Origin: Alphaproteobacteria bacterium
Lineage (GTDB): Bacteria; Pseudomonadota; Alphaproteobacteria; UBA9219; RFNS01
Assembly: GCA_016124955.1 (NCBI GenBank)
Contig: WGMR01000009.1
Span: forward strand, 1 to 64,000
Direction of reading: 5' to 3'
DNA length: 64,000 nt
Part shown: piece by piece, positions 1 through 64,000 of the stretch
Layout of the letters: each line of letters starts with the position of its first letter
How positions within the stretch are numbered: position 1 is the stretch's first letter
Translations under genes and position numbers: made by a program
The notes under the pieces: generated by a model
Database searches by the model: none
Seen by the model: the letters and a program-made list of their open reading frames with translations, nothing else
What the model was told of the DNA's origin: nothing

Positions 1-1719
1 ATGCCCGAAAACGCTTCCCATCCATGGCTTACCCGCTACCCCGCCGCCGTTGACTGGAACGGCACGCTGCGCACCACGCCCGGCGCGGCGATGCTGGAGG
101 AGGCGGGTGTAAAATGGCCCGATAACCTGTGCATCGATTTTCTCGGCAAGACCTATACATATAAAGAAGTGGCGGCACTGGCTTCGCGCGCCGCCGCGGG
201 GCTGCAGAAGCTGGGCGTGAAGAAGGGCGACCGCATCGGGCTTTTCCTGCCCAACACGCCTTATTACGTGATCATGTACTACGCGATCTTGAAGTGCGGC
301 GGGGTGGTCGTGAATTTCAACCCGCTTTATGCCGAGCGCGAGGTCGGCAACATGATCAAGGACAGCGGCGCCGAGATTATGGTGACGCTGAATTTGCAAA
401 TGACCTACGGCAAACTGGCGAAATTGCTGGATACCACGCCGTTGCGCCATGTGATTGTTTGCCGGATGCAGGATATTTTGCCCTTTCCGCAAAACATTCT
501 GTTTTCAATCTTCAAGCGCGCGCAGATCGCGACCGCGCCGGACGATACCCGCCACACAGCCTATGCGCGCCTGATCGAAAACGACGGCAAATATACGCCC
601 GCCAGCGTGGACCCGGCGCGCGACGTGGCGGTTTTGCAATATACGGGCGGCACCACCGGCGTGCCCAAGGGCGCGATGCTTTCCCACGCCAACATCACCG
701 TGAACGCGCTGCAATCGGTGCTGTGGTGCCCGGAAGTGCGGCCGGGGCAGGAGCGCATGATGTGCGTGATCCCGTTCTTCCATGTGTTCGCGATGACGGC
801 ATGCATGAATTTCGCGCTGATGACCGGCGCGGCGATGATTTTGCTGCCGCGCTTCCAGATCGACCAGCTCGTGAAAACCATCCATAAAAAGCGGCCGACC
901 CTGTTCCCCGCCGTGCCCACCATTTACAACGCGATCAGCAATTATCCCGGGCTGGCGAAATACGATCTTTCCTCGATCCGTTATTGCATTTCCGGCGGCG
1001 CCGGGCTGCCGCAGGAAGTGAAGCGCGATTTCGAAAAATTGACGGGCTGTATCCTTGCCGAAGGCTATGGCTTGAGCGAAAGCGGCCCCGTTGCCAGCTG
1101 CAACCCGGTTTCGGGCGACAGCGGCGGGATCAATAAATCCGGTTCGATCGGGCTGCCGCTGCCGGGCACGGTGCTCGAGATTGTCAGCCTCGAAGATCGC
1201 GCGACGGTGCGCCCGCAGGGCGAAAAGGGCGAAGTTTGCATCCGCGGTCCGCAGGTGATGCTGGGCTACTGGAACAACGAAGACGAAACCGCGCACGCAC
1301 TTGTGCAAACGCCGGAAGGGCCACGGCTGCATACCGGCGATGTCGGGTATATGGATGCGGAAGGCTATATTTTTATCGTCGATCGTATCAAGGATATGAT
1401 CGCGGCCGGCGGATACAAGATATACCCCCGCCATGTGGAGGAAGCGATCTACCTGCATCCGGGGGTGGAAGAATGTATCGTCGCCGGCGTGCCCGATCCG
1501 TATCGCGGCCAGACCGTGAAGGCCTGGATCAAGCTGAAGGCCGGGGTCGAGCTGGACGAGCCGGCGCTGCTGCACTTTCTTTCCGATAAACTGTCGAAGA
1601 TCGAGGTGCCGAAGCTGGTTGAATTCCGTGCCGCGCTGCCCAAGACGCTGATCGGCAAGCTCGACCGCAAGGCGCTTCTGGCCGAGGAAGACAGCAAACG
1701 GAAATTGCAGGAAAGGTGA
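1..1719 (+). CDS. fadD: Long-chain acyl-CoA ligase (AMP-forming)
   Basis: This enzyme activates a fatty acid to acyl-AMP and then acyl-CoA. The 572-aa product carries the ANL-superfamily P-loop YTGGTTGVPKG at residues 214-224, then GYGLSESGP, the RLHTGDVGYMD block with the adenylate-binding Asp, and a C-terminal LIGKLDRK catalytic-lysine motif. The length is normal for FadD. The window opens exactly on the ATG, so the ribosome binding site and promoter cannot be seen. The stop overlaps the GTG of the downstream acyltransferase, which suggests the acyl-CoA may feed acylation rather than only beta-oxidation (inference). Confidence 0.93.
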   Translation: MPENASHPWLTRYPAAVDWNGTLRTTPGAAMLEEAGVKWPDNLCIDFLGKTYTYKEVAALASRAAAGLQKLGVKKGDRIGLFLPNTPYYVIMYYAILKCGGVVVNFNPLYAEREVGNMIKDSGAEIMVTLNLQMTYGKLAKLLDTTPLRHVIVCRMQDILPFPQNILFSIFKRAQIATAPDDTRHTAYARLIENDGKYTPASVDPARDVAVLQYTGGTTGVPKGAMLSHANITVNALQSVLWCPEVRPGQERMMCVIPFFHVFAMTACMNFALMTGAAMILLPRFQIDQLVKTIHKKRPTLFPAVPTIYNAISNYPGLAKYDLSSIRYCISGGAGLPQEVKRDFEKLTGCILAEGYGLSESGPVASCNPVSGDSGGINKSGSIGLPLPGTVLEIVSLEDRATVRPQGEKGEVCIRGPQVMLGYWNNEDETAHALVQTPEGPRLHTGDVGYMDAEGYIFIVDRIKDMIAAGGYKIYPRHVEEAIYLHPGVEECIVAGVPDPYRGQTVKAWIKLKAGVELDEPALLHFLSDKLSKIEVPKLVEFRAALPKTLIGKLDRKALLAEEDSKRKLQER

Positions 1720-2975
1720 CCCGGCCCATGCCTGACGCAGTACGTGCCGCGGTGCCATCGGTGCCTATGCGTCTGGTCGGGCTGGATGCGATGCGCAGCA
1801 TCGCGGTTATATGTGTTTTTCTTGTACACATCGATTTTGCGTGGCAGGGCCGTAGCACGGCCGATTGGTGGCATCTGTTTCCGTTTTCCTCTCTTTTCAA
1901 TACTGTAGCGATTATATCGGCGCTATATATACTGAGCGCCTATGTGTTGGCGCTGCCTTTTTTCGGGGGCCGCGCACCCGCCGTGCTGCCTTTTATGGTC
2001 AAGCGCTTTTGCAGGCTGTATATACCTTTGGTAACGACCACGTTACTGGTGTTTTTTTTGTATCACATAACGAATACGCTGGTGCTCGACCGCTATTGGG
2101 TGTTGTCGGATGGCGGGCAAATAATGTCTTCTTACCCCCATGTTGAGCCGACAGAACTTTTTGCCGATGACGCTATCAACCGGATTTTGATGCTGGGGGT
2201 TTTTTATGTAATGCCCACGCCATCTAGTTGGGAGCATGTTCTCGACCTGTTGTCCCTTGCCGGGACAAGTTCAAGCACAACATTGAACAGCGTTGTCTGG
2301 TCGCTGGTGCACGAGATTCGCCTGTCTATGGTTTTCCCGGCGCTCATTATACTGTGCCGTGATACGCGGCGTGCATTGTTGGTTGCCGCCGCGCTTTATA
2401 CGGCTGCGTCGGCCGCCATTGTCGTGACAGGCGATAGCGATATGTGGCTGCATCAGACTGAAAATTTCTGGGTCAGTTGGCTGATCACGCTGCGTTTTGC
2501 GGCATTTTTCATTATCGGCATATTGTTGGCGAAGCATAGCCCCGTTCTGGCGGAACGGATCGGCAAGATGGCGCGATGGAAGATCCTTGCGACGTGGTTA
2601 CTTGTTGTGTCGGTGTTTGCCTTGCCCGACTACCATGTGCTGGCGCCCCTGTTTGCCTTTGCGATTTCTGTGGCTGTTTGCCTGTGTGTGCACTCGGCCG
2701 GCACGCAAAAGATTCTGGAATGCACGCCGCTGCCATGGTTGGGCAAGACAACCTACAGTTTCTATATTCTGCATTTGTCGCTTCTTGCCATGGTTATGCA
2801 GAAGATGGCGGGCCAATTTCCCTACGGCGCTGTTTGCCTTACCGCCCTGGTGTTTACGTTTGTGCTATCGACCGCGCACTATTACACGGTTGAACTGTGG
2901 TCGATAAAAATCGGGCGCAGGCTTGGACGTATGGCCGCGGGCTTTCCCGGCCAGACAACCACGAGAAGCAAATGA
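1716..2975 (+). CDS. Acyltransferase 3 family membrane protein (copy 1)
   Basis: This is a polytopic inner-membrane O-acyltransferase of the OafA/acyltransferase-3 family, which moves acyl groups onto envelope glycans or lipids. Near the N terminus it has GLDAMRSIAV followed by LVHIDF, the position of the family's catalytic His. About ten hydrophobic segments follow across the 419 aa. The GTG start overlaps the fadD stop by 4 nt; an ATG at 1728 with AAAGGTGA upstream is an alternative. The gene is visibly more AT-rich than its neighbours and is a diverged paralogue of the next gene, for example SAYVLALPFF against SGYVMALPFF. The acceptor is unknown. Confidence 0.85.
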   Translation: MTRPMPDAVRAAVPSVPMRLVGLDAMRSIAVICVFLVHIDFAWQGRSTADWWHLFPFSSLFNTVAIISALYILSAYVLALPFFGGRAPAVLPFMVKRFCRLYIPLVTTTLLVFFLYHITNTLVLDRYWVLSDGGQIMSSYPHVEPTELFADDAINRILMLGVFYVMPTPSSWEHVLDLLSLAGTSSSTTLNSVVWSLVHEIRLSMVFPALIILCRDTRRALLVAAALYTAASAAIVVTGDSDMWLHQTENFWVSWLITLRFAAFFIIGILLAKHSPVLAERIGKMARWKILATWLLVVSVFALPDYHVLAPLFAFAISVAVCLCVHSAGTQKILECTPLPWLGKTTYSFYILHLSLLAMVMQKMAGQFPYGAVCLTALVFTFVLSTAHYYTVELWSIKIGRRLGRMAAGFPGQTTTRSK

Positions 2976-4186
2976 CGGCAGCAGGCGGTGTCCATGCGGC
3001 ACCCGGGCGCATTGCCGCGCTCGATGCCTTGCGCGGGCTGGCGGCGCTTTGCGTCTTTTTCACGCATACCTACAGCACGTGGCCGGGGCAATCGGTCGAT
3101 GATTTTATCAATTTCTTTCCGTTCTATGTTTTCATCAACCACAACGCTCCGATCGTGTTCTTTGTGCTGAGCGGTTATGTGATGGCATTGCCGTTTTTCG
3201 GGCCGCGCCCTTTGGGCTGGCTGCCTTTCGCGGCCAAGCGCGCGGCGCGGCTTTATGTTCCCTTTGCCGCTGCCACGCTTGTTTCGACCGTGCTTTTCTA
3301 CGCCTCTTCGATTACACCGCTGTATTTCACATGGACGCCGTGGAGCACCATGCCGGCCGAAAGCCTGATATCAACCATCAATCACACTCCGTTGACGCCG
3401 TGGCCGTGGCTGAATGATTTCCTGATGCTGGGGCGCCCGGGAATCGCGCATGCGCCGCTGACATGGAAAAGTATTTATGAACAGCTGGCGCTGACCGGCG
3501 TGACCAGTATGCAAACGCTCAATACCGTTGTGTGGGCGCTGGTGCATGAAGTGCGCATATCGCTGATCTTTCCGCTGCTGATTCCGCTCTGTCGTTCGAC
3601 CCCGCGCGCATTGCTGGCGGGTGCGGCGATGTTCGTTATTGGCACCGCCGGCATCGTGGCATCGGGGCAGAGCAATATGTGGCTGTGCGAAACCGAAAAC
3701 GCGTTCGTCAGCTGGTTGATCACGCTGCGGTTCATCCCATTCTTCATAGCCGGTATTTTGCTTGTCCGGCACCGCGAACAGATCGGCGCACTGATCGCGC
3801 ACATGCCGCGCTGGGGCGTGGCGGCGCTTTGGGTGGCGGTGATATGGGTGATGTGCCTGCCCACATACCATGTGCTCGATATTCTGTTCGGCGCGGCCGT
3901 GGCCACGATCGTGGCGTTGTGCAGTTTTTCACCTTGGACGCAGCGCGTTTTCATGGCAACGCCGTTGCCGCGGCTCGGGCGCGTGGCGTACGGGTTTTAT
4001 CTTTTACATTTGCCGGTGCTGTTTGTTTTAACTTCCAAACTTTCCACCGCATTGCCTTATTGGGGGATATGCGTCGCGATTTTTATCGTCAGCTTCGCGC
4101 TGGCGACGTTGCTGTATCACCTTACCGAGGTGCCTTCGAAGAAGCTCGGCTATTGGGCGGCGGCGCGCTTCGCGCGGCACGGCTGA
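2972..4186 (+). CDS. Acyltransferase 3 family membrane protein (copy 2)
   Basis: This is a second OafA-type acyltransferase of 404 aa, with ALDALRGLAALCVFFTH at the N terminus (catalytic His) and FVLSGYVMALPFFGPRP after the second membrane segment. It aligns with copy 1 along its whole length, with shared blocks such as VVWxLVHEVRxS and SWLITLRFxxFFI, so this is a tandem duplication. The start at 2972 is chosen because ATGA overlaps the previous stop and the family's N-terminal domain begins right after it. An in-frame GTG at 2897 would add residues buried in copy 1. Its substrate cannot be read from the sequence. Confidence 0.87.
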   Translation: MTAAGGVHAAPGRIAALDALRGLAALCVFFTHTYSTWPGQSVDDFINFFPFYVFINHNAPIVFFVLSGYVMALPFFGPRPLGWLPFAAKRAARLYVPFAAATLVSTVLFYASSITPLYFTWTPWSTMPAESLISTINHTPLTPWPWLNDFLMLGRPGIAHAPLTWKSIYEQLALTGVTSMQTLNTVVWALVHEVRISLIFPLLIPLCRSTPRALLAGAAMFVIGTAGIVASGQSNMWLCETENAFVSWLITLRFIPFFIAGILLVRHREQIGALIAHMPRWGVAALWVAVIWVMCLPTYHVLDILFGAAVATIVALCSFSPWTQRVFMATPLPRLGRVAYGFYLLHLPVLFVLTSKLSTALPYWGICVAIFIVSFALATLLYHLTEVPSKKLGYWAAARFARHG

Positions 4187-4192
4187 CCGGCG

Positions 4193-5254
4193 CTACGGTT
4201 TGCCGCCCTTGACCGCGCGCCCGACGCTTTGCAGCGTGAATAACATAAGCGTGCCGTCTTCGCGCGCCGCGAACAGGCAATCGCCGTCCCCGTTCCATGC
4301 AAGGCCCGCGATGGCGCCGCCTTCCACCGCCGGCGCAATCATCACATCGATGCTGCGGCCATCGAGCGGCAGCAGCGCGGCCGCGCCGTCGGCATAGCCC
4401 GCTGCCAGCATTTCATCGCGCGGATGCGGCGCGACCTGCGTCACAAGCGCGGGTCGCTCGCTGCCCGGCGTCAGGGGGGGCTTGCCCCACGGCCCGCCGC
4501 CGGTGAAGGGCCAGCATACCGGCACCCCCGCGCCGGAGCTGGCGAGGTATTTCGATTTGGCGGTCCATGCCATGGAACGGACCTTGCCGGCATAACCCGC
4601 CATGCGCATTTCATTCATGTCGGACAGGCGCCAGCCATGCAGCGCGCCTTCCTGCATCGTGGTCATGACGATCTTGCCTTCCGGGTGCCAGAGGATGCCG
4701 AGATGCGATCCCTTCCACGCCAGCACGTTCGGCTGCTGTTCGCGCGCATGCGTCCACCACAGGCTGACGCCGTTATAATGGCTGGCGGCGATGCGCTTGC
4801 CCTTGGGCGTGAAGGCCAGTCCGCCGATGGAAGAAGGGTGCGGGAGCGGCGCGCCCGCCTGCTTGCCTTCCGCATCCAGCAAAAAAAGTTCCTTGCCGAT
4901 GGCATAGGCGCGCAAACCTTCCTTGCCGCTGGCGGCGACATGGTCGATCCATTTGCCTTTATGTTCTGCCAGTATAGTCGGTGCGTCCGAAGACGGCTCG
5001 ATCACGCATACGCGCCCGTCATCGCCGCCCGTAAGAAACCCCGCGCCATCGGCATCGGGCGCCAGCGACAGCGCAACGCCTTCATGCAAGGCAACGAATT
5101 TGGGGTTATCGGGAAATTCTTCGGCCTTCAGCATCGCGAGCCGCCCGTCACCCAGCGCGATGCCGAGCCAGCTACCCTGCAGGTTGGTGCACATGCCCAC
5201 GACAGGCGCGCCCAGTTGCCATTCCCGGGCGATGGCGGAAGTTGCAGCGCCCAT
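4193..5254 (-). CDS. WD40-repeat protein partnered with COG0523 GTPase
   Basis: The product is 353 aa with no signal peptide or membrane segment. Repeated blades have the WD40 pattern, including GFLTGGDDGRVCV, RIAASHYNGVSLWW, YLASSGAGVPVCW and MLAAGYADGAAAL, which fits one seven-bladed propeller. Propellers of this kind are protein-interaction scaffolds. It is translationally coupled (4-nt overlap) to the upstream metallochaperone GTPase, so a role as partner or client adaptor of that GTPase is the simplest guess. It converges on the acyltransferase operon, with only 6 nt between the stops. Confidence 0.82.
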   Translation of the reverse strand: MGAATSAIAREWQLGAPVVGMCTNLQGSWLGIALGDGRLAMLKAEEFPDNPKFVALHEGVALSLAPDADGAGFLTGGDDGRVCVIEPSSDAPTILAEHKGKWIDHVAASGKEGLRAYAIGKELFLLDAEGKQAGAPLPHPSSIGGLAFTPKGKRIAASHYNGVSLWWTHAREQQPNVLAWKGSHLGILWHPEGKIVMTTMQEGALHGWRLSDMNEMRMAGYAGKVRSMAWTAKSKYLASSGAGVPVCWPFTGGGPWGKPPLTPGSERPALVTQVAPHPRDEMLAAGYADGAAALLPLDGRSIDVMIAPAVEGGAIAGLAWNGDGDCLFAAREDGTLMLFTLQSVGRAVKGGKP

Positions 5255-6324
5255 CAGGCGGCGCAGGCTTCGAAGCCGGCCCGCAGTTCGGCTTCGTTAA
5301 GGTCGCGGCCGATGAAAACCAGACGGCTGATGCGCTTTTCGCCCGCTTTCCAGGGCGGCAGCGTGGCCGCATCCATCATCATGTGAACGCCCTGCACGAC
5401 GAACCTTTCCTCGCTGCCCTTGAGGTTAAGGATGCCCTTGTAGCGCAGCAAATCCGGGCCTTTGTTGGCGCGCAGATCGGCCATCCAGTTTTCGAAACGC
5501 GCGGGATCGAGCGGTTTTTCGCTGCTGAACGACAGGCTTGCGATACCGCTTTCATGCACGTGGTTGTGCCCGTGTTTGTGTTCGTGCGCATGGGCATGAT
5601 CGTGATCGTGTCCGCAATGTTCGTCGCATGTGTGATCGTGATCATGTCCATGATCGTGATGATGGTCGTGCGCCTTTTCGGGTTCAAGAAAATGCGGGTC
5701 GCGCTCCAGGATGCGTTTGAGATCGAAAGCGCCGAGCCCGAGCACGCTTTCAAGCGGCACCGCGCATTTTTCGGCGCGGATGATTTTTGCGGTGCTGTTG
5801 ATGCTGCGGATCGTGCGTTCGATCGCGTCAAGTTCGGGCGGCGACACAAGATCGGTTTTGTTGAGCAGCACGATATCGGCGAAGGCGATTTGCTGCGCCG
5901 CTTCGCGGCTGTCTTTGAGGCGCAGGGGCAAATACCGCGCATCCGTCACCGTGACGATGCCATCGAGCCGGGTTTTTGCCGCCACGTCCTCGTCGGCAAA
6001 AAAAGTTTGTGTCACCGGGCCGGGATCAGCGAGGCCCGTGGTTTCGATGATGATGCCGTCGAAGCCGCCGGCGCGCTTCATCAGCCCGCCGAGGATGCGG
6101 ATGAGATCGCCGCGCACCGTGCAGCAGATGCAGCCGTTGTTCATTTCGAAAATTTCCTCGTCGCTGTTCACGACAAGCTCGTTATCGATGCCGATCTCGC
6201 CGAACTCGTTCACCACCACGGCATATTTCTTGCCGTGCTGCTCCGACAAAATGCGGTTGAGCAGCGTGGTTTTCCCGGCTCCGAGATAGCCGGTAAGGAC
6301 GGTAACGGGTGTTTGTTCAGCCAT
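5254..6324 (-). CDS. COG0523 (CobW/ZigA-type) metallochaperone GTPase
   Basis: This is a G3E P-loop GTPase that inserts or delivers a metal, usually zinc. Walker A GYLGAGKT lies at residues 12-19, the metal-binding GCICC at 64-68, and NKTD at about 155-158. A very His/Asp-rich metal-binding stretch spans residues 219-257, before the CobW C-terminal domain. The start at 6324 is chosen because AAGGA sits correctly upstream and the P-loop domain starts at once; a longer frame to 6396 adds unrelated residues. The ZigA/YeiR-like subfamily is likely, but the metal is not proven. No clear Zur box was recognised upstream. Confidence 0.9.
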   Translation of the reverse strand: MAEQTPVTVLTGYLGAGKTTLLNRILSEQHGKKYAVVVNEFGEIGIDNELVVNSDEEIFEMNNGCICCTVRGDLIRILGGLMKRAGGFDGIIIETTGLADPGPVTQTFFADEDVAAKTRLDGIVTVTDARYLPLRLKDSREAAQQIAFADIVLLNKTDLVSPPELDAIERTIRSINSTAKIIRAEKCAVPLESVLGLGAFDLKRILERDPHFLEPEKAHDHHHDHGHDHDHTCDEHCGHDHDHAHAHEHKHGHNHVHESGIASLSFSSEKPLDPARFENWMADLRANKGPDLLRYKGILNLKGSEERFVVQGVHMMMDAATLPPWKAGEKRISRLVFIGRDLNEAELRAGFEACAA

Positions 6325-6531
6325 TTTGGTTCCTTGCGCGCGAACGGAATTTGCCCCCATACATGGCGATTGGCGCGGCTGCAGGCAAGCCACCATCTAA
6401 CTATCTGTAAAGACTAACATATTTTCGTATTTTGACAGGCGGGGCAGGCCGCGGCCCGCAGGGGCGAAAAAATCTTCCCTGCGCCGCCGCGAAGTTCATG
6501 AAGGAACTTATCAGGGCGCGAATCTTATGCT

Positions 6532-7008
6532 ATGCGGATAAGCATGCTGATGAAACGCGCACTTGCCGCCCCGGTTTTCATGGCCGCCACGCTTCTGCTG
6601 GCCGCCTGCGTCGCCACCCCCAAGCCTGAAGGCGTGTTCATGGACGGGCCGCTGTTCGTCGGCAGCAAGGTAAAATGCAACGCCGGCAACATCGATCTTG
6701 TGCGCTATGAGCAAGGCAAGGAACCTGTTATCTGCGCCAAGGGCGGCTGGAAGCCGGTGCCGGGTTTGGCAGCCGGCGGCAAAAAGGCCGCGATGATCAA
6801 GCCGGAAGATTCGTTCGGCGTTCCGAACAACATTGTAATGCCCGGCAAGTTTTTCGTTGGTCCCGTCCCGGTATGTGCCGAGGAATATTTGAACACTGCG
6901 CGCTTTGAAGCCGGCTGGCTTGATGTTTGCACCAGCAAGGGCTGGCTGCAGGTGCAGGTAATCCCCGGTATGGACGCTGCGGCGACGGCAAACAAGAAAG
7001 GCAAATAA
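6532..7008 (+). CDS. Putative lipoprotein, unknown function
   Basis: The 158-aa product has a hydrophobic signal ending in the lipobox LLAAC, so it should be a lipidated envelope protein. The mature part contains two related Cys-containing segments, PVICAKGGWKPV and DVCTSKGWLQV, which look like a short internal duplication, and five cysteines overall. ATGs at 6544 and 6550 are alternative starts; the one at 6550 gives the most compact signal peptide. It sits 3 nt before the Cys-rich secreted protein gene and probably shares its transcript. The family is not recognised. Confidence 0.7.
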   Translation: MRISMLMKRALAAPVFMAATLLLAACVATPKPEGVFMDGPLFVGSKVKCNAGNIDLVRYEQGKEPVICAKGGWKPVPGLAAGGKKAAMIKPEDSFGVPNNIVMPGKFFVGPVPVCAEEYLNTARFEAGWLDVCTSKGWLQVQVIPGMDAAATANKKGK

Positions 7009-7011
7009 CTT

Positions 7012-7746
7012 ATGATACGCAGGCTTTTCCCCCTTCTTGCCCTTTTCGTGCTTCTGTTTTCCGCCGCCCCTGCGCTGGCGCAAAGTAATTCGTGCACATT
7101 GGTAACAACCGGCACGAGCCAGGATATTACCGCCTTTACCACCTGCAAGCGCGTGACGAACAGTTCGGGCACCACGGTGTGCGCCGTGAGCAACGTGGAT
7201 TCGGCGCAGTGGGCAAGCTTTTACAACAACCCGCCGAGCGGCGTGACGATCGGGGAATGTTCGTGCACGCTGCCATGGGGCGGTACGATCAATAACGGGC
7301 AGGGTGTAACGGCCTATCAGGCCAGCTCTGTTGCCTGCGGCGCCAGCTGCGTATCGCAGACGCGGACCTGCACGTCGGGCGTGTTAAGCGGAACCTATAC
7401 GAACGCGAGCTGCAGCGTGGCGACCTGCGCCGGCTGGTGTTCAAGCGGCGTTTGTTATTATCAGGCCTCGTCCGGTCAATCCTGCAACACTTTCTGCGGC
7501 AGCCATGGCGGTTGCGACGCCACGGGCGTATCAGGCATGGGCGGCAACTGGACGACTTGCGGCACGGTCGGCGCGCATTTCGGCGCGACGGCGGCTACCA
7601 ACGGGGTGGATTGCTCCAGTTTAGGTGCGATGGGCTGTATGTATTATACCTATTATGGCACCAGCTATTATCGTTGCACGCAGGGCGGCACCTGTGACGC
7701 AACCCCGGCGAGCGTTTATGTTCGTTTCTGCGCCTGCAACAGCTAG
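7012..7746 (+). CDS. Secreted cysteine-rich protein
   Basis: A classic signal peptide ends at ALAQS (about residue 23). The mature region is rich in Cys, Ser, Thr, Gly and Tyr, and its many cysteines imply a disulfide-stabilised extracytoplasmic protein. One block, with W-x-x-F, then PPSGV, then Cys, matches a block in the PA14 protein at 45012-45965. A second block, SQTRTCTSGVLSG followed by YTNASC, resembles repeat units seen in bacterial surface or adhesin-like proteins. No catalytic motif is visible. It lies directly after the lipoprotein gene. Function is unknown; a surface role is inferred. Confidence 0.72.
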   Translation: MIRRLFPLLALFVLLFSAAPALAQSNSCTLVTTGTSQDITAFTTCKRVTNSSGTTVCAVSNVDSAQWASFYNNPPSGVTIGECSCTLPWGGTINNGQGVTAYQASSVACGASCVSQTRTCTSGVLSGTYTNASCSVATCAGWCSSGVCYYQASSGQSCNTFCGSHGGCDATGVSGMGGNWTTCGTVGAHFGATAATNGVDCSSLGAMGCMYYTYYGTSYYRCTQGGTCDATPASVYVRFCACNS

Positions 7747-7838
7747 GCAGGGCTTAGCGCACCTGCGCTTGCCATTGGATAAAAAGCGCATACACTGCAT
7801 AGTGTTGTTTCCAGCATCACGGCAACAGGGGAACTGTA

Positions 7839-8465
7839 TTGTCCAATAAGCTGAAATGGACGCTGATCATCATCGCGGCGCTGGTCATCCTGCCGTTGCT
7901 GGGCGGGGGCGCTTGGCTGTTCGCGGGCAAACCCGATACGGAAACCGTGAATCTTCCGGCCATGCATATGCTGTATGTCGAACGGACCATCACGGAACGC
8001 AAGACAATCGAGATAATCGGGGCTTTCTATGCGGCGACCTTCATAAACCCGGGCCTTCCGCCGTGCAAGAAAATAGCCATACAATGGTTCGACAATCCGT
8101 TGGTGACAAGGTTTTCCAAGGGTTATTACAGGGCGGGCTGCCTTGTTGACAGGGCGCCGGCCGGGAAACTTGAGCAGATTGAAGTACAGACCATTCCTGC
8201 GCAATCATGGCGGCAAATGACAACGAAGCTCGGCGGGATGGGCGACTGGCTGCGCAACATGCTGTGGATGCATTTGTTTGCCGGCGGCGACAGGCCCTAT
8301 GTCCTTTTGCTTTGGGAATCGGACATACTGGAAAGTGCCAAGAAGGAACTTGCCGTAAAAGATACCGACATCGTTGCGCCGCAGGCGATCACTGTTCTGG
8401 CGCCCGCGGGCGATGTTGCCGAAGGCAAGCCATCCGCCCCCGCCGCAACAGCGGAAGAAGAATAA
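7839..8465 (+). CDS. Membrane-anchored protein of unknown function (TTG start)
   Basis: The 208-aa product has one N-terminal membrane helix (about residues 6-29) and a periplasmic domain with two Cys, at PPCKK and RAGCL. The C-terminal tail is Ala/Pro/Glu-rich. No ATG occurs before the membrane helix; TTG at 7839 is used because AGGGGA stands 6 nt upstream. It ends 6 nt before the next gene, so it is probably co-transcribed with the polytopic protein at 8472. The family is not recognised. Confidence 0.62.
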   Translation: MSNKLKWTLIIIAALVILPLLGGGAWLFAGKPDTETVNLPAMHMLYVERTITERKTIEIIGAFYAATFINPGLPPCKKIAIQWFDNPLVTRFSKGYYRAGCLVDRAPAGKLEQIEVQTIPAQSWRQMTTKLGGMGDWLRNMLWMHLFAGGDRPYVLLLWESDILESAKKELAVKDTDIVAPQAITVLAPAGDVAEGKPSAPAATAEEE

Positions 8466-8471
8466 CCCTGT

Positions 8472-9794
8472 ATGCCCGCCCCTGCCGCCGCAAAAACTGT
8501 TGGCGGTTTCCTGTTCATGGGCCTGCTGGCCCTTGTATCGATGTTGCGCGGGCAGCCGGGCGCCTGCGGTTTTTCCAATATATGGTGGCGCCATAACTGG
8601 TTGACGGATTACGAACACGGCTTCGTGCGCCGCGGGCTTGCGGGCACGCTGGCGAAACCGTTTCTGAGCGATCCCGCCGCCACTACTGACTTTATCGCCG
8701 CCGCGACGATTGCCGTGAACATGCTGGCCGTCGCCGGCGTCGCCGTGCTTTTGCTGATTGTGTGGCGTGGGCGCGACCGTGCGCTGTTCGCAGCCTTCGC
8801 CATTTTTGTGGCGACAACGCCCATGCTGCCCTATCTGATGCCTTATGATGGGGCGCTGGACGGCTTTATCCTTGCCTTATGCACCGCCGCGACGCTGGCG
8901 TTGATGCGCGGCCATGCATGGGTCTTTGCCGCGCTTTTTGCAATCGGCGCGCTGGTGCATGAGGAAGCCGTGGTGGTTTTGCTGCCGCTGGCCGGCTGCG
9001 CCGCGCTTTTGGGAACGCGCGGCGGGAAGAAAGCCGCGTTTGGCGCGTGCGCCGTGGCCGCCTTTGTTTTCGTTGCCGGCATTTTGAACCCGGCCACCAT
9101 GGACATGGCGGAAAAATATGTGCTTTACGGCATGCCGCCTTCACTGGCGCAGGATATCGTAGCGTATCTTAACCTGCCGCTAGCCGACAACGTGCGAGAA
9201 ACGCTGACGCTGTGGCGCAATTTTCCCGCAGGCAGCCTGATTGCCGCGCTTTACCCGCTGTTTGCAGTTGTGCCGTTGCTGGCGCTTGGCGCGTGGCGTT
9301 TGCGCGCGCCCGGTGCGGGCTGGAAAATGTGGCTTGGCGGGGGCGTGCTTGTGATTTTGCCTTATGGCGCGCTCGCGCTCGCGCTCGATACCTCGCGCCT
9401 TGCCGCCTTCGCGACTTTTTCCAATGCGCTGCTTGCGGTCTATGCGCTTACCCGCCTTGCCGCGCCCGCTGCTGCTGCCGCGCCGCCCGCGCCTGTGCGC
9501 ATCGCCCTAGCCGCGCCGGCCTTTGTTTTATATTGTGCCGCGCCGGTCATGCTGCTGTGGCCGTTCGGGCTGTGCCAGGTGAATATTGCCTATCACCAGA
9601 AAATGCATGCGCCGCTGGCCGACGCGGCCCGCGCGCTGCAGGCGCATATTGGCAGGCAGGCAGGCGAACTGCCACCCGCGCCGCCGCGGCCCGCAAGCGC
9701 GGACCCGCATGACCGCGATACGCTCAAGCGCATGAGCCACGGTTTGCGGGCCTGCCTGTCGGTGGAAGGCTGCGCTGCCGCCGCGCCGCCCTGA
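8472..9794 (+). CDS. Polytopic membrane protein A, GT-C-like (paralogue of 13595-14905)
   Basis: The 440-aa product has about ten membrane helices. Diagnostic blocks are YEHGFVRRGLAG near residue 50, PMLPYLMPYDG, the VHEEA loop, DTSRLAAFATFSNAL, and C-terminal WPFGLCQVNIAYH. The same blocks recur in the same order in the protein encoded at 13595-14905. Conserved acidic and His loop residues in a polytopic protein suggest a GT-C-type glycosyltransferase or flippase, but no family could be assigned with certainty. It opens the putative glycolipid cluster. Confidence 0.66.
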   Translation: MPAPAAAKTVGGFLFMGLLALVSMLRGQPGACGFSNIWWRHNWLTDYEHGFVRRGLAGTLAKPFLSDPAATTDFIAAATIAVNMLAVAGVAVLLLIVWRGRDRALFAAFAIFVATTPMLPYLMPYDGALDGFILALCTAATLALMRGHAWVFAALFAIGALVHEEAVVVLLPLAGCAALLGTRGGKKAAFGACAVAAFVFVAGILNPATMDMAEKYVLYGMPPSLAQDIVAYLNLPLADNVRETLTLWRNFPAGSLIAALYPLFAVVPLLALGAWRLRAPGAGWKMWLGGGVLVILPYGALALALDTSRLAAFATFSNALLAVYALTRLAAPAAAAAPPAPVRIALAAPAFVLYCAAPVMLLWPFGLCQVNIAYHQKMHAPLADAARALQAHIGRQAGELPPAPPRPASADPHDRDTLKRMSHGLRACLSVEGCAAAAPP

Positions 9795-9803
9795 CCGGCC
9801 ATT

Positions 9804-9836
9804 TGCCAAAGCCGGACCGGCTTGCCATCTTTGGCA
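9804..9836 (+). repeat. Intergenic inverted repeat
   Basis: The arms TGCCAAAG (9804-9811) and CTTTGGCA (9829-9836) are perfect complements. A second nested stem, AAGCCGG-A-CCGGCTT, lies inside. There is no following T-run, so this is not a standard intrinsic terminator. It sits between polytopic protein A and the SDR gene and may modulate expression inside the cluster. Confidence 0.4.
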
Positions 9837-9862
9837 TTCGCTTGCTGCATAAGGCATAAAAC

Positions 9863-10909
9863 ATGGTTCATTTGGTCACCGGCGGTTCGGGCTTTGTGGG
9901 CGCGGCGATTGCGCGCGCGCTTTTGGCCGACGGCGCGCATGTGCGGGTTTTTGACCTGTGGCGCGCTCCCGATTTGCCGCAGGGCGTTTCCTTTGTGCAG
10001 GGCGATGTGACCGATGCCGCTGCCGTTGGTGCGGCGATGCAGGACGTAACACACGTGCATCACAACGCCGCGCTGGTGCCGCTGTCCAGGGACAGACGGC
10101 GGGTTTGGCATGTGAATGTGGAGGGCACGCGCACGGTTCTGGAAGCCGCGCGGCGCACGAACGTGCGAAGATTCGTGCATATGTCATCGAGCACCGTGTT
10201 TGGCGTGCCCGAAAACGTGCCGGTGACGGGCGCATCGCCGCGCGTGCCGTTCGAAGCCTATGGCAGGGCAAAAAAGGCGGGCGAAGACCTTGTGCTGGCG
10301 GCAATGGAAAGCGGGTTCCCTGCCGCCGTGATAAGGCCGCGCACCGTGATCGGCCCCGGACGGCTCGGGATTTTCGCGATCCTGTTTTCATGGATCCGGG
10401 CGGGCGCCAACATTCCGGTGTTCGGCAGCGGCGATAATTTGTTCCAGTTCGTACATGTCGATGATATCGCGCAGGCCGGTCTTTTGTGTTGCGCGCGCAA
10501 GGCGCGCGGCGCTTTTAACATAGGCGCAGAGAATTTCGGCACGCTGCGCGGCGATCTGGAATTTCTGTGCCGGTATGCGGGAACGGGTTCGCGCGTTATA
10601 AGTTTGCCTTCCGGGCCCGCAATCGCCGCGCTGCGGCTGCTCGATATCATGCGGCTTTCGCCGCTGGCGCCGTGGCATTACCGCACCTATCACAAACCGT
10701 TCTATTTCGATATGGAGCCGGCGCGCAGCATGCTTGGTTTCCGCGCGCGCCATGATAACCGCACGCTTCTGACAGAAGGTTATGACTGGTATTGCCGCCA
10801 TGGCGATGGCGAAGCCGGGCACGATGCGTCGCTGCACAAAAGGCCCGTACGGCAAGGCATGCTGCATTTCGTGCGTTTTTTGCTGCGCATGGGGGGAAAA
10901 GCATCGTGA
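9863..10909 (+). CDS. NAD-dependent epimerase/dehydratase-type SDR
   Basis: This is an extended short-chain dehydrogenase, with Rossmann motif TGGSGFVG at residues 6-13 and an acidic residue (VFD) after beta-2 that favours NAD(H). It has the SSSTVFG serine region and catalytic Y133-x-x-x-K137 (YGRAK). At 348 aa it fits the family, which includes sugar epimerases, 3-beta-HSD and dihydroflavonol reductases. ATG 9863 has AAGG upstream. The gene ends in TGA overlapping the GTG of the next gene. In this cluster it could carry out the reduction half of a sugar or lipid epimerisation (inference). Confidence 0.85.
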   Translation: MVHLVTGGSGFVGAAIARALLADGAHVRVFDLWRAPDLPQGVSFVQGDVTDAAAVGAAMQDVTHVHHNAALVPLSRDRRRVWHVNVEGTRTVLEAARRTNVRRFVHMSSSTVFGVPENVPVTGASPRVPFEAYGRAKKAGEDLVLAAMESGFPAAVIRPRTVIGPGRLGIFAILFSWIRAGANIPVFGSGDNLFQFVHVDDIAQAGLLCCARKARGAFNIGAENFGTLRGDLEFLCRYAGTGSRVISLPSGPAIAALRLLDIMRLSPLAPWHYRTYHKPFYFDMEPARSMLGFRARHDNRTLLTEGYDWYCRHGDGEAGHDASLHKRPVRQGMLHFVRFLLRMGGKAS

Positions 10910-11232
10910 CGCGCCGGGCCATCATACGGGCCGCGCTGCCCGGCTGGCCCGTGCTTGACGCGCCCGCACGGGATGCCGTGTGCGGCGATATCGCGGCCTA
11001 TATTGATGCGGCGCTGGCGCGCGCGCCGTTTTATACCCGCGCCGCCATCTGTACGCTCGATATTCTTTTTGCACTGTTTTCGCTGTTTCGTCCGGCAACG
11101 CCCGCGCTGCTTGAGCGATGGGAGAATGCATGGCAGCCCGCGCGCATGCATGTGCGATTTTACCGCACGCTCGCGCTGCTTGCATGGTGCGATGACGGGC
11201 GCGTGCAGGCTTTGTGGGAGCGCGCGGCATGA
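10906..11232 (+). CDS. Small protein coupled to GMC oxidoreductase
   Basis: The 108-aa product starts at GTG 10906. The start is supported by GGGGGA nine nt upstream and by a GTGA overlap with the SDR stop. It has no signal peptide and one amphipathic-to-hydrophobic middle segment (LDILFALFSLF) flanked by helices. It overlaps the following GMC gene by 4 nt, so the two are made together. By position it resembles accessory subunits that accompany GMC dehydrogenases, but I see no family signature. Confidence 0.6.
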   Translation: MTRRAIIRAALPGWPVLDAPARDAVCGDIAAYIDAALARAPFYTRAAICTLDILFALFSLFRPATPALLERWENAWQPARMHVRFYRTLALLAWCDDGRVQALWERAA

Positions 11233-12707
11233 ACGGCGATTTTTTGCTTTCGTTGCCGGCCGCGCTGGATTGCGAGGTGCTGGTTGTCGGCTCCGGCGCG
11301 GGCGGCTGCATGGCGGCTGACGCGCTGGCGGGCGCCGGGGCGGACGTGCTGATGATCGAGGAAGGGCCTTATGTGCCGCAAAGCGCCATGCCGAAGACAA
11401 GCGCAAGCGAGGTGCAGGCGATGTGGCGCGGCGGCGGGCTAACGGCCGCATTCGGCCCCGTCCCGGTTGCGTATGCCGAGGCGCGCTGCGTCGGCGGCGG
11501 CACCGAAATTAACAGCGGGATCATGCAGCGCGTGCCGGATGCGTTGCTCGAAGAATGGGCGCGTATCCATGCGCTGGCGGATTTCGGCGCGGACGCGCTG
11601 CGGCCCTATTATGACAAGGTGTGGGCCGAACTTGTGCCGGCCGCACCGCCGGAAACCGGCCCGCCGGGCCGCGTAGCCGGTTTGTTGCAGCTTGGCGCGC
11701 AGCGCAAGGGCTTGCGCCATGAAGCGCTTGTCCGCGCCGCGGATGGCGGGCGCAGACATTCGATGACGGCAACGTTATTGCCGCGCGCGCAGGCACGCGG
11801 CATGCGGCTTGTGGCGCAATGCGAGGCGCGAAAAATCATATGGAAGCGCGGCGCGGGCGGCCGGGCGGTTGTGCGGGGCGTGGAAGCGCATGCGACCGGG
11901 CCGGACGGCCAGCGCCGCCGCGTGCATATTGCGTGCAAGCAACTTTTCCTTGCCGCGGGCGCGATCCATACGCCCGCGCTGCTTCGCCGCAGCGGCATTA
12001 CGGAAAATATCGGGAACAGTTTGCGGCTGCATCCTGTGCTGAAAGTTCTGGCCGATTTCGGTGAACCCACGGGCGCCATGGCCGAACGCGTGCCGCTGGC
12101 GGCGATAACGGAATTCATGCCTTCGCTGCGCATGGGCGGCTCGGTTTTCACGCCGGGGTTTTTTGGCATGGCGCTGGCGGAAAACTGGCGCGACCGCGCC
12201 GCGCTGTTGCCCCGTCACCGCGATTGCGCGCTTTATTACACGATGGCGCGCGCGCAGGCGCGCGGGCGGGTGCGGCCATTGCCGGGCATGGCGGAGCCGC
12301 TTGTGCGCTATGCGCCGACCGATACCGACCGCGCCGCGCTGGCGCGCGGGCTGGAAAGCCTTGCCGGTGCCTTGCTGGCGGCAGGGGCGCGGCGCGTTAT
12401 CCCTTCGCTTGCTGGGCACCCTGGCTGGGACAGCGAAAGTGCGATCGATGCGATGCGGATCATGGAAAGCGCGCCCGCGCGGGCGCAGATGATGGCGATC
12501 CATCTTATGGGCAGCTGTCCCATGCACGGGGACCGCGCGCAGGGCGCGGTGGACCCGTTTGGCCGCCTTTACGGGTTTAAAAATGCCGTGATCGCGGATG
12601 CCAGCGCGATGCCGGAAGCGCCCGGGGTCAATCCGCAGGCGACGGTGATGGCGCTGGCGGCGCGGGCCGCCGCTTCGTGGCTGGCAGTGCGCGGACAGAG
12701 CGTGTAA
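11229..12707 (+). CDS. GMC-family FAD oxidoreductase
   Basis: This flavoprotein oxidises an alcohol group. The FAD-binding motif VVGSGAGG lies at about residues 18-25, followed by an Asp/Glu-ending beta-2 (MIEEGPYV). GGGTEINSG matches the GMC flavin-attachment region, and the C-terminal block runs through MGSCPMHGD, VIADASAMPEAPGVNPQ and TVMALA. The usual active-site His is represented by H of SCPMHG. There is no signal or Tat motif, so it acts in the cytoplasm or on the inner face of the membrane. The start at 11229 uses GGGAG and an ATGA overlap. The substrate is unknown; a polyprenyl-linked sugar is my inference from the neighbours. Confidence 0.85.
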   Translation: MNGDFLLSLPAALDCEVLVVGSGAGGCMAADALAGAGADVLMIEEGPYVPQSAMPKTSASEVQAMWRGGGLTAAFGPVPVAYAEARCVGGGTEINSGIMQRVPDALLEEWARIHALADFGADALRPYYDKVWAELVPAAPPETGPPGRVAGLLQLGAQRKGLRHEALVRAADGGRRHSMTATLLPRAQARGMRLVAQCEARKIIWKRGAGGRAVVRGVEAHATGPDGQRRRVHIACKQLFLAAGAIHTPALLRRSGITENIGNSLRLHPVLKVLADFGEPTGAMAERVPLAAITEFMPSLRMGGSVFTPGFFGMALAENWRDRAALLPRHRDCALYYTMARAQARGRVRPLPGMAEPLVRYAPTDTDRAALARGLESLAGALLAAGARRVIPSLAGHPGWDSESAIDAMRIMESAPARAQMMAIHLMGSCPMHGDRAQGAVDPFGRLYGFKNAVIADASAMPEAPGVNPQATVMALAARAAASWLAVRGQSV

Positions 12708-12717
12708 ACAGGAAATG

Positions 12718-13602
12718 ATGAAAAACAACGCCCCGCAAACAGGCATTTTGCCGCCGCTTATCGCCATCATGCGGCCGCAGCACTGGATCAAGAACACACT
12801 CGTGCTGCTGCCCGCTTTTTTCTCCGGCCGCATGGCGGATACGGATGCCGCGCAGCTAGCGATGGCCTTCGTGCTTTTCTGTATCGCCGCCAGCGCGGTT
12901 TATGTGTTCAACGACCTTTGCGACCGCATGGCTGATGGCGCGCACCCGCGCACGCGCCGCCGCCCGCTGGCAACGCAAAAACTTTCGCCGCGCGCGGCCG
13001 CCATTTTTCTGGCCGTGCTTTTGGCCGGTGGCGCGGCGCTTATGTACGGCATGCAAGCCCCTGCGGCCTTCAATGCCATTGTGCTGTGTTACCTTGGCGT
13101 CAATGCGGGGTATTCGCTGGGGCTGAAACGCGTGCCGGTGCTTGAACTTTTTTTGCTGGCGAGCGGGTATATTTTCCGGCTTTTTGCGGGCGGCAGCGTG
13201 ATAGACGAGCCGCTAACCGGCTGGATCGTCGCGGTAACGGGCTTGCTCGCATTGATGCTTGCGGCCGGCAAGCGGCGCGGCGATATCGCGGCGGTCGAAA
13301 AGGATAAAGCCATGACGATGGCGGCAACCTATGACCCCGCCTATCTTGGCGTTATCATTACCGTGTTGGCGGCTGCGCTGGCCGCGACCTATGTGCTTTT
13401 CTGCATTTCGGACTATGCGCAAACCCGGTTCGGGCCGCATGTGACATGGTCCGCGCTGTTCGTGCTGTTCGGGATCATGCGTTATCTGCAGCTTGCGCCT
13501 GCGGGCGGGGGCGATCCGGTCGCGCTTTTGTACCGCGACCGGCCCATGCTGGCCTGCGCCGCCTTGTTCGCGCTGTGCTTCGCGGGGCTGATATATGGGT
13601 AG
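12718..13602 (+). CDS. UbiA-family prenyltransferase, DPPR-synthase-like
   Basis: The 294-aa integral membrane protein belongs to the UbiA group that includes decaprenyl-phosphate phosphoribosyltransferase. It has MRPQHWIKNTLV near the N terminus, the Asp motif NDxxDxxxD at residues 65-73, HPRTRRRPLAT after it, and the second-half blocks YSLGLKRVPVLE and GYIFRLFAGG. In that subfamily the enzyme joins a phosphosugar (PRPP) to polyprenyl phosphate. ATG 12718 has better AGGA spacing than ATG 12715. It lies between GMC oxidoreductase and polytopic protein B, overlapping the latter by 8 nt. Confidence 0.85.
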   Translation: MKNNAPQTGILPPLIAIMRPQHWIKNTLVLLPAFFSGRMADTDAAQLAMAFVLFCIAASAVYVFNDLCDRMADGAHPRTRRRPLATQKLSPRAAAIFLAVLLAGGAALMYGMQAPAAFNAIVLCYLGVNAGYSLGLKRVPVLELFLLASGYIFRLFAGGSVIDEPLTGWIVAVTGLLALMLAAGKRRGDIAAVEKDKAMTMAATYDPAYLGVIITVLAAALAATYVLFCISDYAQTRFGPHVTWSALFVLFGIMRYLQLAPAGGGDPVALLYRDRPMLACAALFALCFAGLIYG

Positions 13603-14905
13603 TGGCACGCCGCGCCCGCACCGGCGGAATGCCAGGGTTTTTTTGCTGTTTCTGGCCGCCGTAACGGCTTCCGCCTTTCGTGCGCAGCCGAACGCGTTTG
13701 AAGCGTTCGGCGGCTGGTTCAGGTATTTCTGGTACGTTACCTATGAATTTGGCTATGTGCGCCGCGCGCTTTTGGGCGCGCTTGCGGCGCCGTTCATCGA
13801 TGCGGCCGACCCCGCCGCCTTTATCAATGCCGCAACCCTTGTATTCAATGCCGCCGCGCTGTGTGCCGCCGCGCTGCTTTTGCTGTTCGCGCTTCATCGC
13901 CTTCCCCGGCCCGCATTCTTTTGTACGCTCGGGTTTTTCCTTGTTTCTCCGCTGCTGCCCTACCTGATCATTTACCCGGGCATCCCCGATAACATCATCA
14001 TTGCCGTTTGCATCTGTGCGACGCTGGCTATTCTGAGCGGGCGCATAGTTGTTTTCATGGCGCTGCTTCTGGCGGGCATGCAGGTGCATGAAATGGCGGG
14101 GCTTATCCTGCTGCCTGTTGCGCTGTGTGTTGCGTGGTTCGGGCGTACGCGCGCGCAGCGCGCCGCTTTCCCCGCCGCGCTGGCGGGCTTCGTCATATGT
14201 CTGTTTGCCGCCGCGATCAGCCCTGCCGCCGTGCAATTCATCGATGTTTTCGGGCAATACGGCATGACGCCGGATTTCGGCAGCAAGGTTCTGGCCTATC
14301 TGAATAAATCCTCGCTCGCGAATTTTTACGACATGGCCTATTTCTGGGAAGATAATTTGCCGATGACGGCGGCGGGTTGCCTGTATCCGCTTTTGGCCAT
14401 TCTGCCGCTGTGGTTTTGCGCGGTGCCCGGGCAAGGCCATGCGGGCGGGCCGCGACGGCTGGGCTTGCCCGAACTTGCCGGGTTTGCGGCGGCATTTACC
14501 TTTCCCTATTTCGCGGTGCTGGTGGGCTACGATTATTCGCGCTACGCTGCGCTGGCGACGCTGGGAAACTGTCTTGTGCTGGTCTGTTTTTTTTGTCTGC
14601 ACGCGCCGCCGCGGGAAAAAGCTGCCTCCGTGCCCGGCAAGACCCCGCTGGCGCTGTTTGCGGCCGCCGTTTTCCTGTATTGCGCGATGCCGCTTTACTG
14701 GTTCTGGCCGAACGGGCTGATCCCCGTCAATCTCGGTTACCACAAGGCATTGCACAACCCGCTGGCCGCCGCGATGGAGCGGCGCGGATTTTTGAAAGAT
14801 GCGAACGTGACGGACCTTGTTTTCATGCGCGTACAGCGGCAGGCGGATCGCATACTTGAAGAAGATTACGCGCCATTGAAAAAAGCAAACGGCGTGGAAA
14901 ACTAG
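13595..14905 (+). CDS. Polytopic membrane protein B, GT-C-like (paralogue of 8472-9794)
   Basis: The 436-aa product has about ten membrane helices. It shares with protein A the ordered blocks YEFGYVRRALLG, PLLPYLIIYPG, VHEMAG, YSRYAALATLGN and FWPNGLIPVNLGYH. It is the last gene of the cluster and overlaps the UbiA gene, so translation is coupled. The paired paralogues at the two ends suggest two related transfer or flipping steps. The stop overlaps the convergent PPTase gene by 4 nt. Family assignment as a GT-C enzyme is tentative. Confidence 0.66.
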   Translation: MGSGTPRPHRRNARVFLLFLAAVTASAFRAQPNAFEAFGGWFRYFWYVTYEFGYVRRALLGALAAPFIDAADPAAFINAATLVFNAAALCAAALLLLFALHRLPRPAFFCTLGFFLVSPLLPYLIIYPGIPDNIIIAVCICATLAILSGRIVVFMALLLAGMQVHEMAGLILLPVALCVAWFGRTRAQRAAFPAALAGFVICLFAAAISPAAVQFIDVFGQYGMTPDFGSKVLAYLNKSSLANFYDMAYFWEDNLPMTAAGCLYPLLAILPLWFCAVPGQGHAGGPRRLGLPELAGFAAAFTFPYFAVLVGYDYSRYAALATLGNCLVLVCFFCLHAPPREKAASVPGKTPLALFAAAVFLYCAMPLYWFWPNGLIPVNLGYHKALHNPLAAAMERRGFLKDANVTDLVFMRVQRQADRILEEDYAPLKKANGVEN

Positions 14906-15495
14906 GCGGCGCAGACCGCATAGACAAAACCATCATCCAATGCGCCGTCCGCGAAGGCCGCGCGCGCATCATTTGTTCCCAGCTTGAAGCGCGCCTCGCG
15001 TTTGCACCATATATCGAAGCCCGTGCGGCGGCGCGAAGCGGGCGGCACGGCGGCAAGTTCGGCGTTTTCCTCTGCGCTGAAAAAGCGCTTCGCGATCGCT
15101 TCGATATCCGTGGCCGGGCCCATATGCTGGAGATCGACACCAAGATAGCCCGCGCCGCGCATGATGCCGATCAGGATTCTTGTGCCATCCGGCCCGGTGC
15201 TGTGCGAAAGGCTGAAGGCGGCTTCGCCGCCGGGCAAAACCGGTTTGCCGTTTTCAAGCAGCGTAACGGGCACGGCTTCGGGCGTTATGCCCAGCAAGTG
15301 CCCGAGATGCCGGCGCAGGCAGGCGCGGGCAAAAAGGAAAGTATGCGCGCGGGCGGGCGCGTTCATGGCAGCGGCGCGCTTGCGTTCGGCGGCGGATACG
15401 CTTGCATGGTGCGCCGTATCGGAAACGGGCGGTTCGCTATGCAGAAAAAGCAGCACCGGCCTGGCGGCGCATTCTATTGTCCAGGATCGTTCCAT
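14902..15495 (-). CDS. 4'-phosphopantetheinyl transferase (Sfp type)
   Basis: This enzyme transfers phosphopantetheine from CoA to a carrier-protein serine. The 197-aa protein shows the P1 block GKPVL with FSLSHS (about residues 82-98), the metal motif GVDLQ (about 119-123), FFSAEE, and WCKREARFK for the WxxKEAxxK motif. The usual GVDxE reads GVDLQ here, so one acidic Mg ligand is Gln, which could lower activity. It faces the glycolipid cluster. No polyketide or peptide synthetase lies in this window, so its target carrier is elsewhere. Confidence 0.82.
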   Translation of the reverse strand: MERSWTIECAARPVLLFLHSEPPVSDTAHHASVSAAERKRAAAMNAPARAHTFLFARACLRRHLGHLLGITPEAVPVTLLENGKPVLPGGEAAFSLSHSTGPDGTRILIGIMRGAGYLGVDLQHMGPATDIEAIAKRFFSAEENAELAAVPPASRRRTGFDIWCKREARFKLGTNDARAAFADGALDDGFVYAVCAA

Positions 15496-15583
15496 AAAAA
15501 GGCACCAAAGGCGGGCATGAGAGAGTTTTTGTCTTTTCCGCCATACCTTACTATAAGATCAGGCTGGCGGAGGGAGTTTCGCG

Positions 15584-16876
15584 ATGCGTTTTATTATCTT
15601 CCTGATATCCATGATTTTTCTGGCCGGCAGCTTGCCGGCTGCGGCCGCCTTTGCGCTCGATGACATGCCGCCGCCCAAACGCGCGCCGCGTACGCCCGTG
15701 GCTTCGCAAAAGCTGGAGAGCGGCAAGAAAGCCCCCAAGATCGCTGTGGGCGACGAGATCAGCGGCGATGCCGTGGTGCTGGACGGCGAACATTTGCAGG
15801 TGCGCGGACAGGAAATGCGTTTGTTCGGCGTGGTGCCGCCGCAGCTTTCCGCTCCGCTCGGCCCGCAGGCGCGCCAGCGGCTTGATAAACTGGTGGCGGG
15901 CGCCGAAGTGACGTGCGAGGTGCGCGACCGCGCACGCGACGGGCGCTTGCTTGCGCTGTGCGGCACGGAAAAAACGCCCGATCTCGGGCTCGCGATGCTG
16001 CGCGACGGCTACGCGGTTGTGGCGCGCGGCAGCGTTGATGGCGCGGATATCGCCGCCGCCTATGAAATGGCCGAAGAAAAGGCGCAGAGCAAAAAGCTCG
16101 GCCTCTGGCATGCGGATATAGAAGAAGCCGCAGCCGAAACCCCGCCGCCCGCATCTGCGGCCATTGAAGCGCCGGCGCCGGTGCAGGCCCCCGCCTTGCC
16201 CGAACAAGCAAAAAGCGCGGACGGCAACTGGCTTTTGCCGGTTTGGCTGCTTTTGCTTTATATCGTGGTCAACACGCTGTGGCAGAGCATTGCGCGCAGC
16301 GAAAGCGAACGCCGCGAACGGCGCGCGCTCGCGGCTGCGCTACGCGGCGAGCTGGCGGCGGCGCGCGGCATCTGCATGACCAAGGCCGAACAGCTAACGC
16401 ACGATATGAAGGCGGACGGCAAGGGTATCGGCCAGTGGCCGCGTTTGCGGACCATCGTGTTCCAGGCGCATGTAAGCAAGATCGGCCTGCTTGGTGCTTC
16501 GCTCGGGCGCAAGGTTGCTTCGCTTTACGGCCAGTTCGCCGATTATGCCGCCTATGTTGGTGCGCAGGCGATCGAAGGCGCGCATAGCAAGGCCGATACC
16601 GCTTCGGTCCGCAACGCGCTGCTTACGCTGGTTGCCTATATCGACATGACGGCCGAAGAGCTTGAAGCGGTCGAGCGCGCCAATACCGGCTTCCTTTCGC
16701 GCCGCCCCAAAGCCGTGCCGGTGCCCGCCTCCGCCGCCCCCGCCGCGCCGGAAGAAGAAGCGGGCGAGGCGGACGAGATCGTGACCGTGGGCGATGAAAG
16801 CGACGATATGCTCGATGCGAGCGCCGACGATACCGGCGAAGACGCGGAAAGCGGCAACAAGGAAAGCGCCGCCTGA
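15584..16876 (+). CDS. SNase-like domain membrane protein
   Basis: The 430-aa product has, in order, a signal peptide (1-22), a thermonuclease-like OB-fold (about 55-185), an Ala/Pro linker, one membrane helix (WLLPVWLLLLYIVV, about 210-225), a charged helical region (about 230-365) and an acidic Ala/Glu/Asp-rich tail. In the SNase part the Arg of MRLFGV and the Arg of DGRLLAL are kept. The segment normally read as VDTPE is VVPPQ here, so the calcium-ligand Asp and the general-base Glu are both missing. Catalysis is therefore doubtful. Start ATG 15584 has GGAGGG upstream. Confidence 0.75.
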   Translation: MRFIIFLISMIFLAGSLPAAAAFALDDMPPPKRAPRTPVASQKLESGKKAPKIAVGDEISGDAVVLDGEHLQVRGQEMRLFGVVPPQLSAPLGPQARQRLDKLVAGAEVTCEVRDRARDGRLLALCGTEKTPDLGLAMLRDGYAVVARGSVDGADIAAAYEMAEEKAQSKKLGLWHADIEEAAAETPPPASAAIEAPAPVQAPALPEQAKSADGNWLLPVWLLLLYIVVNTLWQSIARSESERRERRALAAALRGELAAARGICMTKAEQLTHDMKADGKGIGQWPRLRTIVFQAHVSKIGLLGASLGRKVASLYGQFADYAAYVGAQAIEGAHSKADTASVRNALLTLVAYIDMTAEELEAVERANTGFLSRRPKAVPVPASAAPAAPEEEAGEADEIVTVGDESDDMLDASADDTGEDAESGNKESAA

Positions 16877-16878
16877 AA

Positions 16879-17220
16879 CTACAGATACCGCACGAAGCGA
16901 TTGCGCGCATCGACGAGGATGGATTTCGGCGTAACCGGGGTTTCGGTCAGCTCGAAGCCCATGACGATAATTTCCTCGCCCTTCTTGATCAAATGCGCCG
17001 CCGCGCCGTTCATGCACACCGTGCCGCTGCCGCGCTCGCCCGCAATCACATAGGTTTCAAGCCGCGCACCCGATGTGTTGCTCACGACCATGACCTTTTC
17101 CCCCGGCCACAGACCCGCCTTGTCGGCGAGATCCATATCGAGCGTGATGCTGCCGATGTAGGAAAGATCGGCGTCCGTGACGGTCGCCTTATGTATTTTT
17201 GAGCGCAGGACGGAGCGCAT
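16879..17220 (-). CDS. panD: Aspartate 1-decarboxylase
   Basis: This pyruvoyl enzyme makes beta-alanine for pantothenate and CoA. The 113-aa proenzyme begins MRSVLRSKIHKATVT and has the self-cleavage site at G23-S24 (YIGSITLD), plus the family blocks VVSNTSGARLETY and GTVCMNGAAAHL. The start at 17220 gives the normal family length; a longer frame would run back through the tRNA gene. It sits tail to tail with the SNase-like gene, 2 nt apart. Confidence 0.95.
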   Translation of the reverse strand: MRSVLRSKIHKATVTDADLSYIGSITLDMDLADKAGLWPGEKVMVVSNTSGARLETYVIAGERGSGTVCMNGAAAHLIKKGEEIIVMGFELTETPVTPKSILVDARNRFVRYL

Positions 17221-17258
17221 GGCGGCCGTGACCCGTCTGTTGCATGAGGTTAGAAAAA

Positions 17259-17345
17259 TGGTGCGGTCGAGAAGACTCGAACTTCCACGACATTTCTGCC
17301 ACAGCGACCTCAACGCTGCGCGTCTACCAATTCCGCCACGACCGC
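17259..17345 (-). tRNA. tRNA-Leu (anticodon GAG)
   Basis: This is a complete class II cloverleaf. The acceptor GCGGTCG pairs with CGACCGC, and the D arm contains GGTAGA. The anticodon stem CAGCG/CGCTG holds loop TTGAGGT with anticodon GAG. There is an extended variable arm, and the T arm is GGAAG-TTCGAGT-CTTCT. The CCA end is encoded (17259-17261). It reads CUC and CUU leucine codons. It lies between panD and lipB. No truncated copy of its 3' end was seen nearby, so there is no sign of an integrated element here. Confidence 0.95.
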
Positions 17346-17467
17346 ACATTCTGGTTGGGTGGGACACTGTGTGTAGCAAAGGCCTGTCGGCCCGACAAGC
17401 AGCGCGAATTCTACAATATAGTCAATGAGTTAATGGCATATAAGACGGGCTTTGTTGCGGGTGCGAA

Positions 17468-18220
17468 ATGGTTTATGATGAGCCAATGCAGACCGCGTCC
17501 CTCCCTACCGGCCACAGCATAGAATGGACCGTCAGCGCCGCTCCCGTTCCTTACGCGAACGCGATGGCGGCGATGGAAGAACGTGTCGGCGATATCATTG
17601 ATGGCGCGGCGCGCGAAAAAGTCTGGCTGCTCGAACATCCCCCGCTTTACACCGCCGGCACCAGCGCCGACCCCGCCGAGCTTCTGAACCCGAACGGCAT
17701 GCCGGTTTTCCAGACCGGGCGCGGCGGGCGCTATACCTATCATGGCCCCGGGCAACGCATCGCTTACGTGATGATGGATCTGCGCCGCCGCCATGGCGCA
17801 TGCGGCCCGGATTTGCGCGGCTATATCAGCGATCTTGAAGAATGGGTGATCGCCTCGCTCGCCGATTGCGGCGTGGTTTCGGGCCGCCGCAAGGGGCGCA
17901 TCGGCATTTGGGTCAATCATGCGGGCAACGAAGAAAAGATCGCCGCCATCGGCGTGCGCGTGCGGCGCTGGGTGACCTTCCACGGCGTCGCCATCAATGT
18001 TGCGCCCAATCTTGCACATTTCCGCGGCATCGTGCCGTGCGGGATCCGCGAACATGGCGTGACCTCGCTTGCAGCGCTTGGCCGCGATACCGGCCGCAGC
18101 GTAAGCATGGCCGAGCTTGATGCCGCGCTGCGCCGCAACTGGGATGAGGTTTTTGCGCCCCGCGCAGGCATGCCGGCCGCCGCCGGGACCGGCGAACCCG
18201 AAGCGCTGCAGACCGCCTGA
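17468..18220 (+). CDS. lipB: Octanoyl-[ACP]:protein N-octanoyltransferase
   Basis: LipB moves octanoyl from ACP onto lipoyl-domain lysines of 2-oxoacid dehydrogenases and GcvH. The 250-aa protein has GRGGRYTYHGPGQ, the catalytic Lys157 (KIAAIGVRV) and Cys191 (VPCGIREHGVTSL), all in the expected order. Its start is ambiguous between ATG 17468 and ATG 17486, neither with a strong ribosome binding site. The C-terminal 20 residues are a non-conserved Ala/Gly/Glu tail. Confidence 0.94.
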   Translation: MVYDEPMQTASLPTGHSIEWTVSAAPVPYANAMAAMEERVGDIIDGAAREKVWLLEHPPLYTAGTSADPAELLNPNGMPVFQTGRGGRYTYHGPGQRIAYVMMDLRRRHGACGPDLRGYISDLEEWVIASLADCGVVSGRRKGRIGIWVNHAGNEEKIAAIGVRVRRWVTFHGVAINVAPNLAHFRGIVPCGIREHGVTSLAALGRDTGRSVSMAELDAALRRNWDEVFAPRAGMPAAAGTGEPEALQTA

Positions 18221-18309
18221 AGGCTGGCCAAGCGGCCCATGCACCGCTAAGATGTGTCGCAGAACCTGCGCCGCCAAAGCGCGATGCGACTATCCCGGAG
18301 ACCAGCCCC

Positions 18310-19365
18310 GTGACGAGCCATATAACCCCGGCAACCGACGCCGCCCCCAACCCGCGCCGCGCCACGCCCAACGCTTCGGGCGCGGGCATGGAAGATCTGA
18401 TCGCCGAAACCGCGAGCACGGCCGCGCAATTGAAAGATGTGCGTACCGCGATTGGCGCCGCGATTTTCGGGCAGGAAAAGGTTATCGAACAAAGCCTGAT
18501 CGCGCTGCTTTCGGGCGGGCATCTTTTGCTGGTCGGCGTGCCCGGCCTTGGCAAAACGAAACTGGTTGATACGCTTGCGCGCTCTCTCGGGATCCGCGCG
18601 GCGCGCGTGCAATGCACGCCCGATTTGATGCCCGCCGATATTCTCGGCTCAGAAATCCTCGAGGAAACCGAAAGCGGCAGCCGTGCTTTCCGCTTTATCC
18701 ACGGGCCCGTTTTCACGCAGCTTCTGATGGCGGACGAAATCAACCGCGCCAGCCCGCGCACGCAATCGGCGCTTTTGCAGGCGATGCAGGAACGCAGCGT
18801 GACCATTGCGGGGCAGGATCACGCATTGCCCGCGCCGTTCCATGTGCTGGCGACGCAAAACCCGATCGAACAGGAAGGCACCTACCCGCTGCCCGAAGCG
18901 CAGCTCGATCGTTTCATGTTGCAGATCGATATCGATTACCCCGATGCCGCCGCCGAACGGCACATGACCATCGCGACCACCGGCGCGAACGATGCGGCGG
19001 TGACGCCGCGCTTCAGCGCCGCGCAATTGCTGGCGGCGCAGAAGCTGGTGCGCCGCATGCCGATCAGCGACCGCGTGGTGGACGGGATCATGGCCATCGT
19101 GCGGCAGGGCAGGCCGGAAAGCACGAATATCGACGCGGTGAAGGAATATGTGGCGTGGGGGCCGGGGCCGCGTGCGGCGCAGGCGCTCGCGCTGGCCAGC
19201 CGCGCCCGCGCGCTGCTCGATGGCCGCCTTTCCCCCTCGCTCGATGACGTGCTGGCGCTGCTTATGCCCGCGCTGCAGCATCGCATGGCGCTGCAATTTT
19301 CCGCGCGCGCCGAGGGCGTGCAACTGAAAGACATTATCGCGCTGCTGGCCGAAGCGGCCGGGTAG
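18310..19365 (+). CDS. MoxR-family AAA+ ATPase
   Basis: This chaperone-like ATPase works with vWA/DUF58 proteins on envelope or enzyme maturation. The 351-aa product has Walker A GVPGLGKT at 76-83, the MoxR block MADEINRASPRTQSALL, Walker B and sensor ATQNPIEQEGTYPLPEAQLDRF, and the C-terminal lid domain. The start is GTG 18310 (CCCGTGACG) after a non-conserved 25-aa Ala/Pro leader; an internal ATG at residue 27 is possible. It heads the five-gene operon to 25616. Confidence 0.92.
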   Translation: MTSHITPATDAAPNPRRATPNASGAGMEDLIAETASTAAQLKDVRTAIGAAIFGQEKVIEQSLIALLSGGHLLLVGVPGLGKTKLVDTLARSLGIRAARVQCTPDLMPADILGSEILEETESGSRAFRFIHGPVFTQLLMADEINRASPRTQSALLQAMQERSVTIAGQDHALPAPFHVLATQNPIEQEGTYPLPEAQLDRFMLQIDIDYPDAAAERHMTIATTGANDAAVTPRFSAAQLLAAQKLVRRMPISDRVVDGIMAIVRQGRPESTNIDAVKEYVAWGPGPRAAQALALASRARALLDGRLSPSLDDVLALLMPALQHRMALQFSARAEGVQLKDIIALLAEAAG

Positions 19366-19369
19366 TTCC

Positions 19370-19924
19370 ATGGCTGCCGGGAAAGCCGCAAAAACCGCAT
19401 GGCGATGGTTCAGGAACGCGGTTTATGCGTTGACTGCGCTGATTGCTCTGCTGGCTGTGTTTGTGATGTCTATTCATCCCGTTACGTTGTTTCTTCGCCC
19501 GCAAATAGAAAAAGATTTCTTTGCCGCAGCGGACAAGAAAATAGAGCAAGGCGAGGATAAAATTTATTTCAGGGATGTGGCCAATTTCGATTGGGATACA
19601 GTATGCGTGCTTTCGCCATATACGCCGACCCGGGATGAAAAAAAACTCAAGCAGCTTGTTAAGGCGGATATTTCAGGACTTACGCTTGAAGATTTCAATG
19701 TCGATGATGACTCTTTATGGAAGTTTATCTTTATTGCTGACGAGAAAATCGTGGGCATAATACCCACGATGGGCGAATATTATTTTAAGGTAGCTTACAA
19801 CAACAACTGCATGGGCCGTGATCATGCGGGCATGGTTTATATGCCGACACCTGAAGAAGATTCGGAAGAGCATTTAGGCGCTTCGGGGATGCCTGACCGC
19901 TTGCTGGTGCAAGAGCTGCCATGA
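19370..19924 (+). CDS. Single-pass membrane protein inserted in the moxR operon
   Basis: The 184-aa product has one N-terminal membrane helix (about 15-38) and a soluble extracytoplasmic domain with two Cys. It has an acidic, aromatic composition quite unlike the GC-rich Ala/Arg-heavy neighbours, with Asp-, Lys- and Tyr-rich stretches such as KDFFAAADKKIEQG. Its codons are also more AT-rich. It starts 5 nt after moxR and overlaps DUF58 by 4 nt, so it is co-expressed. I do not recognise the family. The usual moxR-DUF58 adjacency is interrupted by it. Confidence 0.65.
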   Translation: MAAGKAAKTAWRWFRNAVYALTALIALLAVFVMSIHPVTLFLRPQIEKDFFAAADKKIEQGEDKIYFRDVANFDWDTVCVLSPYTPTRDEKKLKQLVKADISGLTLEDFNVDDDSLWKFIFIADEKIVGIIPTMGEYYFKVAYNNNCMGRDHAGMVYMPTPEEDSEEHLGASGMPDRLLVQELP

Positions 19925-20844
19925 GCTGGCGTGCGCCGCAACTTGAAGAACTGGCGCTGGCGCTGGCGGCGCCGTTGCCGCCGCTGCAGCTCGGCGCGGC
20001 ACGCCTTGCGGCAGGCCTTCATGGCGGCGCGCACGGGCGGCGCAGGCCCGGCGTGGGCGAAGGGTTCTGGCAATTCCGCCGCTACGGCCCGGGCGACGAC
20101 GCGGCGCGCATCGACTGGCGCCAATCGGCGAAGCGCGAACACATCTATGTGCGCGAACATGAATGGGAAGCGGTGCAGACGCTTTGTCTTTGGACCGATC
20201 TTTCGCCTTCCATGCATTATGCGTCCGACGACCGGCATTCTTCCAAATCCTATCGTGCGCTGTTGCTTGCCTGCGCGCTTGGCTGCCTCGCGCTTCGGGG
20301 GGGCGAGCAGGTGCTGGCGCTGAACGGCGAGCAGCGCGCGCCTTTGCGCAACCGCGGCGCATTGCCCCGTTTGGCGCAATATTTAAGCCGGCAGGCGCGC
20401 GCGGGCGCATTGCCGCATCCGCCCGCATTGCCGCGCAACGGCGTCGCCGCGATGTTCAGCGATTTTCTGATGCCGCTTCCGGCGCTCGCGGCTGCGCTGC
20501 AGGGCGCGGCTACGCGCGGTTGCAGCGGCGCGCTCGTGCAGGTGCTCGACCCCGCGGAAATATCATTCCCCTTCGCGGGGCATGTTTTGATGGAAGACAG
20601 CGAAGGCGCGGAGCCGCTCGATTTGCGCCGGGCCGAGGCGCTGGCGGATCTTTACCGCAAACGCATGACCGAGCGGCAGGAAGCTGTGCGCGCGCTGGCG
20701 CGGCAGGCGGGCTGGCATTTCCTAGTGCACGATACCGCATCCGACCCGCGCGCATGTTTGATGCAATTGTTCACATGGCTGCAGCCGCCGGAACATCAGC
20801 AAAATAACCGCCGGCAAGGTGCGCGGGCCGCGGGGCGGGCATGA
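19921..20844 (+). CDS. DUF58 domain protein
   Basis: The 307-aa product has the DUF58 core: GFWQFRRYGPGDDAARIDW with the SAKREH motif (about residues 45-75), followed by a vWA-like WTDLSPSMH metal-site segment. DUF58 proteins accompany MoxR ATPases and are probable client adaptors. It is coupled by 4-nt overlaps on both sides. There is no signal peptide or membrane helix, so it acts in the cytoplasm. Confidence 0.9.
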   Translation: MSWRAPQLEELALALAAPLPPLQLGAARLAAGLHGGAHGRRRPGVGEGFWQFRRYGPGDDAARIDWRQSAKREHIYVREHEWEAVQTLCLWTDLSPSMHYASDDRHSSKSYRALLLACALGCLALRGGEQVLALNGEQRAPLRNRGALPRLAQYLSRQARAGALPHPPALPRNGVAAMFSDFLMPLPALAAALQGAATRGCSGALVQVLDPAEISFPFAGHVLMEDSEGAEPLDLRRAEALADLYRKRMTERQEAVRALARQAGWHFLVHDTASDPRACLMQLFTWLQPPEHQQNNRRQGARAAGRA

Positions 20845-23531
20845 CCGCGCTTTTAAGCTTCGCCGCGCCCTGGGCGCTGGCCGCGTTTCTGGCGCTGCCC
20901 GTGCTGTGGTGGCTTTTGCGGCTTACGCCGCCGCCGCCGCGCAAGCTGCGCTTTCCCGGCGCGGTGCTTTTGCGCGATGTTGTGCAGGATGAACAAACGC
21001 CCGCCACCACGCCATGGTGGCTTTTGGCGTTGCGGCTTTTGATCGCGACGCTCGTTATTCTTGGTGCGGCGCAGCCGCTTTATAAGCCGCCCGCCGCATT
21101 GCCGGGCAAGGGGCCTGTGCTGGCCGTGATCGATAACGGCTGGGCCGCCGCCTATGGCTGGGCGGCGCGGCAGGATGCGGCGCGCCGGCTGTTCGCGCAG
21201 GCGGCGCGGGAAGGGCGCGATGTGATATTGCTGCCGACCGCGCCGGATGCCGAAACCGGCGCCGTGCGCCTGACGGGGCCGCAGCCCGCGCAGGCGCTTG
21301 CGCATCTGCTTGAAACCATGCGTCCGCAGCCCTGGCGCACCGAGCATGCCGCCGTGCTTGCGCTTTTGCGGGAACGCGGCTTGTCCGCGCAGACCTATGC
21401 CGCATGGTTCAGCGACGGGCTGCGTGCGCCGGAAACCGATGCATTATATGCGTACCTGCACGATGCCGGGCCGGTTGACGTGTTTGCGGGGGAGGAAAGC
21501 ATTTTCGTGCTGCACGCACCGCAAATTGCGGGCGATGCGCTGACCGTGACCGTAAGCCGCACGCCCGCCAGCGGCGCCGCCGACATTACGGTGGCGGCGC
21601 AGGGCGCGGACGGCGCCGTGATCGCGCGCCAGAGCGCGAGCTTTACCAGCGGCGCAAGCCATGTGGGCGTTACGCTTGCGTTGCCGCGCGAGATTCGCAA
21701 CCGGGTCACGGCGCTGACGCTCGAGCGCCGCCGCGGCGCGGCCGCCACGCTTTTGCTCGATGAACAGTGGCGGCGGCACCTTATCGGGCTTTCGGGCGAC
21801 GAAAGCGCGCTCAAGGAACGGCCCTTGCTTAGCGATCTTTATTACCCCGCCCGCGCGATCGAACCATTTGCGGCAACCGTGACCGGTGACTGGCGCGATT
21901 TGCTGGAAAAGGATATTTCGATTCTGATCGTCACGCACAACCTGCCTTATAACGAGCATACCGAGGATTTACGCCGCTGGATCAAGGCCGGCGGCGTGCT
22001 GGTGCGCTTCGCGGGCCCGAATTTGCAGGACGAAATGAGCCACGAGGAAAAGCCGGGCGATGCGCTTTTGCCGGTGCGGCTGCGCGCGGGCGACCGCGCG
22101 CTCGGGGGTTCGCTTTCCTGGGCAAACCCGCAAACGCTTGATGCCTTTCCGCCCGCTTCCCCGTTCCGGGGGCTTGAAATTCCGCCCGACGTGACGGTGA
22201 GCCGGCAGGTGCTGGCCGAACCGACGGCCGATTTGCCCGAACGCACATGGGCGCAACTGGCCGATGGCACGCCGCTCGTGACCGCGCACAAAACAGGGCG
22301 CGGGATGATCGTGCTGTTCCATGTGCCGGCGCGCGCCGGCTGGTCCACGCTGCCGCTTTCGGGCCTGTTCGTGCAAATGCTGGAACGCATCACAGGCCTT
22401 GCGGCCGGAACGGAAGACCCGCTGCTTTTGGGTACGCTCCCGCCGCTTTCGGTGCTGGACGGATTCGGGCGGCTGCAAACGCCGCCGCCGCCGGTCACGC
22501 TGCCGCTTACGGCAGAAACGCTGGCGCAGACCGTGCCCAATGCGCATCAGCCGCCCGGCTTTTACGGCACCGCGGCGGCGCGCCATGCTTTCAACCTTGG
22601 CGAAACGATCGGCGATTTGCAGCCCTTCGGCGCCGCGCCGTTGAAGCCGCTGGCGGAAGGCGCGCGCGGCATCGATTTCCGCCCGTCCTTGCTTATGGCC
22701 GCATGCCTGCTTTTGCTGGCCGACTGGCTGGCCGGACTTTGGCTGCGCGGTTTTATCAGGCGCCGCATGCCGCGCGGGGCCGCAGCCGCGCTTGTGGCGG
22801 CGCTATGCTTCGCCGCGCCGCATGCGCGGGCGGACGATACCGATGCCGCGCGCATCACGACACTCGCTTACGTCAAGACCGGCGATTATGTGAGCGATAC
22901 GACAACCGCGGCTGGGCTCCGCGCGCTTACCGAAATTTTAAAGCAGCGCACGGCGATCGACGAAATCAGCGTTTCGGGGGTTGATCTGGCGCGCGACGAG
23001 CTGGCTTTCTATCCGCTGATTTACTGGACCGCTTCGCCCGCCTCCCCGCCCCTGCAGCCGACGGCGGCGGATAACGTCAACGCCTATCTCGCGCATGGCG
23101 GGATGATTTTAATCGACACGCGCGATGGCGGCGGTGCAAACCTGGATGCGCCGGTGCCGCTGGAGCGGATTTTGCGCGGCGTCGATGTGCCGGCGCTGAT
23201 GCCGCTGCCGCGCGAACATGTTTTGCTGCGCGCCTTCTATCTGCTCGATGGCGCGCCGGGCCGCACCGAAGGCGGGCCATTGTGGCTGGAGCCCGAATCT
23301 TCGGCCCGGCATGACGGCGTTGCGGGCTTGCTTGTGGGCGGCAACGATTGGGCCGCCGCCTGGGCGCGCGATGGAAACGGAAAGCCGTTGCATGCCGTGA
23401 TGCCCGGCGGCGAGCGGCAGCGGGAGATGGCTTATCGCTTCGGCGTCAATCTGGTGATGTATGCGCTGACCGGCAATTACAAGGCCGATCAGGTGCATGT
23501 GCCCGCAATTTTGGAAAGATTGGGGCCGTAG
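20841..23531 (+). CDS. BatA-like N-terminal / DUF4159 membrane protein
   Basis: The 896-aa product starts with the BatA-type membrane segment FAAPWALAAFLALPVLWWLL, then RLTPPPPRKLRFP and a second helix. A large periplasmic region with vWA-like and glutamine-amidotransferase-like folds follows. There is another membrane segment near residue 630 and a C-terminal DUF4159 domain (about 670-890: TTLAYVKTGDYVSD, LIYWTASP, GGMILIDTRDGGG, FYLLDGAPGRTEGG). This order is standard for the alphaproteobacterial moxR operon. The role is envelope-related but not defined. Confidence 0.85.
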   Translation: MTALLSFAAPWALAAFLALPVLWWLLRLTPPPPRKLRFPGAVLLRDVVQDEQTPATTPWWLLALRLLIATLVILGAAQPLYKPPAALPGKGPVLAVIDNGWAAAYGWAARQDAARRLFAQAAREGRDVILLPTAPDAETGAVRLTGPQPAQALAHLLETMRPQPWRTEHAAVLALLRERGLSAQTYAAWFSDGLRAPETDALYAYLHDAGPVDVFAGEESIFVLHAPQIAGDALTVTVSRTPASGAADITVAAQGADGAVIARQSASFTSGASHVGVTLALPREIRNRVTALTLERRRGAAATLLLDEQWRRHLIGLSGDESALKERPLLSDLYYPARAIEPFAATVTGDWRDLLEKDISILIVTHNLPYNEHTEDLRRWIKAGGVLVRFAGPNLQDEMSHEEKPGDALLPVRLRAGDRALGGSLSWANPQTLDAFPPASPFRGLEIPPDVTVSRQVLAEPTADLPERTWAQLADGTPLVTAHKTGRGMIVLFHVPARAGWSTLPLSGLFVQMLERITGLAAGTEDPLLLGTLPPLSVLDGFGRLQTPPPPVTLPLTAETLAQTVPNAHQPPGFYGTAAARHAFNLGETIGDLQPFGAAPLKPLAEGARGIDFRPSLLMAACLLLLADWLAGLWLRGFIRRRMPRGAAAALVAALCFAAPHARADDTDAARITTLAYVKTGDYVSDTTTAAGLRALTEILKQRTAIDEISVSGVDLARDELAFYPLIYWTASPASPPLQPTAADNVNAYLAHGGMILIDTRDGGGANLDAPVPLERILRGVDVPALMPLPREHVLLRAFYLLDGAPGRTEGGPLWLEPESSARHDGVAGLLVGGNDWAAAWARDGNGKPLHAVMPGGERQREMAYRFGVNLVMYALTGNYKADQVHVPAILERLGP

Positions 23532-23534
23532 CGC

Positions 23535-25616
23535 ATGGATGGCACGCTGATCGTTTTCAACCCCATGGTGCCGCTGCCTTTGTTCGCGGGCCTGTTGTTG
23601 CTTGCCTGCGCGATCGGGTTTTTCGCGCTGCGCCGCGGCGTGCGCGGTGGCTGGCTGCGGCTTTTGCTTGCCGCCGCCTTTGCGCTCGTGCTGCTCAACC
23701 CTTCGTTTTTGAAAGAAAACCGCAAGCCGGTGAGTGATGTCGCGGCCGTGATCGTGGATGAAAGCGGAAGCCAGAAGCTTGGGGAGCGCGCGCAGCAAAC
23801 GCAGGACGCGCTTGCAAAATTGCAGGAACAGCTTGGCGCGTTTGATGACGTTGATGTGCGTATCGTGCGGGCCGGCGGGCTGGCGGAAACCGACCTTGTC
23901 GGCGCAATGCAGCAGGCGCTGGCCGATGTGCCGGCGCAGCGCATCGCCGGTACGATCATGATCACCGACGGGCAAGTGCATGATGTGCCGGAAAAGATTG
24001 CATCGCTGCGGCGCTTTGGCCCGGTGCATGCGCTCTTGACCGGGAAGAAAAACGCGTTCGACCGGCGGCTCGTGATCGCGCGCGCGCCGGGTTTCGGCAT
24101 CGTGGGCAGGGATGCGACCGCAAGCGTGCGGGTGGAAGACAGGCCCGCGGGCGGGGATGCGCCGGTGCCGGTGACCGTGCGATACGATATCGATAAAACG
24201 ATTACGGTGAACGCCGTGCCGGGCAAGGATACGGATATCGCGCTTCCCATCGGCCATCCGGGCGACAATATCTTCGAGCTGACCATCGACCATGCGGAAG
24301 GCGAGCTGACAGATATAAACAACAGGGCGGCGTTCAATGTGCACGGCGTGCGCGACCGGCTGCGGGTGCTTCTGGTTTCCGGCGCGCCGCACCCGGGCGA
24401 ACGCACCTGGCGTAATTTGCTGAAGGCCGACCCGGCGGTCGAGCTTGTGCATTTCACGATTTTGCGCCCGCCCGCCAAACAGGATGCGACGCCGATGCAG
24501 GAAATGTCGCTGATCGCCTTTCCGGTGAAGGAATTGTTTGAATTAAAGCTGGCCCGGTTCGATCTCGTGATCTTTGATCGCGTGCGCAAGCTGGGCATTC
24601 TGCCCGAAGAATATTTGCGTAATATCGCAACTTATGTGGAAAACGGCGGCGCGTTCCTCGATATCGGCGGTGCCGGCTATGCGGGCGATGAAAGCCTTTA
24701 CGGCACGCCGCTTGGCCGCGTGCTGCCGACCAGGCCGACCGGTGCGGTGACCAACCGCGCCTTTACCCCGGCGCTGACCGCGGATGGTTTGCGCCATCCG
24801 ATCACCGCCGGGCTGGCGGGCGAAGCGCCGGAAGCGCGCCCGCCCGTGCCCGTGGGCGGGCCATGGCTGCAGCAAACGGATACAGAATTGCTGCGCGGCA
24901 TCGTGCTGATGCAGGGTGATGGCGGCCGGCCGGTTTTCGTGCTTGATCATTTTGGCAAGGGTCGTGTGGGCCAGCTTTTAAGCGACCAGATATGGCTGTG
25001 GTCGCGCGGCTATCAGGGCGGCGGGCCGCAGGCGGAATTGCTGCGCAGGCTCGCGCACTGGCTGATGCGCGAACCGGAACTGGACGAGGAATCGCTTTCC
25101 GCCCGCGCCGTGCCGGCGGGCGCAGGGTTCGATATTACGATCGAAAGGCGCAGCCTTGATGCCCGCGTGCCGCCTGTGCAAATGACCGCGCCGAACGGCA
25201 GCGCGCAAATCATCGATCTGGCACCGGGCGAACGCCCCGGCGTTTTTGTCGCCACACAACACGTGGAAAGCGAAGGCGTGTACCGTTTGTATGACGACAG
25301 CCATTATGTTGCGGTGCCGGCCGGGCACATGGATGCGCCTGAATGGCGCGACATGCGCGCAAGCGCCGACGTTTTGAAACCGCTGGCCGAGGCCACGCGT
25401 GGCGGGGTTTTCTGGCTTGAAGATTTCCCGGGAGGCATAGACGTGCGCCGCACCGCCAGGGGCGCGCGCGCAGCCGGGAACGGTTGGCTTGGGCTTGTGC
25501 GCGGCGGCGATTATATCGTGACCGGCGCGGAAAGCCGGCCTTTGTTGCCCGCATGGGCGCTTCTGGCGCTGCTGCTTGGCTTGACCGTGATCGTATGGTG
25601 GCGGGAAGGGCGCTAA
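23535..25616 (+). CDS. Membrane protein with glutamine-amidotransferase-like domain (moxR operon)
   Basis: The 693-aa product has two N-terminal helices, then a vWA-like segment (AAVIVDESGSQKLG, MIMITDGQVHD) and a class-I amidotransferase-like region (YVENGGAFLDIGGAGY). One C-terminal helix ends in WWREGR. The vWA MIDAS-like DxSxS is present as DESGS. It is the last gene of the moxR operon and begins 3 nt after the DUF4159 stop. The stop overlaps that of ccmC by 4 nt on the other strand. It probably forms a membrane complex with the preceding protein. Confidence 0.82.
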   Translation: MDGTLIVFNPMVPLPLFAGLLLLACAIGFFALRRGVRGGWLRLLLAAAFALVLLNPSFLKENRKPVSDVAAVIVDESGSQKLGERAQQTQDALAKLQEQLGAFDDVDVRIVRAGGLAETDLVGAMQQALADVPAQRIAGTIMITDGQVHDVPEKIASLRRFGPVHALLTGKKNAFDRRLVIARAPGFGIVGRDATASVRVEDRPAGGDAPVPVTVRYDIDKTITVNAVPGKDTDIALPIGHPGDNIFELTIDHAEGELTDINNRAAFNVHGVRDRLRVLLVSGAPHPGERTWRNLLKADPAVELVHFTILRPPAKQDATPMQEMSLIAFPVKELFELKLARFDLVIFDRVRKLGILPEEYLRNIATYVENGGAFLDIGGAGYAGDESLYGTPLGRVLPTRPTGAVTNRAFTPALTADGLRHPITAGLAGEAPEARPPVPVGGPWLQQTDTELLRGIVLMQGDGGRPVFVLDHFGKGRVGQLLSDQIWLWSRGYQGGGPQAELLRRLAHWLMREPELDEESLSARAVPAGAGFDITIERRSLDARVPPVQMTAPNGSAQIIDLAPGERPGVFVATQHVESEGVYRLYDDSHYVAVPAGHMDAPEWRDMRASADVLKPLAEATRGGVFWLEDFPGGIDVRRTARGARAAGNGWLGLVRGGDYIVTGAESRPLLPAWALLALLLGLTVIVWWREGR

Positions 25617-26350
25617 CCGAGCAAGTCTTGCATTTCCAGCGCTTCGGCGCGGCGGCGGGCCAGTTCGCTTTGCATGCGTATGATGATAAGCGCGCCCGCG
25701 AGAAGCATATGCGCCGCGCCTATCACCAGCAGCGGCTTCAGCATCGCCGGATCGAGGCTGGAGCCGGAAAGCCGCAGCGCGCCCGAGGTTTGGTGCAGCG
25801 TTTGCCACCAGTTCACGGAAAAATGAATCACCGGCAAATTGACGAGCCCGATCAGAAGTAAAACCGCGCCCGCGCGGTCGGCGCGCTGTTGCCCGCCCGA
25901 AGCGCTTTCGAGCGCGCGCGTAAGCGTGATGACGCCGAGGTACAAAAGAAATAAAATCAGCACGCTGGTCAGGCGCGCATCCCACACCCACCATGTCCCC
26001 CACATCGGCTGGCCCCACAGGCAGCCCGTTACAAGGCAAACGGCCGTGAACACCGCGCCCACAGGCGCGCCCGCGCGGCAGAACACAAAAGCCAGCGCGT
26101 GCTTCCAGATAAGGCCCGTCCCGGCCGCGAGCCCGAGCGCGGCATAAAGACCGAGCGCGACCCAGGCGCAGGGAACATGGATGTACATGATGCGGACGGT
26201 TTCGCCCTGCTGATAATCGGGCGGGGATGCGAGCAGCGCCAGATACAGCCCCCATGCAAGCAGCGCGGCGGCGCCGAGCGCGAGGGCGGGCAGCAAGAAA
26301 CGCGCAAGGCGGCTGAAACGGGCGGGACTGGCGAAAGCGTGCAGGTTCAT
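25613..26350 (-). CDS. ccmC: Haem exporter/handling protein CcmC
   Basis: CcmC loads haem onto CcmE in System I cytochrome c maturation. The 245-aa polytopic protein has the tryptophan-rich WGTWWVWDARLTS periplasmic motif, flanking His in YIHVP and VIHFSVNWWQTLH, and six membrane helices. It is the third gene of ccmABC, 15 nt after ccmB. ccmDEFGHI lie 11 kb away at 38-41.7 kb. Confidence 0.95.
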   Translation of the reverse strand: MNLHAFASPARFSRLARFLLPALALGAAALLAWGLYLALLASPPDYQQGETVRIMYIHVPCAWVALGLYAALGLAAGTGLIWKHALAFVFCRAGAPVGAVFTAVCLVTGCLWGQPMWGTWWVWDARLTSVLILFLLYLGVITLTRALESASGGQQRADRAGAVLLLIGLVNLPVIHFSVNWWQTLHQTSGALRLSGSSLDPAMLKPLLVIGAAHMLLAGALIIIRMQSELARRRAEALEMQDLLG

Positions 26351-26365
26351 CGGCTTTTCATCCCA

Positions 26366-27031
26366 TCATTCAAGGCTGTGGCGCAAGGCCGCCGCCGCCG
26401 CCCACGGGGCGGCCACCAGCGCCGCTACCGTCATTGCCGCCAGCAAGAACAAGGGCGTTACAAAATTGCCGCCGGTTTGCGCGGCATCGAGCGTGGCGAC
26501 ACCGAAAATTACGCCGGGGATCATAAGCGGCACCAGCAGAAGCGCGACCAGCGCGATCCCGCGCGGCAGGCCAAGGGTGAGCGCCACGGCGCAGCCGCCC
26601 AGAAGCGTGAGCAGCAGGGCGCCGAGCGCGGCGCTGAGCATCAGCAGCGGCAAAAGCGCGAAGGATATATGCAGCAAAACCGCCGCCAGCGGCATCAGCG
26701 CCAGCAGCGGCAGCCCCGCCACCAGCCAGTGCGCAAGGAATTTGAGCGTCAGCAGCCACGGCAGCGGCAGCGGCGAAAGCGCGAGCAGATCGGCGGTGCC
26801 GTCAGCGCCGTCTTCCGCCAGCAAACGTTCAAGCCCCATCAGCCCGGCAAATATCACAGCGAGCCAAACCATGCCCGGCGCGATGCGGGTAAGAATTTCC
26901 GGCTCCGGCCCCAGCGTGAAGGGCGCGAGCAGGATAACGAGGAAGAAAAACAGCACGCCGGTGATAAACGCAGCCGGGTTGCGCCACGCCGCGCGCAGCT
27001 CGGTCAAGACAATGGTGCCCGCCCCGTTCAT
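26366..27031 (-). CDS. ccmB: Haem exporter membrane subunit CcmB
   Basis: This is the ABC-type membrane partner of CcmA that drives release of haem-loaded CcmE. The 221-aa product has six helices and the family start (ELRAAWRNPAAFITGVLFFFLV), with GLERLLAEDGADGTADLLALSPLPL. The start at 27031 is chosen because ATGA overlaps the ccmA stop; the longer frame has an unrelated basic N terminus. Confidence 0.93.
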   Translation of the reverse strand: MNGAGTIVLTELRAAWRNPAAFITGVLFFFLVILLAPFTLGPEPEILTRIAPGMVWLAVIFAGLMGLERLLAEDGADGTADLLALSPLPLPWLLTLKFLAHWLVAGLPLLALMPLAAVLLHISFALLPLLMLSAALGALLLTLLGGCAVALTLGLPRGIALVALLLVPLMIPGVIFGVATLDAAQTGGNFVTPLFLLAAMTVAALVAAPWAAAAALRHSLE

Positions 27032-27672
27032 GCCGCGCCGCCGATCGCCGCTTGCGGCCCGCCCAGATTGATGGTGTGCGTGGATTGCCATGGCAGCGCG
27101 CCATGCCCGGCGGCAATGACAATACCGCCCTGCGCGCGGTGCCGTTCGGTCGCCGCTTGCAGCGCGGATATGGCGGCGCCGTCGAGCGCGGAGGCCGGTT
27201 CATCGAGCAGCCAGAGCGGCCGCCGCGCCAGCAATAAACGGGTCAGGGACAGCCGGCGTTTTTGCCCGGCGGAAAGCGTTTTGGCCAGCAGGCCGCCCGC
27301 GCCGTCCAACGCAAAAATTTTTAAAAGCGCATCGCAGCCCGGCGTATCGACCCGCCCGCCCGACAGTGCAGCCCAGTAACGCAGATGTTCGGCGCATGTC
27401 AGCCCCGGCTTCACCGCGCCTTCATGGCCTATGTAATGAAGCCGCGCGCCATGGGCCGGGTTGCCGGGCATCACCGCTTCGCCCTGCCACGCCAGCGCGC
27501 CGCGCAGCGGCGCGAGCAACCCAGCCGCGAGCCGCAGCAAGGAAGATTTGCCCGCGCCGTTCGGCCCCGTCAGCGCAAGCGCATCGCCCGCCGCCAGCGC
27601 AAAGCCGATATCGCGAAACACAAGCCGCGCCCCGCGTCGGCAGGCAAGGCCTGTGGCCGAAAACTGTGTCAT
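27028..27672 (-). CDS. ccmA: Haem exporter ATP-binding protein CcmA
   Basis: This ABC ATPase energises CcmE release. It has Walker A GPNGAGKSS (about 37-45), signature LSAGQKRRLSL, Walker B LWLLDEP and an H-loop (AAGHG). At 214 aa the length is normal. It heads the ccmABC operon, which is divergent from the FzlA-like gene with a 107-nt shared upstream region. Confidence 0.94.
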   Translation of the reverse strand: MTQFSATGLACRRGARLVFRDIGFALAAGDALALTGPNGAGKSSLLRLAAGLLAPLRGALAWQGEAVMPGNPAHGARLHYIGHEGAVKPGLTCAEHLRYWAALSGGRVDTPGCDALLKIFALDGAGGLLAKTLSAGQKRRLSLTRLLLARRPLWLLDEPASALDGAAISALQAATERHRAQGGIVIAAGHGALPWQSTHTINLGGPQAAIGGAA

Positions 27673-27779
27673 GCCGTGAACGCCATAAACCGGATCATGT
27701 TCTTGATGTCGCGCCCGGCGCGGAAAATGTCAAATTGCCGGTTAACCGCCGCGCCGATCCGTGCTAATTGACGGGAAGC

Positions 27780-28460
27780 ATGAAGACCACGCTTTACCAT
27801 CACCCGCTCGACCCCTTTTGCCGCAAGGTTCGGCTTGTCCTGCTCGAAAAGGATGTGCCGCATGAGCTGGTGTTCGAAGAACCGTGGGACAGGCGCGACG
27901 AATTGCTGACGCTCAACCCCGCGGGCGATGTGCCTGTGCTGGTTTTGCACGATCTGGCCGAGCAGCGCGTTTTGGCCGACAGCGTGGCGATTTGCGAATA
28001 TCTCAATGAGACCGTGAGCAAGGTGCCGCTTTTGGGCAAGGACGCGGCTTCGCGCGCCGAGGTGCGGCGGCTGGTTTCGTGGTTCGATCATAAATTCTAT
28101 GCCGAGGTTGCGCTTTATCTTTACGGCGAAAAGGCGCTCAAGCGCCTGATGGGTTCGGGCGAACCCGACAGCCGTGTGATCAGGGCCGGTTACGCCAATA
28201 TCCACCACCACCTCGATTACATCGGCTGGCTGACCGAGCGGCGCAACTGGCTGGCGGGCGACGAGCTTTCGATGGCCGATATCGCCGCCGCCGCGCATCT
28301 TTCGGTTATCGATTACCTTGGCGACGTGCCGTGGCAGGACCATGTCGAGGCGCGCAACTGGTACGCCCGCATCAAATCCCGCCCCACATTCCGCCCGCTG
28401 CTGGGCGACCATGTGCCGGGGCTGCTTCCCGCAAAAAACTACGGCAATTTGGATTTCTGA
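27780..28460 (+). CDS. fzlA: Glutathione S-transferase-fold protein, FzlA-like
   Basis: The 226-aa protein has a thioredoxin-like N-terminal half starting TLYHHPLDPFCRKVRL, then NPAGDVPVL, and an all-helical C-terminal half with MADIAAAAHLSVIDYLGDVPW. The C-terminal LPAKNYGNLDF resembles the tail of alphaproteobacterial FzlA, which binds FtsZ and couples it to septal wall synthesis. GST activity is not implied. The start at 27780 follows GGGA and begins the domain; a TTG at 27768 is in frame. FzlA identity is likely but not certain; a general GST is the alternative. Confidence 0.75.
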   Translation: MKTTLYHHPLDPFCRKVRLVLLEKDVPHELVFEEPWDRRDELLTLNPAGDVPVLVLHDLAEQRVLADSVAICEYLNETVSKVPLLGKDAASRAEVRRLVSWFDHKFYAEVALYLYGEKALKRLMGSGEPDSRVIRAGYANIHHHLDYIGWLTERRNWLAGDELSMADIAAAAHLSVIDYLGDVPWQDHVEARNWYARIKSRPTFRPLLGDHVPGLLPAKNYGNLDF

Positions 28461-28527
28461 CCCCGGTTGTGCCACAATCCGGCGTTATTCCTTCCCGGCC
28501 CCTTTCCGAACTATCCCGAGGATCATC

Positions 28528-29229
28528 ATGAAAACAGCCCTTCTTCCCGCCCTTTTCGTCACCCTGCTTGCCATCAGCCCGGCCGCGCTGGCCGAAGATT
28601 ACAAGCCCGATGATACCGTGACGTTCGATCTGGTCGCCGAAGACTGGGTGACGACGCAAACCGCGCGCGTAAGCGTGACGGTGGATGCCGCGGTTTCCGG
28701 CGAAGCGGCGGGCACCATGCGCGATGCGATGGTGAAGGCGGTATCCGGCCTCGCGAAGGGCGAATGGAAGCTGACGGGTTTTTCGCGCGGGCAGGACAGC
28801 ACCGGGCTTGAGCGCTGGAACGCCACCTATGAAGCGCGTTTGCCCGAAGCCGCGCTCGGCGGTTTGCACGATATCGCGAAAAAGCAAAGCAAGGCGGGCA
28901 TGCAGATCAAGGTTATGGATATCGATTTCAGCCCGACCTTGGCCGAAATGGAAGCGGCGCGCGCCGGCCTGCGCGCGCAGCTTGTGAAACAGGCGGGCGA
29001 ACAGCTTGCGACCATCAATGCCACGCTGCCCGGCCGTAACTATCGTATCGGCGAGATCGGCTTCGGCGGCGCCAGCCCGCCGATGCGGCCGATGATGATG
29101 AAGACCATGCGCGCCGAAATGGCGACGTTTGCCGCCGATACGGGCGGGGCCGAGCCGATGGAACGGGCGCAAAAAGTCACCATGAGCGCGCGGGTGGTTT
29201 ACGCCGCGCTCGCGCCCGCCGCCAAGTAA
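28528..29229 (+). CDS. Periplasmic SIMPL-domain-like protein
   Basis: The 233-aa product has a signal peptide ending ALAED (about residue 22). The mature region fits the SIMPL/DUF541 pattern: an early VTVDA strand, long helices (TMRDAMVKAVSGL, EMEAARAGLRAQLVKQAGEQ) and a C-terminal strand TMSARVVYAAL. Such proteins are exported; their function is poorly known. The start at 28528 follows GAGGATC, and a longer frame would lack a signal peptide. Confidence 0.68.
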   Translation: MKTALLPALFVTLLAISPAALAEDYKPDDTVTFDLVAEDWVTTQTARVSVTVDAAVSGEAAGTMRDAMVKAVSGLAKGEWKLTGFSRGQDSTGLERWNATYEARLPEAALGGLHDIAKKQSKAGMQIKVMDIDFSPTLAEMEAARAGLRAQLVKQAGEQLATINATLPGRNYRIGEIGFGGASPPMRPMMMKTMRAEMATFAADTGGAEPMERAQKVTMSARVVYAALAPAAK

Positions 29230-29238
29230 GACAGGGGC

Positions 29239-29898
29239 GTGCTCACGGGCCCTAGCGTGCCGCCGCAAAGCGGCGGCAAAGCGAAGCAGCTTGTCATTTT
29301 GTTGCACGGCCTTGGCGCTTCGGGCGATGACCTGATCGGGCTTGTGCCGGCCTGGGCGCCGCTTTTGCCGCACGCATTCTTTGCGGCCCCGCACGCGCCC
29401 GCACCGTGCGATATGGCGCCGCCGGGCTATGGCCACAGCTTTCAGTGGTTCACCTTGCGCGAATGGACCCCGGCGCAAATGCTTGCAGGCGCGCGCGACG
29501 CGGCCGAAATTCTGAACGAGTTCATCGACAAGACCATGCAGGCATGCGGCGTGGCGGCGGCGCAAACCGCGCTTGTCGGGTTTTCGCAAGGCACGATGAT
29601 GGCGCTGCATGTCGCGCTGCGCCGCGCTGAACCGCTGGCGGGCGTGCTTGGCTATTCCGGCGCGTTGCTTGGCAGCGAAGTTCTGGCCGCCGAGGTTAAA
29701 AGCAAGCCGCCGGTTTTTCTGGTGCACGGTGCGCTTGATACCGTTGTGCCATATCCCGCTATGAGTTATGCGAGCGCGCATTTGCGCCAAGCGGGTATCG
29801 ATGTGCAAAATCTGACATGCCCGATGCTCGGTCACGGGATTGACGATGCGGGGATCAAGGCGGGCGGCGACTTCCTGAAAAAGGTATTGGGCGGCTGA
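29239..29898 (+). CDS. Phospholipase/carboxylesterase family alpha/beta hydrolase
   Basis: This cytosolic serine esterase of the YpfH/acyl-protein-thioesterase-like family has 219 aa. It shows HGLGASGDDLIGL near the N terminus, the nucleophile elbow GFSQG (about residues 113-117), the Asp in HGALDTVVPY and the His in GHGIDDAG, so the triad is complete. The GTG start at 29239 is preceded by AGGGG. It lies 9 nt after the SIMPL gene, so the two are probably one transcript. Confidence 0.88.
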   Translation: MLTGPSVPPQSGGKAKQLVILLHGLGASGDDLIGLVPAWAPLLPHAFFAAPHAPAPCDMAPPGYGHSFQWFTLREWTPAQMLAGARDAAEILNEFIDKTMQACGVAAAQTALVGFSQGTMMALHVALRRAEPLAGVLGYSGALLGSEVLAAEVKSKPPVFLVHGALDTVVPYPAMSYASAHLRQAGIDVQNLTCPMLGHGIDDAGIKAGGDFLKKVLGG

Positions 29899-30007
29899 AC
29901 GCGCGGACGCGGCCTTGTGCGCGCCGCCGCGGCAAATTCCTTTTCCGCCAAATGCTTGCCTGTTCGTTGCTGCACCGCAACGAAAAGCATTAACGCCGCA
30001 ACGCGGC

Positions 30008-30036
30008 TTGCATCATTCGTTAAGTTTCTTTAGATA
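30008..30036 (+). promoter_or_regulatory. Candidate sigma-70 promoter of the HNH gene
   Basis: A -35 box TTGCAT (30008-30013) and a -10 box TAGATA (30031-30036) are separated by 17 nt. It lies in the 216-nt AT-richer gap after the esterase gene and 78 nt before the chosen HNH start. Confidence 0.42.
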
Positions 30037-30114
30037 AAATAAGAACGTTGATTCCGTGCCGGCATGGTGGCGCTTGCCGGTCCGCTTAGCATCCAAGCGA
30101 AAGCGAGGTCACCA

Positions 30115-30672
30115 GTGTCGTTTGAAGCCTGCCCGGCGCTTGTTTTAAATGCGGATTACCGTCCGCTTAGCTATTTTCCCCTGTCGTTATGGTCGTGGCA
30201 GGATGCGGTGAAGGCCGTTTTCCTCGATCGCGTCAGCATCCTTTCCGAATATGACCGCACCGTGCATTCGCCCAGCTTCGAGATGAAGTTGCCGAGCGTG
30301 ATCGCGCTCAAGGAATATATCCCCTCCATGCGTTATCCCGCCTTTACGCGGTTCAACGTGTTTTTGCGCGACAGTTTTTCATGCCAGTATTGCGGCGAGC
30401 GGCACAACACGCATGACCTGACCTTCGACCATGTGATCCCCAAGATGCGCGGCGGCCGCACGACATGGAACAATGTTGTAACCGCGTGCAGCGCGTGTAA
30501 CCTGCGCAAGGGCTCGCAATTGCCGCGCCAGTGCAACATGCATCCGCGCCACGATCCGTGGCGGCCGACCAGCATGGAATTGCAGGAAAACGGCCGCGCC
30601 TTCCCGCCCAACTTTTTGCACCAGAGCTGGCGGGATTATCTGTACTGGGATACCGAACTGGACCCGGTTTAA
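30115..30672 (+). CDS. HNH endonuclease
   Basis: The 185-aa product has a Cys-x-x-Cys zinc knuckle (CQYCGERH), the HNH core DLTFDHVIPKMRGG with NNVVTACSACN, and the alphaproteobacterial N terminus ALVLNADYRPLSYFPLSLW. GTG 30115 is chosen because GAGGT is 5-6 nt upstream and the conserved domain begins at once; ATG 30064 would add 17 weakly conserved residues. It is common and chromosomal in this class, and is not itself evidence of a mobile element, though the RM island starts just after it. Confidence 0.85.
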   Translation: MSFEACPALVLNADYRPLSYFPLSLWSWQDAVKAVFLDRVSILSEYDRTVHSPSFEMKLPSVIALKEYIPSMRYPAFTRFNVFLRDSFSCQYCGERHNTHDLTFDHVIPKMRGGRTTWNNVVTACSACNLRKGSQLPRQCNMHPRHDPWRPTSMELQENGRAFPPNFLHQSWRDYLYWDTELDPV

Positions 30673-30829
30673 TTTATTGATCCACAGTTTATAAATATTT
30701 GCAGAAACAATTTTTGTTTGCCTAAACACACTGAGACAGGTTACTATGTTGCCGAAATGTTCTCCTTTCTGGTTCCAAAATTAACGTTCCCAGTTTTATT
30801 AAATCTGTCTGCCAACCAGAGGCTAAAAT

Positions 30830-31705
30830 ATGCGGCACGCATCAACACTGCTTGGGGAATTTCTGGGTGATTTGAACATGTATTCCGCCCAAAAATCACC
30901 GATCACCTCGTGCAATGATCTGGATTTTGTAAACAGTGTATTTGAAGGTGATTGCTTGGATGTCATGAGGCGTATTCCTGATCATGTGATTGATATGATT
31001 TTATGCGATCTTCCCTATGGGACGACACAAAATGCGTGGGATTCCATCATAGATCTTGGTAATTTGTGGAGTCATTACAGGCGCATTCTAAAGCCAAATG
31101 GCGTTGTTGTTCTGACGGCGCAGGGAATGTTTACCGCAAAACTTATTTTATCAAACGAAACATGGTTCAAATACAAAATTGTTTGGGAAAAATCCAAATC
31201 TACGAACTTTCTCAATGCCAGGAAACAACCACTGCGGAAACATGAAGATGTCTGTGTGTTTTATAACAGTCAACCAACTTATAATCCGCAAATGCGAAAT
31301 GGAACGCCGTATGATAAAGGCGTTAGGAAAAATCAACTGTCCGGAAGCTATGGCGATTTTTTGCCTTGCCATGTGAAAAGTGATGGCGCACGCTACCCGG
31401 TGGACATTGTATATTTTAAGACAGCCGAGAGTGAACCCGAGAGAGAAGTTTGGCACCCAACACAAAAACCAGTCGACTTGGGAAGATATCTTATAAGAAC
31501 GTTTACAAATCCGGGTGATGTTGTTCTGGATAATGCATGCGGCAGCGGTAGTTTTCTAGTTGCCGCGCATCTGGAGGGCCGTCATTACTGCGGCATTGAA
31601 AAAAATCAGGAAACACATCTTTTTAAAAACAGGAAAATTGATTACATCAAGGTTATTGAACGTCGCTTACGTGCCCATGAGGCAGTGCCAACCTTGATAC
31701 GCTGA
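30830..31705 (+). CDS. Site-specific DNA methyltransferase (beta-class, N6-A or N4-C)
   Basis: The 291-aa protein has motif IV CDLPYG (about residue 62) before motif I NACGSGSF (about residue 237), the beta-class order. VWHPTQKP precedes motif I as in Dam-like and CcrM-like enzymes. It should methylate adenine, or N4-cytosine, in a specific site. The start at 30830 has AGAGG upstream; ATG 30878 is possible. Base composition is much lower in GC than the flanks. The stop overlaps the start of the next gene by 1 nt, so it forms a two-gene RM unit. Confidence 0.87.
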   Translation: MRHASTLLGEFLGDLNMYSAQKSPITSCNDLDFVNSVFEGDCLDVMRRIPDHVIDMILCDLPYGTTQNAWDSIIDLGNLWSHYRRILKPNGVVVLTAQGMFTAKLILSNETWFKYKIVWEKSKSTNFLNARKQPLRKHEDVCVFYNSQPTYNPQMRNGTPYDKGVRKNQLSGSYGDFLPCHVKSDGARYPVDIVYFKTAESEPEREVWHPTQKPVDLGRYLIRTFTNPGDVVLDNACGSGSFLVAAHLEGRHYCGIEKNQETHLFKNRKIDYIKVIERRLRAHEAVPTLIR

Positions 31706-34461
31706 TGCCTAGCGTGCATTACAACGAACGCGCATGGGGTATTGAACTTATCAGCCGTATAAATGCTTATTGTACAAACAGAACAAAGCCAATAATTGCT
31801 GCAGGCGGTGAGCATACGCTTAGGGGAAGCAATGGGAGTTTGTTTCCGGACGTACTTTTGTTTGGAGATGAACAAGGCGTGCGTGTACGGCATGGATGGG
31901 AGCTCAAATTTCCTGATACTCCGGTTTCTGACCCTGATTTTTACAGCAACGCAGAGAAGAAAGCCAACCGTCTTCAGGTTAACAGCTTTCTTTTGTGGAA
32001 TGTGAATGAAGCCGTTCTTTACATCAAGGGTGTAAATGGGGTTTTTCTGGAACGCAAAAGGTGGGGACCATTAGGTGTTACCGAACGAGAGATGGTCAGA
32101 GAAAGCATGCCGCTTTGGGAGGCTCTTCTTGGAGAGATTTTGGACGACCTCAATAACTTTTTCATGAACGGTGAGTTGAAGTCGTCAGCTTTGCACGAAA
32201 TTATTGATGACGGGTTCATGGCAGGATTTATTGACGAATTTAAAGGTGTGGCTGCGGGTTCTATAAAAAATATGGCCAACACATCCGCTTTTATAGAAGC
32301 GGAAATACAGCGGTGGTGGAATCTCAATGCATCGGAGTACGGCAAAAAACCAGGTGGCAATGTTGAGTACAATATTATTGCCATGGTCGCTTTGACTGGG
32401 TGGCTTAACAGGTTTCTATTCTGCCAATATTTAAAAAGTTTTCATCAAGTTGCTGTTGTTGTAGAGACGGTATCTTTAGGATGCAGTTTGACAGAAGCAG
32501 CAAGAATTTTCCAAAATATTTCTGTACAATGTGACTTCTTACAGATTCTCTTTCCGACCATAGCAAGTGAACATATCGGAGAAGAGGCATGGCAGGGCTT
32601 GTGTCAAGTTAACGACCTTTTGACCGAAGCGGGCCGTGTTTCCGTTTCGCAGGAGGTTTTGCAGAGGGTCATGGAGAACGCTTTGCAACTTTCCCGCCGC
32701 AAAGCGGCAGGCCAATATGCAACACCCAATGCACTTGCGTGTTTTCTAGTTGGGCTGGCTGTGGAGAACCGCATCGGACACGTCATGGACCCTTGCTGTG
32801 GAACCGGTACAATAGTGCGCGCTGCTTACGAACTGAAACGCAGCCGTAACCAGACCGTTGAGGGCGCCCTTTCGACACTTTGGGCTTCGGATAAATTCCA
32901 ATTCCCTTTGTCATTATGCACCATGGCACTTGCAGATCCTCAGGCTATGGGCAGTGTTGTGCAAATATTCTGCAGCGATGTGTTTGATTTACGAGAAAAC
33001 AATGCCGTTGTTCTCGCAGATCCCAATACAGGTAATAAGATTTCTCGTATGCTTCCTTTAATGTCTAGCATTGTTTCCAACCTGCCATTCGTAAGATTTG
33101 AGAGCATTGAACATGATGATCAAGGAATAAGATTATTTTTACAGTCCATAGAAGAAGAGGATCAAATATCCAAAAAATCCGACTTGTTTGCTTATATTAT
33201 TGTTTATTTAGAAAAATTGCTGCAACCGCAAGGCAGGGCTGGTGTCATTGTTTCGAACGCATGGCTGGGTACGGAGTGGGGAAAGAAGTTGCGTGCCGTG
33301 ATGGCGCAACGTTTCTGTATAAGAACTGTCGTTATATCTGGTGCCGGGAGGTGGTTTGAAAATGCTGAGGTTGTTACAACATTGCTTGTGCTCGAGAAAA
33401 AATCTGAACATACAAGGCAGGAGCCAGTAAAATTTGTAACAACCCTTAAACCGTTATCGGATTGGAATGTGGACAAAACGAACGCAATGATTGCCGATGT
33501 ACTTGCATCTACAGGTGATCATGTCAGTGATCTTTTGCGCATTAACACTTACTCTGATGAAGAGCTGGCAGAAATCGAACAGGTATGTGCTAGCTGGGCA
33601 TGTTTCTTTTCTGATGTTCGCTGGATTCTGGATATTAGAACCAGTTTGACCAAGGTTTCCAGTCTGTTCCAGATAGCACGCGGACAACGGAGAGGCTGGA
33701 ATAACCTGTTCTACCCTCAGCAGGGTCACGGGATTGAATCTGACTACATTGTGTCGGTTCTTAGAACCATGGCTGATGTTCATACTTACATGGCAAGATC
33801 TGATGTAGAGGCGTTCTGTTGTTCAGAAAGTATTGAGGATCTGGAAAGGCTCGGACATCATGGGGCCGTCCGTTGGATAAGAAGTTTTGAGGGAGCCTAT
33901 AATAATAGTGGCCAGCCGCTAACGGAAGTTCTGGCCAGTCCGGGGTGCTATTGGTATGAAATGGCGCCAAACACGTTGGCGGATATAGTGTTGGGCATGA
34001 ATCCAGAAGATCGTCTGTTTGCAGCCATGATGAGTCGACAGGGTTTTGTTGATCAACGACTTATCAGAATGACAAAGCTTTCCAGTCATCTTGATGTAGC
34101 GTTGGCGCATGCACTTCTTAATACTACGTTGGGCATGTTCTTTATAGAAGCGGCTGGCTTTGGCAGGGCTCTTGGTGCTTTAGATTTGCAACCAACAAAG
34201 CTTAGAAGTGTATTTTACATGCTTAATCCGGCTCTATTAGCAGAACAACAACGCAGTGATATAAAAGAAGCATTTGATGTAATAAAAAACAGAGATGTTT
34301 TACATGTAAGGGATGAGCTACATATGGAAGACCGGAGAAACTTGGACCGAACAGTCTTGGAAGCTTATGGACTAGAGAATTACGAGGGCAAGATTACGCG
34401 CTCATTGTTGGAGCTGTATAGAATAAGAAAGGCCGTGAAAGAGAACGCAACAGACAATTAG
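31705..34461 (+). CDS. Fused restriction nuclease / N6-adenine methyltransferase (type IIG-like)
   Basis: The 918-aa single-chain enzyme has an N-terminal PD-(D/E)XK nuclease (E14, P48-D49, E66-L-K68) and a central helical region. A gamma-like N6 methyltransferase follows, with QYATP (motif X), DPCCGTG at 362-368 (motif I) and NLPF at 459-462 (motif IV, in place of NPPY/F). A C-terminal target-recognition-like region follows (about 620-918). The layout matches type IIG or BREX/PglX-like enzymes; no PglW/Z or BrxC genes are nearby, so type IIG is preferred. It is AT-rich. The stop overlaps the coq7 stop. Confidence 0.8.
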   Translation: MPSVHYNERAWGIELISRINAYCTNRTKPIIAAGGEHTLRGSNGSLFPDVLLFGDEQGVRVRHGWELKFPDTPVSDPDFYSNAEKKANRLQVNSFLLWNVNEAVLYIKGVNGVFLERKRWGPLGVTEREMVRESMPLWEALLGEILDDLNNFFMNGELKSSALHEIIDDGFMAGFIDEFKGVAAGSIKNMANTSAFIEAEIQRWWNLNASEYGKKPGGNVEYNIIAMVALTGWLNRFLFCQYLKSFHQVAVVVETVSLGCSLTEAARIFQNISVQCDFLQILFPTIASEHIGEEAWQGLCQVNDLLTEAGRVSVSQEVLQRVMENALQLSRRKAAGQYATPNALACFLVGLAVENRIGHVMDPCCGTGTIVRAAYELKRSRNQTVEGALSTLWASDKFQFPLSLCTMALADPQAMGSVVQIFCSDVFDLRENNAVVLADPNTGNKISRMLPLMSSIVSNLPFVRFESIEHDDQGIRLFLQSIEEEDQISKKSDLFAYIIVYLEKLLQPQGRAGVIVSNAWLGTEWGKKLRAVMAQRFCIRTVVISGAGRWFENAEVVTTLLVLEKKSEHTRQEPVKFVTTLKPLSDWNVDKTNAMIADVLASTGDHVSDLLRINTYSDEELAEIEQVCASWACFFSDVRWILDIRTSLTKVSSLFQIARGQRRGWNNLFYPQQGHGIESDYIVSVLRTMADVHTYMARSDVEAFCCSESIEDLERLGHHGAVRWIRSFEGAYNNSGQPLTEVLASPGCYWYEMAPNTLADIVLGMNPEDRLFAAMMSRQGFVDQRLIRMTKLSSHLDVALAHALLNTTLGMFFIEAAGFGRALGALDLQPTKLRSVFYMLNPALLAEQQRSDIKEAFDVIKNRDVLHVRDELHMEDRRNLDRTVLEAYGLENYEGKITRSLLELYRIRKAVKENATDN

Positions 34462-35033
34462 ATATGCTCCGAAAGCCAGATCGCGGTTTTTGCGCCGCGG
34501 CGTATCAGGGCGCGCAGCCCGCGGTAATAGGGAAGTTTTTCGGCATCGTGGTCGAGGCCGATATTTTTATGCTCGATCTCCTCGGCGCGGAATTTGGCGA
34601 TAAGGCCCGCGAGTTCGGGATCGTCCTTGCCCAGTTTGCGCAATTGCTTCGCGTAATGCTCATCGATCACTTCCTCGACCGCGACGGTGCAGGCCATCGC
34701 CGCTTTTTCCCCGAGCGCGGCCGTACCGGCGCCGAGCGCGAAACCGAGCACGCGCCAGAGCGGGTGCAGCGCGGTGGGCCGCGCCGCGCGCTCCACCAGT
34801 AACCGCGAGAAAGCCTGCAGGTGCGCCTCCTCCTGCTCCGCCATATGGCGGAGCACCGGGCCGGCTTTGCTTTTGCCCAGCACCGCGATTTGACCGGCAT
34901 AGATGCGCTGCGCGCCGAATTCCCCCGCATGATCGACGCGGATCATGCGCGCGATTTCATCGTGCAAAGCCCGCCCGCCCGGCAGGTGTGGCGCAGCCGC
35001 TTTTTTTTGTGGCTTCTTGTTTGCGCGCGGCAT
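34458..35033 (-). CDS. coq7: Demethoxyubiquinone hydroxylase
   Basis: Coq7 is a di-iron monooxygenase of ubiquinone synthesis at the inner membrane. The 191-aa product has the ligand motifs RVDHAGEFGAQRIY (ExxH region), MAEQEEAHL, AVEEVIDEHY and EEIEHKNIG. The start at 35033 follows the conserved MPRANKK-type basic N terminus, and the longer frame is unrelated. dsbB lies 10 nt upstream. The stop codon overlaps the island methyltransferase stop, so insertion left almost no spacer. Confidence 0.93.
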   Translation of the reverse strand: MPRANKKPQKKAAAPHLPGGRALHDEIARMIRVDHAGEFGAQRIYAGQIAVLGKSKAGPVLRHMAEQEEAHLQAFSRLLVERAARPTALHPLWRVLGFALGAGTAALGEKAAMACTVAVEEVIDEHYAKQLRKLGKDDPELAGLIAKFRAEEIEHKNIGLDHDAEKLPYYRGLRALIRRGAKTAIWLSEHI

Positions 35034-35043
35034 GAGCGGGTTC

Positions 35044-35580
35044 CTATTTGAATTTTTCGCGCCGCGCGCGCCGCGCGGCAAGCACCGCGAGGGTGGAAAG
35101 TGCAAGCGAGAAAGGCATGTTCCAGTTGGCCATGGAAAAACCAAGGAAGGTCCAGCTGATTTCGTCGCAGCGCGCCGTGATGCGCGCGAGCAACTGTTCG
35201 CGCAGCGCCGCCGCATCGGCCGCGCCCGCGTGATCAATCGTGCAGCCCGCCGTGCCCGCCCACCAGTGCTGTTCGACCCCGGTGTGGAAAAAGGCCAGCG
35301 CCGCCGCGGCAAGCAAGGCCAGCGCCGCAACGCCAAGCAGAAGCACGCGCGCCCGGCGCCTTACCGTATGTCCGCCGATCTGCAGCACAAGCCCCGCGAG
35401 CGACAGCGCGAAGGCCAGCGCCAGCGGCCAGCGCTGCAAGATGCAAAGCACGCAGGGTTCGGCCCCGAAGGCATATTGGGATACAAGCGCGGTCGCCAGC
35501 GCACCGCCGCAGGCAAGCGCAAGCACGGCCAGCACGCGCGGCCATGCGGTGAAGTAATTGAGGATCAGCGTCAGCCACAT
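35044..35580 (-). CDS. dsbB: Disulfide bond formation protein B
   Basis: DsbB reoxidises DsbA using quinone. The 178-aa product has four membrane helices, the first redox pair CVLC at 43-46 followed by QRWPLALAF, and the second periplasmic pair (AGCTIDHAG and ARCDEISW). It is co-oriented with coq7, linking quinone synthesis and periplasmic oxidation, a common alphaproteobacterial arrangement. Confidence 0.93.
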   Translation of the reverse strand: MWLTLILNYFTAWPRVLAVLALACGGALATALVSQYAFGAEPCVLCILQRWPLALAFALSLAGLVLQIGGHTVRRRARVLLLGVAALALLAAAALAFFHTGVEQHWWAGTAGCTIDHAGAADAAALREQLLARITARCDEISWTFLGFSMANWNMPFSLALSTLAVLAARRARREKFK

Positions 35581-35661
35581 GGGACAACAGTATAGAAAGG
35601 CCCGGGCGGCATGGCTAGCCGCGCCGCCCCGGCTGTTGGAAGACCGGCGCTTGCGCCCGCC

Positions 35662-36441
35662 CTAGAACTTGATGCTTTTGCCTTCGTAGCGGCGGCCAAG
35701 GAAAGCGGGCATTTTGCCGCCGCCGTTGTTACCGGGGAACTGTTCCATGTTGTAGGACATATCGCTTTTGCCGCGATGGCCCCACAAGGCATCCGGGTTC
35801 AGGTGGTAGAAGATATCGGCCACCGGTTCGGTGCGGACCCAATCCATCAGTTGCTTGCGGTGGACGATCTTCCAGACGCCCGCGCTGCCGCTGGGGCGGC
35901 GTTCGAACCGGTCGAGCCAGCGGCCGGCGATGAAAAGATCTTCGCGGCCCGTGGGCTTATCGAGACGATGATGCGCGGTGAAATAGCTTTCGACATAGGC
36001 GGCATCGCCCTTTACCTCGATGCGGAGATTGCCGACATTGGTGTGCGAGGATTTTACCTGCTGCATCACCGAGGCGATCCAGCCCATGAAATCGCTGCCC
36101 GCGCCCTGAAACAGGCCGGGGCCGAAATCGAGTGTCGCATCCGGATGGAAGATCGAACGCAGCAAATGTTCGTCGGCGCGGTCGAGCGAACGGCAATAGC
36201 CGTACACGGCGTTGGTGATTTCTTCCTTGTCGATCAAAACCTGCACGCGCGGCGGAAACTTGCCGGTCGGGCTGGTGGAGGAGGCGGTGAACTGGGAAAT
36301 CAGGCTCGGGCGCGGCAGTTTGAAGGCCACCACATTGCCTTTGAATTTGGACTTCTTGCCCGCCTTGGGTTTCTTGGCGGCCTTGGGTTTCTTGGCGCTC
36401 GCCTTTGCGGGGGCTTTCTTGGTTTTCTTTGCTGCGGCCAT
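35662..36441 (-). CDS. SnoaL-like (NTF2 fold) protein with Lys-rich N-terminal tail
   Basis: The 259-aa protein begins with a Lys/Ala/Pro tail of about 36 residues (KKTKKAPAKASAKKPK and similar), like histone H1 or PhaF tails. A SnoaL/DUF4440 cone fold follows from about residue 70 (ITNAVYGYCRSLDRAD, HPDATLDFG, VESYFTAHHRL, GRWLDRFERR, WKIVHRKQLMDW), keeping the usual polar-cavity Tyr, Asp and His residues. Start 36441 has AAGGA eight nt upstream. The enzyme substrate is unknown; the tail could bind DNA or polyphosphate (inference). Confidence 0.72.
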   Translation of the reverse strand: MAAAKKTKKAPAKASAKKPKAAKKPKAGKKSKFKGNVVAFKLPRPSLISQFTASSTSPTGKFPPRVQVLIDKEEITNAVYGYCRSLDRADEHLLRSIFHPDATLDFGPGLFQGAGSDFMGWIASVMQQVKSSHTNVGNLRIEVKGDAAYVESYFTAHHRLDKPTGREDLFIAGRWLDRFERRPSGSAGVWKIVHRKQLMDWVRTEPVADIFYHLNPDALWGHRGKSDMSYNMEQFPGNNGGGKMPAFLGRRYEGKSIKF

Positions 36442-37041
36442 GGTCATTTCCTTCACCCTGATCCCTGATATATGCCTCGGGCGGCGCTGGCCGGTGTACC
36501 CGGACAGCTACACAACTTGCTGATATTTATAGCTTTTATGCGGCCGCGGGCCGCCTTTATTGGCCATCAATATCCCGCCGGGCAGCATGCATAGCATGCC
36601 GGGCGCGGATTCCCCTAGATTTTTTTCGCTGATGGAACGAGTTTTCACGGTAACTATGCACAAAAACACGAAAAATCGTGTGTTTAATCGGGAAATTGCA
36701 GGTTAGAACGCTAATTTATCAAGATTTTACAGAAAAAACGTGTTTTTGACCGTGAAATCTGGGGTTTTATAGCTTTATTCTGACATATGGACATGAAATA
36801 CGGGCCTTGATAGCCATAAACTCCTTATGAACGGCATATTTTATGACATGAAATGCATAAAAACCGCCTTTTATAATTTTATTACTGCAAAACCCCGGAC
36901 AAACAATTTTCTTTCATACCATGAGCCATTTTGGCATATTCCGGGGCCGAAAAATACTATATGCAATTTATTCCTTTAAAAAGGTAATAGGGGTTTGGCC
37001 ATAAAGAACCTGAAACCGGGACAGGCCAAAAAAGGACAGGG
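36442..37041. other. AT-rich 600-bp intergenic region with imperfect repeats
   Basis: No convincing gene is seen. The stretch is much more AT-rich than its surroundings and separates two divergent genes. It contains a 35-bp imperfect direct repeat (36670-36704 and 36732-36766, 26 of 35 positions equal). It also has a 9-bp inverted pair, TTTCACGGT (36643-36651) with ACCGTGAAA (36749-36757), and a hairpin-like AAACACG-loop-CGTGTGTTT near 36666. A complex regulatory region or remnant of inserted DNA is likely. Confidence 0.55.
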
Positions 37042-38019
37042 ATGACAACAGCAAGCATAGCGGGCACGCCACCGCCAATTGCCGACAGTTTCAAGCTCGG
37101 CAGCGAGGAAATCACCAAAACCATTCTCCTGTCAGCGGCCACGCTGGCGGTGGGGTTGAAGTTTGCCCTTGTGCTGGGCCTTGCCGCGCCGTGGGCGGCG
37201 GCCACGCTGTCCGTGCTTGGCCCGGCCTTGCTTTTGTTTGCCGGCGCGGGCTTCGTACGCGGGTTCATGAACGGCGCGTTGCGCAAGGACGGCATCGGGA
37301 CTTCGATCGCGGCCGCCGGTTTTCTTGGCGCCGCTTCGGCGATGTTTATTCCCGGCGCCGCTGTCATTGCGCCCTTCCTTGCCATCGGTTTCGGTGTTCT
37401 GGCCGCCACGCGCCTGCTTGATCCCGCGAACCGGAATGTCTTCGGGGTTTGGTCTGCGATAATCGGTGCCGCTTCCGCCTGTTTGGGATTTGCGACGCTA
37501 CCGCATGCAACCGCGCCGCAAGGCTATGCGGCGGCAGGGCTGATGATTGGCTTGCCGCATTTATCCGGCGCCGAGGCACAGCACCCCTTGGATGTGTCGG
37601 GGACAGAAAGCAGGCCCGACCCGCTTGTGAACGGCTACACGACCGCCGTCGTTGATACCGGCGATTACGGCATCACCGCGGTTTTTGACAGCGACGGCAG
37701 TGTAAATCTGACGACCTCCGGCAACCCCGGCATGGATGTGACGGTGGATGCGAACGGCAATATTATTGATGGCGACGCCGGCAGCTATGATATCACCCGC
37801 ACGCCGGACGGCGGCGTGAGAATAGAAAGCATTTACAGCGATGATGTGCTGATCATTCACCCGAACGGTTCTTACGAACCTTCGGGCGCCGGCCCGGAAG
37901 GCGGCAAGGACGGGGAGCCGGACGAAGGCTATCTCGGCAGTTTTGTGGAGCGCAATGAAAGCCGCACGGCCACGACCGGCATGCTTGCGCGCCTGTTGGC
38001 CGCTTTATCGCCGCGTTAG
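37042..38019 (+). CDS. Membrane protein of unknown function with Asp/Gly-rich C-terminal domain
   Basis: The 325-aa protein has about four to five hydrophobic helices in residues 25-160. The outer domain that follows is Asp/Gly/Asn-rich (TTAVVDTGDYGITAVFD, VDANGNIIDGDAGSYD, TRTPDGGVRIES) and reads like short beta-repeats, possibly calcium-binding. There is no cleavable signal and no recognised family. The start has AGGACAGGG upstream. It is AT-flanked upstream and overlaps the ccmI end by 4 nt. Confidence 0.62.
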   Translation: MTTASIAGTPPPIADSFKLGSEEITKTILLSAATLAVGLKFALVLGLAAPWAAATLSVLGPALLLFAGAGFVRGFMNGALRKDGIGTSIAAAGFLGAASAMFIPGAAVIAPFLAIGFGVLAATRLLDPANRNVFGVWSAIIGAASACLGFATLPHATAPQGYAAAGLMIGLPHLSGAEAQHPLDVSGTESRPDPLVNGYTTAVVDTGDYGITAVFDSDGSVNLTTSGNPGMDVTVDANGNIIDGDAGSYDITRTPDGGVRIESIYSDDVLIIHPNGSYEPSGAGPEGGKDGEPDEGYLGSFVERNESRTATTGMLARLLAALSPR

Positions 38020-38204
38020 CCTGATGCCAGTTGCGGATTGCCAAGCAGCAGGTACAGCGCCACCGCCGCCAGCGGCAGCGCAATCACAAGCGCCCAACCA
38101 AGCCCGCTGCCGTGCCCGCGCATAAGCGGCCCGAGCAGCGCGCCAATGGCCAGGGCCGCGATAAATGCGGCAAGCGCCCAGAACAACGCAAGATCCGGCG
38201 TCAT
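38016..38204 (-). CDS. ccmI: Minimal CcmI/CycH (membrane part only)
   Basis: The 62-aa product has two membrane helices and ends YLLLGNPQLASG, the sequence that follows the second helix of CcmI. The periplasmic TPR domain that binds apocytochrome, normally another 200 or more residues, is absent. The start overlaps the ccmH stop as ATGA. The open frame ends cleanly in a stop, and downstream DNA belongs to another gene, so this is a shortened form and not a frameshift visible here. Confidence 0.68.
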   Translation of the reverse strand: MTPDLALFWALAAFIAALAIGALLGPLMRGHGSGLGWALVIALPLAAVALYLLLGNPQLASG

Positions 38205-38602
38205 GCCCCCGCCTTCGCGCGCCGCCGCACATAAGCCAGCGCGAGCCCCCCGCCCGCCGCCAAAATGATCAACGGTCCGAGCCATAACGCCCACGTGTTG
38301 GGCTGCACCGGCGGTTCCAGCAATACGTAATCCCCGTATCGTGCACGCACGAAACCGATCACCGCATCATCATTCATGCCGTCCGTTATTTTTTGCCGCA
38401 CCAGCAACCGCAGATCGCGCGCCAGCGGCGCGGGCGAATCGTTGATCGATTGCATCTTGCACACGACGCAGCGCAATTGCGCGCCAACCGCAACCGCGCG
38501 CGCTTCGAGCGCGGCATCCGGCAAGATTTCGTCAGCTTCTATGGCCGATGCGCTGCCCGCGCAAAGCAGAAAAAGGAACGCAAGGAAAACGCGCGCGATC
38601 AT
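38201..38602 (-). CDS. ccmH: Cytochrome c maturation protein CcmH (CcmL type)
   Basis: CcmH reduces apocytochrome haem-binding cysteines. The 133-aa product has a signal peptide, the redox motif LRCVVC at 43-48 and one C-terminal membrane helix. The start at 38602 is fixed by the ATGA overlap with ccmG and the signal peptide. Its order within ccmDEFGHI is standard. Confidence 0.93.
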   Translation of the reverse strand: MIARVFLAFLFLLCAGSASAIEADEILPDAALEARAVAVGAQLRCVVCKMQSINDSPAPLARDLRLLVRQKITDGMNDDAVIGFVRARYGDYVLLEPPVQPNTWALWLGPLIILAAGGGLALAYVRRRAKAGA

Positions 38603-39180
38603 GGCGCCGTTTGTTCGCGCAAAGCCGCCAGCGTAGGCAGCAGGCCCTCCGCGATCTTTTTTTCCGTAAGCGGGCCGACATGGTGCCACGCGATCACGCC
38701 CGAAGCGTCGATCACATAGGTTTCCGGCACGCCGGTCAGGCCCCATTCGATCCCGCCGCGGCCGGGCGTATCGACAGCCACGGCGCTGAACGGATTGCCC
38801 ATTTGCAAAAGGAATTTATCGAGATTGCGCGGAAAATCCTTGTAGGCGATGCCGATAAGCTCGACCCCTTTTTCTTTCGCCAGTTCTTGCAAAAGCGGGT
38901 GTTCGGCGCGGCAGGGCATGCACCATGAAGCGAAAAAGTTGATCACATAGGCGCGGCCGCGCATGGAAACGGGCGAAAATTCGCCCTTGGTGTGGGCTTT
39001 TTCAGCCAGCAGCGGGAAGCTGTAATCGGGCGCGGATTCGCCCACGCGGCTTGCGGTCCGGCTTTCGGGCGGCGATGCCAGCAAGGAAAAGGCGAACAGG
39101 CATGCGATCGCGCCGAACACCAGCAGCGGAATGAAGGCGAGCGGCTTGCGCTTTGCGGGCGGCGGCGATTGTTCGTGCAT
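38599..39180 (-). CDS. ccmG: Thiol:disulfide interchange protein CcmG (DsbE)
   Basis: This membrane-anchored thioredoxin keeps CcmH reduced. It has an N-terminal helix (about 14-33), the active site WCMPC with C87 and C90, and the CcmG-specific GIEWGLTGVPETYVID loop with cis-Pro. At 193 aa the length is normal. It overlaps ccmF and ccmH by a few nt. Confidence 0.95.
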   Translation of the reverse strand: MHEQSPPPAKRKPLAFIPLLVFGAIACLFAFSLLASPPESRTASRVGESAPDYSFPLLAEKAHTKGEFSPVSMRGRAYVINFFASWCMPCRAEHPLLQELAKEKGVELIGIAYKDFPRNLDKFLLQMGNPFSAVAVDTPGRGGIEWGLTGVPETYVIDASGVIAWHHVGPLTEKKIAEGLLPTLAALREQTAP

Positions 39181-41102
39181 TATTCTTTTTCCGGTTTTTC
39201 ATGGGCGCGTTTACCCGCCCAGCCTAGCAGGCCCGCGCCCGCCATGAAAAGCGCGCCGAGCCAGATCAGCATGATCAGCGGGTGGAAGGCGATGCGCACG
39301 CTCCAGACGGCATCCTTCCCCTCGCCCTCCAGCTTCTCCCCGAGCGTGGCAAAGATATTGCCGCGCCAGCCGGGCGCGATCGCCGCTTCGGTGGTGTGCA
39401 TGTTCGCGACCGGGTAGTAACGTTTTTCCGTCTGCAACGGCGCGACGAAGCCGGTGCCGCGCCAGAGCGCGAAATCGCCCCGCCACGCGCCGTAATTCGG
39501 CCCCGCGACGGCATGGGCGCCATCAAATTGCACGGTATGGCCGGCGATTTGCGCTTTCTGCCCCGCGCGCATGGCCGTTACGGTTTCGCTGGTGAAGGCG
39601 CTGCCCGCCATGCCGATGACCGCAAGCCCGAGCCCGGCATGGGCGAAAATGCGCCGCCACTGCGCAGCCGGCAGCGTGCGCGGCGCGCGCCAGATTGCGC
39701 GGTCGCTTACGCTTGCGGCAATCACCCAGAAGCCCGCCGCCAGCGCGGCGATGGCTAGAACATTGCGCCCGCCCGCAAGATAAGCGGCGAGGATCAGTAT
39801 GCAGAATGTCAAAAGCCCTGCGGCGCGCAGCCGTTTCAGCGCGGGCAGCAAATCCCCCCGCCGCCAGGGCAGCCCCGGCCCCGCCGCCATGATGACAAGC
39901 AGCGGCAGCGCCAGCGGCACGAAGAGTTTGTTGAAATAGGGCGCGCCGACCGAAACCGCGCCCGCGCCCAGCGCATCGAGCGCGAGCGGATAGAGCGTGC
40001 CAAGCAAAACGGTGGCGCAAGCGGTCAGCAGAAAAAGATTGTTGAGCACAAGCCCGCCTTCGCGGCTTACGGGCGCGAAACCGGCGTCCGTACCAAGCCG
40101 CGGCGCGCGCGCCGCGAACAGCGCAAGCCCGCCGCCCACCGCCAGCGCCAGCAGGACAAGGATAAAGATGCCGCGCAGCGGATCGACCGCGAAGGCGTGC
40201 ACCGATGTCAGCACGCCCGAGCGCACGAGAAAGGTGCCGAGCAGGCTGAAGCCGAACGTGATGATGGCAAGCAAAGCCGCCCATGTGCGCAGCGTGCCGC
40301 GCGCCGCCACGGCGGCGACGCAATGCACCAGCGCCGTGCCCGAAAGCCACGGCAGCAAGGAAGCATTTTCAACCGGATCCCAGAACCACCAGCCGCCCCA
40401 GCCAAGTTCGTAATAGGCCCAGAAGGACCCGAGCGCGATGCCGGCCGTGAGAAAACCCCAGGCCGTCAGCACCCACGGACGCAGCGTCCGCGCCCAGGCT
40501 TGCGCAAGCCTGCCTTCCAGAAGCGCGGCGGCGGAAAAGGAAAACGCGAGCGAGAAACCGACATAGCCCGCATAAAGCAGGGGCGGATGCAGCGCGAGCG
40601 CCGGGTCTTGCAGCAGCGGGTTGAGATCTTCGCCGTTCAGCGCGGGCGGGAACAGACGCGCGAACGGGTTCGAGGTAAAAAGTATGAACAGCAAAAACCC
40701 CGCACCGACCATGCCTTGCACGGAAAGAATGCGCGCGATTTGCGCGGGCGCGAGCGCGCCCGGAAACCGCGCCAGCGCCGCGCCGAACAGTGCCAGCAGA
40801 AGCACCCACAGCAGCAAGGACCCTTCATGGTTGCCCCACACGCCCGCGAATTTATACAAAAGCGGCTTGAGCGTATGGCTATGCTGCACGACATTCAGCA
40901 CGCTGAAATCGTCGGTCACATGCGCGGCCATGAGCGCGAGGAAACCGCAAGCGATCAGCGCGCATTGCACATAGGCCGCCGGCCGCGCGACCGCCATCCA
41001 TGCGCCGTTGCCGTTTACGGCGCCCGCGAGCGGCAGCGCGGCTTGCAGCAGCGCGGCAAGCAGCGCGAGGATAACGGCAAAATGGCCAAGTTCGATGATC
41101 AC
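39180..41102 (-). CDS. ccmF: Cytochrome c haem lyase CcmF
   Basis: CcmF attaches haem to apocytochrome c. The 640-aa polytopic protein has the WWD-type motif WGGWWFWDPVEN, the flanking GNHEGSLLLW and LHPPLLYAGYVGF blocks and the conserved His residues. Length and order are standard. It overlaps ccmE by 4 nt. Confidence 0.96.
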   Translation of the reverse strand: MIIELGHFAVILALLAALLQAALPLAGAVNGNGAWMAVARPAAYVQCALIACGFLALMAAHVTDDFSVLNVVQHSHTLKPLLYKFAGVWGNHEGSLLLWVLLLALFGAALARFPGALAPAQIARILSVQGMVGAGFLLFILFTSNPFARLFPPALNGEDLNPLLQDPALALHPPLLYAGYVGFSLAFSFSAAALLEGRLAQAWARTLRPWVLTAWGFLTAGIALGSFWAYYELGWGGWWFWDPVENASLLPWLSGTALVHCVAAVAARGTLRTWAALLAIITFGFSLLGTFLVRSGVLTSVHAFAVDPLRGIFILVLLALAVGGGLALFAARAPRLGTDAGFAPVSREGGLVLNNLFLLTACATVLLGTLYPLALDALGAGAVSVGAPYFNKLFVPLALPLLVIMAAGPGLPWRRGDLLPALKRLRAAGLLTFCILILAAYLAGGRNVLAIAALAAGFWVIAASVSDRAIWRAPRTLPAAQWRRIFAHAGLGLAVIGMAGSAFTSETVTAMRAGQKAQIAGHTVQFDGAHAVAGPNYGAWRGDFALWRGTGFVAPLQTEKRYYPVANMHTTEAAIAPGWRGNIFATLGEKLEGEGKDAVWSVRIAFHPLIMLIWLGALFMAGAGLLGWAGKRAHEKPEKE

Positions 41103-41551
41103 GGTTTTCCCAGCGCCTTCGCAAGTTCGGGCGGCATGTAGTTTTCATCGTGTTTCGCAAGCAGCCGCGCCGCCGTGAACACGCCGTCTTTGCCCATTTT
41201 GCCTTCCGCGATCACGCCCTGCCCTTCGCGGAACAGATCGGGCGGGATGCCGCGATAGCGTACGGATACGCTGTTTTTAAAATCGGTGATGGTGAAGATG
41301 ATGACAAGGTTATCGGCTTCGTCGCGCGCGAGGCTGCCTTTTTCCACCATGCCGCCGAGCCGGAAGCTGCGATGCGCGGGCATTTCGCCTACCGTACCCG
41401 CCGCGATATCGCTTGGCGTGCGGAAGTAGGATAGATCATCGCCGAGCGCCAGCAGCACCAGCGCGGCCGCGAGCCCAAGCCCGAACAGCGTGCCCAGCAC
41501 GCCGAACAGCCGCCAACGCCGCCGCGCCGCATGGGGCGAGACAATCGGCAT
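41099..41551 (-). CDS. ccmE: Haem chaperone CcmE
   Basis: CcmE carries haem covalently in the periplasm. The 150-aa product has an N-terminal anchor helix (about 16-37), an OB fold and the haem-binding motif HDENYMP with H134 and Y138. Order and overlaps are standard. Confidence 0.96.
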   Translation of the reverse strand: MPIVSPHAARRRWRLFGVLGTLFGLGLAAALVLLALGDDLSYFRTPSDIAAGTVGEMPAHRSFRLGGMVEKGSLARDEADNLVIIFTITDFKNSVSVRYRGIPPDLFREGQGVIAEGKMGKDGVFTAARLLAKHDENYMPPELAKALGKP

Positions 41552-41554
41552 GGC

Positions 41555-41740
41555 TCAGGCGACCTTATCAATATAGGCGCCGCGCCCGCTTGCGGCTGCG
41601 CGCAAGCGGGCAAGGTTTTTCCGCCGTTCCGTTAATGCGCAGAATACGAGCCCGCATACGCCAAGCAGCCACGCGCCATAGGCGGCGGCGATATAGCTGA
41701 TATGCGGCGAAGCGAGCAGGGATAAAAACGAATCGGGCAT
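41555..41740 (-). CDS. ccmD: Haem exporter protein CcmD
   Basis: The 61-aa single-helix protein has the family pattern HISYIAAAYGAWLLG followed by a basic cytoplasmic tail. CcmD stabilises CcmE release from CcmABC. The start at 41740 is chosen over a longer frame because the family begins here. It is 3 nt before ccmE. Confidence 0.85.
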   Translation of the reverse strand: MPDSFLSLLASPHISYIAAAYGAWLLGVCGLVFCALTERRKNLARLRAAASGRGAYIDKVA

Positions 41741-42032
41741 GGCGGCAACCTCGTGCGGGCAGAAACGGTATAACAGGCGCGCACGCCGCGCGCCAAGCGT
41801 GCGCCCGTCGCATGCAGCGCATGCAGCAAATACGGCATTTATGGTTACCGTTATGATATCGCGGAAAAAAAAGCGAAAAAAATCGCGCTTTTGGGTTGCT
41901 TTCCGCGCCGCGTTTATGGCATAAGCCGCGTCGAATCGTGACAACAGACAACCATCGCGGTGCCGGGAAAATACCGGCGCAGGCGTTTCCGAGTCTCTTG
42001 CGCACAGAAAACATGAAAAAAGGGAGCCAAAA

Positions 42033-42593
42033 ATGAGTTCATCGCTTGCAGGCAAGCCGGTCGCCATCCTTGTTGCGAACGGGGTCGATGAACCGCAGCT
42101 CACCGAAATCCAGCGCGCGCTGACCAGGGCGGGCGCGACCGTGCGCACCATCGCCCCCGAACAGGGCCTGGTGAACAGCTGGCATGGCGACAGCTGGGGC
42201 CATTATTACCCGGTCGATGGCGCGATCAACGAAGCGCTCGGTTCCGATTTCGAAGTTCTGGTGCTGCCCGGCGGCCAGCGTGGCATCGACAAGCTTAAGG
42301 AAAACCTGCATACGCGCCGCATCGTCAATCACTTCCTCGATGCCGGCAAGCCCATCAGCGCGATCGGCGAAGGCGTTGCCCTTCTGGCGCTCGGGGCCCG
42401 CATCGGCGGCCGCACCGTGACAGCGCCGCAAGCGCAGCGCGCCGATTTGCTGGCGGCGGGTGCCGAGATCGACGACGATGCAACCTCGGTTGACGGCAAC
42501 ATCCTGACTGCGCAAGGTCCGGCCCCGCAAGCATGGGTGGAAGAAACCTTGCAGATGGTTGCCGACAGCGACGTTATCCGCCGCGCCGCGTAG
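42033..42593 (+). CDS. DJ-1/PfpI-fold protein lacking the nucleophile
   Basis: The 186-aa protein follows the DJ-1/PfpI pattern: VAILVANGVDEPQL, SDFEVLVLPGG, then a nucleophile elbow. Where active members have AICHG, this one has AIGEGVALLA, so the Cys and His are Gly and Glu. PfpI-type or Hsp31 activity is thus unlikely, and a structural or sensing role is more probable. Resemblance to the C-terminal DJ-1-like domain of large catalases is also possible. AAGGGAG precedes the ATG. Confidence 0.77.
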   Translation: MSSSLAGKPVAILVANGVDEPQLTEIQRALTRAGATVRTIAPEQGLVNSWHGDSWGHYYPVDGAINEALGSDFEVLVLPGGQRGIDKLKENLHTRRIVNHFLDAGKPISAIGEGVALLALGARIGGRTVTAPQAQRADLLAAGAEIDDDATSVDGNILTAQGPAPQAWVEETLQMVADSDVIRRAA

Positions 42594-42601
42594 AAATTCT
42601 A

Positions 42602-42706
42602 CTAGGCCGCCATCTGCTCGGGATGGCTGCGCTTCCGGTGCTCACGTACCCCAAAAGTACGTTGTGCGCCGGTTCTCGCCGCTCCTTCGCATCTGTCACA
42701 GCCTAG
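42602..42706. repeat. 105-bp imperfect inverted repeat
   Basis: It is bounded by CTAGGC (42602-42607) and GCCTAG (42701-42706). The inner stem CCGGTGCTCACGTAC (42635-42649) faces GTACGTTGTGCGCCGG (42657-42672) around a 7-nt loop. A side hairpin, GCCATC/GATGGC, lies at 42609-42627. It lies between the convergent DJ-1 and ctaA genes and reaches into the ctaA stop. Similar elements are scattered in other proteobacterial genomes as transcription-end or REP-like repeats (from memory). No second copy was noticed in this window. Confidence 0.6.
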
Positions 42707-43761
42707 CGAATCTTTTTTGTTTTTCTTTTCAGGCAGGCCGCTTCGGTTTTTGCCGTCTCCACCATATGCAGGTTCACGAGCATGACCGCGAGCAGCACCA
42801 ACGCGCCCATCTGGTGCATGGCCGCCAGCGCCAGCGGCGCCGCAAACAACACGGTTGCGATACCAAGCGCGGGTTGAAACAGCGCAAACGCCAGCAGCCA
42901 GCCAGCCGCGCCGCGCGCGCCAAGCGCCCGCAACCTTAAACCCCAAGTGAAAGCCAGCAGCGCGGCGATGATCGCCAGTGTGCGGTGCGTGAATTGCACC
43001 AGCGCGGTGTTATCGAGAAAATTTTTCCACCATGGCTGCAGCGTCCACGCTTCGGGCGGCAGGATATGCCCGTTCATCAGCGGGAAGGTGTTGTAGGCCA
43101 GCCCGGCATCCAGGCCCGCGACCAGCGCGCCGTATATGATGGCGAGCGCGAGGAACACAAGCCCGGACCAGCCATGCCGGCGCAGGCAAAAGGTGATGGC
43201 CGGGTTTTTCGCCGCGCCCGCGCGCAAAATATCGAGCGCGGTCCACAGCAGCAGCGCAAACACGATCAGCGCCATGGAAAGATGCAGCGCGAGCCGCAAA
43301 TGGCTGACGCTGACCATATTGCCCGTAAGCCCGCTTTGCACCATGAGCCAGCCGATGCCGCCTTGCAGCGCGCCGAGGCCGAGGATCAGCCAAAGACGCG
43401 GGCGCAATTGCCGCGGCACCATGCCGCGCGCAAGGAAAAAGAAAAACGGCAGCGCGAAGGTAAGCCCGGCCAGCCGGGCCAGCAAACGGTGGCTCCATTC
43501 CCAGAAATAGATGCGCTTGAAGGCGGGAAGCTCCATACCCGCATTCAGCAGCCGGTATTGCGGGGTTTCGCGGTAGGCGGCAAATTCCGTTTCCCATGCC
43601 GCGGCGGACAAAGGCGGCAGCGCGCCGGTCACGGGCTTCCATTGCGTGATCGAAAGGCCGGATTCGGTCAGCCGCGTCACCGCGCCGACCGATGTGACGC
43701 CAGCGACCAGCGCGCAACAGAACAGAAGCCAGACGATAAGCGCGCGATTGGCGGCGGGCAC
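42703..43761 (-). CDS. ctaA: Haem A synthase (COX15/CtaA)
   Basis: CtaA converts haem O to haem A for aa3-type oxidases. The 352-aa polytopic protein has conserved GAVTRLTESGLSITQWKPV, EFKRIYFWEW-type and HR-containing FTHRTLAIIAA segments with the expected His pairs (WSHR, SHLRLALH, THR, MHQ). It is typical of the alphaproteobacterial type. Confidence 0.94.
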   Translation of the reverse strand: MPAANRALIVWLLFCCALVAGVTSVGAVTRLTESGLSITQWKPVTGALPPLSAAAWETEFAAYRETPQYRLLNAGMELPAFKRIYFWEWSHRLLARLAGLTFALPFFFFLARGMVPRQLRPRLWLILGLGALQGGIGWLMVQSGLTGNMVSVSHLRLALHLSMALIVFALLLWTALDILRAGAAKNPAITFCLRRHGWSGLVFLALAIIYGALVAGLDAGLAYNTFPLMNGHILPPEAWTLQPWWKNFLDNTALVQFTHRTLAIIAALLAFTWGLRLRALGARGAAGWLLAFALFQPALGIATVLFAAPLALAAMHQMGALVLLAVMLVNLHMVETAKTEAACLKRKTKKIR

Positions 43762-43765
43762 GGGG

Positions 43766-44443
43766 CTATTTGCCCGGGAAGCGGGCCGCGCCCATTACGC
43801 GCGGGCTGGCATAAAGCACACCCGTGCGGCTGCGTGCCTGCATGCGCCGCCACGCCATAACGCCCGCCGCGACGATCAGCAATGCGGGCCACACAAATTG
43901 CCAGGTTTGGGGCATGAAGGCGACTGCAAGCACCGATATGTTGGCGGCGAGCGCGCCGAGCATGCCGCCAACATGGCGCGTCAGCCATGGCGCGACGGGC
44001 CGCGCGAGCAAGCGCCAATCATAGGCGGCCAGCGCGAAGGCTTGCAGCGCGAACAGCAAAAGCAGAAAACCGCGTGCATTGACGGGGCCAGAAAGCGTTT
44101 CAAGCAGAACAGCCGCCCCGACCGCAGCGAGAAGCCCCGGAATGCAGCGATCGATCAGACCCGGCGTTGCGGCGTTCATGGCGCGCCAGCCTGACAACAA
44201 CAGGTAAAGCATAAAGCCGTGGAAGCAAAACAGCAGCAACGCATGCTGCATCCATGCCACCGCAATACCAAGCGGCAGCGCGACCAGATTGATGCCGATA
44301 AAAAGATGGATGCCGAAGCGGTAGCGCGGGGAAAACATCGGCGACGTCAGCGGCAGCAGCGCGGCCATGACGGCCATGACGGCGAGCGCGACTTGCGTGT
44401 GGGCAAGCCAGAAAGCAGCGATATCGAACGGCGCAGTTTGCAT
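43766..44443 (-). CDS. Polytopic membrane protein, unknown
   Basis: The 225-aa product has about seven hydrophobic helices. It contains conserved-looking His residues (LFIGINLVALP region, CFHGFMLY) and an Arg-rich tail. It directly precedes ctaA with a 4-nt gap, so it may act in respiratory or haem-linked membrane biogenesis (inference from position). The start at 44443 is chosen over 44479 because the first helix begins just after it. The family is not recognised. Confidence 0.55.
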   Translation of the reverse strand: MQTAPFDIAAFWLAHTQVALAVMAVMAALLPLTSPMFSPRYRFGIHLFIGINLVALPLGIAVAWMQHALLLFCFHGFMLYLLLSGWRAMNAATPGLIDRCIPGLLAAVGAAVLLETLSGPVNARGFLLLLFALQAFALAAYDWRLLARPVAPWLTRHVGGMLGALAANISVLAVAFMPQTWQFVWPALLIVAAGVMAWRRMQARSRTGVLYASPRVMGAARFPGK

Positions 44444-44538
44444 GCGCGCATGAAAGCAGTTTTTGCGGGCTGCGCGCAAGGCGGGAATTGGGGCATTATG
44501 GGGGCGTGCGGGGCCCGCCCGCTGCGATCCGGCGCGGC

Positions 44539-44802
44539 TTAGTGAACCGCGAATTCACCTTCGAAGAAGCGCGTTTCGCAGGGCGAGATCAGCTGCTTGT
44601 GCGCAACCTTGACCATATAAAGCTTGCCCTCGAGGTTGGTTTCCCAGAAACGCAGGAATTTCTTGAGCACCGGGAATTTCGGCGCCAGATCAAGTTCCTG
44701 CCATATGTAGCTTTGAAGAAGGTCGGGGTGATCGGGCAGGCGGTAGATAATTTCTGCCGTCGTCAGCCGGTAATCGGACAGTTGTAAATGCAAGCTAGCC
44801 AT
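44539..44802 (-). CDS. usg: Usg family protein
   Basis: The 87-aa soluble protein has the conserved Usg sequence LQLSDYRLTTAEIIYRLPDHP, then QSYIWQELDLAPKFPVLKKFL. It is found across Alphaproteobacteria, with no proven function. AGGAGG is 9 nt before the ATG. Confidence 0.88.
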   Translation of the reverse strand: MASLHLQLSDYRLTTAEIIYRLPDHPDLLQSYIWQELDLAPKFPVLKKFLRFWETNLEGKLYMVKVAHKQLISPCETRFFEGEFAVH

Positions 44803-44977
44803 GAACCAACGCCTCCTGCGTCTGCTTATGTCACCCTGCTCCCGTTAACCATCGTAAAGGCTAATCTCTCAAAATTTATTAACATGACAGCCCATCATAA
44901 GCTGATTCTTGGCCCCTGGCCGCCATTTTTGTGCTTTTTGCAGTGCGAAAGCCCCTCGCCGTGGCCGGCGCGGCACA

Positions 44978-44999
44978 GCCCCCGGCCGGAGCCGGGGGC
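44978..44999 (-). terminator. Perfect GC hairpin downstream of the PA14 gene
   Basis: A 9-bp stem, GCCCCCGGC with GCCGGGGGC, encloses a 4-nt loop. It starts 13 nt past the stop of the gene at 45012-45965. There is no T-run on either side, so termination is plausible but not certain. Confidence 0.42.
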
Positions 45000-45011
45000 A
45001 ATGCGGCTGGC

Positions 45012-45965
45012 TTAGTAGATCGGTTCGCAGACCGGCGTAGTGGCGCGTTTTTTCAACGGCACCGGCTTGAAGATGCCGCTGCCCGGCGTGCGCCAGTGGA
45101 ATTCCAGTGCGATAAAGTAGCGTGGCATCTGCGCATAGATCAGACGGAAATCATGATCGCCCTTGGTCAGGTGTATGGTGGCGTAGGCCGCGCGCTGACC
45201 TTGGATCCTGTTCATGTTGACCAGCAGCCTGCCGTCAACCTTCAGGATTGCGGCGTCGTCCGCGTTTACATAGAAGGTATAATCGCCTTCCTGTTCGGCG
45301 GTGATTGCGCCGTTGTAGTCGATCACAAAACCTTCAACCAGATTGGGCACATGCGGGAAGCCGCGGCGGAAATCGCGGTTTGGCACATTGATGGTTTTGC
45401 TTTCTACGGTTGTAACGATGGAGCGTGTGCAAATATCATTCGGTACGGTTTCCTCGGCCACGCCATAACCCCAGCAACCGGAGGTGCTGTTGACGCAGGA
45501 AGCCGTATCCCATCCCTTGAGTTTATACACGTTGCCGAGCGCATAGCCTTTGTCACACCCGAAAATACATTCTTCTGTTGGCGGCGTGACGGTGGGCGGC
45601 GGCTCCTCGGTTTCCACGCATGAACGAAAGCTCACGCCCTGCGGCGGATGTTTTTTGAACTCGCCCCATTCCATTGCCGTCGCAAGCGGGACGAAATAGG
45701 TTCTCTCGCTGCTGTTGTCGATATAGACGCATTCACCGAACGGGCGGATGGGCGTGCCCGAAACGCCCGGGAACGACGCAGTCGCAATGTTGCAGTTTAA
45801 CCGGCTGGCGAGCGTATTGCTGGATCCGCCCTGCAGGGCGAAGCATTGCGGTTCGGTTTGCACGGTTTCGCTCTGGCCGTTATCGCGGGTGTCATCCATG
45901 GCGGCTGCGGGCAGCGCGAGGCAACAGAGTGCGAGCGAAGCTATCAGGGCGTGGCGAAAATTCAT
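45012..45965 (-). CDS. Secreted PA14-domain protein
   Basis: The 317-aa product has a signal peptide ending AAAMDD. A Cys-rich N-terminal part follows (ECVYIDNSSERTYFVP, then W-x-x-F and PPQGVSFRSC) and a Pro linker. A C-terminal PA14-type carbohydrate-binding or beta-barrel domain (about 195-300) has GFVIDYNGAITAEQEGDYTF, ADDAAILKVDGRLLV and LTKGDHDFRLIYAQ. The N-terminal block is shared with the secreted protein at 7012-7746. PA14 domains bind glycans; a surface or adhesion role is inferred. Confidence 0.78.
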   Translation of the reverse strand: MNFRHALIASLALCCLALPAAAMDDTRDNGQSETVQTEPQCFALQGGSSNTLASRLNCNIATASFPGVSGTPIRPFGECVYIDNSSERTYFVPLATAMEWGEFKKHPPQGVSFRSCVETEEPPPTVTPPTEECIFGCDKGYALGNVYKLKGWDTASCVNSTSGCWGYGVAEETVPNDICTRSIVTTVESKTINVPNRDFRRGFPHVPNLVEGFVIDYNGAITAEQEGDYTFYVNADDAAILKVDGRLLVNMNRIQGQRAAYATIHLTKGDHDFRLIYAQMPRYFIALEFHWRTPGSGIFKPVPLKKRATTPVCEPIY

Positions 45966-46119
45966 GGCCTAAATCCTTTTAAAAAATACCTGCGCCAAAA
46001 GCTGCCGCAGCCCGTAACAGCTGTTTAATATAGGTAAATCATATGCCAGGGCTGTTAAGCGGCGGTTAAATCATTGATAAATATATGATAAATATAGATA
46101 TTTTTAGTATGACACAGGC

Positions 46120-46148
46120 CTTGAAACCCGGATGGCAATGCCCTACAT
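46120..46148 (+). promoter_or_regulatory. RpoH (sigma-32)-type promoter of groESL
   Basis: CTTGAAA (46120-46126), a 14-nt spacer, and CCCTACAT (46141-46148) match the heat-shock promoter pattern. CIRCE starts 3 nt downstream, so heat-shock activation and HrcA repression are combined. Confidence 0.72.
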
Positions 46149-46150
46149 CT

Positions 46151-46177
46151 CTGGCACTCGCCGGAACAGAGTGCTAA
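46151..46177 (+). promoter_or_regulatory. CIRCE element (HrcA operator)
   Basis: CTGGCACTC - 9 nt - GAGTGCTAA is the CIRCE inverted repeat with two mismatches in the left arm. It lies 54 nt upstream of groES and should be bound by HrcA, whose activity depends on GroEL. Confidence 0.88.
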
Positions 46178-46231
46178 CAGGCGTATGTTCCGGGCCAGAA
46201 ACAACCCAACTGCAAATAAGGAGCAGAAAAT

Positions 46232-46546
46232 ATGAAATTCCGTCCCCTGCATGACCGCGTGGTCGTACGCCGCCTCGAAGGCGAAACCAAGACATCCGGC
46301 GGCATCATCATTCCCGACACCGCCCAGGAAAAGCCGCAGGAAGGCGAGGTTGTCGCCGTCGGCCCCGGCGCGCGCGACGAAAGCGGCAAGCTGGTCCCGT
46401 GCGATGTGAAGGCGGGCGAGCGCGTGCTGTTCGGCAAATGGTCGGGCACCGAAGTGAAGATCGATGGTTCCGAATTCCTGATCATGAAGGAAAGCGACAT
46501 CATGGGCGTGATCGAAAACGCCGGCAAGGCCAAGAAGGCGGCCTGA
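46232..46546 (+). CDS. groES: Co-chaperonin GroES
   Basis: This 104-aa lid of the GroEL chamber starts [14 protein letters not shown] and has the mobile-loop block [24 protein letters not shown] and the C-terminal strands. AAGGAG precedes the ATG. It is 44 nt before groEL, in one operon behind RpoH/CIRCE control. Confidence 0.97.
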
Positions 46547-46590
46547 ACCACACACGAATAACACCACAAGCTTAGAGAGAGGAAAATACC

Positions 46591-48246
<1,656 letters not shown>

Positions 48247-48271
48247 ATCCCGGCATACGCCAGAGAACATG

Positions 48272-48304
48272 GGCCGCAGGGGAAACCCTGCGGCCTTTTT
48301 CTTT
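48272..48304 (+). terminator. Intrinsic terminator of groESL
   Basis: A GGCCGCAGGG stem, GAAA loop and CCCTGCGGCC are followed by TTTTTCTTT. The 10-bp perfect stem and T-run are textbook. Confidence 0.93.
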
Positions 48305-48353
48305 AAGTGATTGATTTACAAGGTTGAATAGCCTAAGGCGGGATAGAAACAGC

Positions 48354-48383
48354 TTGACTCCGTGCCCCCGGCTTCCCTATAAA
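48354..48383 (+). promoter_or_regulatory. Sigma-70-type promoter of rpmB
   Basis: TTGACT (48354-48359) and TATAAA (48378-48383) are separated by 18 nt and lie 41 nt before the rpmB ATG. Confidence 0.62.
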
Positions 48384-48424
48384 CCCCGCTTCGATAACGT
48401 TTTTTGACTTGAAGGAACTTCGTC

Positions 48425-48721
48425 ATGGCACGCCAATGCGCCGTAACCGGCAAGAAGCCGCATTTCGGCAACAACGTCAGCCACGCCAACAACAAGACGC
48501 GCCGCCGCTGGCAGCCGAACCTGCAGCAGTGCAGCTTTCCGTCCGAAATTCTCGGCACCATGGTGCCGTTGCGCCTGACCGCGAACGGCGTGCGCACGGT
48601 GGAACACCGCGGCGGCATCGACGCCTATCTGCTTGGCGCCAAGCCGAGCGAGCTGACGCCCGTGACCAAGAAGCTGAAGAAGCGCATTGAAAAGGCGCAG
48701 AAGGCCAAAAAGGCCGCGTAA
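48425..48721 (+). CDS. rpmB: 50S ribosomal protein L28
   Basis: The 98-aa L28 starts [29 protein letters not shown] and ends in a Lys-rich tail. GAAGGAA is 9 nt before the ATG. It is monocistronic between a promoter and a terminator. Confidence 0.97.
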
Positions 48722-48742
48722 CGATTTTTCCTGCTAAGTTCG

Positions 48743-48788
48743 AAACGGTCGCCCCATGCAACCATGGCGGTGCGGCCGTTTTGCTTTT
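48743..48788 (+). terminator. Terminator downstream of rpmB
   Basis: AAACGGTCGC and CCATG pair with CATGG and the GCGGCCGTTTT arm with a small bulge, followed by TTTTGCTTTT. It is 22 nt after the rpmB stop. Confidence 0.62.
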
Positions 48789-48890
48789 GGGGCCGCATAA
48801 CAGGCGTATGCGGCGTAAAATTTGCCATAAACTGCTGGCAGGCTTACCTTTAAGCGAAACTTTACCCGCGCGCATCCATAATGGCCGCCC

Positions 48891-49745
48891 ATGATCCTGA
48901 CAGGCGAAACATCGCTGGCCCGCGTGATCGACGACCATATCGATTGGTTCGTCGCATGGCACCGTTTGGCCTTTATCGCCATTGCCGGGCGCGCCGAACA
49001 GGCCAAGAATTTTCTGCCCCCGCCCGGCTTTGCCGCATGGTTCAAGGGCCCCGCGCAGCAATTGCCGCAAGACCAGCCGGTGATCGACCGCATCGCCGTT
49101 CTGCATGACCAGCTGCATACGCTCGCACGGCTGGTGCTGATGAAGGCGCCGGAAGGCGAAAGCGTGAGCGAGGCCGATTACAACGCCGTCACCGGCAAAT
49201 ACCACGCCTTCATGAACGGTGTGCGCCGGCTCGAGCGCGCCTTCGCGGTCGCGGCTTCCGGGCTTGATCTTTTGACGGGGCTGCGTTCCCGCGTCGGTCT
49301 TGCGGAAGACCTGATGCGCGAGCAGGGACGTTTCGCGCGCACCGGGCAAGCCTTCTGCCTTGCCATCGCCGATATCGACCACTTCAAGGCGATCAACGAC
49401 AATCACGGCCACGATGTGGGCGATCATGTGCTGGCCGCCGCCGCCGATATCATCAGCCGCTCGATTCGTTCGTTCGACGACGCATACCGGCTGGGCGGCG
49501 AGGAGTTCCTGATCTGCCTCAAGGAAACGCCGCTGGCGCAGGCGCAGGTGGTGGTCGAACGTTTGCGCGGCGCGTTCGCCGAAACCCCCATTGCCGTGAC
49601 CGGCAAACAGCCGCTTTCGGTCACCGCGTCATTCGGGCTGATCGAATCGAAGCGCGAACATACGATCGAGGAAATGCTGCACGCCGCCGATCAGGCGCTG
49701 TACCGCGCGAAAAAGGCGGGACGCAACCGCATCGAAGTCGCCTAG
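48891..49745 (+). CDS. DgcZ-like diguanylate cyclase (CZB-like + GGDEF)
   Basis: It makes cyclic di-GMP. The 284-aa soluble protein has an N-terminal region (1-85) that follows the zinc-sensing CZB domain: H16, W50, H72 and H76 match the DgcZ H22, W57, H79 and H83. The Cys ligand is missing (Pro at that place). The C-terminal GGDEF domain has an active GGEEF at 202-206 and the inhibitory I-site R193-x-x-D196 five residues before it. Zinc control may be lost or changed. It overlaps the convergent GT9 gene by 4 nt. Confidence 0.87.
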   Translation: MILTGETSLARVIDDHIDWFVAWHRLAFIAIAGRAEQAKNFLPPPGFAAWFKGPAQQLPQDQPVIDRIAVLHDQLHTLARLVLMKAPEGESVSEADYNAVTGKYHAFMNGVRRLERAFAVAASGLDLLTGLRSRVGLAEDLMREQGRFARTGQAFCLAIADIDHFKAINDNHGHDVGDHVLAAAADIISRSIRSFDDAYRLGGEEFLICLKETPLAQAQVVVERLRGAFAETPIAVTGKQPLSVTASFGLIESKREHTIEEMLHAADQALYRAKKAGRNRIEVA

Positions 49746-50767
49746 ATAATTTCTTTCAGCAAATCGTCGAGCGCGCCGGTCACGGCTTCGACCGGGATCG
49801 CATCCATATCTGCGCGCATGCCGAAATTTTGCGCGCGCAAAATGCGCCCCCGCGGCGCGCGCGGCGCAAGCTTGGCGGGGTCTGTCGGCCCGAACAGGCT
49901 GACGAGCGGGCAACCCGCCGCTGCCAGCATGTGCGACGTGCCGCTGTCGTTGGCGGCGCAACATGTCAGCGTCGCGCCCAGCGCCAGCGTTTCCCCGAGG
50001 CTGATTTTCTCGTTTTCCCAGTGCGCGCGGTCCTGCAGCGGGAACAGCGCCTGCGGCACAGCTTCGGCTATCGGCGCGCGCCAGTCGATTTCGTCCGGGC
50101 CAAGGACGAAGACAGGCACGCGTTGCCGTGCGCCGCTTGGCTGCGCGGTTTGCGCCTGCGCGGCGGCAATGAATTTTTCGCGCGGCCAGACCTTAAGGCG
50201 GTTGCCGGCGCCGGGTGCAAAGCCCACATAGGTGCGCCCGTGCGGCAGCAGCGCGCGCGCCTTTTGCACCAAAGCCTGATCGAGCTGCAGTTTGCCTTCC
50301 GGTTTCGGTTCACGCCCGCTCGCGAGCGCGACGAGCTGCAGCAGCCGATCGACGAGATGCGGTTTCTTCGGCTGCAGCAGCGGCGCGATCAAGCCGGGTT
50401 TGCGGTCGGAAAACAGAAAGCGCCAGGCGGGCGTGATGAAAAGCTTGTGCGGCAGTTTTCTGGCAAGCAACGCTTCCTTCCAGCGCCCGCGCGTGTCGAT
50501 GATAAGATCGTAATGCGGCGCGGCGGCTGTATCGGCCGTGCGGTTGCCGGTGTGCGGCAGCCATGCGGGCTGTTCGATCACTTCATCGATAAGGCCGCGC
50601 GTTTCGGCGCGCAGCGGGCCGCCATAGGCGCTTTTGCCCTTGCTGGTCAGCCAATGGATTTTGGCCTGCGGCCATGCGGCGCGCAGCGCGCGCGCGAAAG
50701 GCAGCTTCACGAGCGCATCGCCGATCAGATCGACCCCGACGATGACGGCGATTTTATGAATTTCCAT
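49742..50767 (-). CDS. Glycosyltransferase family 9 (heptosyltransferase-like)
   Basis: The 341-aa GT-B-fold enzyme builds LPS or a similar glycan. It has an N-terminal VGVDLIGDALVKLPFARALR block and the C-terminal nucleotide-sugar pattern NDSGTSHMLAAAGCPLVSLFGPTDPAKLAP, as in ADP-heptose transferases. The usual GDxxxxTP-type start reads GDALVKLP. ATG 50767 is preferred to 50785 since a purine-rich AGCGGAA precedes it. The sugar and position are not known. Confidence 0.83.
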   Translation of the reverse strand: MEIHKIAVIVGVDLIGDALVKLPFARALRAAWPQAKIHWLTSKGKSAYGGPLRAETRGLIDEVIEQPAWLPHTGNRTADTAAAPHYDLIIDTRGRWKEALLARKLPHKLFITPAWRFLFSDRKPGLIAPLLQPKKPHLVDRLLQLVALASGREPKPEGKLQLDQALVQKARALLPHGRTYVGFAPGAGNRLKVWPREKFIAAAQAQTAQPSGARQRVPVFVLGPDEIDWRAPIAEAVPQALFPLQDRAHWENEKISLGETLALGATLTCCAANDSGTSHMLAAAGCPLVSLFGPTDPAKLAPRAPRGRILRAQNFGMRADMDAIPVEAVTGALDDLLKEII

Positions 50768-50812
50768 ATTGGTTTCCGCTTGCATGGCGTGAAGCTAAAG
50801 TGTTTTGCCCGG

Positions 50813-50841
50813 CTTGGCAAAGCCGCCCGCGCGCCCTATAT
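50813..50841 (+). promoter_or_regulatory. RpoH-type promoter of grpE
   Basis: CTTGGCA (50813-50819), 14 nt, then CCCTATAT (50834-50841) repeats the groES promoter geometry. The -10 ends only 8 nt before the grpE ATG, so the start of transcription falls at or next to the initiation codon. Confidence 0.62.
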
Positions 50842-50849
50842 AAGGCTGT

Positions 50850-51404
50850 ATGACCGAGAAGCCGGAAACCGAAGATATCGCCGCCGACCAGCAGCCGGAA
50901 GCCGAAGACCGCGCCGCCCTGCTTGAAGCGCAAGCGGCGCAGCTGAAGGAACAGGCGCTGCGCGCACTGGCGGATGCCGAAAACACCCGCAAGCGCGCGG
51001 CCAAAGAACGCGAAGACATGGCGAAATACGCCGTGAGCAACTTCGCCAAGGAAATGCTGGCGGTCGGCGATAACCTTGATCGCGCGACCGCCGCCGTGCC
51101 GGAAGGCGATCAGGACCCCGGCTTCAAGAATTTGCTGGCGGGCGTGCAGGCGACCGGGCGGCAGCTTGTGTCCGTGCTGGAACGCTTCGGCATTATCAAA
51201 ATGGAACCGCTGGGCCAGCCGTTCGACCCCAATTTCCACCGCGTGATGGTCGAGATCGACGACCCCGGCCATCCCGCCGGCACCGTGGTGCAGGTGATGC
51301 AGGCCGGCTATATGATCCATGATCGTTTGCTGCGCGAAGCCTTGGTCGGCGTTTCAAAGGGCGGCGCCGAAGCGCCGCCGCACAAGGTGGACGAAACGGC
51401 ATAA
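50850..51404 (+). CDS. grpE: Nucleotide exchange factor GrpE
   Basis: GrpE releases ADP from DnaK. The 184-aa product has an acidic N terminus, a long coiled coil (about 20-75), and the C-terminal beta domain FDPNFHRVMVEID and HPAGTVVQVMQAGYMIHDRLLREALVGVSK. There is no separate ribosome binding site; the mRNA is probably leaderless. It precedes dnaK by 190 nt. Confidence 0.95.
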   Translation: MTEKPETEDIAADQQPEAEDRAALLEAQAAQLKEQALRALADAENTRKRAAKEREDMAKYAVSNFAKEMLAVGDNLDRATAAVPEGDQDPGFKNLLAGVQATGRQLVSVLERFGIIKMEPLGQPFDPNFHRVMVEIDDPGHPAGTVVQVMQAGYMIHDRLLREALVGVSKGGAEAPPHKVDETA

Positions 51405-51484
51405 AAATTTGCCGGCGTCATCTGTAACCATCTGTTTCATATAGGTTTTTCAGAGGCCTTGGGTATAAAAAATTGGCCCTGCCC

Positions 51485-51513
51485 ATTGCAGAGCCGCAGG
51501 CGGGCACCTATAT
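51485..51513 (+). promoter_or_regulatory. RpoH-like promoter of dnaK
   Basis: ATTGCAG (51485-51491), 14 nt, ACCTATAT (51506-51513) repeats the groES/grpE spacing. It overlaps a sigma-70-like TTGCAG-17-TATATA reading, so either holoenzyme could use it. It is 81 nt before the dnaK ATG. Confidence 0.5.
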
Positions 51514-51593
51514 ACATGGAAGCAAAGGATTTTTGGCCCCGCCCGAAGGCGCGGCCGTCACCATCAAACCGAAGAACAAGAAGGATATAGATT

Positions 51594-53525
51594 ATGGGAA
51601 AAGTTATCGGCATCGATCTCGGCACCACCAATTCCTGCGTCGCCGTGATGGAAGGTTCATCGACCAAGGTGATCGAAAACACCGAAGGCGCGCGCACCAC
51701 GCCATCCATCGTTGCCTTTTCCAATGCCGGTGAACGCCTGGTCGGTCAGGCCGCGAAGCGCCAGGCCGTGACCAATTCCCAAAACACCGTCTATGCCGTG
51801 AAGCGCCTGATCGGCCGCCCCTATAGCGACCCGATGGTGCAAAAAGATCTCGGCCTCATGCCCTACAAGATCGTCAAGCACAATAACGGCGATGCGTGGG
51901 TCGATGCGGGCGGCAAGCAATACAGCCCTTCCGAAATTTCCGCGTTCATTCTGATCAAGATGAAGGAAACCGCCGAAGCCTATTTGGGCGAAAAGGTCAC
52001 GCAGGCCGTGATCACCGTGCCCGCCTATTTTAACGACAGCCAGCGGCAGGCGACCAAGGATGCCGGCAAGATCGCCGGGCTTGAGGTTCTGCGCATTATC
52101 AACGAGCCGACGGCCGCCGCGCTTGCCTACGGCATGGAAAAAAAGGGCCAGGGCAAGATCGCGGTTTATGACCTTGGCGGCGGCACGTTCGACGTTTCGA
52201 TCCTTGAGATCAGCGAAGGCGTGTATGAGGTGAAATCGACCAACGGCGATACCTTCCTCGGCGGCGAAGATTTCGATAACCGCATCATCGATTTTCTGGC
52301 AGACGAGTTCAAAAAGGAACAGAGCATCGATCTGCGCCAGGACAGGCTGGCGTTGCAACGTTTGAAGGAAGCGGCCGAGAAGGCGAAGATCGAGCTTTCG
52401 ACGCAGTTGCAGACCGAAGTGAACCTGCCCTTTATCACCGCCGACGCTTCGGGGCCGAAGCATCTGAGCGTGAAGCTCACGCGCGCCAAGCTGGAAGCGC
52501 TGGTGGGCGAACTGATCGCCCGCACCAAGGGCCCGTGCGAAAAAGCGCTGAAGGATGCCGATCTGAAGCCTTCGGATATCGACGAGGTGATTTTGGTCGG
52601 CGGCATGACGCGCATGCCCAAGGTGATCGAAACGGTGAAGGAAATTTTCGGCAAGGAACCCCATCGCGGCGTGAACCCGGACGAGGTGGTCGCCATCGGT
52701 GCCGCCATTCAGGGCGGCGTGCTGAAGGGCGAGGTGAAGGACGTTCTGTTGCTCGATGTTACCCCGCTTTCGCTGGGCATCGAAACGCTTGGCGGCGTGT
52801 TCACGCGCCTGATCGATCGCAACACCACGATCCCGACCAAGAAAAGCCAGGTGTTTTCGACCGCCGAGGACAGCCAGAATGCGGTGACGATCCGGGTGTT
52901 CCAGGGCGAACGCGAAATGGCGGCCGATAACAAGCTTTTGGGGCAATTCGATCTTGTCGGTATCCCGCCCGCGCCGCGCGGCGTGCCGCAGATCGAGGTG
53001 ACGTTCGATATCGACGCCAACGGCATCGTGCATGTGGCGGCAAAGGACAAGGCCACGAACAAGGAACAGACGATCCGCATTCAGGCTTCGGGCGGCCTTT
53101 CGGACAGCGAGATCGACAAGATGGTCAAGGAGGCCGAGGCGAACGCGGAAGGCGACAAGAAGCGCCGCGAGAGCATCGAGGCCCGGAACCATGCCGACGC
53201 GTTGATCCACAGCACCGAAAAGACGCTTGCGGACGCGGGCGACAAGGTGAGCGCCGAGGACAAGAGTGCGATCGAAGCGGCAACGGCCGATCTGAAGGCC
53301 GTGCTCGACAGCGGCGAGGCCGATACCATCCGCAGCAAGACAGACGCGCTGGCGCAGGCTTCGATGAAGCTCGGCGAGGCCATGTACAAGCAGCAGCAGG
53401 AAGCGGGCGCCGAAGGCACGGCACCCGCCGGTGATGGCGCGGCCAAGCAGGGCGAGGAGCAGGTTGTGGACGCCGAATTTTCCGAAGTGGGCGGCGACGA
53501 CGGCAAGCAAAGCAAATCCGCCTGA
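51594..53525 (+). CDS. dnaK: Chaperone DnaK (Hsp70)
   Basis: The 643-aa protein begins [19 protein letters not shown]. It has the ATPase-domain blocks [29 protein letters not shown] and VGGMTRMP, the linker [12 protein letters not shown] and the C-terminal lid ending [14 protein letters not shown] precedes the ATG. dnaJ follows in the same operon. Confidence 0.98.
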
Positions 53526-53588
53526 TTGACGGAGAGTGCGCATGACGCAGGCGCGTAACACCGGGCGCAACCCCGATGCAGGCTTGGC

Positions 53589-54704
53589 ATGAAAGTTTGC
53601 TATTACCAGACGCTTGGCATCGCCAAGGACGTGGATACGGCCGAAATAAAAAAGGCCTACCGCAAGCTGGCGATGCAGTTCCATCCGGACAAGAACCCGG
53701 GCGACAAGGCGGCGGAATCCAAGTTCAAGGAAATCAACGAAGCCTATGCGGTCTTGCAGGACGGCGAAAAGCGCGCCGCCTATGACCGGTTCGGCCATGC
53801 CGCGTTCGAACAAGGCGGCCCCGGCGGTTTCGGCGGCGCAGGTTTCGGCGGCTTCGATTTTGCCACCGGCTTTGCCGATATTTTCGACGAGATGTTCGGC
53901 GATATCATGGGCGGCGCGCGGGGGCGCGCCGGGCAGGGGCGCGGCGCCGATCTGCGCCACGATTTGCCGCTGACGCTTGAGGAAGCCTTTGCCGGCGTGG
54001 AAAAGGTTATCAACGTCGTTTCCTCGATCAGCTGCGAAAGCTGCGCCGGCACCGGCGCAAAACCGGGCAGCGGCGCGAGCGATTGCACGACCTGCAACGG
54101 CCGGGGCCGCGTGCGCGCGCAGCAGGGCTTTTTTACGATCGAGCGCGCCTGCGCCAGCTGCGCCGGACAGGGGCAGGTGATCAAGGATCCGTGCCGCAAT
54201 TGCGCCGGGCAGGGCCGCGTGCGGAACGAACGCAAACTTTCCGTCAACGTGCCGGCGGGCGTGGAAGACGGCACGCGCATCCGCCTTTCGGGCGAGGGCG
54301 AGGCCGGCATGCGCGGCAACCAGCCGGGCGATCTTTATGTGATCCTTACCATCGACCCGCACAAATCATATCAGCGCGAAGGCGCCAACCTGTTTTGCCG
54401 CGTGCCGGTTGCAATGACTTCGGCGGCGCTTGGCGGGGCCGTGAACGTGCCGCTGATCGAGGGCGGGGAGATGGAAATCAAGATCGAGCCCGGCACGCAG
54501 CCGGGGCAGCAAATGCGCCTGCGCCAGAAGGGCATGAGCGTTTTGCGTACCGCCACGCGCGGCGATCTTTATGTCGAGCTCGCGGTCGAAACGCCTGTCA
54601 AGCTGAGCAAGCGGCAAAAAGAGCTGCTTGAGGAATTTGCGCGCGAGGGTGAAAAAGGCGGCGGCGGGATCGTCGGTAAAATCAAGGAAACGCTGCGGAA
54701 GTAG
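53589..54704 (+). CDS. dnaJ: Co-chaperone DnaJ
   Basis: The 371-aa Hsp40 has a J domain with HPD at 32-34, a Gly/Phe region, and four zinc-binding repeats ([32 protein letters not shown]), followed by the C-terminal substrate domains. It lies 63 nt after dnaK. The next 147 nt hold only direct repeats. Confidence 0.97.
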
Positions 54705-54741
54705 CTATCGCTTTGTTATATAAGTATATTTCTTTCTTCTC

Positions 54742-54778
54742 ACACGAATTTTGTGTTTTTGTACACGAATTTTGTGTT
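54742..54778. repeat. Two tandem 16-bp operator-like repeats
   Basis: ACACGAATTTTGTGTT occurs at 54742-54757 and again, identical, at 54763-54778, a 21-bp period (two helical turns). Each copy is itself an imperfect palindrome (ACAC...GTGT). It lies between dnaJ and the broken DUF3800 gene in AT-rich DNA. Two in-phase palindromic sites suggest cooperative binding of a dimeric repressor, but no regulator gene is next to it. Confidence 0.65.
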
Positions 54779-54851
54779 ACATTGTCCCTGCCAGCCGAGA
54801 GAGGGTTTGCCAACGCGAGCTCCAGTCTTCAATGACCTTGGTTGGCATTTT

Positions 54852-55652
54852 TTATGGAAATTCCTTAGAAAAGGTCCAAGGCTTGGCTGCATTCAATTTA
54901 TACCTAGCCTTGTAAAAATAAACCTTGCCCTTTGGCGCTTCTACGTCATCCAGCCATGTGTTAAAAACCAAGGCCGGGCTGCTTTTCTTGGCTGTCTCAA
55001 ACAAGCTGGATAATTCATCATGTGCTATGAAGGATTTGTTGAGAATAAAACAAAGAACATCGCACAGCTGAACAATATAATTATTGTTCGATTTTACAAA
55101 GTGAACTGAGTCGATGATTTTCTCTATGGGAATTTTCTTGTATCCGAAATCCGTTCCCAGCTGCTTGTATCGATCCAGATCATCAATGAGCCGTTGTTCA
55201 AATTCCTGATTTTCGTCGGCAATGAGCAGCCCGTGTACATCCAATTGCTTGAGGCGCTCTTCCGCCTTTTCAACAAGAAGGGTAAAAGCTGTTTGATGAA
55301 TGTGGGGCCGGGCAAAATATTTGCATTTCTTGATGCAAACATAGCCTACGGCCATGTCTTCAAAGGAAATTGCAAGGTCTATGAGCTCATCGAAAAGCTT
55401 AAAGCTTTTGTTGGCGTCAATGTTTTTAAAATATCTGCCCTTGCGCCCATATATATTTGCGCCGTGAAATTCAAAATCAGTGTTGCGCGCTTACGGGCCA
55501 AAATATTTCTCGGCTACGCTGCGTATTGCATTTTCAATCAAACATACCTTGTCTGGGGGCACCATAAGGGCGGTCAAAACAAGGTATGGCTGATGTTGGT
55601 CTTTTAGATTAAGGCCAGTGTTGCCGGATTCATCAACATAGATAAGCCGCAT
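54852..55652 (-). pseudogene. DUF3800 protein gene interrupted by a stop codon
   Basis: Read from ATG 55652, the frame gives the DUF3800 N terminus MRLIYVDESGNTG and continues in the same frame to a stop at 54852 (266 codons). One TAA at 55491-55493 (codon 54) breaks it. The sequence on either side (VAEKYFGP, then ARNTDFEFHGANIYGRKGRYF) is continuous with the family, so a single CAA-to-TAA change is the simplest cause. DUF3800 proteins are nuclease-like and often sit near mobile or defence genes. The region is AT-rich, so it was probably acquired. Confidence 0.82.
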
Positions 55653-55659
55653 ATTATTC

Positions 55660-56337
55660 TTACGCCGCTTCTTTCGCGAACAGATCCGGTTTCACGCAAT
55701 CCGCGCCTTCCGCCGCAAGCAGCGCGCGCTTCATGGGCAGGCCCCAGCCGAAGCCGTGCAGGCCGCCGTCGCTGCCGATCACGCGGTGACAGGGGATGAT
55801 CACCGAAACCGGGTTCGAGCCCACGGCGGTGCCGACGGCGCGCACGGCCTTCGGCTTGCCCACGCGCCGCGCGATATCGGCATAAGACACGGTTTGCCCG
55901 TGCGGGATTTTCGCCAGGGCCTTCCACACAGCCGTTTGGAACGGCGTGCCGTGCAGCGCAACCGCGAGCTTCCACGGCGCTTTTCGCGGCGCGAACAAAC
56001 GCCGCACAATCGCGCCCGCCCCCGCCGCTTGCGCGCCGGTTTGTTCCGCAAATTCGGTGGCGGCCCCGTAGGCCTTGCGCCAATGCCCGAGCCGCGCCTC
56101 AAGCGCTTCGCGGAAGGCGGTTTGCGTGTTTTTCCCGGGTAAAACGAAATCGAGCCGGAGAAGCCTTTCGGCTTCGTCCAGCCCGATGAGCATTCCTGCG
56201 GCTGCCTTCTCCGGCAAAACCGGGAATGCTAAGGGATGGCAGCTCCACCGCACCAGGCGCGGTGGCTTTTGCGCGACAGTGATTTCTAATCCCGTCGGAC
56301 AATTGACAACCTGCGGAGCTGCCATCGACTTCATCAT
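55660..56337 (-). CDS. ogt: Methylated-DNA--protein-cysteine methyltransferase
   Basis: It repairs O6-alkylguanine by self-alkylation. The 225-aa product has the catalytic block IIPCHRVIG, the helix-turn-helix segment YADIARRVGKPKAVRAVGTAVGSNP and the preceding HGTPFQTAVWKALAKIPHG. The N-terminal part is only loosely Ogt-like. The start is uncertain among several nearby ATGs; 56337 fits a GAAGGGA upstream. It is transcribed towards the DUF3800 remnant. Confidence 0.9.
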   Translation of the reverse strand: MMKSMAAPQVVNCPTGLEITVAQKPPRLVRWSCHPLAFPVLPEKAAAGMLIGLDEAERLLRLDFVLPGKNTQTAFREALEARLGHWRKAYGAATEFAEQTGAQAAGAGAIVRRLFAPRKAPWKLAVALHGTPFQTAVWKALAKIPHGQTVSYADIARRVGKPKAVRAVGTAVGSNPVSVIIPCHRVIGSDGGLHGFGWGLPMKRALLAAEGADCVKPDLFAKEAA

Positions 56338-56523
56338 ATCATATCCCTTCATTCCGGCTGCAAAAAAGCGCACAAGATGATTGCGTTATTGGGTTATATT
56401 ATTATGAGTCGGGGCCAAATGGAAAGCACGATCAGAAACTTGCGTGATGCATCCGCAAGCATACATCAAAGGACGCCCGCCAAGCATCTGAAGGCGTTGT
56501 AAAAGCCGGGGAATGACAAAAAA

Positions 56524-57159
56524 ATGCCAATGAAACCGGCCGCCATTAACGAATTTTTTGCGCGCCTCGCGGCGCAAAAACCCGCGCCGAAGACCGAGCT
56601 TGAATACGTGAACACCTTCACGCTGCTGGTCGCGGTCGTGCTTTCGGCGCAAGCGACCGATGTGGGCGTGAACAAGGCGACGCGTACGCTGTTCAAGGTT
56701 GCGGACAGCCCGGAAAAAATGTTGCGGCTCGGCGAGGCGGGTTTAAAAAAATACATCAAGACCATCGGCCTGTTCAACGCCAAGGCGAAGAACATCATCG
56801 CGCTTTCGAAAATATTGCACGAACATCACGGCGGCGAGGTACCGCGCCCGCGCGAAGCCTTGCAGGAACTTCCCGGCGTCGGCCGCAAGACCGCGAACGT
56901 GGTTTTGAACTGTGCTTTCGGCGAACCGACCATCGCGGTCGATACCCATGTGTTCCGGGTGGCCAACCGCACCGGGATCGCGCCGGGCAAAACACCGGAA
57001 GCGGTCGAGCAAAAGTTGCTGCGGGCCGTGCCCGCGCGCTGGAAGCCGCATGCCCATCACTGGCTGATTTTGCACGGGCGCTATGTGTGCAAGGCCAGAA
57101 AGCCCGCATGCCCCGATTGCATTGTGCGCGATTTGTGTGCATATAAACTCAAAACCTGA
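56524..57159 (+). CDS. nth: Endonuclease III
   Basis: This base-excision glycosylase/AP lyase acts on oxidised pyrimidines. The 211-aa product has the HhH motif LPGVGRKTANVVL with its catalytic Lys, the Asp of VDTHVFRVANR, and the [4Fe-4S] cluster Cys pattern C-x6-C-x2-C-x5-C near the C terminus. It is 16 nt before the pfkB gene. Confidence 0.95.
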   Translation: MPMKPAAINEFFARLAAQKPAPKTELEYVNTFTLLVAVVLSAQATDVGVNKATRTLFKVADSPEKMLRLGEAGLKKYIKTIGLFNAKAKNIIALSKILHEHHGGEVPRPREALQELPGVGRKTANVVLNCAFGEPTIAVDTHVFRVANRTGIAPGKTPEAVEQKLLRAVPARWKPHAHHWLILHGRYVCKARKPACPDCIVRDLCAYKLKT

Positions 57160-57175
57160 ACCGCGTGAGGATAAA

Positions 57176-58174
57176 ATGACCGAGAAATACGACGTTTGCG
57201 CCATCGGCAACGCCATTGTGGATGTGATATCGACCGCGGAAGATGTGTTCCTTGAGCGCGAAAAGATCGCCAAGGGCGCGATGATGCTGATCGACGCCGA
57301 CCGTGCCGAAAGCCTGTATGCCAAGATGGGCACGGCGGTCGAATCTTCGGGCGGCAGCGCGGGCAACACCGCCGCCGGCCTCGCTTCGCTCGGTTCCGCC
57401 GCCAGCTTCATCGGCAAGGTGCGCGACGACCAGCTCGGTGCGATCTTCAGCCATGACATGCGCGCGATCGGCGTGCATTTCTCGACCCCGCCGGCGCAGG
57501 AAGGCCCCGCCACCGCACGCAGCCTTATCTTCGTGACCCCGGACGCGCAGCGCAGCATGAACACCTATCTTGGCGCTTGCGTCGAGTTCGGCGTGATCGA
57601 TCTGCAGCCCGATTTGATCCGCGCTTCGGACATCACCTATCTTGAAGGCTATCTGTTCGACAAGCGCCCGGCGCAGGAAGCTTTCCGCGAAGCCGCGCGG
57701 CTCGCACGCAGCGCCGGGAAGAAAATGGCGCTGACGCTTTCCGATACTTTCTGCGTCGATCGCCACCGCGATGCTTTCCTCGCATTGGTGAAGGAAGGCA
57801 CGGATATCCTGTTCGCCAATGAAAACGAGCTGAAATCGCTTTATCAGGTCAGCAGCTTCGAAGAAGGCCTGGCGGCGGCGCGGACGCAATGCGCGATGGT
57901 TGTCGGCACGCGCAGCGAAAAGGGCGCCGTGATCGCGGCGGGCGATGAAACCGCCGAGGTTGCAGCCGCTTCCTGCCCCAAGGTTGTCGATACCACGGGC
58001 GCGGGCGACCTGTTCGCGGCCGGGTTCCTGCACGGGCTTGGCCGCAAGTTGCCGCTTGCGGTTTGCGGCCGTATCGGCGCCATCGCGGCGGCGGAGGTGA
58101 TCGGCCATGTCGGCCCGCGCCCGCAAACCAACCTGAAGCGGCTGGTGGAACAGAAGCTGGCCGAAAGCGCCTAG
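57176..58174 (+). CDS. PfkB-family carbohydrate/adenosine kinase
   Basis: The 332-aa ribokinase-fold kinase has GNAIVDVI at the N terminus, GGSAGNTAAGLASLG and the anion-hole motif DTTGAGDLFAAGFL with its catalytic Asp. It is closest in layout to alphaproteobacterial adenosine-kinase-like proteins; fructose or ribose kinase is not excluded. Start 57176 follows GTGAGG; the longer frame runs into nth. Confidence 0.88.
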   Translation: MTEKYDVCAIGNAIVDVISTAEDVFLEREKIAKGAMMLIDADRAESLYAKMGTAVESSGGSAGNTAAGLASLGSAASFIGKVRDDQLGAIFSHDMRAIGVHFSTPPAQEGPATARSLIFVTPDAQRSMNTYLGACVEFGVIDLQPDLIRASDITYLEGYLFDKRPAQEAFREAARLARSAGKKMALTLSDTFCVDRHRDAFLALVKEGTDILFANENELKSLYQVSSFEEGLAAARTQCAMVVGTRSEKGAVIAAGDETAEVAAASCPKVVDTTGAGDLFAAGFLHGLGRKLPLAVCGRIGAIAAAEVIGHVGPRPQTNLKRLVEQKLAESA

Positions 58175-58236
58175 CGCCCGCCGCATGCCCGCAAGCGCGA
58201 TTGTGCGACGCCCCGCGCCGCTGGTATGATCGCGCC

Positions 58237-59484
58237 ATGACAAGCCGCCCGCCCGCAAGGCTCAATACCGCCGACCATCCCTGGATGGCCGCGCCCGCGC
58301 TGCGCCAGCTGTTCGATGCCGCGCAGGCGGCGGGGGCAGAGCTGCGCGTTGTCGGCGGCGCGGTGCGCAACACTTTGCTTGGCGCGCCGGTGCATGAAAT
58401 TGATTGCGCCATCAATGTGCCGCCGGAAAAATGCGAAAACATTTTACAGAATGCCGGCATCAAAACGGTGCGTACCGGCTTCGAATACGGCACGATTACG
58501 GCGGTGACCGCGCAAAAGGGCGGAGAGCGCGCGTTCGAGATCACCAGCCTGCGCGCCGATATACGCACCGATGGCAGGCGCGCCAACGTGACCTATACGA
58601 CGAATTGGGAGGTGGACGCGCAGCGGCGCGATTTCACCATCAATGCGCTCTATGTCGATAGCGGCGGCAAACTATACGATTATTGCGGCGGCGCCGACGA
58701 TCTGCGCGCACAGCGCATACGTTTTATCGGCGACCCGGCCGCGCGTATCGCCGAGGATCATTTGCGCATTTTGCGCTTTTTCCGCTTTCATGCCTGGTAC
58801 GGGCCGGACGAAGGGCGCGGCGCGATGGATGCCGGGGCGCTTGCTGCCTGCGCCGCGCTGGCCGAAAGCCTGCGCGCGCTTTCGGCCGAGCGGGTGTGGC
58901 AGGAATTGCGCAAGCTTCTGGCCGCGCCGCGGCCAGCGCCCGTTCTTGCAGCCATGATCGCGCAGGATATTTTGCAAAAGGTTTTGCCCGAAGCTGAGGG
59001 CGCGGAACGGTTGGCACGGCTTGCCGAGGTGCAGCGTCGCCACGGCGTGCCGGATCTGATGCCGCGCATGGCCGCGTTGCTGCCTGCGGGCGTGGAGACG
59101 GCACGGCAGATCGCGGCGCGTCTGCGCTTTTCGCACGACGAAACCGAACAGTTGCTGGTGCTTGCCCGCGCGCCCGCGCTTGAAGGCCTGGATGATCGCG
59201 CGCTGCGCGCGCTGCGTTACCGCCACGGCGAGCGCGCCTGCCGCTTCTGGATTTCGCTTGCGGGCGCCGATGGCATGATGGGCGATATCGGGCCCGCGCT
59301 GCAATTGCTGCGCACATGGCAGCCGCCCGTTTTTCCGCTCGGCGGGGAAGATGTTCTGGCGCGCGGGATCAAGCCCGGGCCGCGCGTGGGCGCGCTTTTG
59401 CAGCAGGTCGAGGCCTGGTGGGCGGAAGATGATTTCGCGCCCGCGCGCGACGATTGCCTCGCGAAGCTGCAGGCGCTGATCTAG
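58237..59484 (+). CDS. cca: CCA-adding enzyme / poly(A) polymerase family nucleotidyltransferase
   Basis: This enzyme adds or repairs the tRNA 3' CCA. The 415-aa product has RVVGGAVRNTLLG, the acidic pair E-I-D (HEIDCAIN, usually D-x-D), RRDFTINALYVD, and the RILRFFRFHAWY helix of class II enzymes. Having E-x-D means the first acidic ligand is Glu. The start at 58237 opens just upstream of the domain; the longer frame is unrelated. Confidence 0.9.
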   Translation: MTSRPPARLNTADHPWMAAPALRQLFDAAQAAGAELRVVGGAVRNTLLGAPVHEIDCAINVPPEKCENILQNAGIKTVRTGFEYGTITAVTAQKGGERAFEITSLRADIRTDGRRANVTYTTNWEVDAQRRDFTINALYVDSGGKLYDYCGGADDLRAQRIRFIGDPAARIAEDHLRILRFFRFHAWYGPDEGRGAMDAGALAACAALAESLRALSAERVWQELRKLLAAPRPAPVLAAMIAQDILQKVLPEAEGAERLARLAEVQRRHGVPDLMPRMAALLPAGVETARQIAARLRFSHDETEQLLVLARAPALEGLDDRALRALRYRHGERACRFWISLAGADGMMGDIGPALQLLRTWQPPVFPLGGEDVLARGIKPGPRVGALLQQVEAWWAEDDFAPARDDCLAKLQALI

Positions 59485-59496
59485 CGCTTTGCCGCG

Positions 59497-60171
59497 CTAG
59501 CCTTCGCTCAGGCCCACAACGCAATGCATTTCGGCAATATCGGCGCGCTGCACCTTGAATTTGCACACGCCCGGGTGCCACGAGCGCACTTCGATCAACG
59601 CACCCTTTTCGCCGACATATTCGTGGATGCGCACGGCTTTGTTTTTCATTACCAGCACGACGCCCTGCCCGGCCGCGGGAAGCTTGTGCGGGTTGACGAA
59701 CAACAACTGGCCGGGGCGGAACATGGGGATCATGGCCGTGCCCGTCATATACAGCGCATAAGCGCCCTGCGCGTGGCCGAGAAAGGCGGGGCGCGGCACG
59801 AAATCGACCGCTTCGCCGCTGAAATGCAGCTGCGCCGCGTTGCGGCTTTTATGTGCAAGCGCCCGCACCTGCAAAAGATTTTGCCGCGCTTCCTTGCCGC
59901 CCTGCGCCACCACGGCGCCCGGAAACACGGCGGCGGTATGCCATGATTTGGCCGGCTGTTCGCCCGCCCGCGCCGGCATCAGCGCGCGCGGATCGCATTC
60001 CAGCGGTTTTGAAAGCCGCACCATCCAATCGACCGTGAGGCGGCGGGCGCCTTTTTCGAGCTTGTCAATCTGGCCCTTGCTTGTGCCTGCGGCATCGGCC
60101 AGCTGCTGCATGGTCAGGCCGCGGGCGCGGCGGAATTCCTTGATTCGGTTAAGCTGGCTCATGGGCCTCAT
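59497..60171 (-). CDS. XRE/S24 LexA-like (CI-type) repressor with altered catalytic site
   Basis: The 224-aa product has an N-terminal XRE helix-turn-helix (LTMQQLADAAGTSKGQIDKLEKG) and a C-terminal S24 fold. The self-cleavage site pattern GDSMxP reads GTAMIP, so the Ser is Ala; the region of the catalytic Lys reads VRIHEY. It should bind DNA but not cleave itself on SOS. A perfect palindrome lies upstream of its start. It is convergent with cca and divergent from the DUF6456-like gene. Start 60171 or 60162; both lack a strong ribosome binding site. Confidence 0.8.
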   Translation of the reverse strand: MRPMSQLNRIKEFRRARGLTMQQLADAAGTSKGQIDKLEKGARRLTVDWMVRLSKPLECDPRALMPARAGEQPAKSWHTAAVFPGAVVAQGGKEARQNLLQVRALAHKSRNAAQLHFSGEAVDFVPRPAFLGHAQGAYALYMTGTAMIPMFRPGQLLFVNPHKLPAAGQGVVLVMKNKAVRIHEYVGEKGALIEVRSWHPGVCKFKVQRADIAEMHCVVGLSEG

Positions 60172-60202
60172 GTGTACAAAATGAATACGGTTCTTGCAAA
60201 TA

Positions 60203-60219
60203 GTATCCATATTGGATAC
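60203..60219. promoter_or_regulatory. Perfect palindromic operator
   Basis: GTATCCA-TAT-TGGATAC has fully complementary 7-bp arms. It lies 31 bp upstream of the repressor start and 83 bp upstream of the DUF6456-like gene, where a regulator of both divergent genes would bind. Autoregulation by the XRE/S24 protein is the obvious inference. Confidence 0.72.
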
Positions 60220-60301
60220 AGTCCCGGTCCGCCTTCCGGGGAAGGTTGATTCAGGGAGGGGCGCGTTTCAGGCGGCGTTTATTTTAAAAGGAGGAACAGG
60301 G

Positions 60302-60808
60302 ATGGCGGGCAAGCGGCATATCGTAAGGCGCGGCAAGCACCGGCTGCGCGGCGGCGCGAACGGGGCCGACCATGGCCCGGCCGAGCGCTGGCAGCATAGC
60401 GGGCGCGCGTTTGAATATACCGAACATGCGGGCGTGCTGGCGGCGCGGGCGCTTGAAGAAAACATCCTCGACCGGCTGGCGCTTTCGTGCCTGATTACCG
60501 ACGAGCAGTGCGAGGCCGGGCTGAGGCTGCGGGCCGATTATCTGGGCGCACGGCTCGAAGCGCGGCAGATCGGCTGCTACAACCCGGCGCGCAGCATCAA
60601 CAACGGCCATGATGGCGGCTATGAACGAAACGAGGCGGAGGAAGCGGCCTACCGCCGCTGGCGGCATGCGGTTCGGGCCATCGGCATCATCGATAGCGAT
60701 ACGATAGTCACCGTATGTTGCCATGACCGCGCGCCATGCGCGCACCAGCTGCCCGCACTATTGCGCGGCCTTGAAAGATTGCTGAAATGGTATGGATTGC
60801 GGAGCTAG
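60302..60808 (+). CDS. DUF6456-like putative DNA-binding protein
   Basis: The 168-aa protein is Arg-rich and soluble. Its C-terminal half (LRLRADYLGARLEARQIG, RWRHAVRAIGIIDSD, LPALLRGLERLLKWYGL) fits the alphaproteobacterial DUF6456/helix-turn-helix pattern. AGGAGG is 8 nt before the ATG. It is divergent from the repressor, shares the palindromic control region with it, and is probably regulated by it. Confidence 0.66.
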   Translation: MAGKRHIVRRGKHRLRGGANGADHGPAERWQHSGRAFEYTEHAGVLAARALEENILDRLALSCLITDEQCEAGLRLRADYLGARLEARQIGCYNPARSINNGHDGGYERNEAEEAAYRRWRHAVRAIGIIDSDTIVTVCCHDRAPCAHQLPALLRGLERLLKWYGLRS

Positions 60809-61030
60809 CTAGACCAGCACGTCAACCCGGGCGCCGCGGCGGTTATTATCTTCCGCCCGTATTTCTTTTTCCACGGCGCGCTCGTTTTGCACTTCGCGTT
60901 GCGCTTCGGCTTGCAAGGCTTCGCGGCGCTGGTCGCGGTCATTGTTGCGCACCGGCTCGCGGCGCTCAACTTCGCGCGCGGGCGGCGGCGTGCGGATTTG
61001 CGCGCTCGTGGCAGACGTGACATCAGGCAT
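60809..61030 (-). CDS. Small Arg/Glu-rich protein, unknown
   Basis: The 73-aa product is highly charged, with a middle region of alternating Arg and Glu (a likely helix) and a C-terminal RGARVDVLV. GGGGAGA is 7 nt upstream of the ATG, which favours this frame over the other overlapping frames. Similar short proteins ending in VDVLx occur in Rhodospirillales (from memory). Its stop abuts the stop of the DUF6456-like gene. Confidence 0.55.
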   Translation of the reverse strand: MPDVTSATSAQIRTPPPAREVERREPVRNNDRDQRREALQAEAQREVQNERAVEKEIRAEDNNRRGARVDVLV

Positions 61031-61455
61031 GATGATCTCCCCTCTTCATGGCAAATGCGTTATGGATCCATTGTGCGACTGCGAAGCTAAGAAAATGTTA
61101 AGCCGCGCCAACAGGCCTGCATGCCCTTGAATTTCCTGCCCCCGTAAGAAACCGTTTACCATGATATCTGTTGTCGCCGGAAAGAAATACGATATGAACC
61201 CGGATAGCCGAGGGCTGCGCGGGCTCGTATTTTCACCGAATGCTTTTGTTTTTATCGATGTCGTGGGCGACGCATCCTGGTTTGCCGTACGGGATTGTTC
61301 CCGCTCTTCGTCACGTTCGGCGCGGGCTTGACGATTGCCGCCATGCGGCCCTGTCACATCGTGATAGAAAAAAACTTTACGCGCATTTTGCGCAGGAAAT
61401 TCATGCACGCGCGCGCGGGTACGGCGTAAAAAGATGCGACCGCGCAAAAATTTCC
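61031..61455. other. Intergenic region without a confident gene
   Basis: No frame has convincing composition. The best small candidate is a 56-aa plus-strand frame at 61161-61331 (ATG, modest ribosome binding site), which has no recognisable sequence. The rest is mixed AT/GC DNA with no evident repeats. Confidence 0.35.
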
Positions 61456-61484
61456 TTGACCTTTATGCGCCGTTCGGCTATTGA
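61456..61484 (+). promoter_or_regulatory. Sigma-70 promoter of a candidate small RNA
   Basis: TTGACC (61456-61461), 17 nt, TATTGA (61479-61484). It has good spacing and lies upstream of a non-coding stretch ended by a strong terminator. Confidence 0.55.
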
Positions 61485-61490
61485 CTGTGG

Positions 61491-61620
61491 CAGAGGCCGT
61501 GCGCGCAAAGACGGAATCGGCCGGGAAAACGAAAAAACAAAAAAAGAAATTTCCGGGTTCGCTCGTTGCAACGGTTTTGAAGGTCATACCAGCCGCCTGA
61601 TGCTTGTCAGGCGGTTTTTT
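61491..61620 (+). ncRNA. Candidate small RNA or leader
   Basis: About 130 nt runs from just after the promoter to a strong terminator, with no good frame inside. It contains a purine-rich A-tract flanked by CCGGGAAA and TTTCCGGG, which can pair. It could be an sRNA or an attenuated leader of the terminase genes, which start 36 nt after the terminator. Confidence 0.42.
61593..61620 (+). terminator. Intrinsic terminator upstream of the terminase genes
   Basis: CCGCCTGA and TCAGGCGG form a perfect 8-bp stem around a 6-nt loop (61601-61606), followed by six Ts. Confidence 0.88.
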
Positions 61621-61655
61621 CATGCGTTTTTCGCGCATTCTCAAACGTAAACATC

Positions 61656-62090
61656 ATGGCCGGAGACAGCACAACGCAGGGCCTGCAACGGCTCAGGCGC
61701 AAACATGCCGCGCGGCCGCGCAAGAAAGCGTCGCGCGCAAAGGGCAAAACAGCGATTCGCACGCATGCCGGGATCGACCCCGGCCTGCCGATCGCGACAT
61801 TGATCGAGCTGATGACAAGCAGCGACAGCGATAGCGCGCGGATCGCGGCGGCCAAGGTGCTGCTGGACCGCAGCTGGAAGGAAGGCGGCAACATGGCCGG
61901 CGAACAAGACGATCAGGGCAGACAAGACGGACAAAGCGCCGCAGGCGCAGACGGGCAGGAGCGGCTTGACGTTATCGCGGCAATATCGCGACTGCTTGAC
62001 GAGCTTGCCGCTGCCAAGGCTGCACGCGACGCTGATGCGGCTGGCGTGGATAAGCAGGGCCCGGCCAAACCAGCTTCAACCGGCGGGTGA
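61656..62090 (+). CDS. Small-terminase-like protein (GTA gp1-like)
   Basis: The 144-aa protein has a basic N terminus (RLRRKHAARPRKKASRAKG), then PIATLIELMTSS and the AARIAAAKVLLDR-type helix seen in small terminases and DUF5681-like proteins, and an Ala/Gly-rich tail. There is no strong ribosome binding site. It overlaps the terminase large subunit by 125 nt. Position and helices point to the DNA-recognition subunit of a packaging motor, though similarity is weak. Confidence 0.6.
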   Translation: MAGDSTTQGLQRLRRKHAARPRKKASRAKGKTAIRTHAGIDPGLPIATLIELMTSSDSDSARIAAAKVLLDRSWKEGGNMAGEQDDQGRQDGQSAAGADGQERLDVIAAISRLLDELAAAKAARDADAAGVDKQGPAKPASTGG

Positions 62091-63252
62091 CGCGCGCCTT
62101 TGGTATATCAGCGCGGGCCGGGGCTGGGGCAAAACCCTGGCGGGCGCGCAATGGCTGGCTGCCCGCGCGTTGTGGCATGACGGCGCACGCTGCGCCGTTG
62201 TGGCGCCGACCTATGCCGACGCGCGCGACACATGTGTCGAGGGGCCGAGCGGTTTGCTGACGATTTTGCCTCCCGGCTGCGTAGCGCAATGGAACCGCAG
62301 CAGCGGAGAGTTGTATTTTTTTAACGGCAGCCGCGCGCGCCTGTTTTCGGCCGACCAGCCGGAGCGGCTGCGCGGTCCGCAACATCATTATGCCTGGTGC
62401 GATGAATTTGCGGCATGGAACAGCGGGGAGGCGTTCGACCAGCTTTTGTTCGGGCTTCGGCTCGGGGATGCGCCGCGCGCCGTAATCACGACCACGCCGC
62501 GCGCGCGCCCCTGGGTTACAAGCCTGATGCAGCGCGCCGCGCGCGGCCTCGATGTGACGCTTACGCACGGTACGACCTATGACAACGCCGCCAATCTGCC
62601 GCCCGACGTGCTGGCGCAGTTGACGGAACGTTATGCCGGCACGCGCTTGGGCCGGCAGGAACTGATGGCGGAGTTGCTGGCCGACGATAGCGAAAGCATG
62701 TGGCAGCGTGCGCAGCTTGATGCGCTGCGCGTCGATGCCGCGCCCGCGCTGGTGCGCACCGTGGTCGCGATCGACCCGGCCATGAGCCATGGGCCGGACA
62801 GCGACGAAACCGGGATTGTCGCCGCCGGGCTGGGCGCGGACGGATTTTTCTATGTGCTGGCTGATGCCAGCCGCCGCGCGCGCCCCGAGATTTGGGCCGA
62901 TGCGGCGCTGGAACTGTATCGCGCGCTGAACGCCGATTTGATCGTGGCGGAGGTGAATGCGGGCGGCGCGCTGGTCGAACAGCTTTTGCGCAGCCGCCAG
63001 GGAGGCGCGCGTTTCAAGGCCGTGCATGCGTTGCGCGGCAAGGTCGAGCGCGCGCTGCCCATCGCCGCCTTGTACGAACGCGGATGCGTACGGCACGCCG
63101 CCGCGTTGCCGGCGCTGGAATTGCAGATGACGCAGATGCGCTATGGCGGAGAGGATTCGGGCGGCTCGCCCGACCGGGTGGACGCGCTTGTGTGGGCGTT
63201 GACGGAACTTGCGGCGCACAACGCCGCGCCGCCGCGTGTGCGGATGATTTGA
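61966..63252 (+). CDS. Phage/GTA terminase large subunit
   Basis: This packaging ATPase/nuclease has 428 aa, with Walker A SAGRGWGKT (about 50-58), Walker B-like AWCDEFAAW, and the nuclease domain (VVAIDPAMS, DSDETGIV, a late SPDRVDALVWAL). The layout matches the gene transfer agents of Alphaproteobacteria. The start is TTG 61966 with AGGAG upstream and long overlap with the previous frame; an internal start near residue 24 is the alternative. Confidence 0.88.
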   Translation: MTLSRQYRDCLTSLPLPRLHATLMRLAWISRARPNQLQPAGDARLWYISAGRGWGKTLAGAQWLAARALWHDGARCAVVAPTYADARDTCVEGPSGLLTILPPGCVAQWNRSSGELYFFNGSRARLFSADQPERLRGPQHHYAWCDEFAAWNSGEAFDQLLFGLRLGDAPRAVITTTPRARPWVTSLMQRAARGLDVTLTHGTTYDNAANLPPDVLAQLTERYAGTRLGRQELMAELLADDSESMWQRAQLDALRVDAAPALVRTVVAIDPAMSHGPDSDETGIVAAGLGADGFFYVLADASRRARPEIWADAALELYRALNADLIVAEVNAGGALVEQLLRSRQGGARFKAVHALRGKVERALPIAALYERGCVRHAAALPALELQMTQMRYGGEDSGGSPDRVDALVWALTELAAHNAAPPRVRMI

Positions 63253-63273
63253 CAACAGGACGGGAACAAACAA

Positions 63274-64000
63274 ATGGCGATACGCGAATGGATCGGGAAG
63301 ATCGTGCAGGCGGAGGCGGCCAAAACCAGCGCCGCCGGACCCGTCGTGGCATGGAGCAGCATCGGCCGCCCGCGCTGGACCCCGCGCCGCTATGACGCGC
63401 TTTCGGACGAAGGCTTCCGCAAAAACGTCGTGGCGTATCGTTGCGTTTCACTGCTTTCGCACGCCGTCGGCGCGATCCCGTTTTTGCTGTACGGCGCGGC
63501 GGGGGAAGAGATGGACCGCCACCCTTTGCTGCGGCTTTTGACGCACCCGAACCCGGGGCAGGACGGCACGGTTCTGCGCGAAAACATGGTCGCGCATATT
63601 TTGCTGGCCGGTAACGCCTATGTCGAGGCCGTACAGCCGGGCGACGATGCGCCGCCGCAGGAGCTTTATGTGCTGCGGCCCGATCGCATGCGCGTGGTGC
63701 CCGGCGCTGCGGGTTTACCGCTCGCGTACGAATACAGCGTGGGCGAACGCACCGCGCGCTGGCCTGCCGACCCGCTGACGGGGGCGAGCAACATTCTGCA
63801 TCTGAAATCCTTTCACCCGCTCGACGACTGGTACGGCATGGCGCCGCTCGAAGCTGCGCTGATGGCGGTGGACCAGCACAATGCCGCCAGCGCATGGAAC
63901 CAGGCCATGCTGAATAACGCCGCGCGGCCTTCGGGCGCGCTGGTGTTCGCACCGCGCGAAGGGCCCGCGACCCTGAGCGACGAGCAGGTACGGCGCTTGA
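63274..64000 (+). CDS. HK97-type portal protein (partial, runs off the end)
   Basis: An open frame begins ATG 63274 (AREW-type start), with portal blocks NVVAYRCVSLLSHAVGAIPF, DRHPLLRLLTHPNPGQ and LLAGNAYVEAVQPG, and continues without a stop to the edge. It lies 21 nt after the terminase gene. The order terminase-portal is the start of a GTA or prophage head module. 242 codons are visible. Confidence 0.86.
   Translation, partial: MAIREWIGKIVQAEAAKTSAAGPVVAWSSIGRPRWTPRRYDALSDEGFRKNVVAYRCVSLLSHAVGAIPFLLYGAAGEEMDRHPLLRLLTHPNPGQDGTVLRENMVAHILLAGNAYVEAVQPGDDAPPQELYVLRPDRMRVVPGAAGLPLAYEYSVGERTARWPADPLTGASNILHLKSFHPLDDWYGMAPLEAALMAVDQHNAASAWNQAMLNNAARPSGALVFAPREGPATLSDEQVRRL

Follow-up and report, generated by a model that had tools for sequence, protein, structure and literature searches.

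What might six tightly packed genes that join a UbiA-fold protein to a GMC-family flavoenzyme and a reductase make? In the window, which is the whole 64,000-nucleotide stretch of DNA that was analysed, positions 8472-14905 hold six genes, all on the + strand, in the order GT1, SDR1, a small gene, GMC, UbiA and GT2. Neighbouring genes mostly overlap, as expected of the coupled cluster that an earlier note had described, and the largest gap is the 68 nt between GT1 and SDR1; the remaining junctions measure -4 nt (SDR1 to small gene), -4 nt (small gene to GMC), 7 nt (GMC to UbiA) and -8 nt (UbiA to GT2), with the starts of SDR1, the small gene (GTG), GMC (ATG), UbiA and GT2 re-read. The earlier reading of this cluster as a polyprenyl-phosphate-sugar pathway appears largely right, although its end product may well be a sugar other than arabinose.

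A DPPR-type UbiA protein and two membrane proteins

UbiA (12715-13602, + strand, 295 aa) matches the Pfam UbiA family at 8.7e-20. Among NCBIfam models it scores highest with that for decaprenyl-phosphate phosphoribosyltransferase (NF008978, E 4e-55), well ahead of the 4-hydroxybenzoate (4e-12) and haem O (1e-11) models, and a sequence search of the PDB returned only the Rv3806c-type enzyme (8j8j/8j8k). The UbiA score is 187 bits, under the curated NCBI equivalog cut-off of 207. In an alignment with Rv3806c, 9 of the 11 PRPP-site residues, whose roles have been described (PMC10994848), are kept: R22, K28, Y70, N73 and D77 correspond to R20, K26, Y63, N66 and D70 of UbiA, and R90, Y138, K143 and Y157 to R83, Y133, K138 and Y152. 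The lysine that binds the 5-phosphate (Rv3806c K28) is thus present as K26, and the two substitutions are K87 to T80 and Q135 to N130. Its profile scores, its PDB match and its place in the tree all mark the cluster protein as DPPR-type, and it lies far from the COQ2-like UbiA that the genome also encodes; the cluster UbiA is therefore dispensable for ubiquinone. On sequence grounds, UbiA is assigned to the DPPR/PPPRS group of polyprenyl-phosphate phosphoribosyltransferases, apart from the enzymes for ubiquinone and haem O. The clustering with 4-hydroxybenzoate or haem O transferases that would have spoken against the earlier reading of the cluster did not occur.

GT1 (8472-9794, + strand, 440 aa) and GT2 (13595-14905, + strand, 436 aa) are polytopic paralogues with 38% identity, each with 9 hydrophobic segments by simple hydropathy, and a third paralogue is encoded elsewhere in the genome (G000:C7:273544-274779). 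Both are candidate lipid-sugar-dependent transferases. They had been called GT-C-like: their polytopic character held up, whereas membership in GT-C stays unproven, the profile search giving only EpsG, below the cut-off, and no GT-C family match. A structure model of GT1 built from two paralogues was too poor for use (pLDDT 42). A match resembling GT2 near UbiA in another locus (L147) was set aside as an MFS transporter, judging by inspection of its sequence.

The flavoenzyme, its partners and their conservation

The GMC protein (11229-12707, + strand, 492 aa) matches GMC_oxred_N at 4e-28 and GMC_oxred_C at 3e-20, in agreement with the earlier placement of the flavoprotein in the GMC family and not the VAO fold. 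The catalytic His425 and Asn468, numbered from the ATG at 11229, are invariant across 18 GMC homologues. The structure model (pLDDT 87) has choline oxidase and fructose dehydrogenase as its fold matches, at 16-17% identity. From alignment and model together, the protein is predicted to have an intact active site and a GMC fold modelled with confidence. A small gene (10906-11232, + strand, GTG start, 108 aa) overlaps both of its neighbours and keeps its position immediately upstream of GMC in relatives. A Pfam search gave no family match for its product, which is likely a partner or membrane anchor for the GMC protein.

SDR1 (9863-10909, + strand, 348 aa) is a putative extended NAD epimerase/reductase with intact TGxxGxxG and YxxxK (Y133, K137) motifs; its match to the extended NAD epimerase profile (2e-42) bears out the NAD-type SDR of the earlier note.

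To the question of whether these genes also travel together elsewhere, the genomes gave a clear answer. SDR1 adjoins GMC in all 32 close GMC homologues, which come from Proteobacteria, Ilumatobacteraceae and Aminicenantes, and UbiA lies in 17 of the 32 loci within the DNA stretch examined; among distant GMCs, none of 10 stands beside SDR1. The co-localisation of GMC and SDR1 far exceeds chance, and the co-occurrence that the earlier note had staked its reading on was found. In a sample of 70 alphaproteobacterial genomes selected for having a DPPR-type UbiA, the five top SDR1 matches (E<=5e-42) were all in UbiA loci, followed by a gap down to background, and in every plasmid record checked that has an SDR1 relative (E<=1e-20), either GMC or a UbiA of the DPPR type lies near it. 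On the UbiA tree, the gene that partners UbiA switches between GMC and DprE1 at least six times. The GMC/SDR1/UbiA set is also present on the NGR234 symbiotic plasmid (pNGR234a), where we found neither a name nor papers for its genes in the literature searched. There, GMC is NGR_RS31070, SDR1 NGR_RS31085, SDR2 NGR_RS31060 and UbiA NGR_RS31055. The genes around the module in relatives are glycan genes; these loci supply the remaining steps to be expected of such a pathway, with a HAD-UbiA fusion or a divergent PAP2, an SMR/ArnE-like transporter, and PMT_2 or AftD-like transferases. A further gene, SDR2, is present in nearly all relatives of the cluster; a search of the window genome did not turn it up. 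The Cys-rich motif common in GMC relatives is not tied to SDR2, as Polynucleobacter and Ilumatobacter have SDR2 without it.

Proposed pathway and its alternatives

Collectively, these findings suggest that the operon probably makes and uses a polyprenyl-phosphate-linked pentofuranose that is remodelled by SDR1 and GMC. UbiA would move 5-phosphoribose from PRPP onto polyprenyl phosphate, and an unlinked phosphatase presumably takes off the 5-phosphate. SDR1 and GMC, the latter with the small protein as its partner, would next alter the ribofuranose by oxidising and reducing its ring hydroxyls; the product would be an epimer or an oxidised pentose, with D-arabinose the less likely outcome. The lipid-sugar would be flipped by a protein encoded outside the cluster, a place that an SMR/ArnE-like gene takes in relatives, and the GT1/GT2 pair may pass the sugar to a cell-surface glycan. 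The analysis establishes the families of UbiA, GMC and SDR1, their intact active-site residues, the conserved co-localisation and the absence of DprE1 and DprE2; the substrate, step order, product and transferase role are inferred. Several points count against the pathway: a profile search of the six cluster genes found no phosphatase and no recognisable flippase, and UbiA has no fused HAD domain; SDR2 is missing; the chemistry of GMC and SDR1 is assigned by family; GT1 and GT2 have no GT-C match; and UbiA falls below the equivalog cut-off, with two PRPP-site residues changed.

The earlier note had offered either an independent route to decaprenyl-phospho-arabinose (DPA) or a different lipid-linked sugar. 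In the former, which is a narrower version of the pathway above and overlaps with it, GMC would oxidise C2 of polyprenyl-P-ribose and SDR1 would reduce it to polyprenyl-P-arabinofuranose, as DprE1 and DprE2 do. In line with this, the window genome has no match to DprE1 (E<=1e-5; query confirmed against PDB DprE1, E 5e-84) or to DprE2 (E<=1e-20), while DPPR-UbiA and DprE1 co-occur strongly across 385 Alphaproteobacteria (43/66 genomes, Fisher p 6e-32) and lie within 10 kb of each other in 35 of those 43 genomes. These class-wide statistics rest on DprE1 and not on GMC, because GMC is found in only 2 of the 385 genomes, one of them a distant 32% match with no UbiA nearby. Within g7, another genus of the same order as the window genome, G012 carries UbiA with GMC/SDR1 and its congener G006 carries UbiA with DprE1. 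In Ilumatobacteraceae, GMC genes adjoin an AftD-like arabinofuranosyltransferase. However, the module occurs together with DprE1/DprE2 in 7/7 Ilumatobacteraceae/actinobacterial genomes tested, and in one locus (L043) it adjoins UbiA-DprE1-DprE2, so that a second arabinose route would be redundant there. An arabinose route also leaves SDR2 unexplained, and in haloarchaea, Streptomyces and Nonomuraea UbiA comes with SDR1 but with neither GMC nor DprE1. We regard this arabinose route as rather unlikely. With DprE1/DprE2 present alongside the module in some genomes, and UbiA as the sole partner of SDR1 in others, the other-sugar option is somewhat better supported, and a different lipid-linked pentose is favoured over arabinose.

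SDR1 without GMC or DprE1 is the pattern that would be expected of a stand-alone epimerase, and one further genome (G104) likewise has UbiA and SDR1 without GMC. SDR1 could by itself be an epimerase like ORF13, which turns ribo into xylo in Citrobacter youngae O2, with GMC oxidising independently to a keto or uronic product or, with SDR2, epimerising again; this, too, is a narrower version of the proposed pathway. PMC11127046 describes ORF13 as an SDR, and SDR1 shares its motifs; among plasmid records SDR2 (E<=1e-20) occurs in only nine, all of which have GMC as well. Against this, the window has GMC and not SDR2, and the homology of ORF13 to SDR1 is putative; we hold such a division of labour to be a serious possibility that stops short of probable. 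A tentative further suggestion is that GMC and SDR1, with SDR2 where present, turn polyprenyl-P-ribofuranose into a pentose for which no lipid-linked donor has yet been described, for instance lyxofuranose (C2 and C3 inverted) or a keto/oxidised pentofuranose. Free-living bacteria, and rhizobia bearing the module on symbiotic plasmids, would build it into glycans that are still uncharacterised. Much further from our expectation, the substrate of these genes might be a different lipid, such as a hopanoid, a sterol-like compound or a fatty alcohol, with UbiA as an ordinary prenyltransferase. The 3-beta-HSD and HpnA scores of SDR1 and the cholesterol oxidase scores of GMC in profile searches do point to lipid-pathway families, but the grouping of UbiA with DPPR synthases, its 5-phosphate-binding lysine, the way SDR1 tracks DPPR-UbiA through bacteria and archaea, and the glycan genes surrounding the module in relatives make this very improbable.

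Relation to known systems

Like the cluster, the mycobacterial DPA pathway (Rv3806c, Rv3807c, DprE1, DprE2, Rv3789) begins with an enzyme of the UbiA family and continues with one flavoenzyme and one SDR. Here, in contrast, the flavoenzyme is GMC and not VAO/FAD_binding_4, SDR1 is extended and not of the DprE2 type, and the genes leave the product unassigned. Of these enzymes, DprE1 is a major target for drugs against tuberculosis. Bacterial GMC sugar dehydrogenases (fructose dehydrogenase, FAD glucose dehydrogenase gamma-alpha) carry a small subunit, which the small gene directly upstream of the cluster GMC parallels; the fold is shared, whereas the small protein has no Pfam match and the identity of the fold matches is just 16-17%.

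A rhizobial lipid-pentose operon led by UbiA is also known from Nod-factor D-arabinosylation (Azorhizobium noeCHOP, IRBG74 noeCNHOP; PMC2443382, PMC5080398). Because noeC, noeH and noeO are described there as related to mycobacterial DPA enzymes, the identification of the NGR234 module with noeCHOP was rejected, and the GMC module is a separate set.

According to Kelly et al. 2024 (PMC11127046), UbiA systems are diversified by auxiliary epimerases, and a three-component system comprises a PPPRS, a 5-phosphatase (a HAD PRP domain or separate), a flippase (MATE, or SMR/GtrA elsewhere), a GT-C and an auxiliary epimerase (DprE1/E2 or the SDR ORF13). Those of Citrobacter youngae O1/O2 share with the cluster the entry by a PPPRS-type UbiA, polytopic transferase candidates and, putatively, auxiliary epimerases that change the pentose. 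Unlike them, the cluster has neither a HAD phosphatase fused to UbiA nor a MATE flippase, and its transferase candidates are not recognisably GT-C; the main text of the paper makes no mention of a GMC flavoenzyme or small partner. The GMC module spans several phyla, nodulation plasmids such as pNGR234a and AftD-like neighbourhoods in Ilumatobacteraceae, and NGR234 would offer a ready genetic system for finding the sugar. The cluster fits the three-component pentofuranose systems, to which the GMC flavoenzyme would add an auxiliary enzyme not described before; beside the known DprE1/DprE2 and single-SDR routes, a GMC-based module would be a third way to diversify polyprenyl-P-ribose.

Gene cluster and its putative first enzyme

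The coordinates and gene content that the earlier note gave for a DPA-like cluster proved correct: six forward-strand genes occupy 8472-14905, in the order GT1, SDR1, small protein, GMC flavoprotein, UbiA and GT2. The genome is 1.93 Mb in size and 99% complete. A spacer of 68 nt follows GT1, and the other neighbours overlap or lie 7 nt apart; SDR1, the small gene (+ strand, start GTG at 10906) and the GMC gene (+ strand, start ATG at 11229) are joined by GTGA and ATGA overlaps.

The best NCBIfam model for the cluster UbiA was decaprenyl-phosphate phosphoribosyltransferase (DPPR; E 4e-55), against 4e-12 for the 4-hydroxybenzoate transferase model and 1e-11 for the haem O transferase model. Its PDB matches were only the Rv3806c-type structures 8j8j and 8j8k. 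In an alignment to an Rv3806c-type structure, with residue roles taken from PMC10994848, 9 of 11 PRPP-site residues were conserved, including the 5-phosphate-binding Lys; the changes were K87 to Thr and Q135 to Asn. A second UbiA of the genome is COQ2-like and is distant from the cluster UbiA in the UbiA tree. Judged by profile scores, PDB relatives, PRPP-site residues and tree distance, the cluster UbiA is a polyprenyl-phosphate phosphoribosyltransferase, which would be the first enzyme of the pathway, in line with its earlier description as DPPR-synthase-like.

The proposed GMC flavoprotein and SDR were likewise borne out. Profile search found both GMC domains, the His425/Asn468 pair was invariant across 18 homologues, and the confident structure model (pLDDT 87) had choline oxidase, fructose dehydrogenase and further GMC enzymes as its top PDB matches. 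SDR1 belongs to the extended SDRs and carries the TGxxGxxG and YxxxK motifs. The small protein matched no family; a similar protein lies directly 5' of GMC in many clusters. The paralogues GT1 and GT2 are 38% identical, have the N-terminal-region motif YExGxVRR in common, and are unproven candidates for GT-C-fold proteins. The genome has a third paralogue at another locus, and among 385 genomes one other contained a weak relative.

Upstream of the cluster, 7012-7746 encodes a secreted-looking Cys-rich protein of no family. A relative in genome G006 of the same order (L095:3029-3655, - strand; 35% identity, E 8e-15) adjoins UbiA-DprE1. Two tandem Acyl_transf_3 membrane acyltransferases (1716-4183) lie ~4 kb upstream of the cluster; this family frequently decorates surface glycans. 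Elsewhere, 30064-34458 has low GC (about 46% versus about 62%) and encodes an HNH endonuclease, an N6_N4 DNA methylase and a 918-aa protein with N6_Mtase/Eco57I domains; it looks like an acquired restriction-modification island.

Conservation of the GMC module

Searching 84,980 species genomes with a GMC alignment identified 43 loci. The cluster picked out in the earlier note is real and conserved: SDR1 (36-62% identity) lay within the fetched DNA in all 32 close-GMC loci and UbiA in 17 of the 32. A second extended SDR, SDR2, was also present in most. HAD-UbiA fusions and DUF218, SMR/ArnE-like and divergent PAP2 proteins recurred. In several Ilumatobacteraceae clusters the module is followed by a very large membrane protein; the one tested (L035) matched AftD (PF11847, 4e-84).

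The module also occurs on symbiotic (nodulation) plasmids of Rhizobium, Sinorhizobium and Mesorhizobium (L059, L060), where it comprises UbiA, SDR2, SDR1, SMR, small protein and GMC. On pNGR234a (L059, 290335-319762) it lies near nodSU and additionally includes a 658-aa protein that falls in no Pfam family. We found no paper naming this nodulation-plasmid gene set.

A possible archaeal lipid-pentose system is encoded on the haloarchaeal plasmids L163, L164 and L166, where an SDR1 relative occurs with DPPR-UbiA, a DolP-mannose-type transferase, a PHP-domain protein and an LPG-synthase-TM protein. On Azospirillum sp. B510 pAB510f (L167), an SDR1 relative adjoins a distant GMC gene, with a GT9 and an LPG-synthase-TM protein and no UbiA nearby.

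Relation to DprE1 and DprE2

A DprE1 query validated against PDB DprE1 had no match at E<=1e-5 in the window genome, and DprE2 had none at 1e-20. DprE2 was likewise not found in Polynucleobacter, Palleronia, Rhodoblastus and Rhizobium mesoamericanum, where DprE1 did not rise above background. Of 385 Alphaproteobacteria, 66 carried DPPR-UbiA, 51 DprE1 and 43 both (co-occurrence p 6e-32, uncorrected for shared descent), lying <=10 kb apart in 35 of the 43. GMC and SDR1 adjoin the window UbiA where DprE1 is the usual alphaproteobacterial companion of DPPR-UbiA. In a single genus belonging to the same order, G012 (only 89% complete) has SDR1-small-GMC-UbiA and G006 has UbiA-DprE1, and the GMC/DprE1 label switches at least 6 times on a quick UbiA tree with many weak branches.

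Candidate pentofuranose products

We do not simply call the cluster a DPA pathway, because DprE1 and DprE2 both coexist with the module in all seven Ilumatobacteraceae/actinobacterial genomes tested, and because SDR1 relatives adjoin DPPR-UbiA, with no GMC or DprE1 detected, in Streptomyces, Nonomuraea and the three haloarchaeal plasmids examined. At L043, DprE1/DprE2 adjoin the GMC module, and one UbiA was seen in the stretch. The cluster is real, conserved and probably a variant of lipid-linked pentofuranose synthesis, one that is unnamed as far as could be found. The confidences of the best explanation and of its first two rivals overlap, because each of the two is a more specific version of that explanation.

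In known pentofuranose systems, arabinose is accompanied by DprE1/E2 homologues, a single SDR, ORF13, determines xylofuranose in place of ribofuranose in Citrobacter youngae O2, and no lyxofuranose is known among solved glycans (Kelly et al., PMC11127046). Judged by distribution, SDR1 resembles an ORF13-type enzyme and GMC an additional step.
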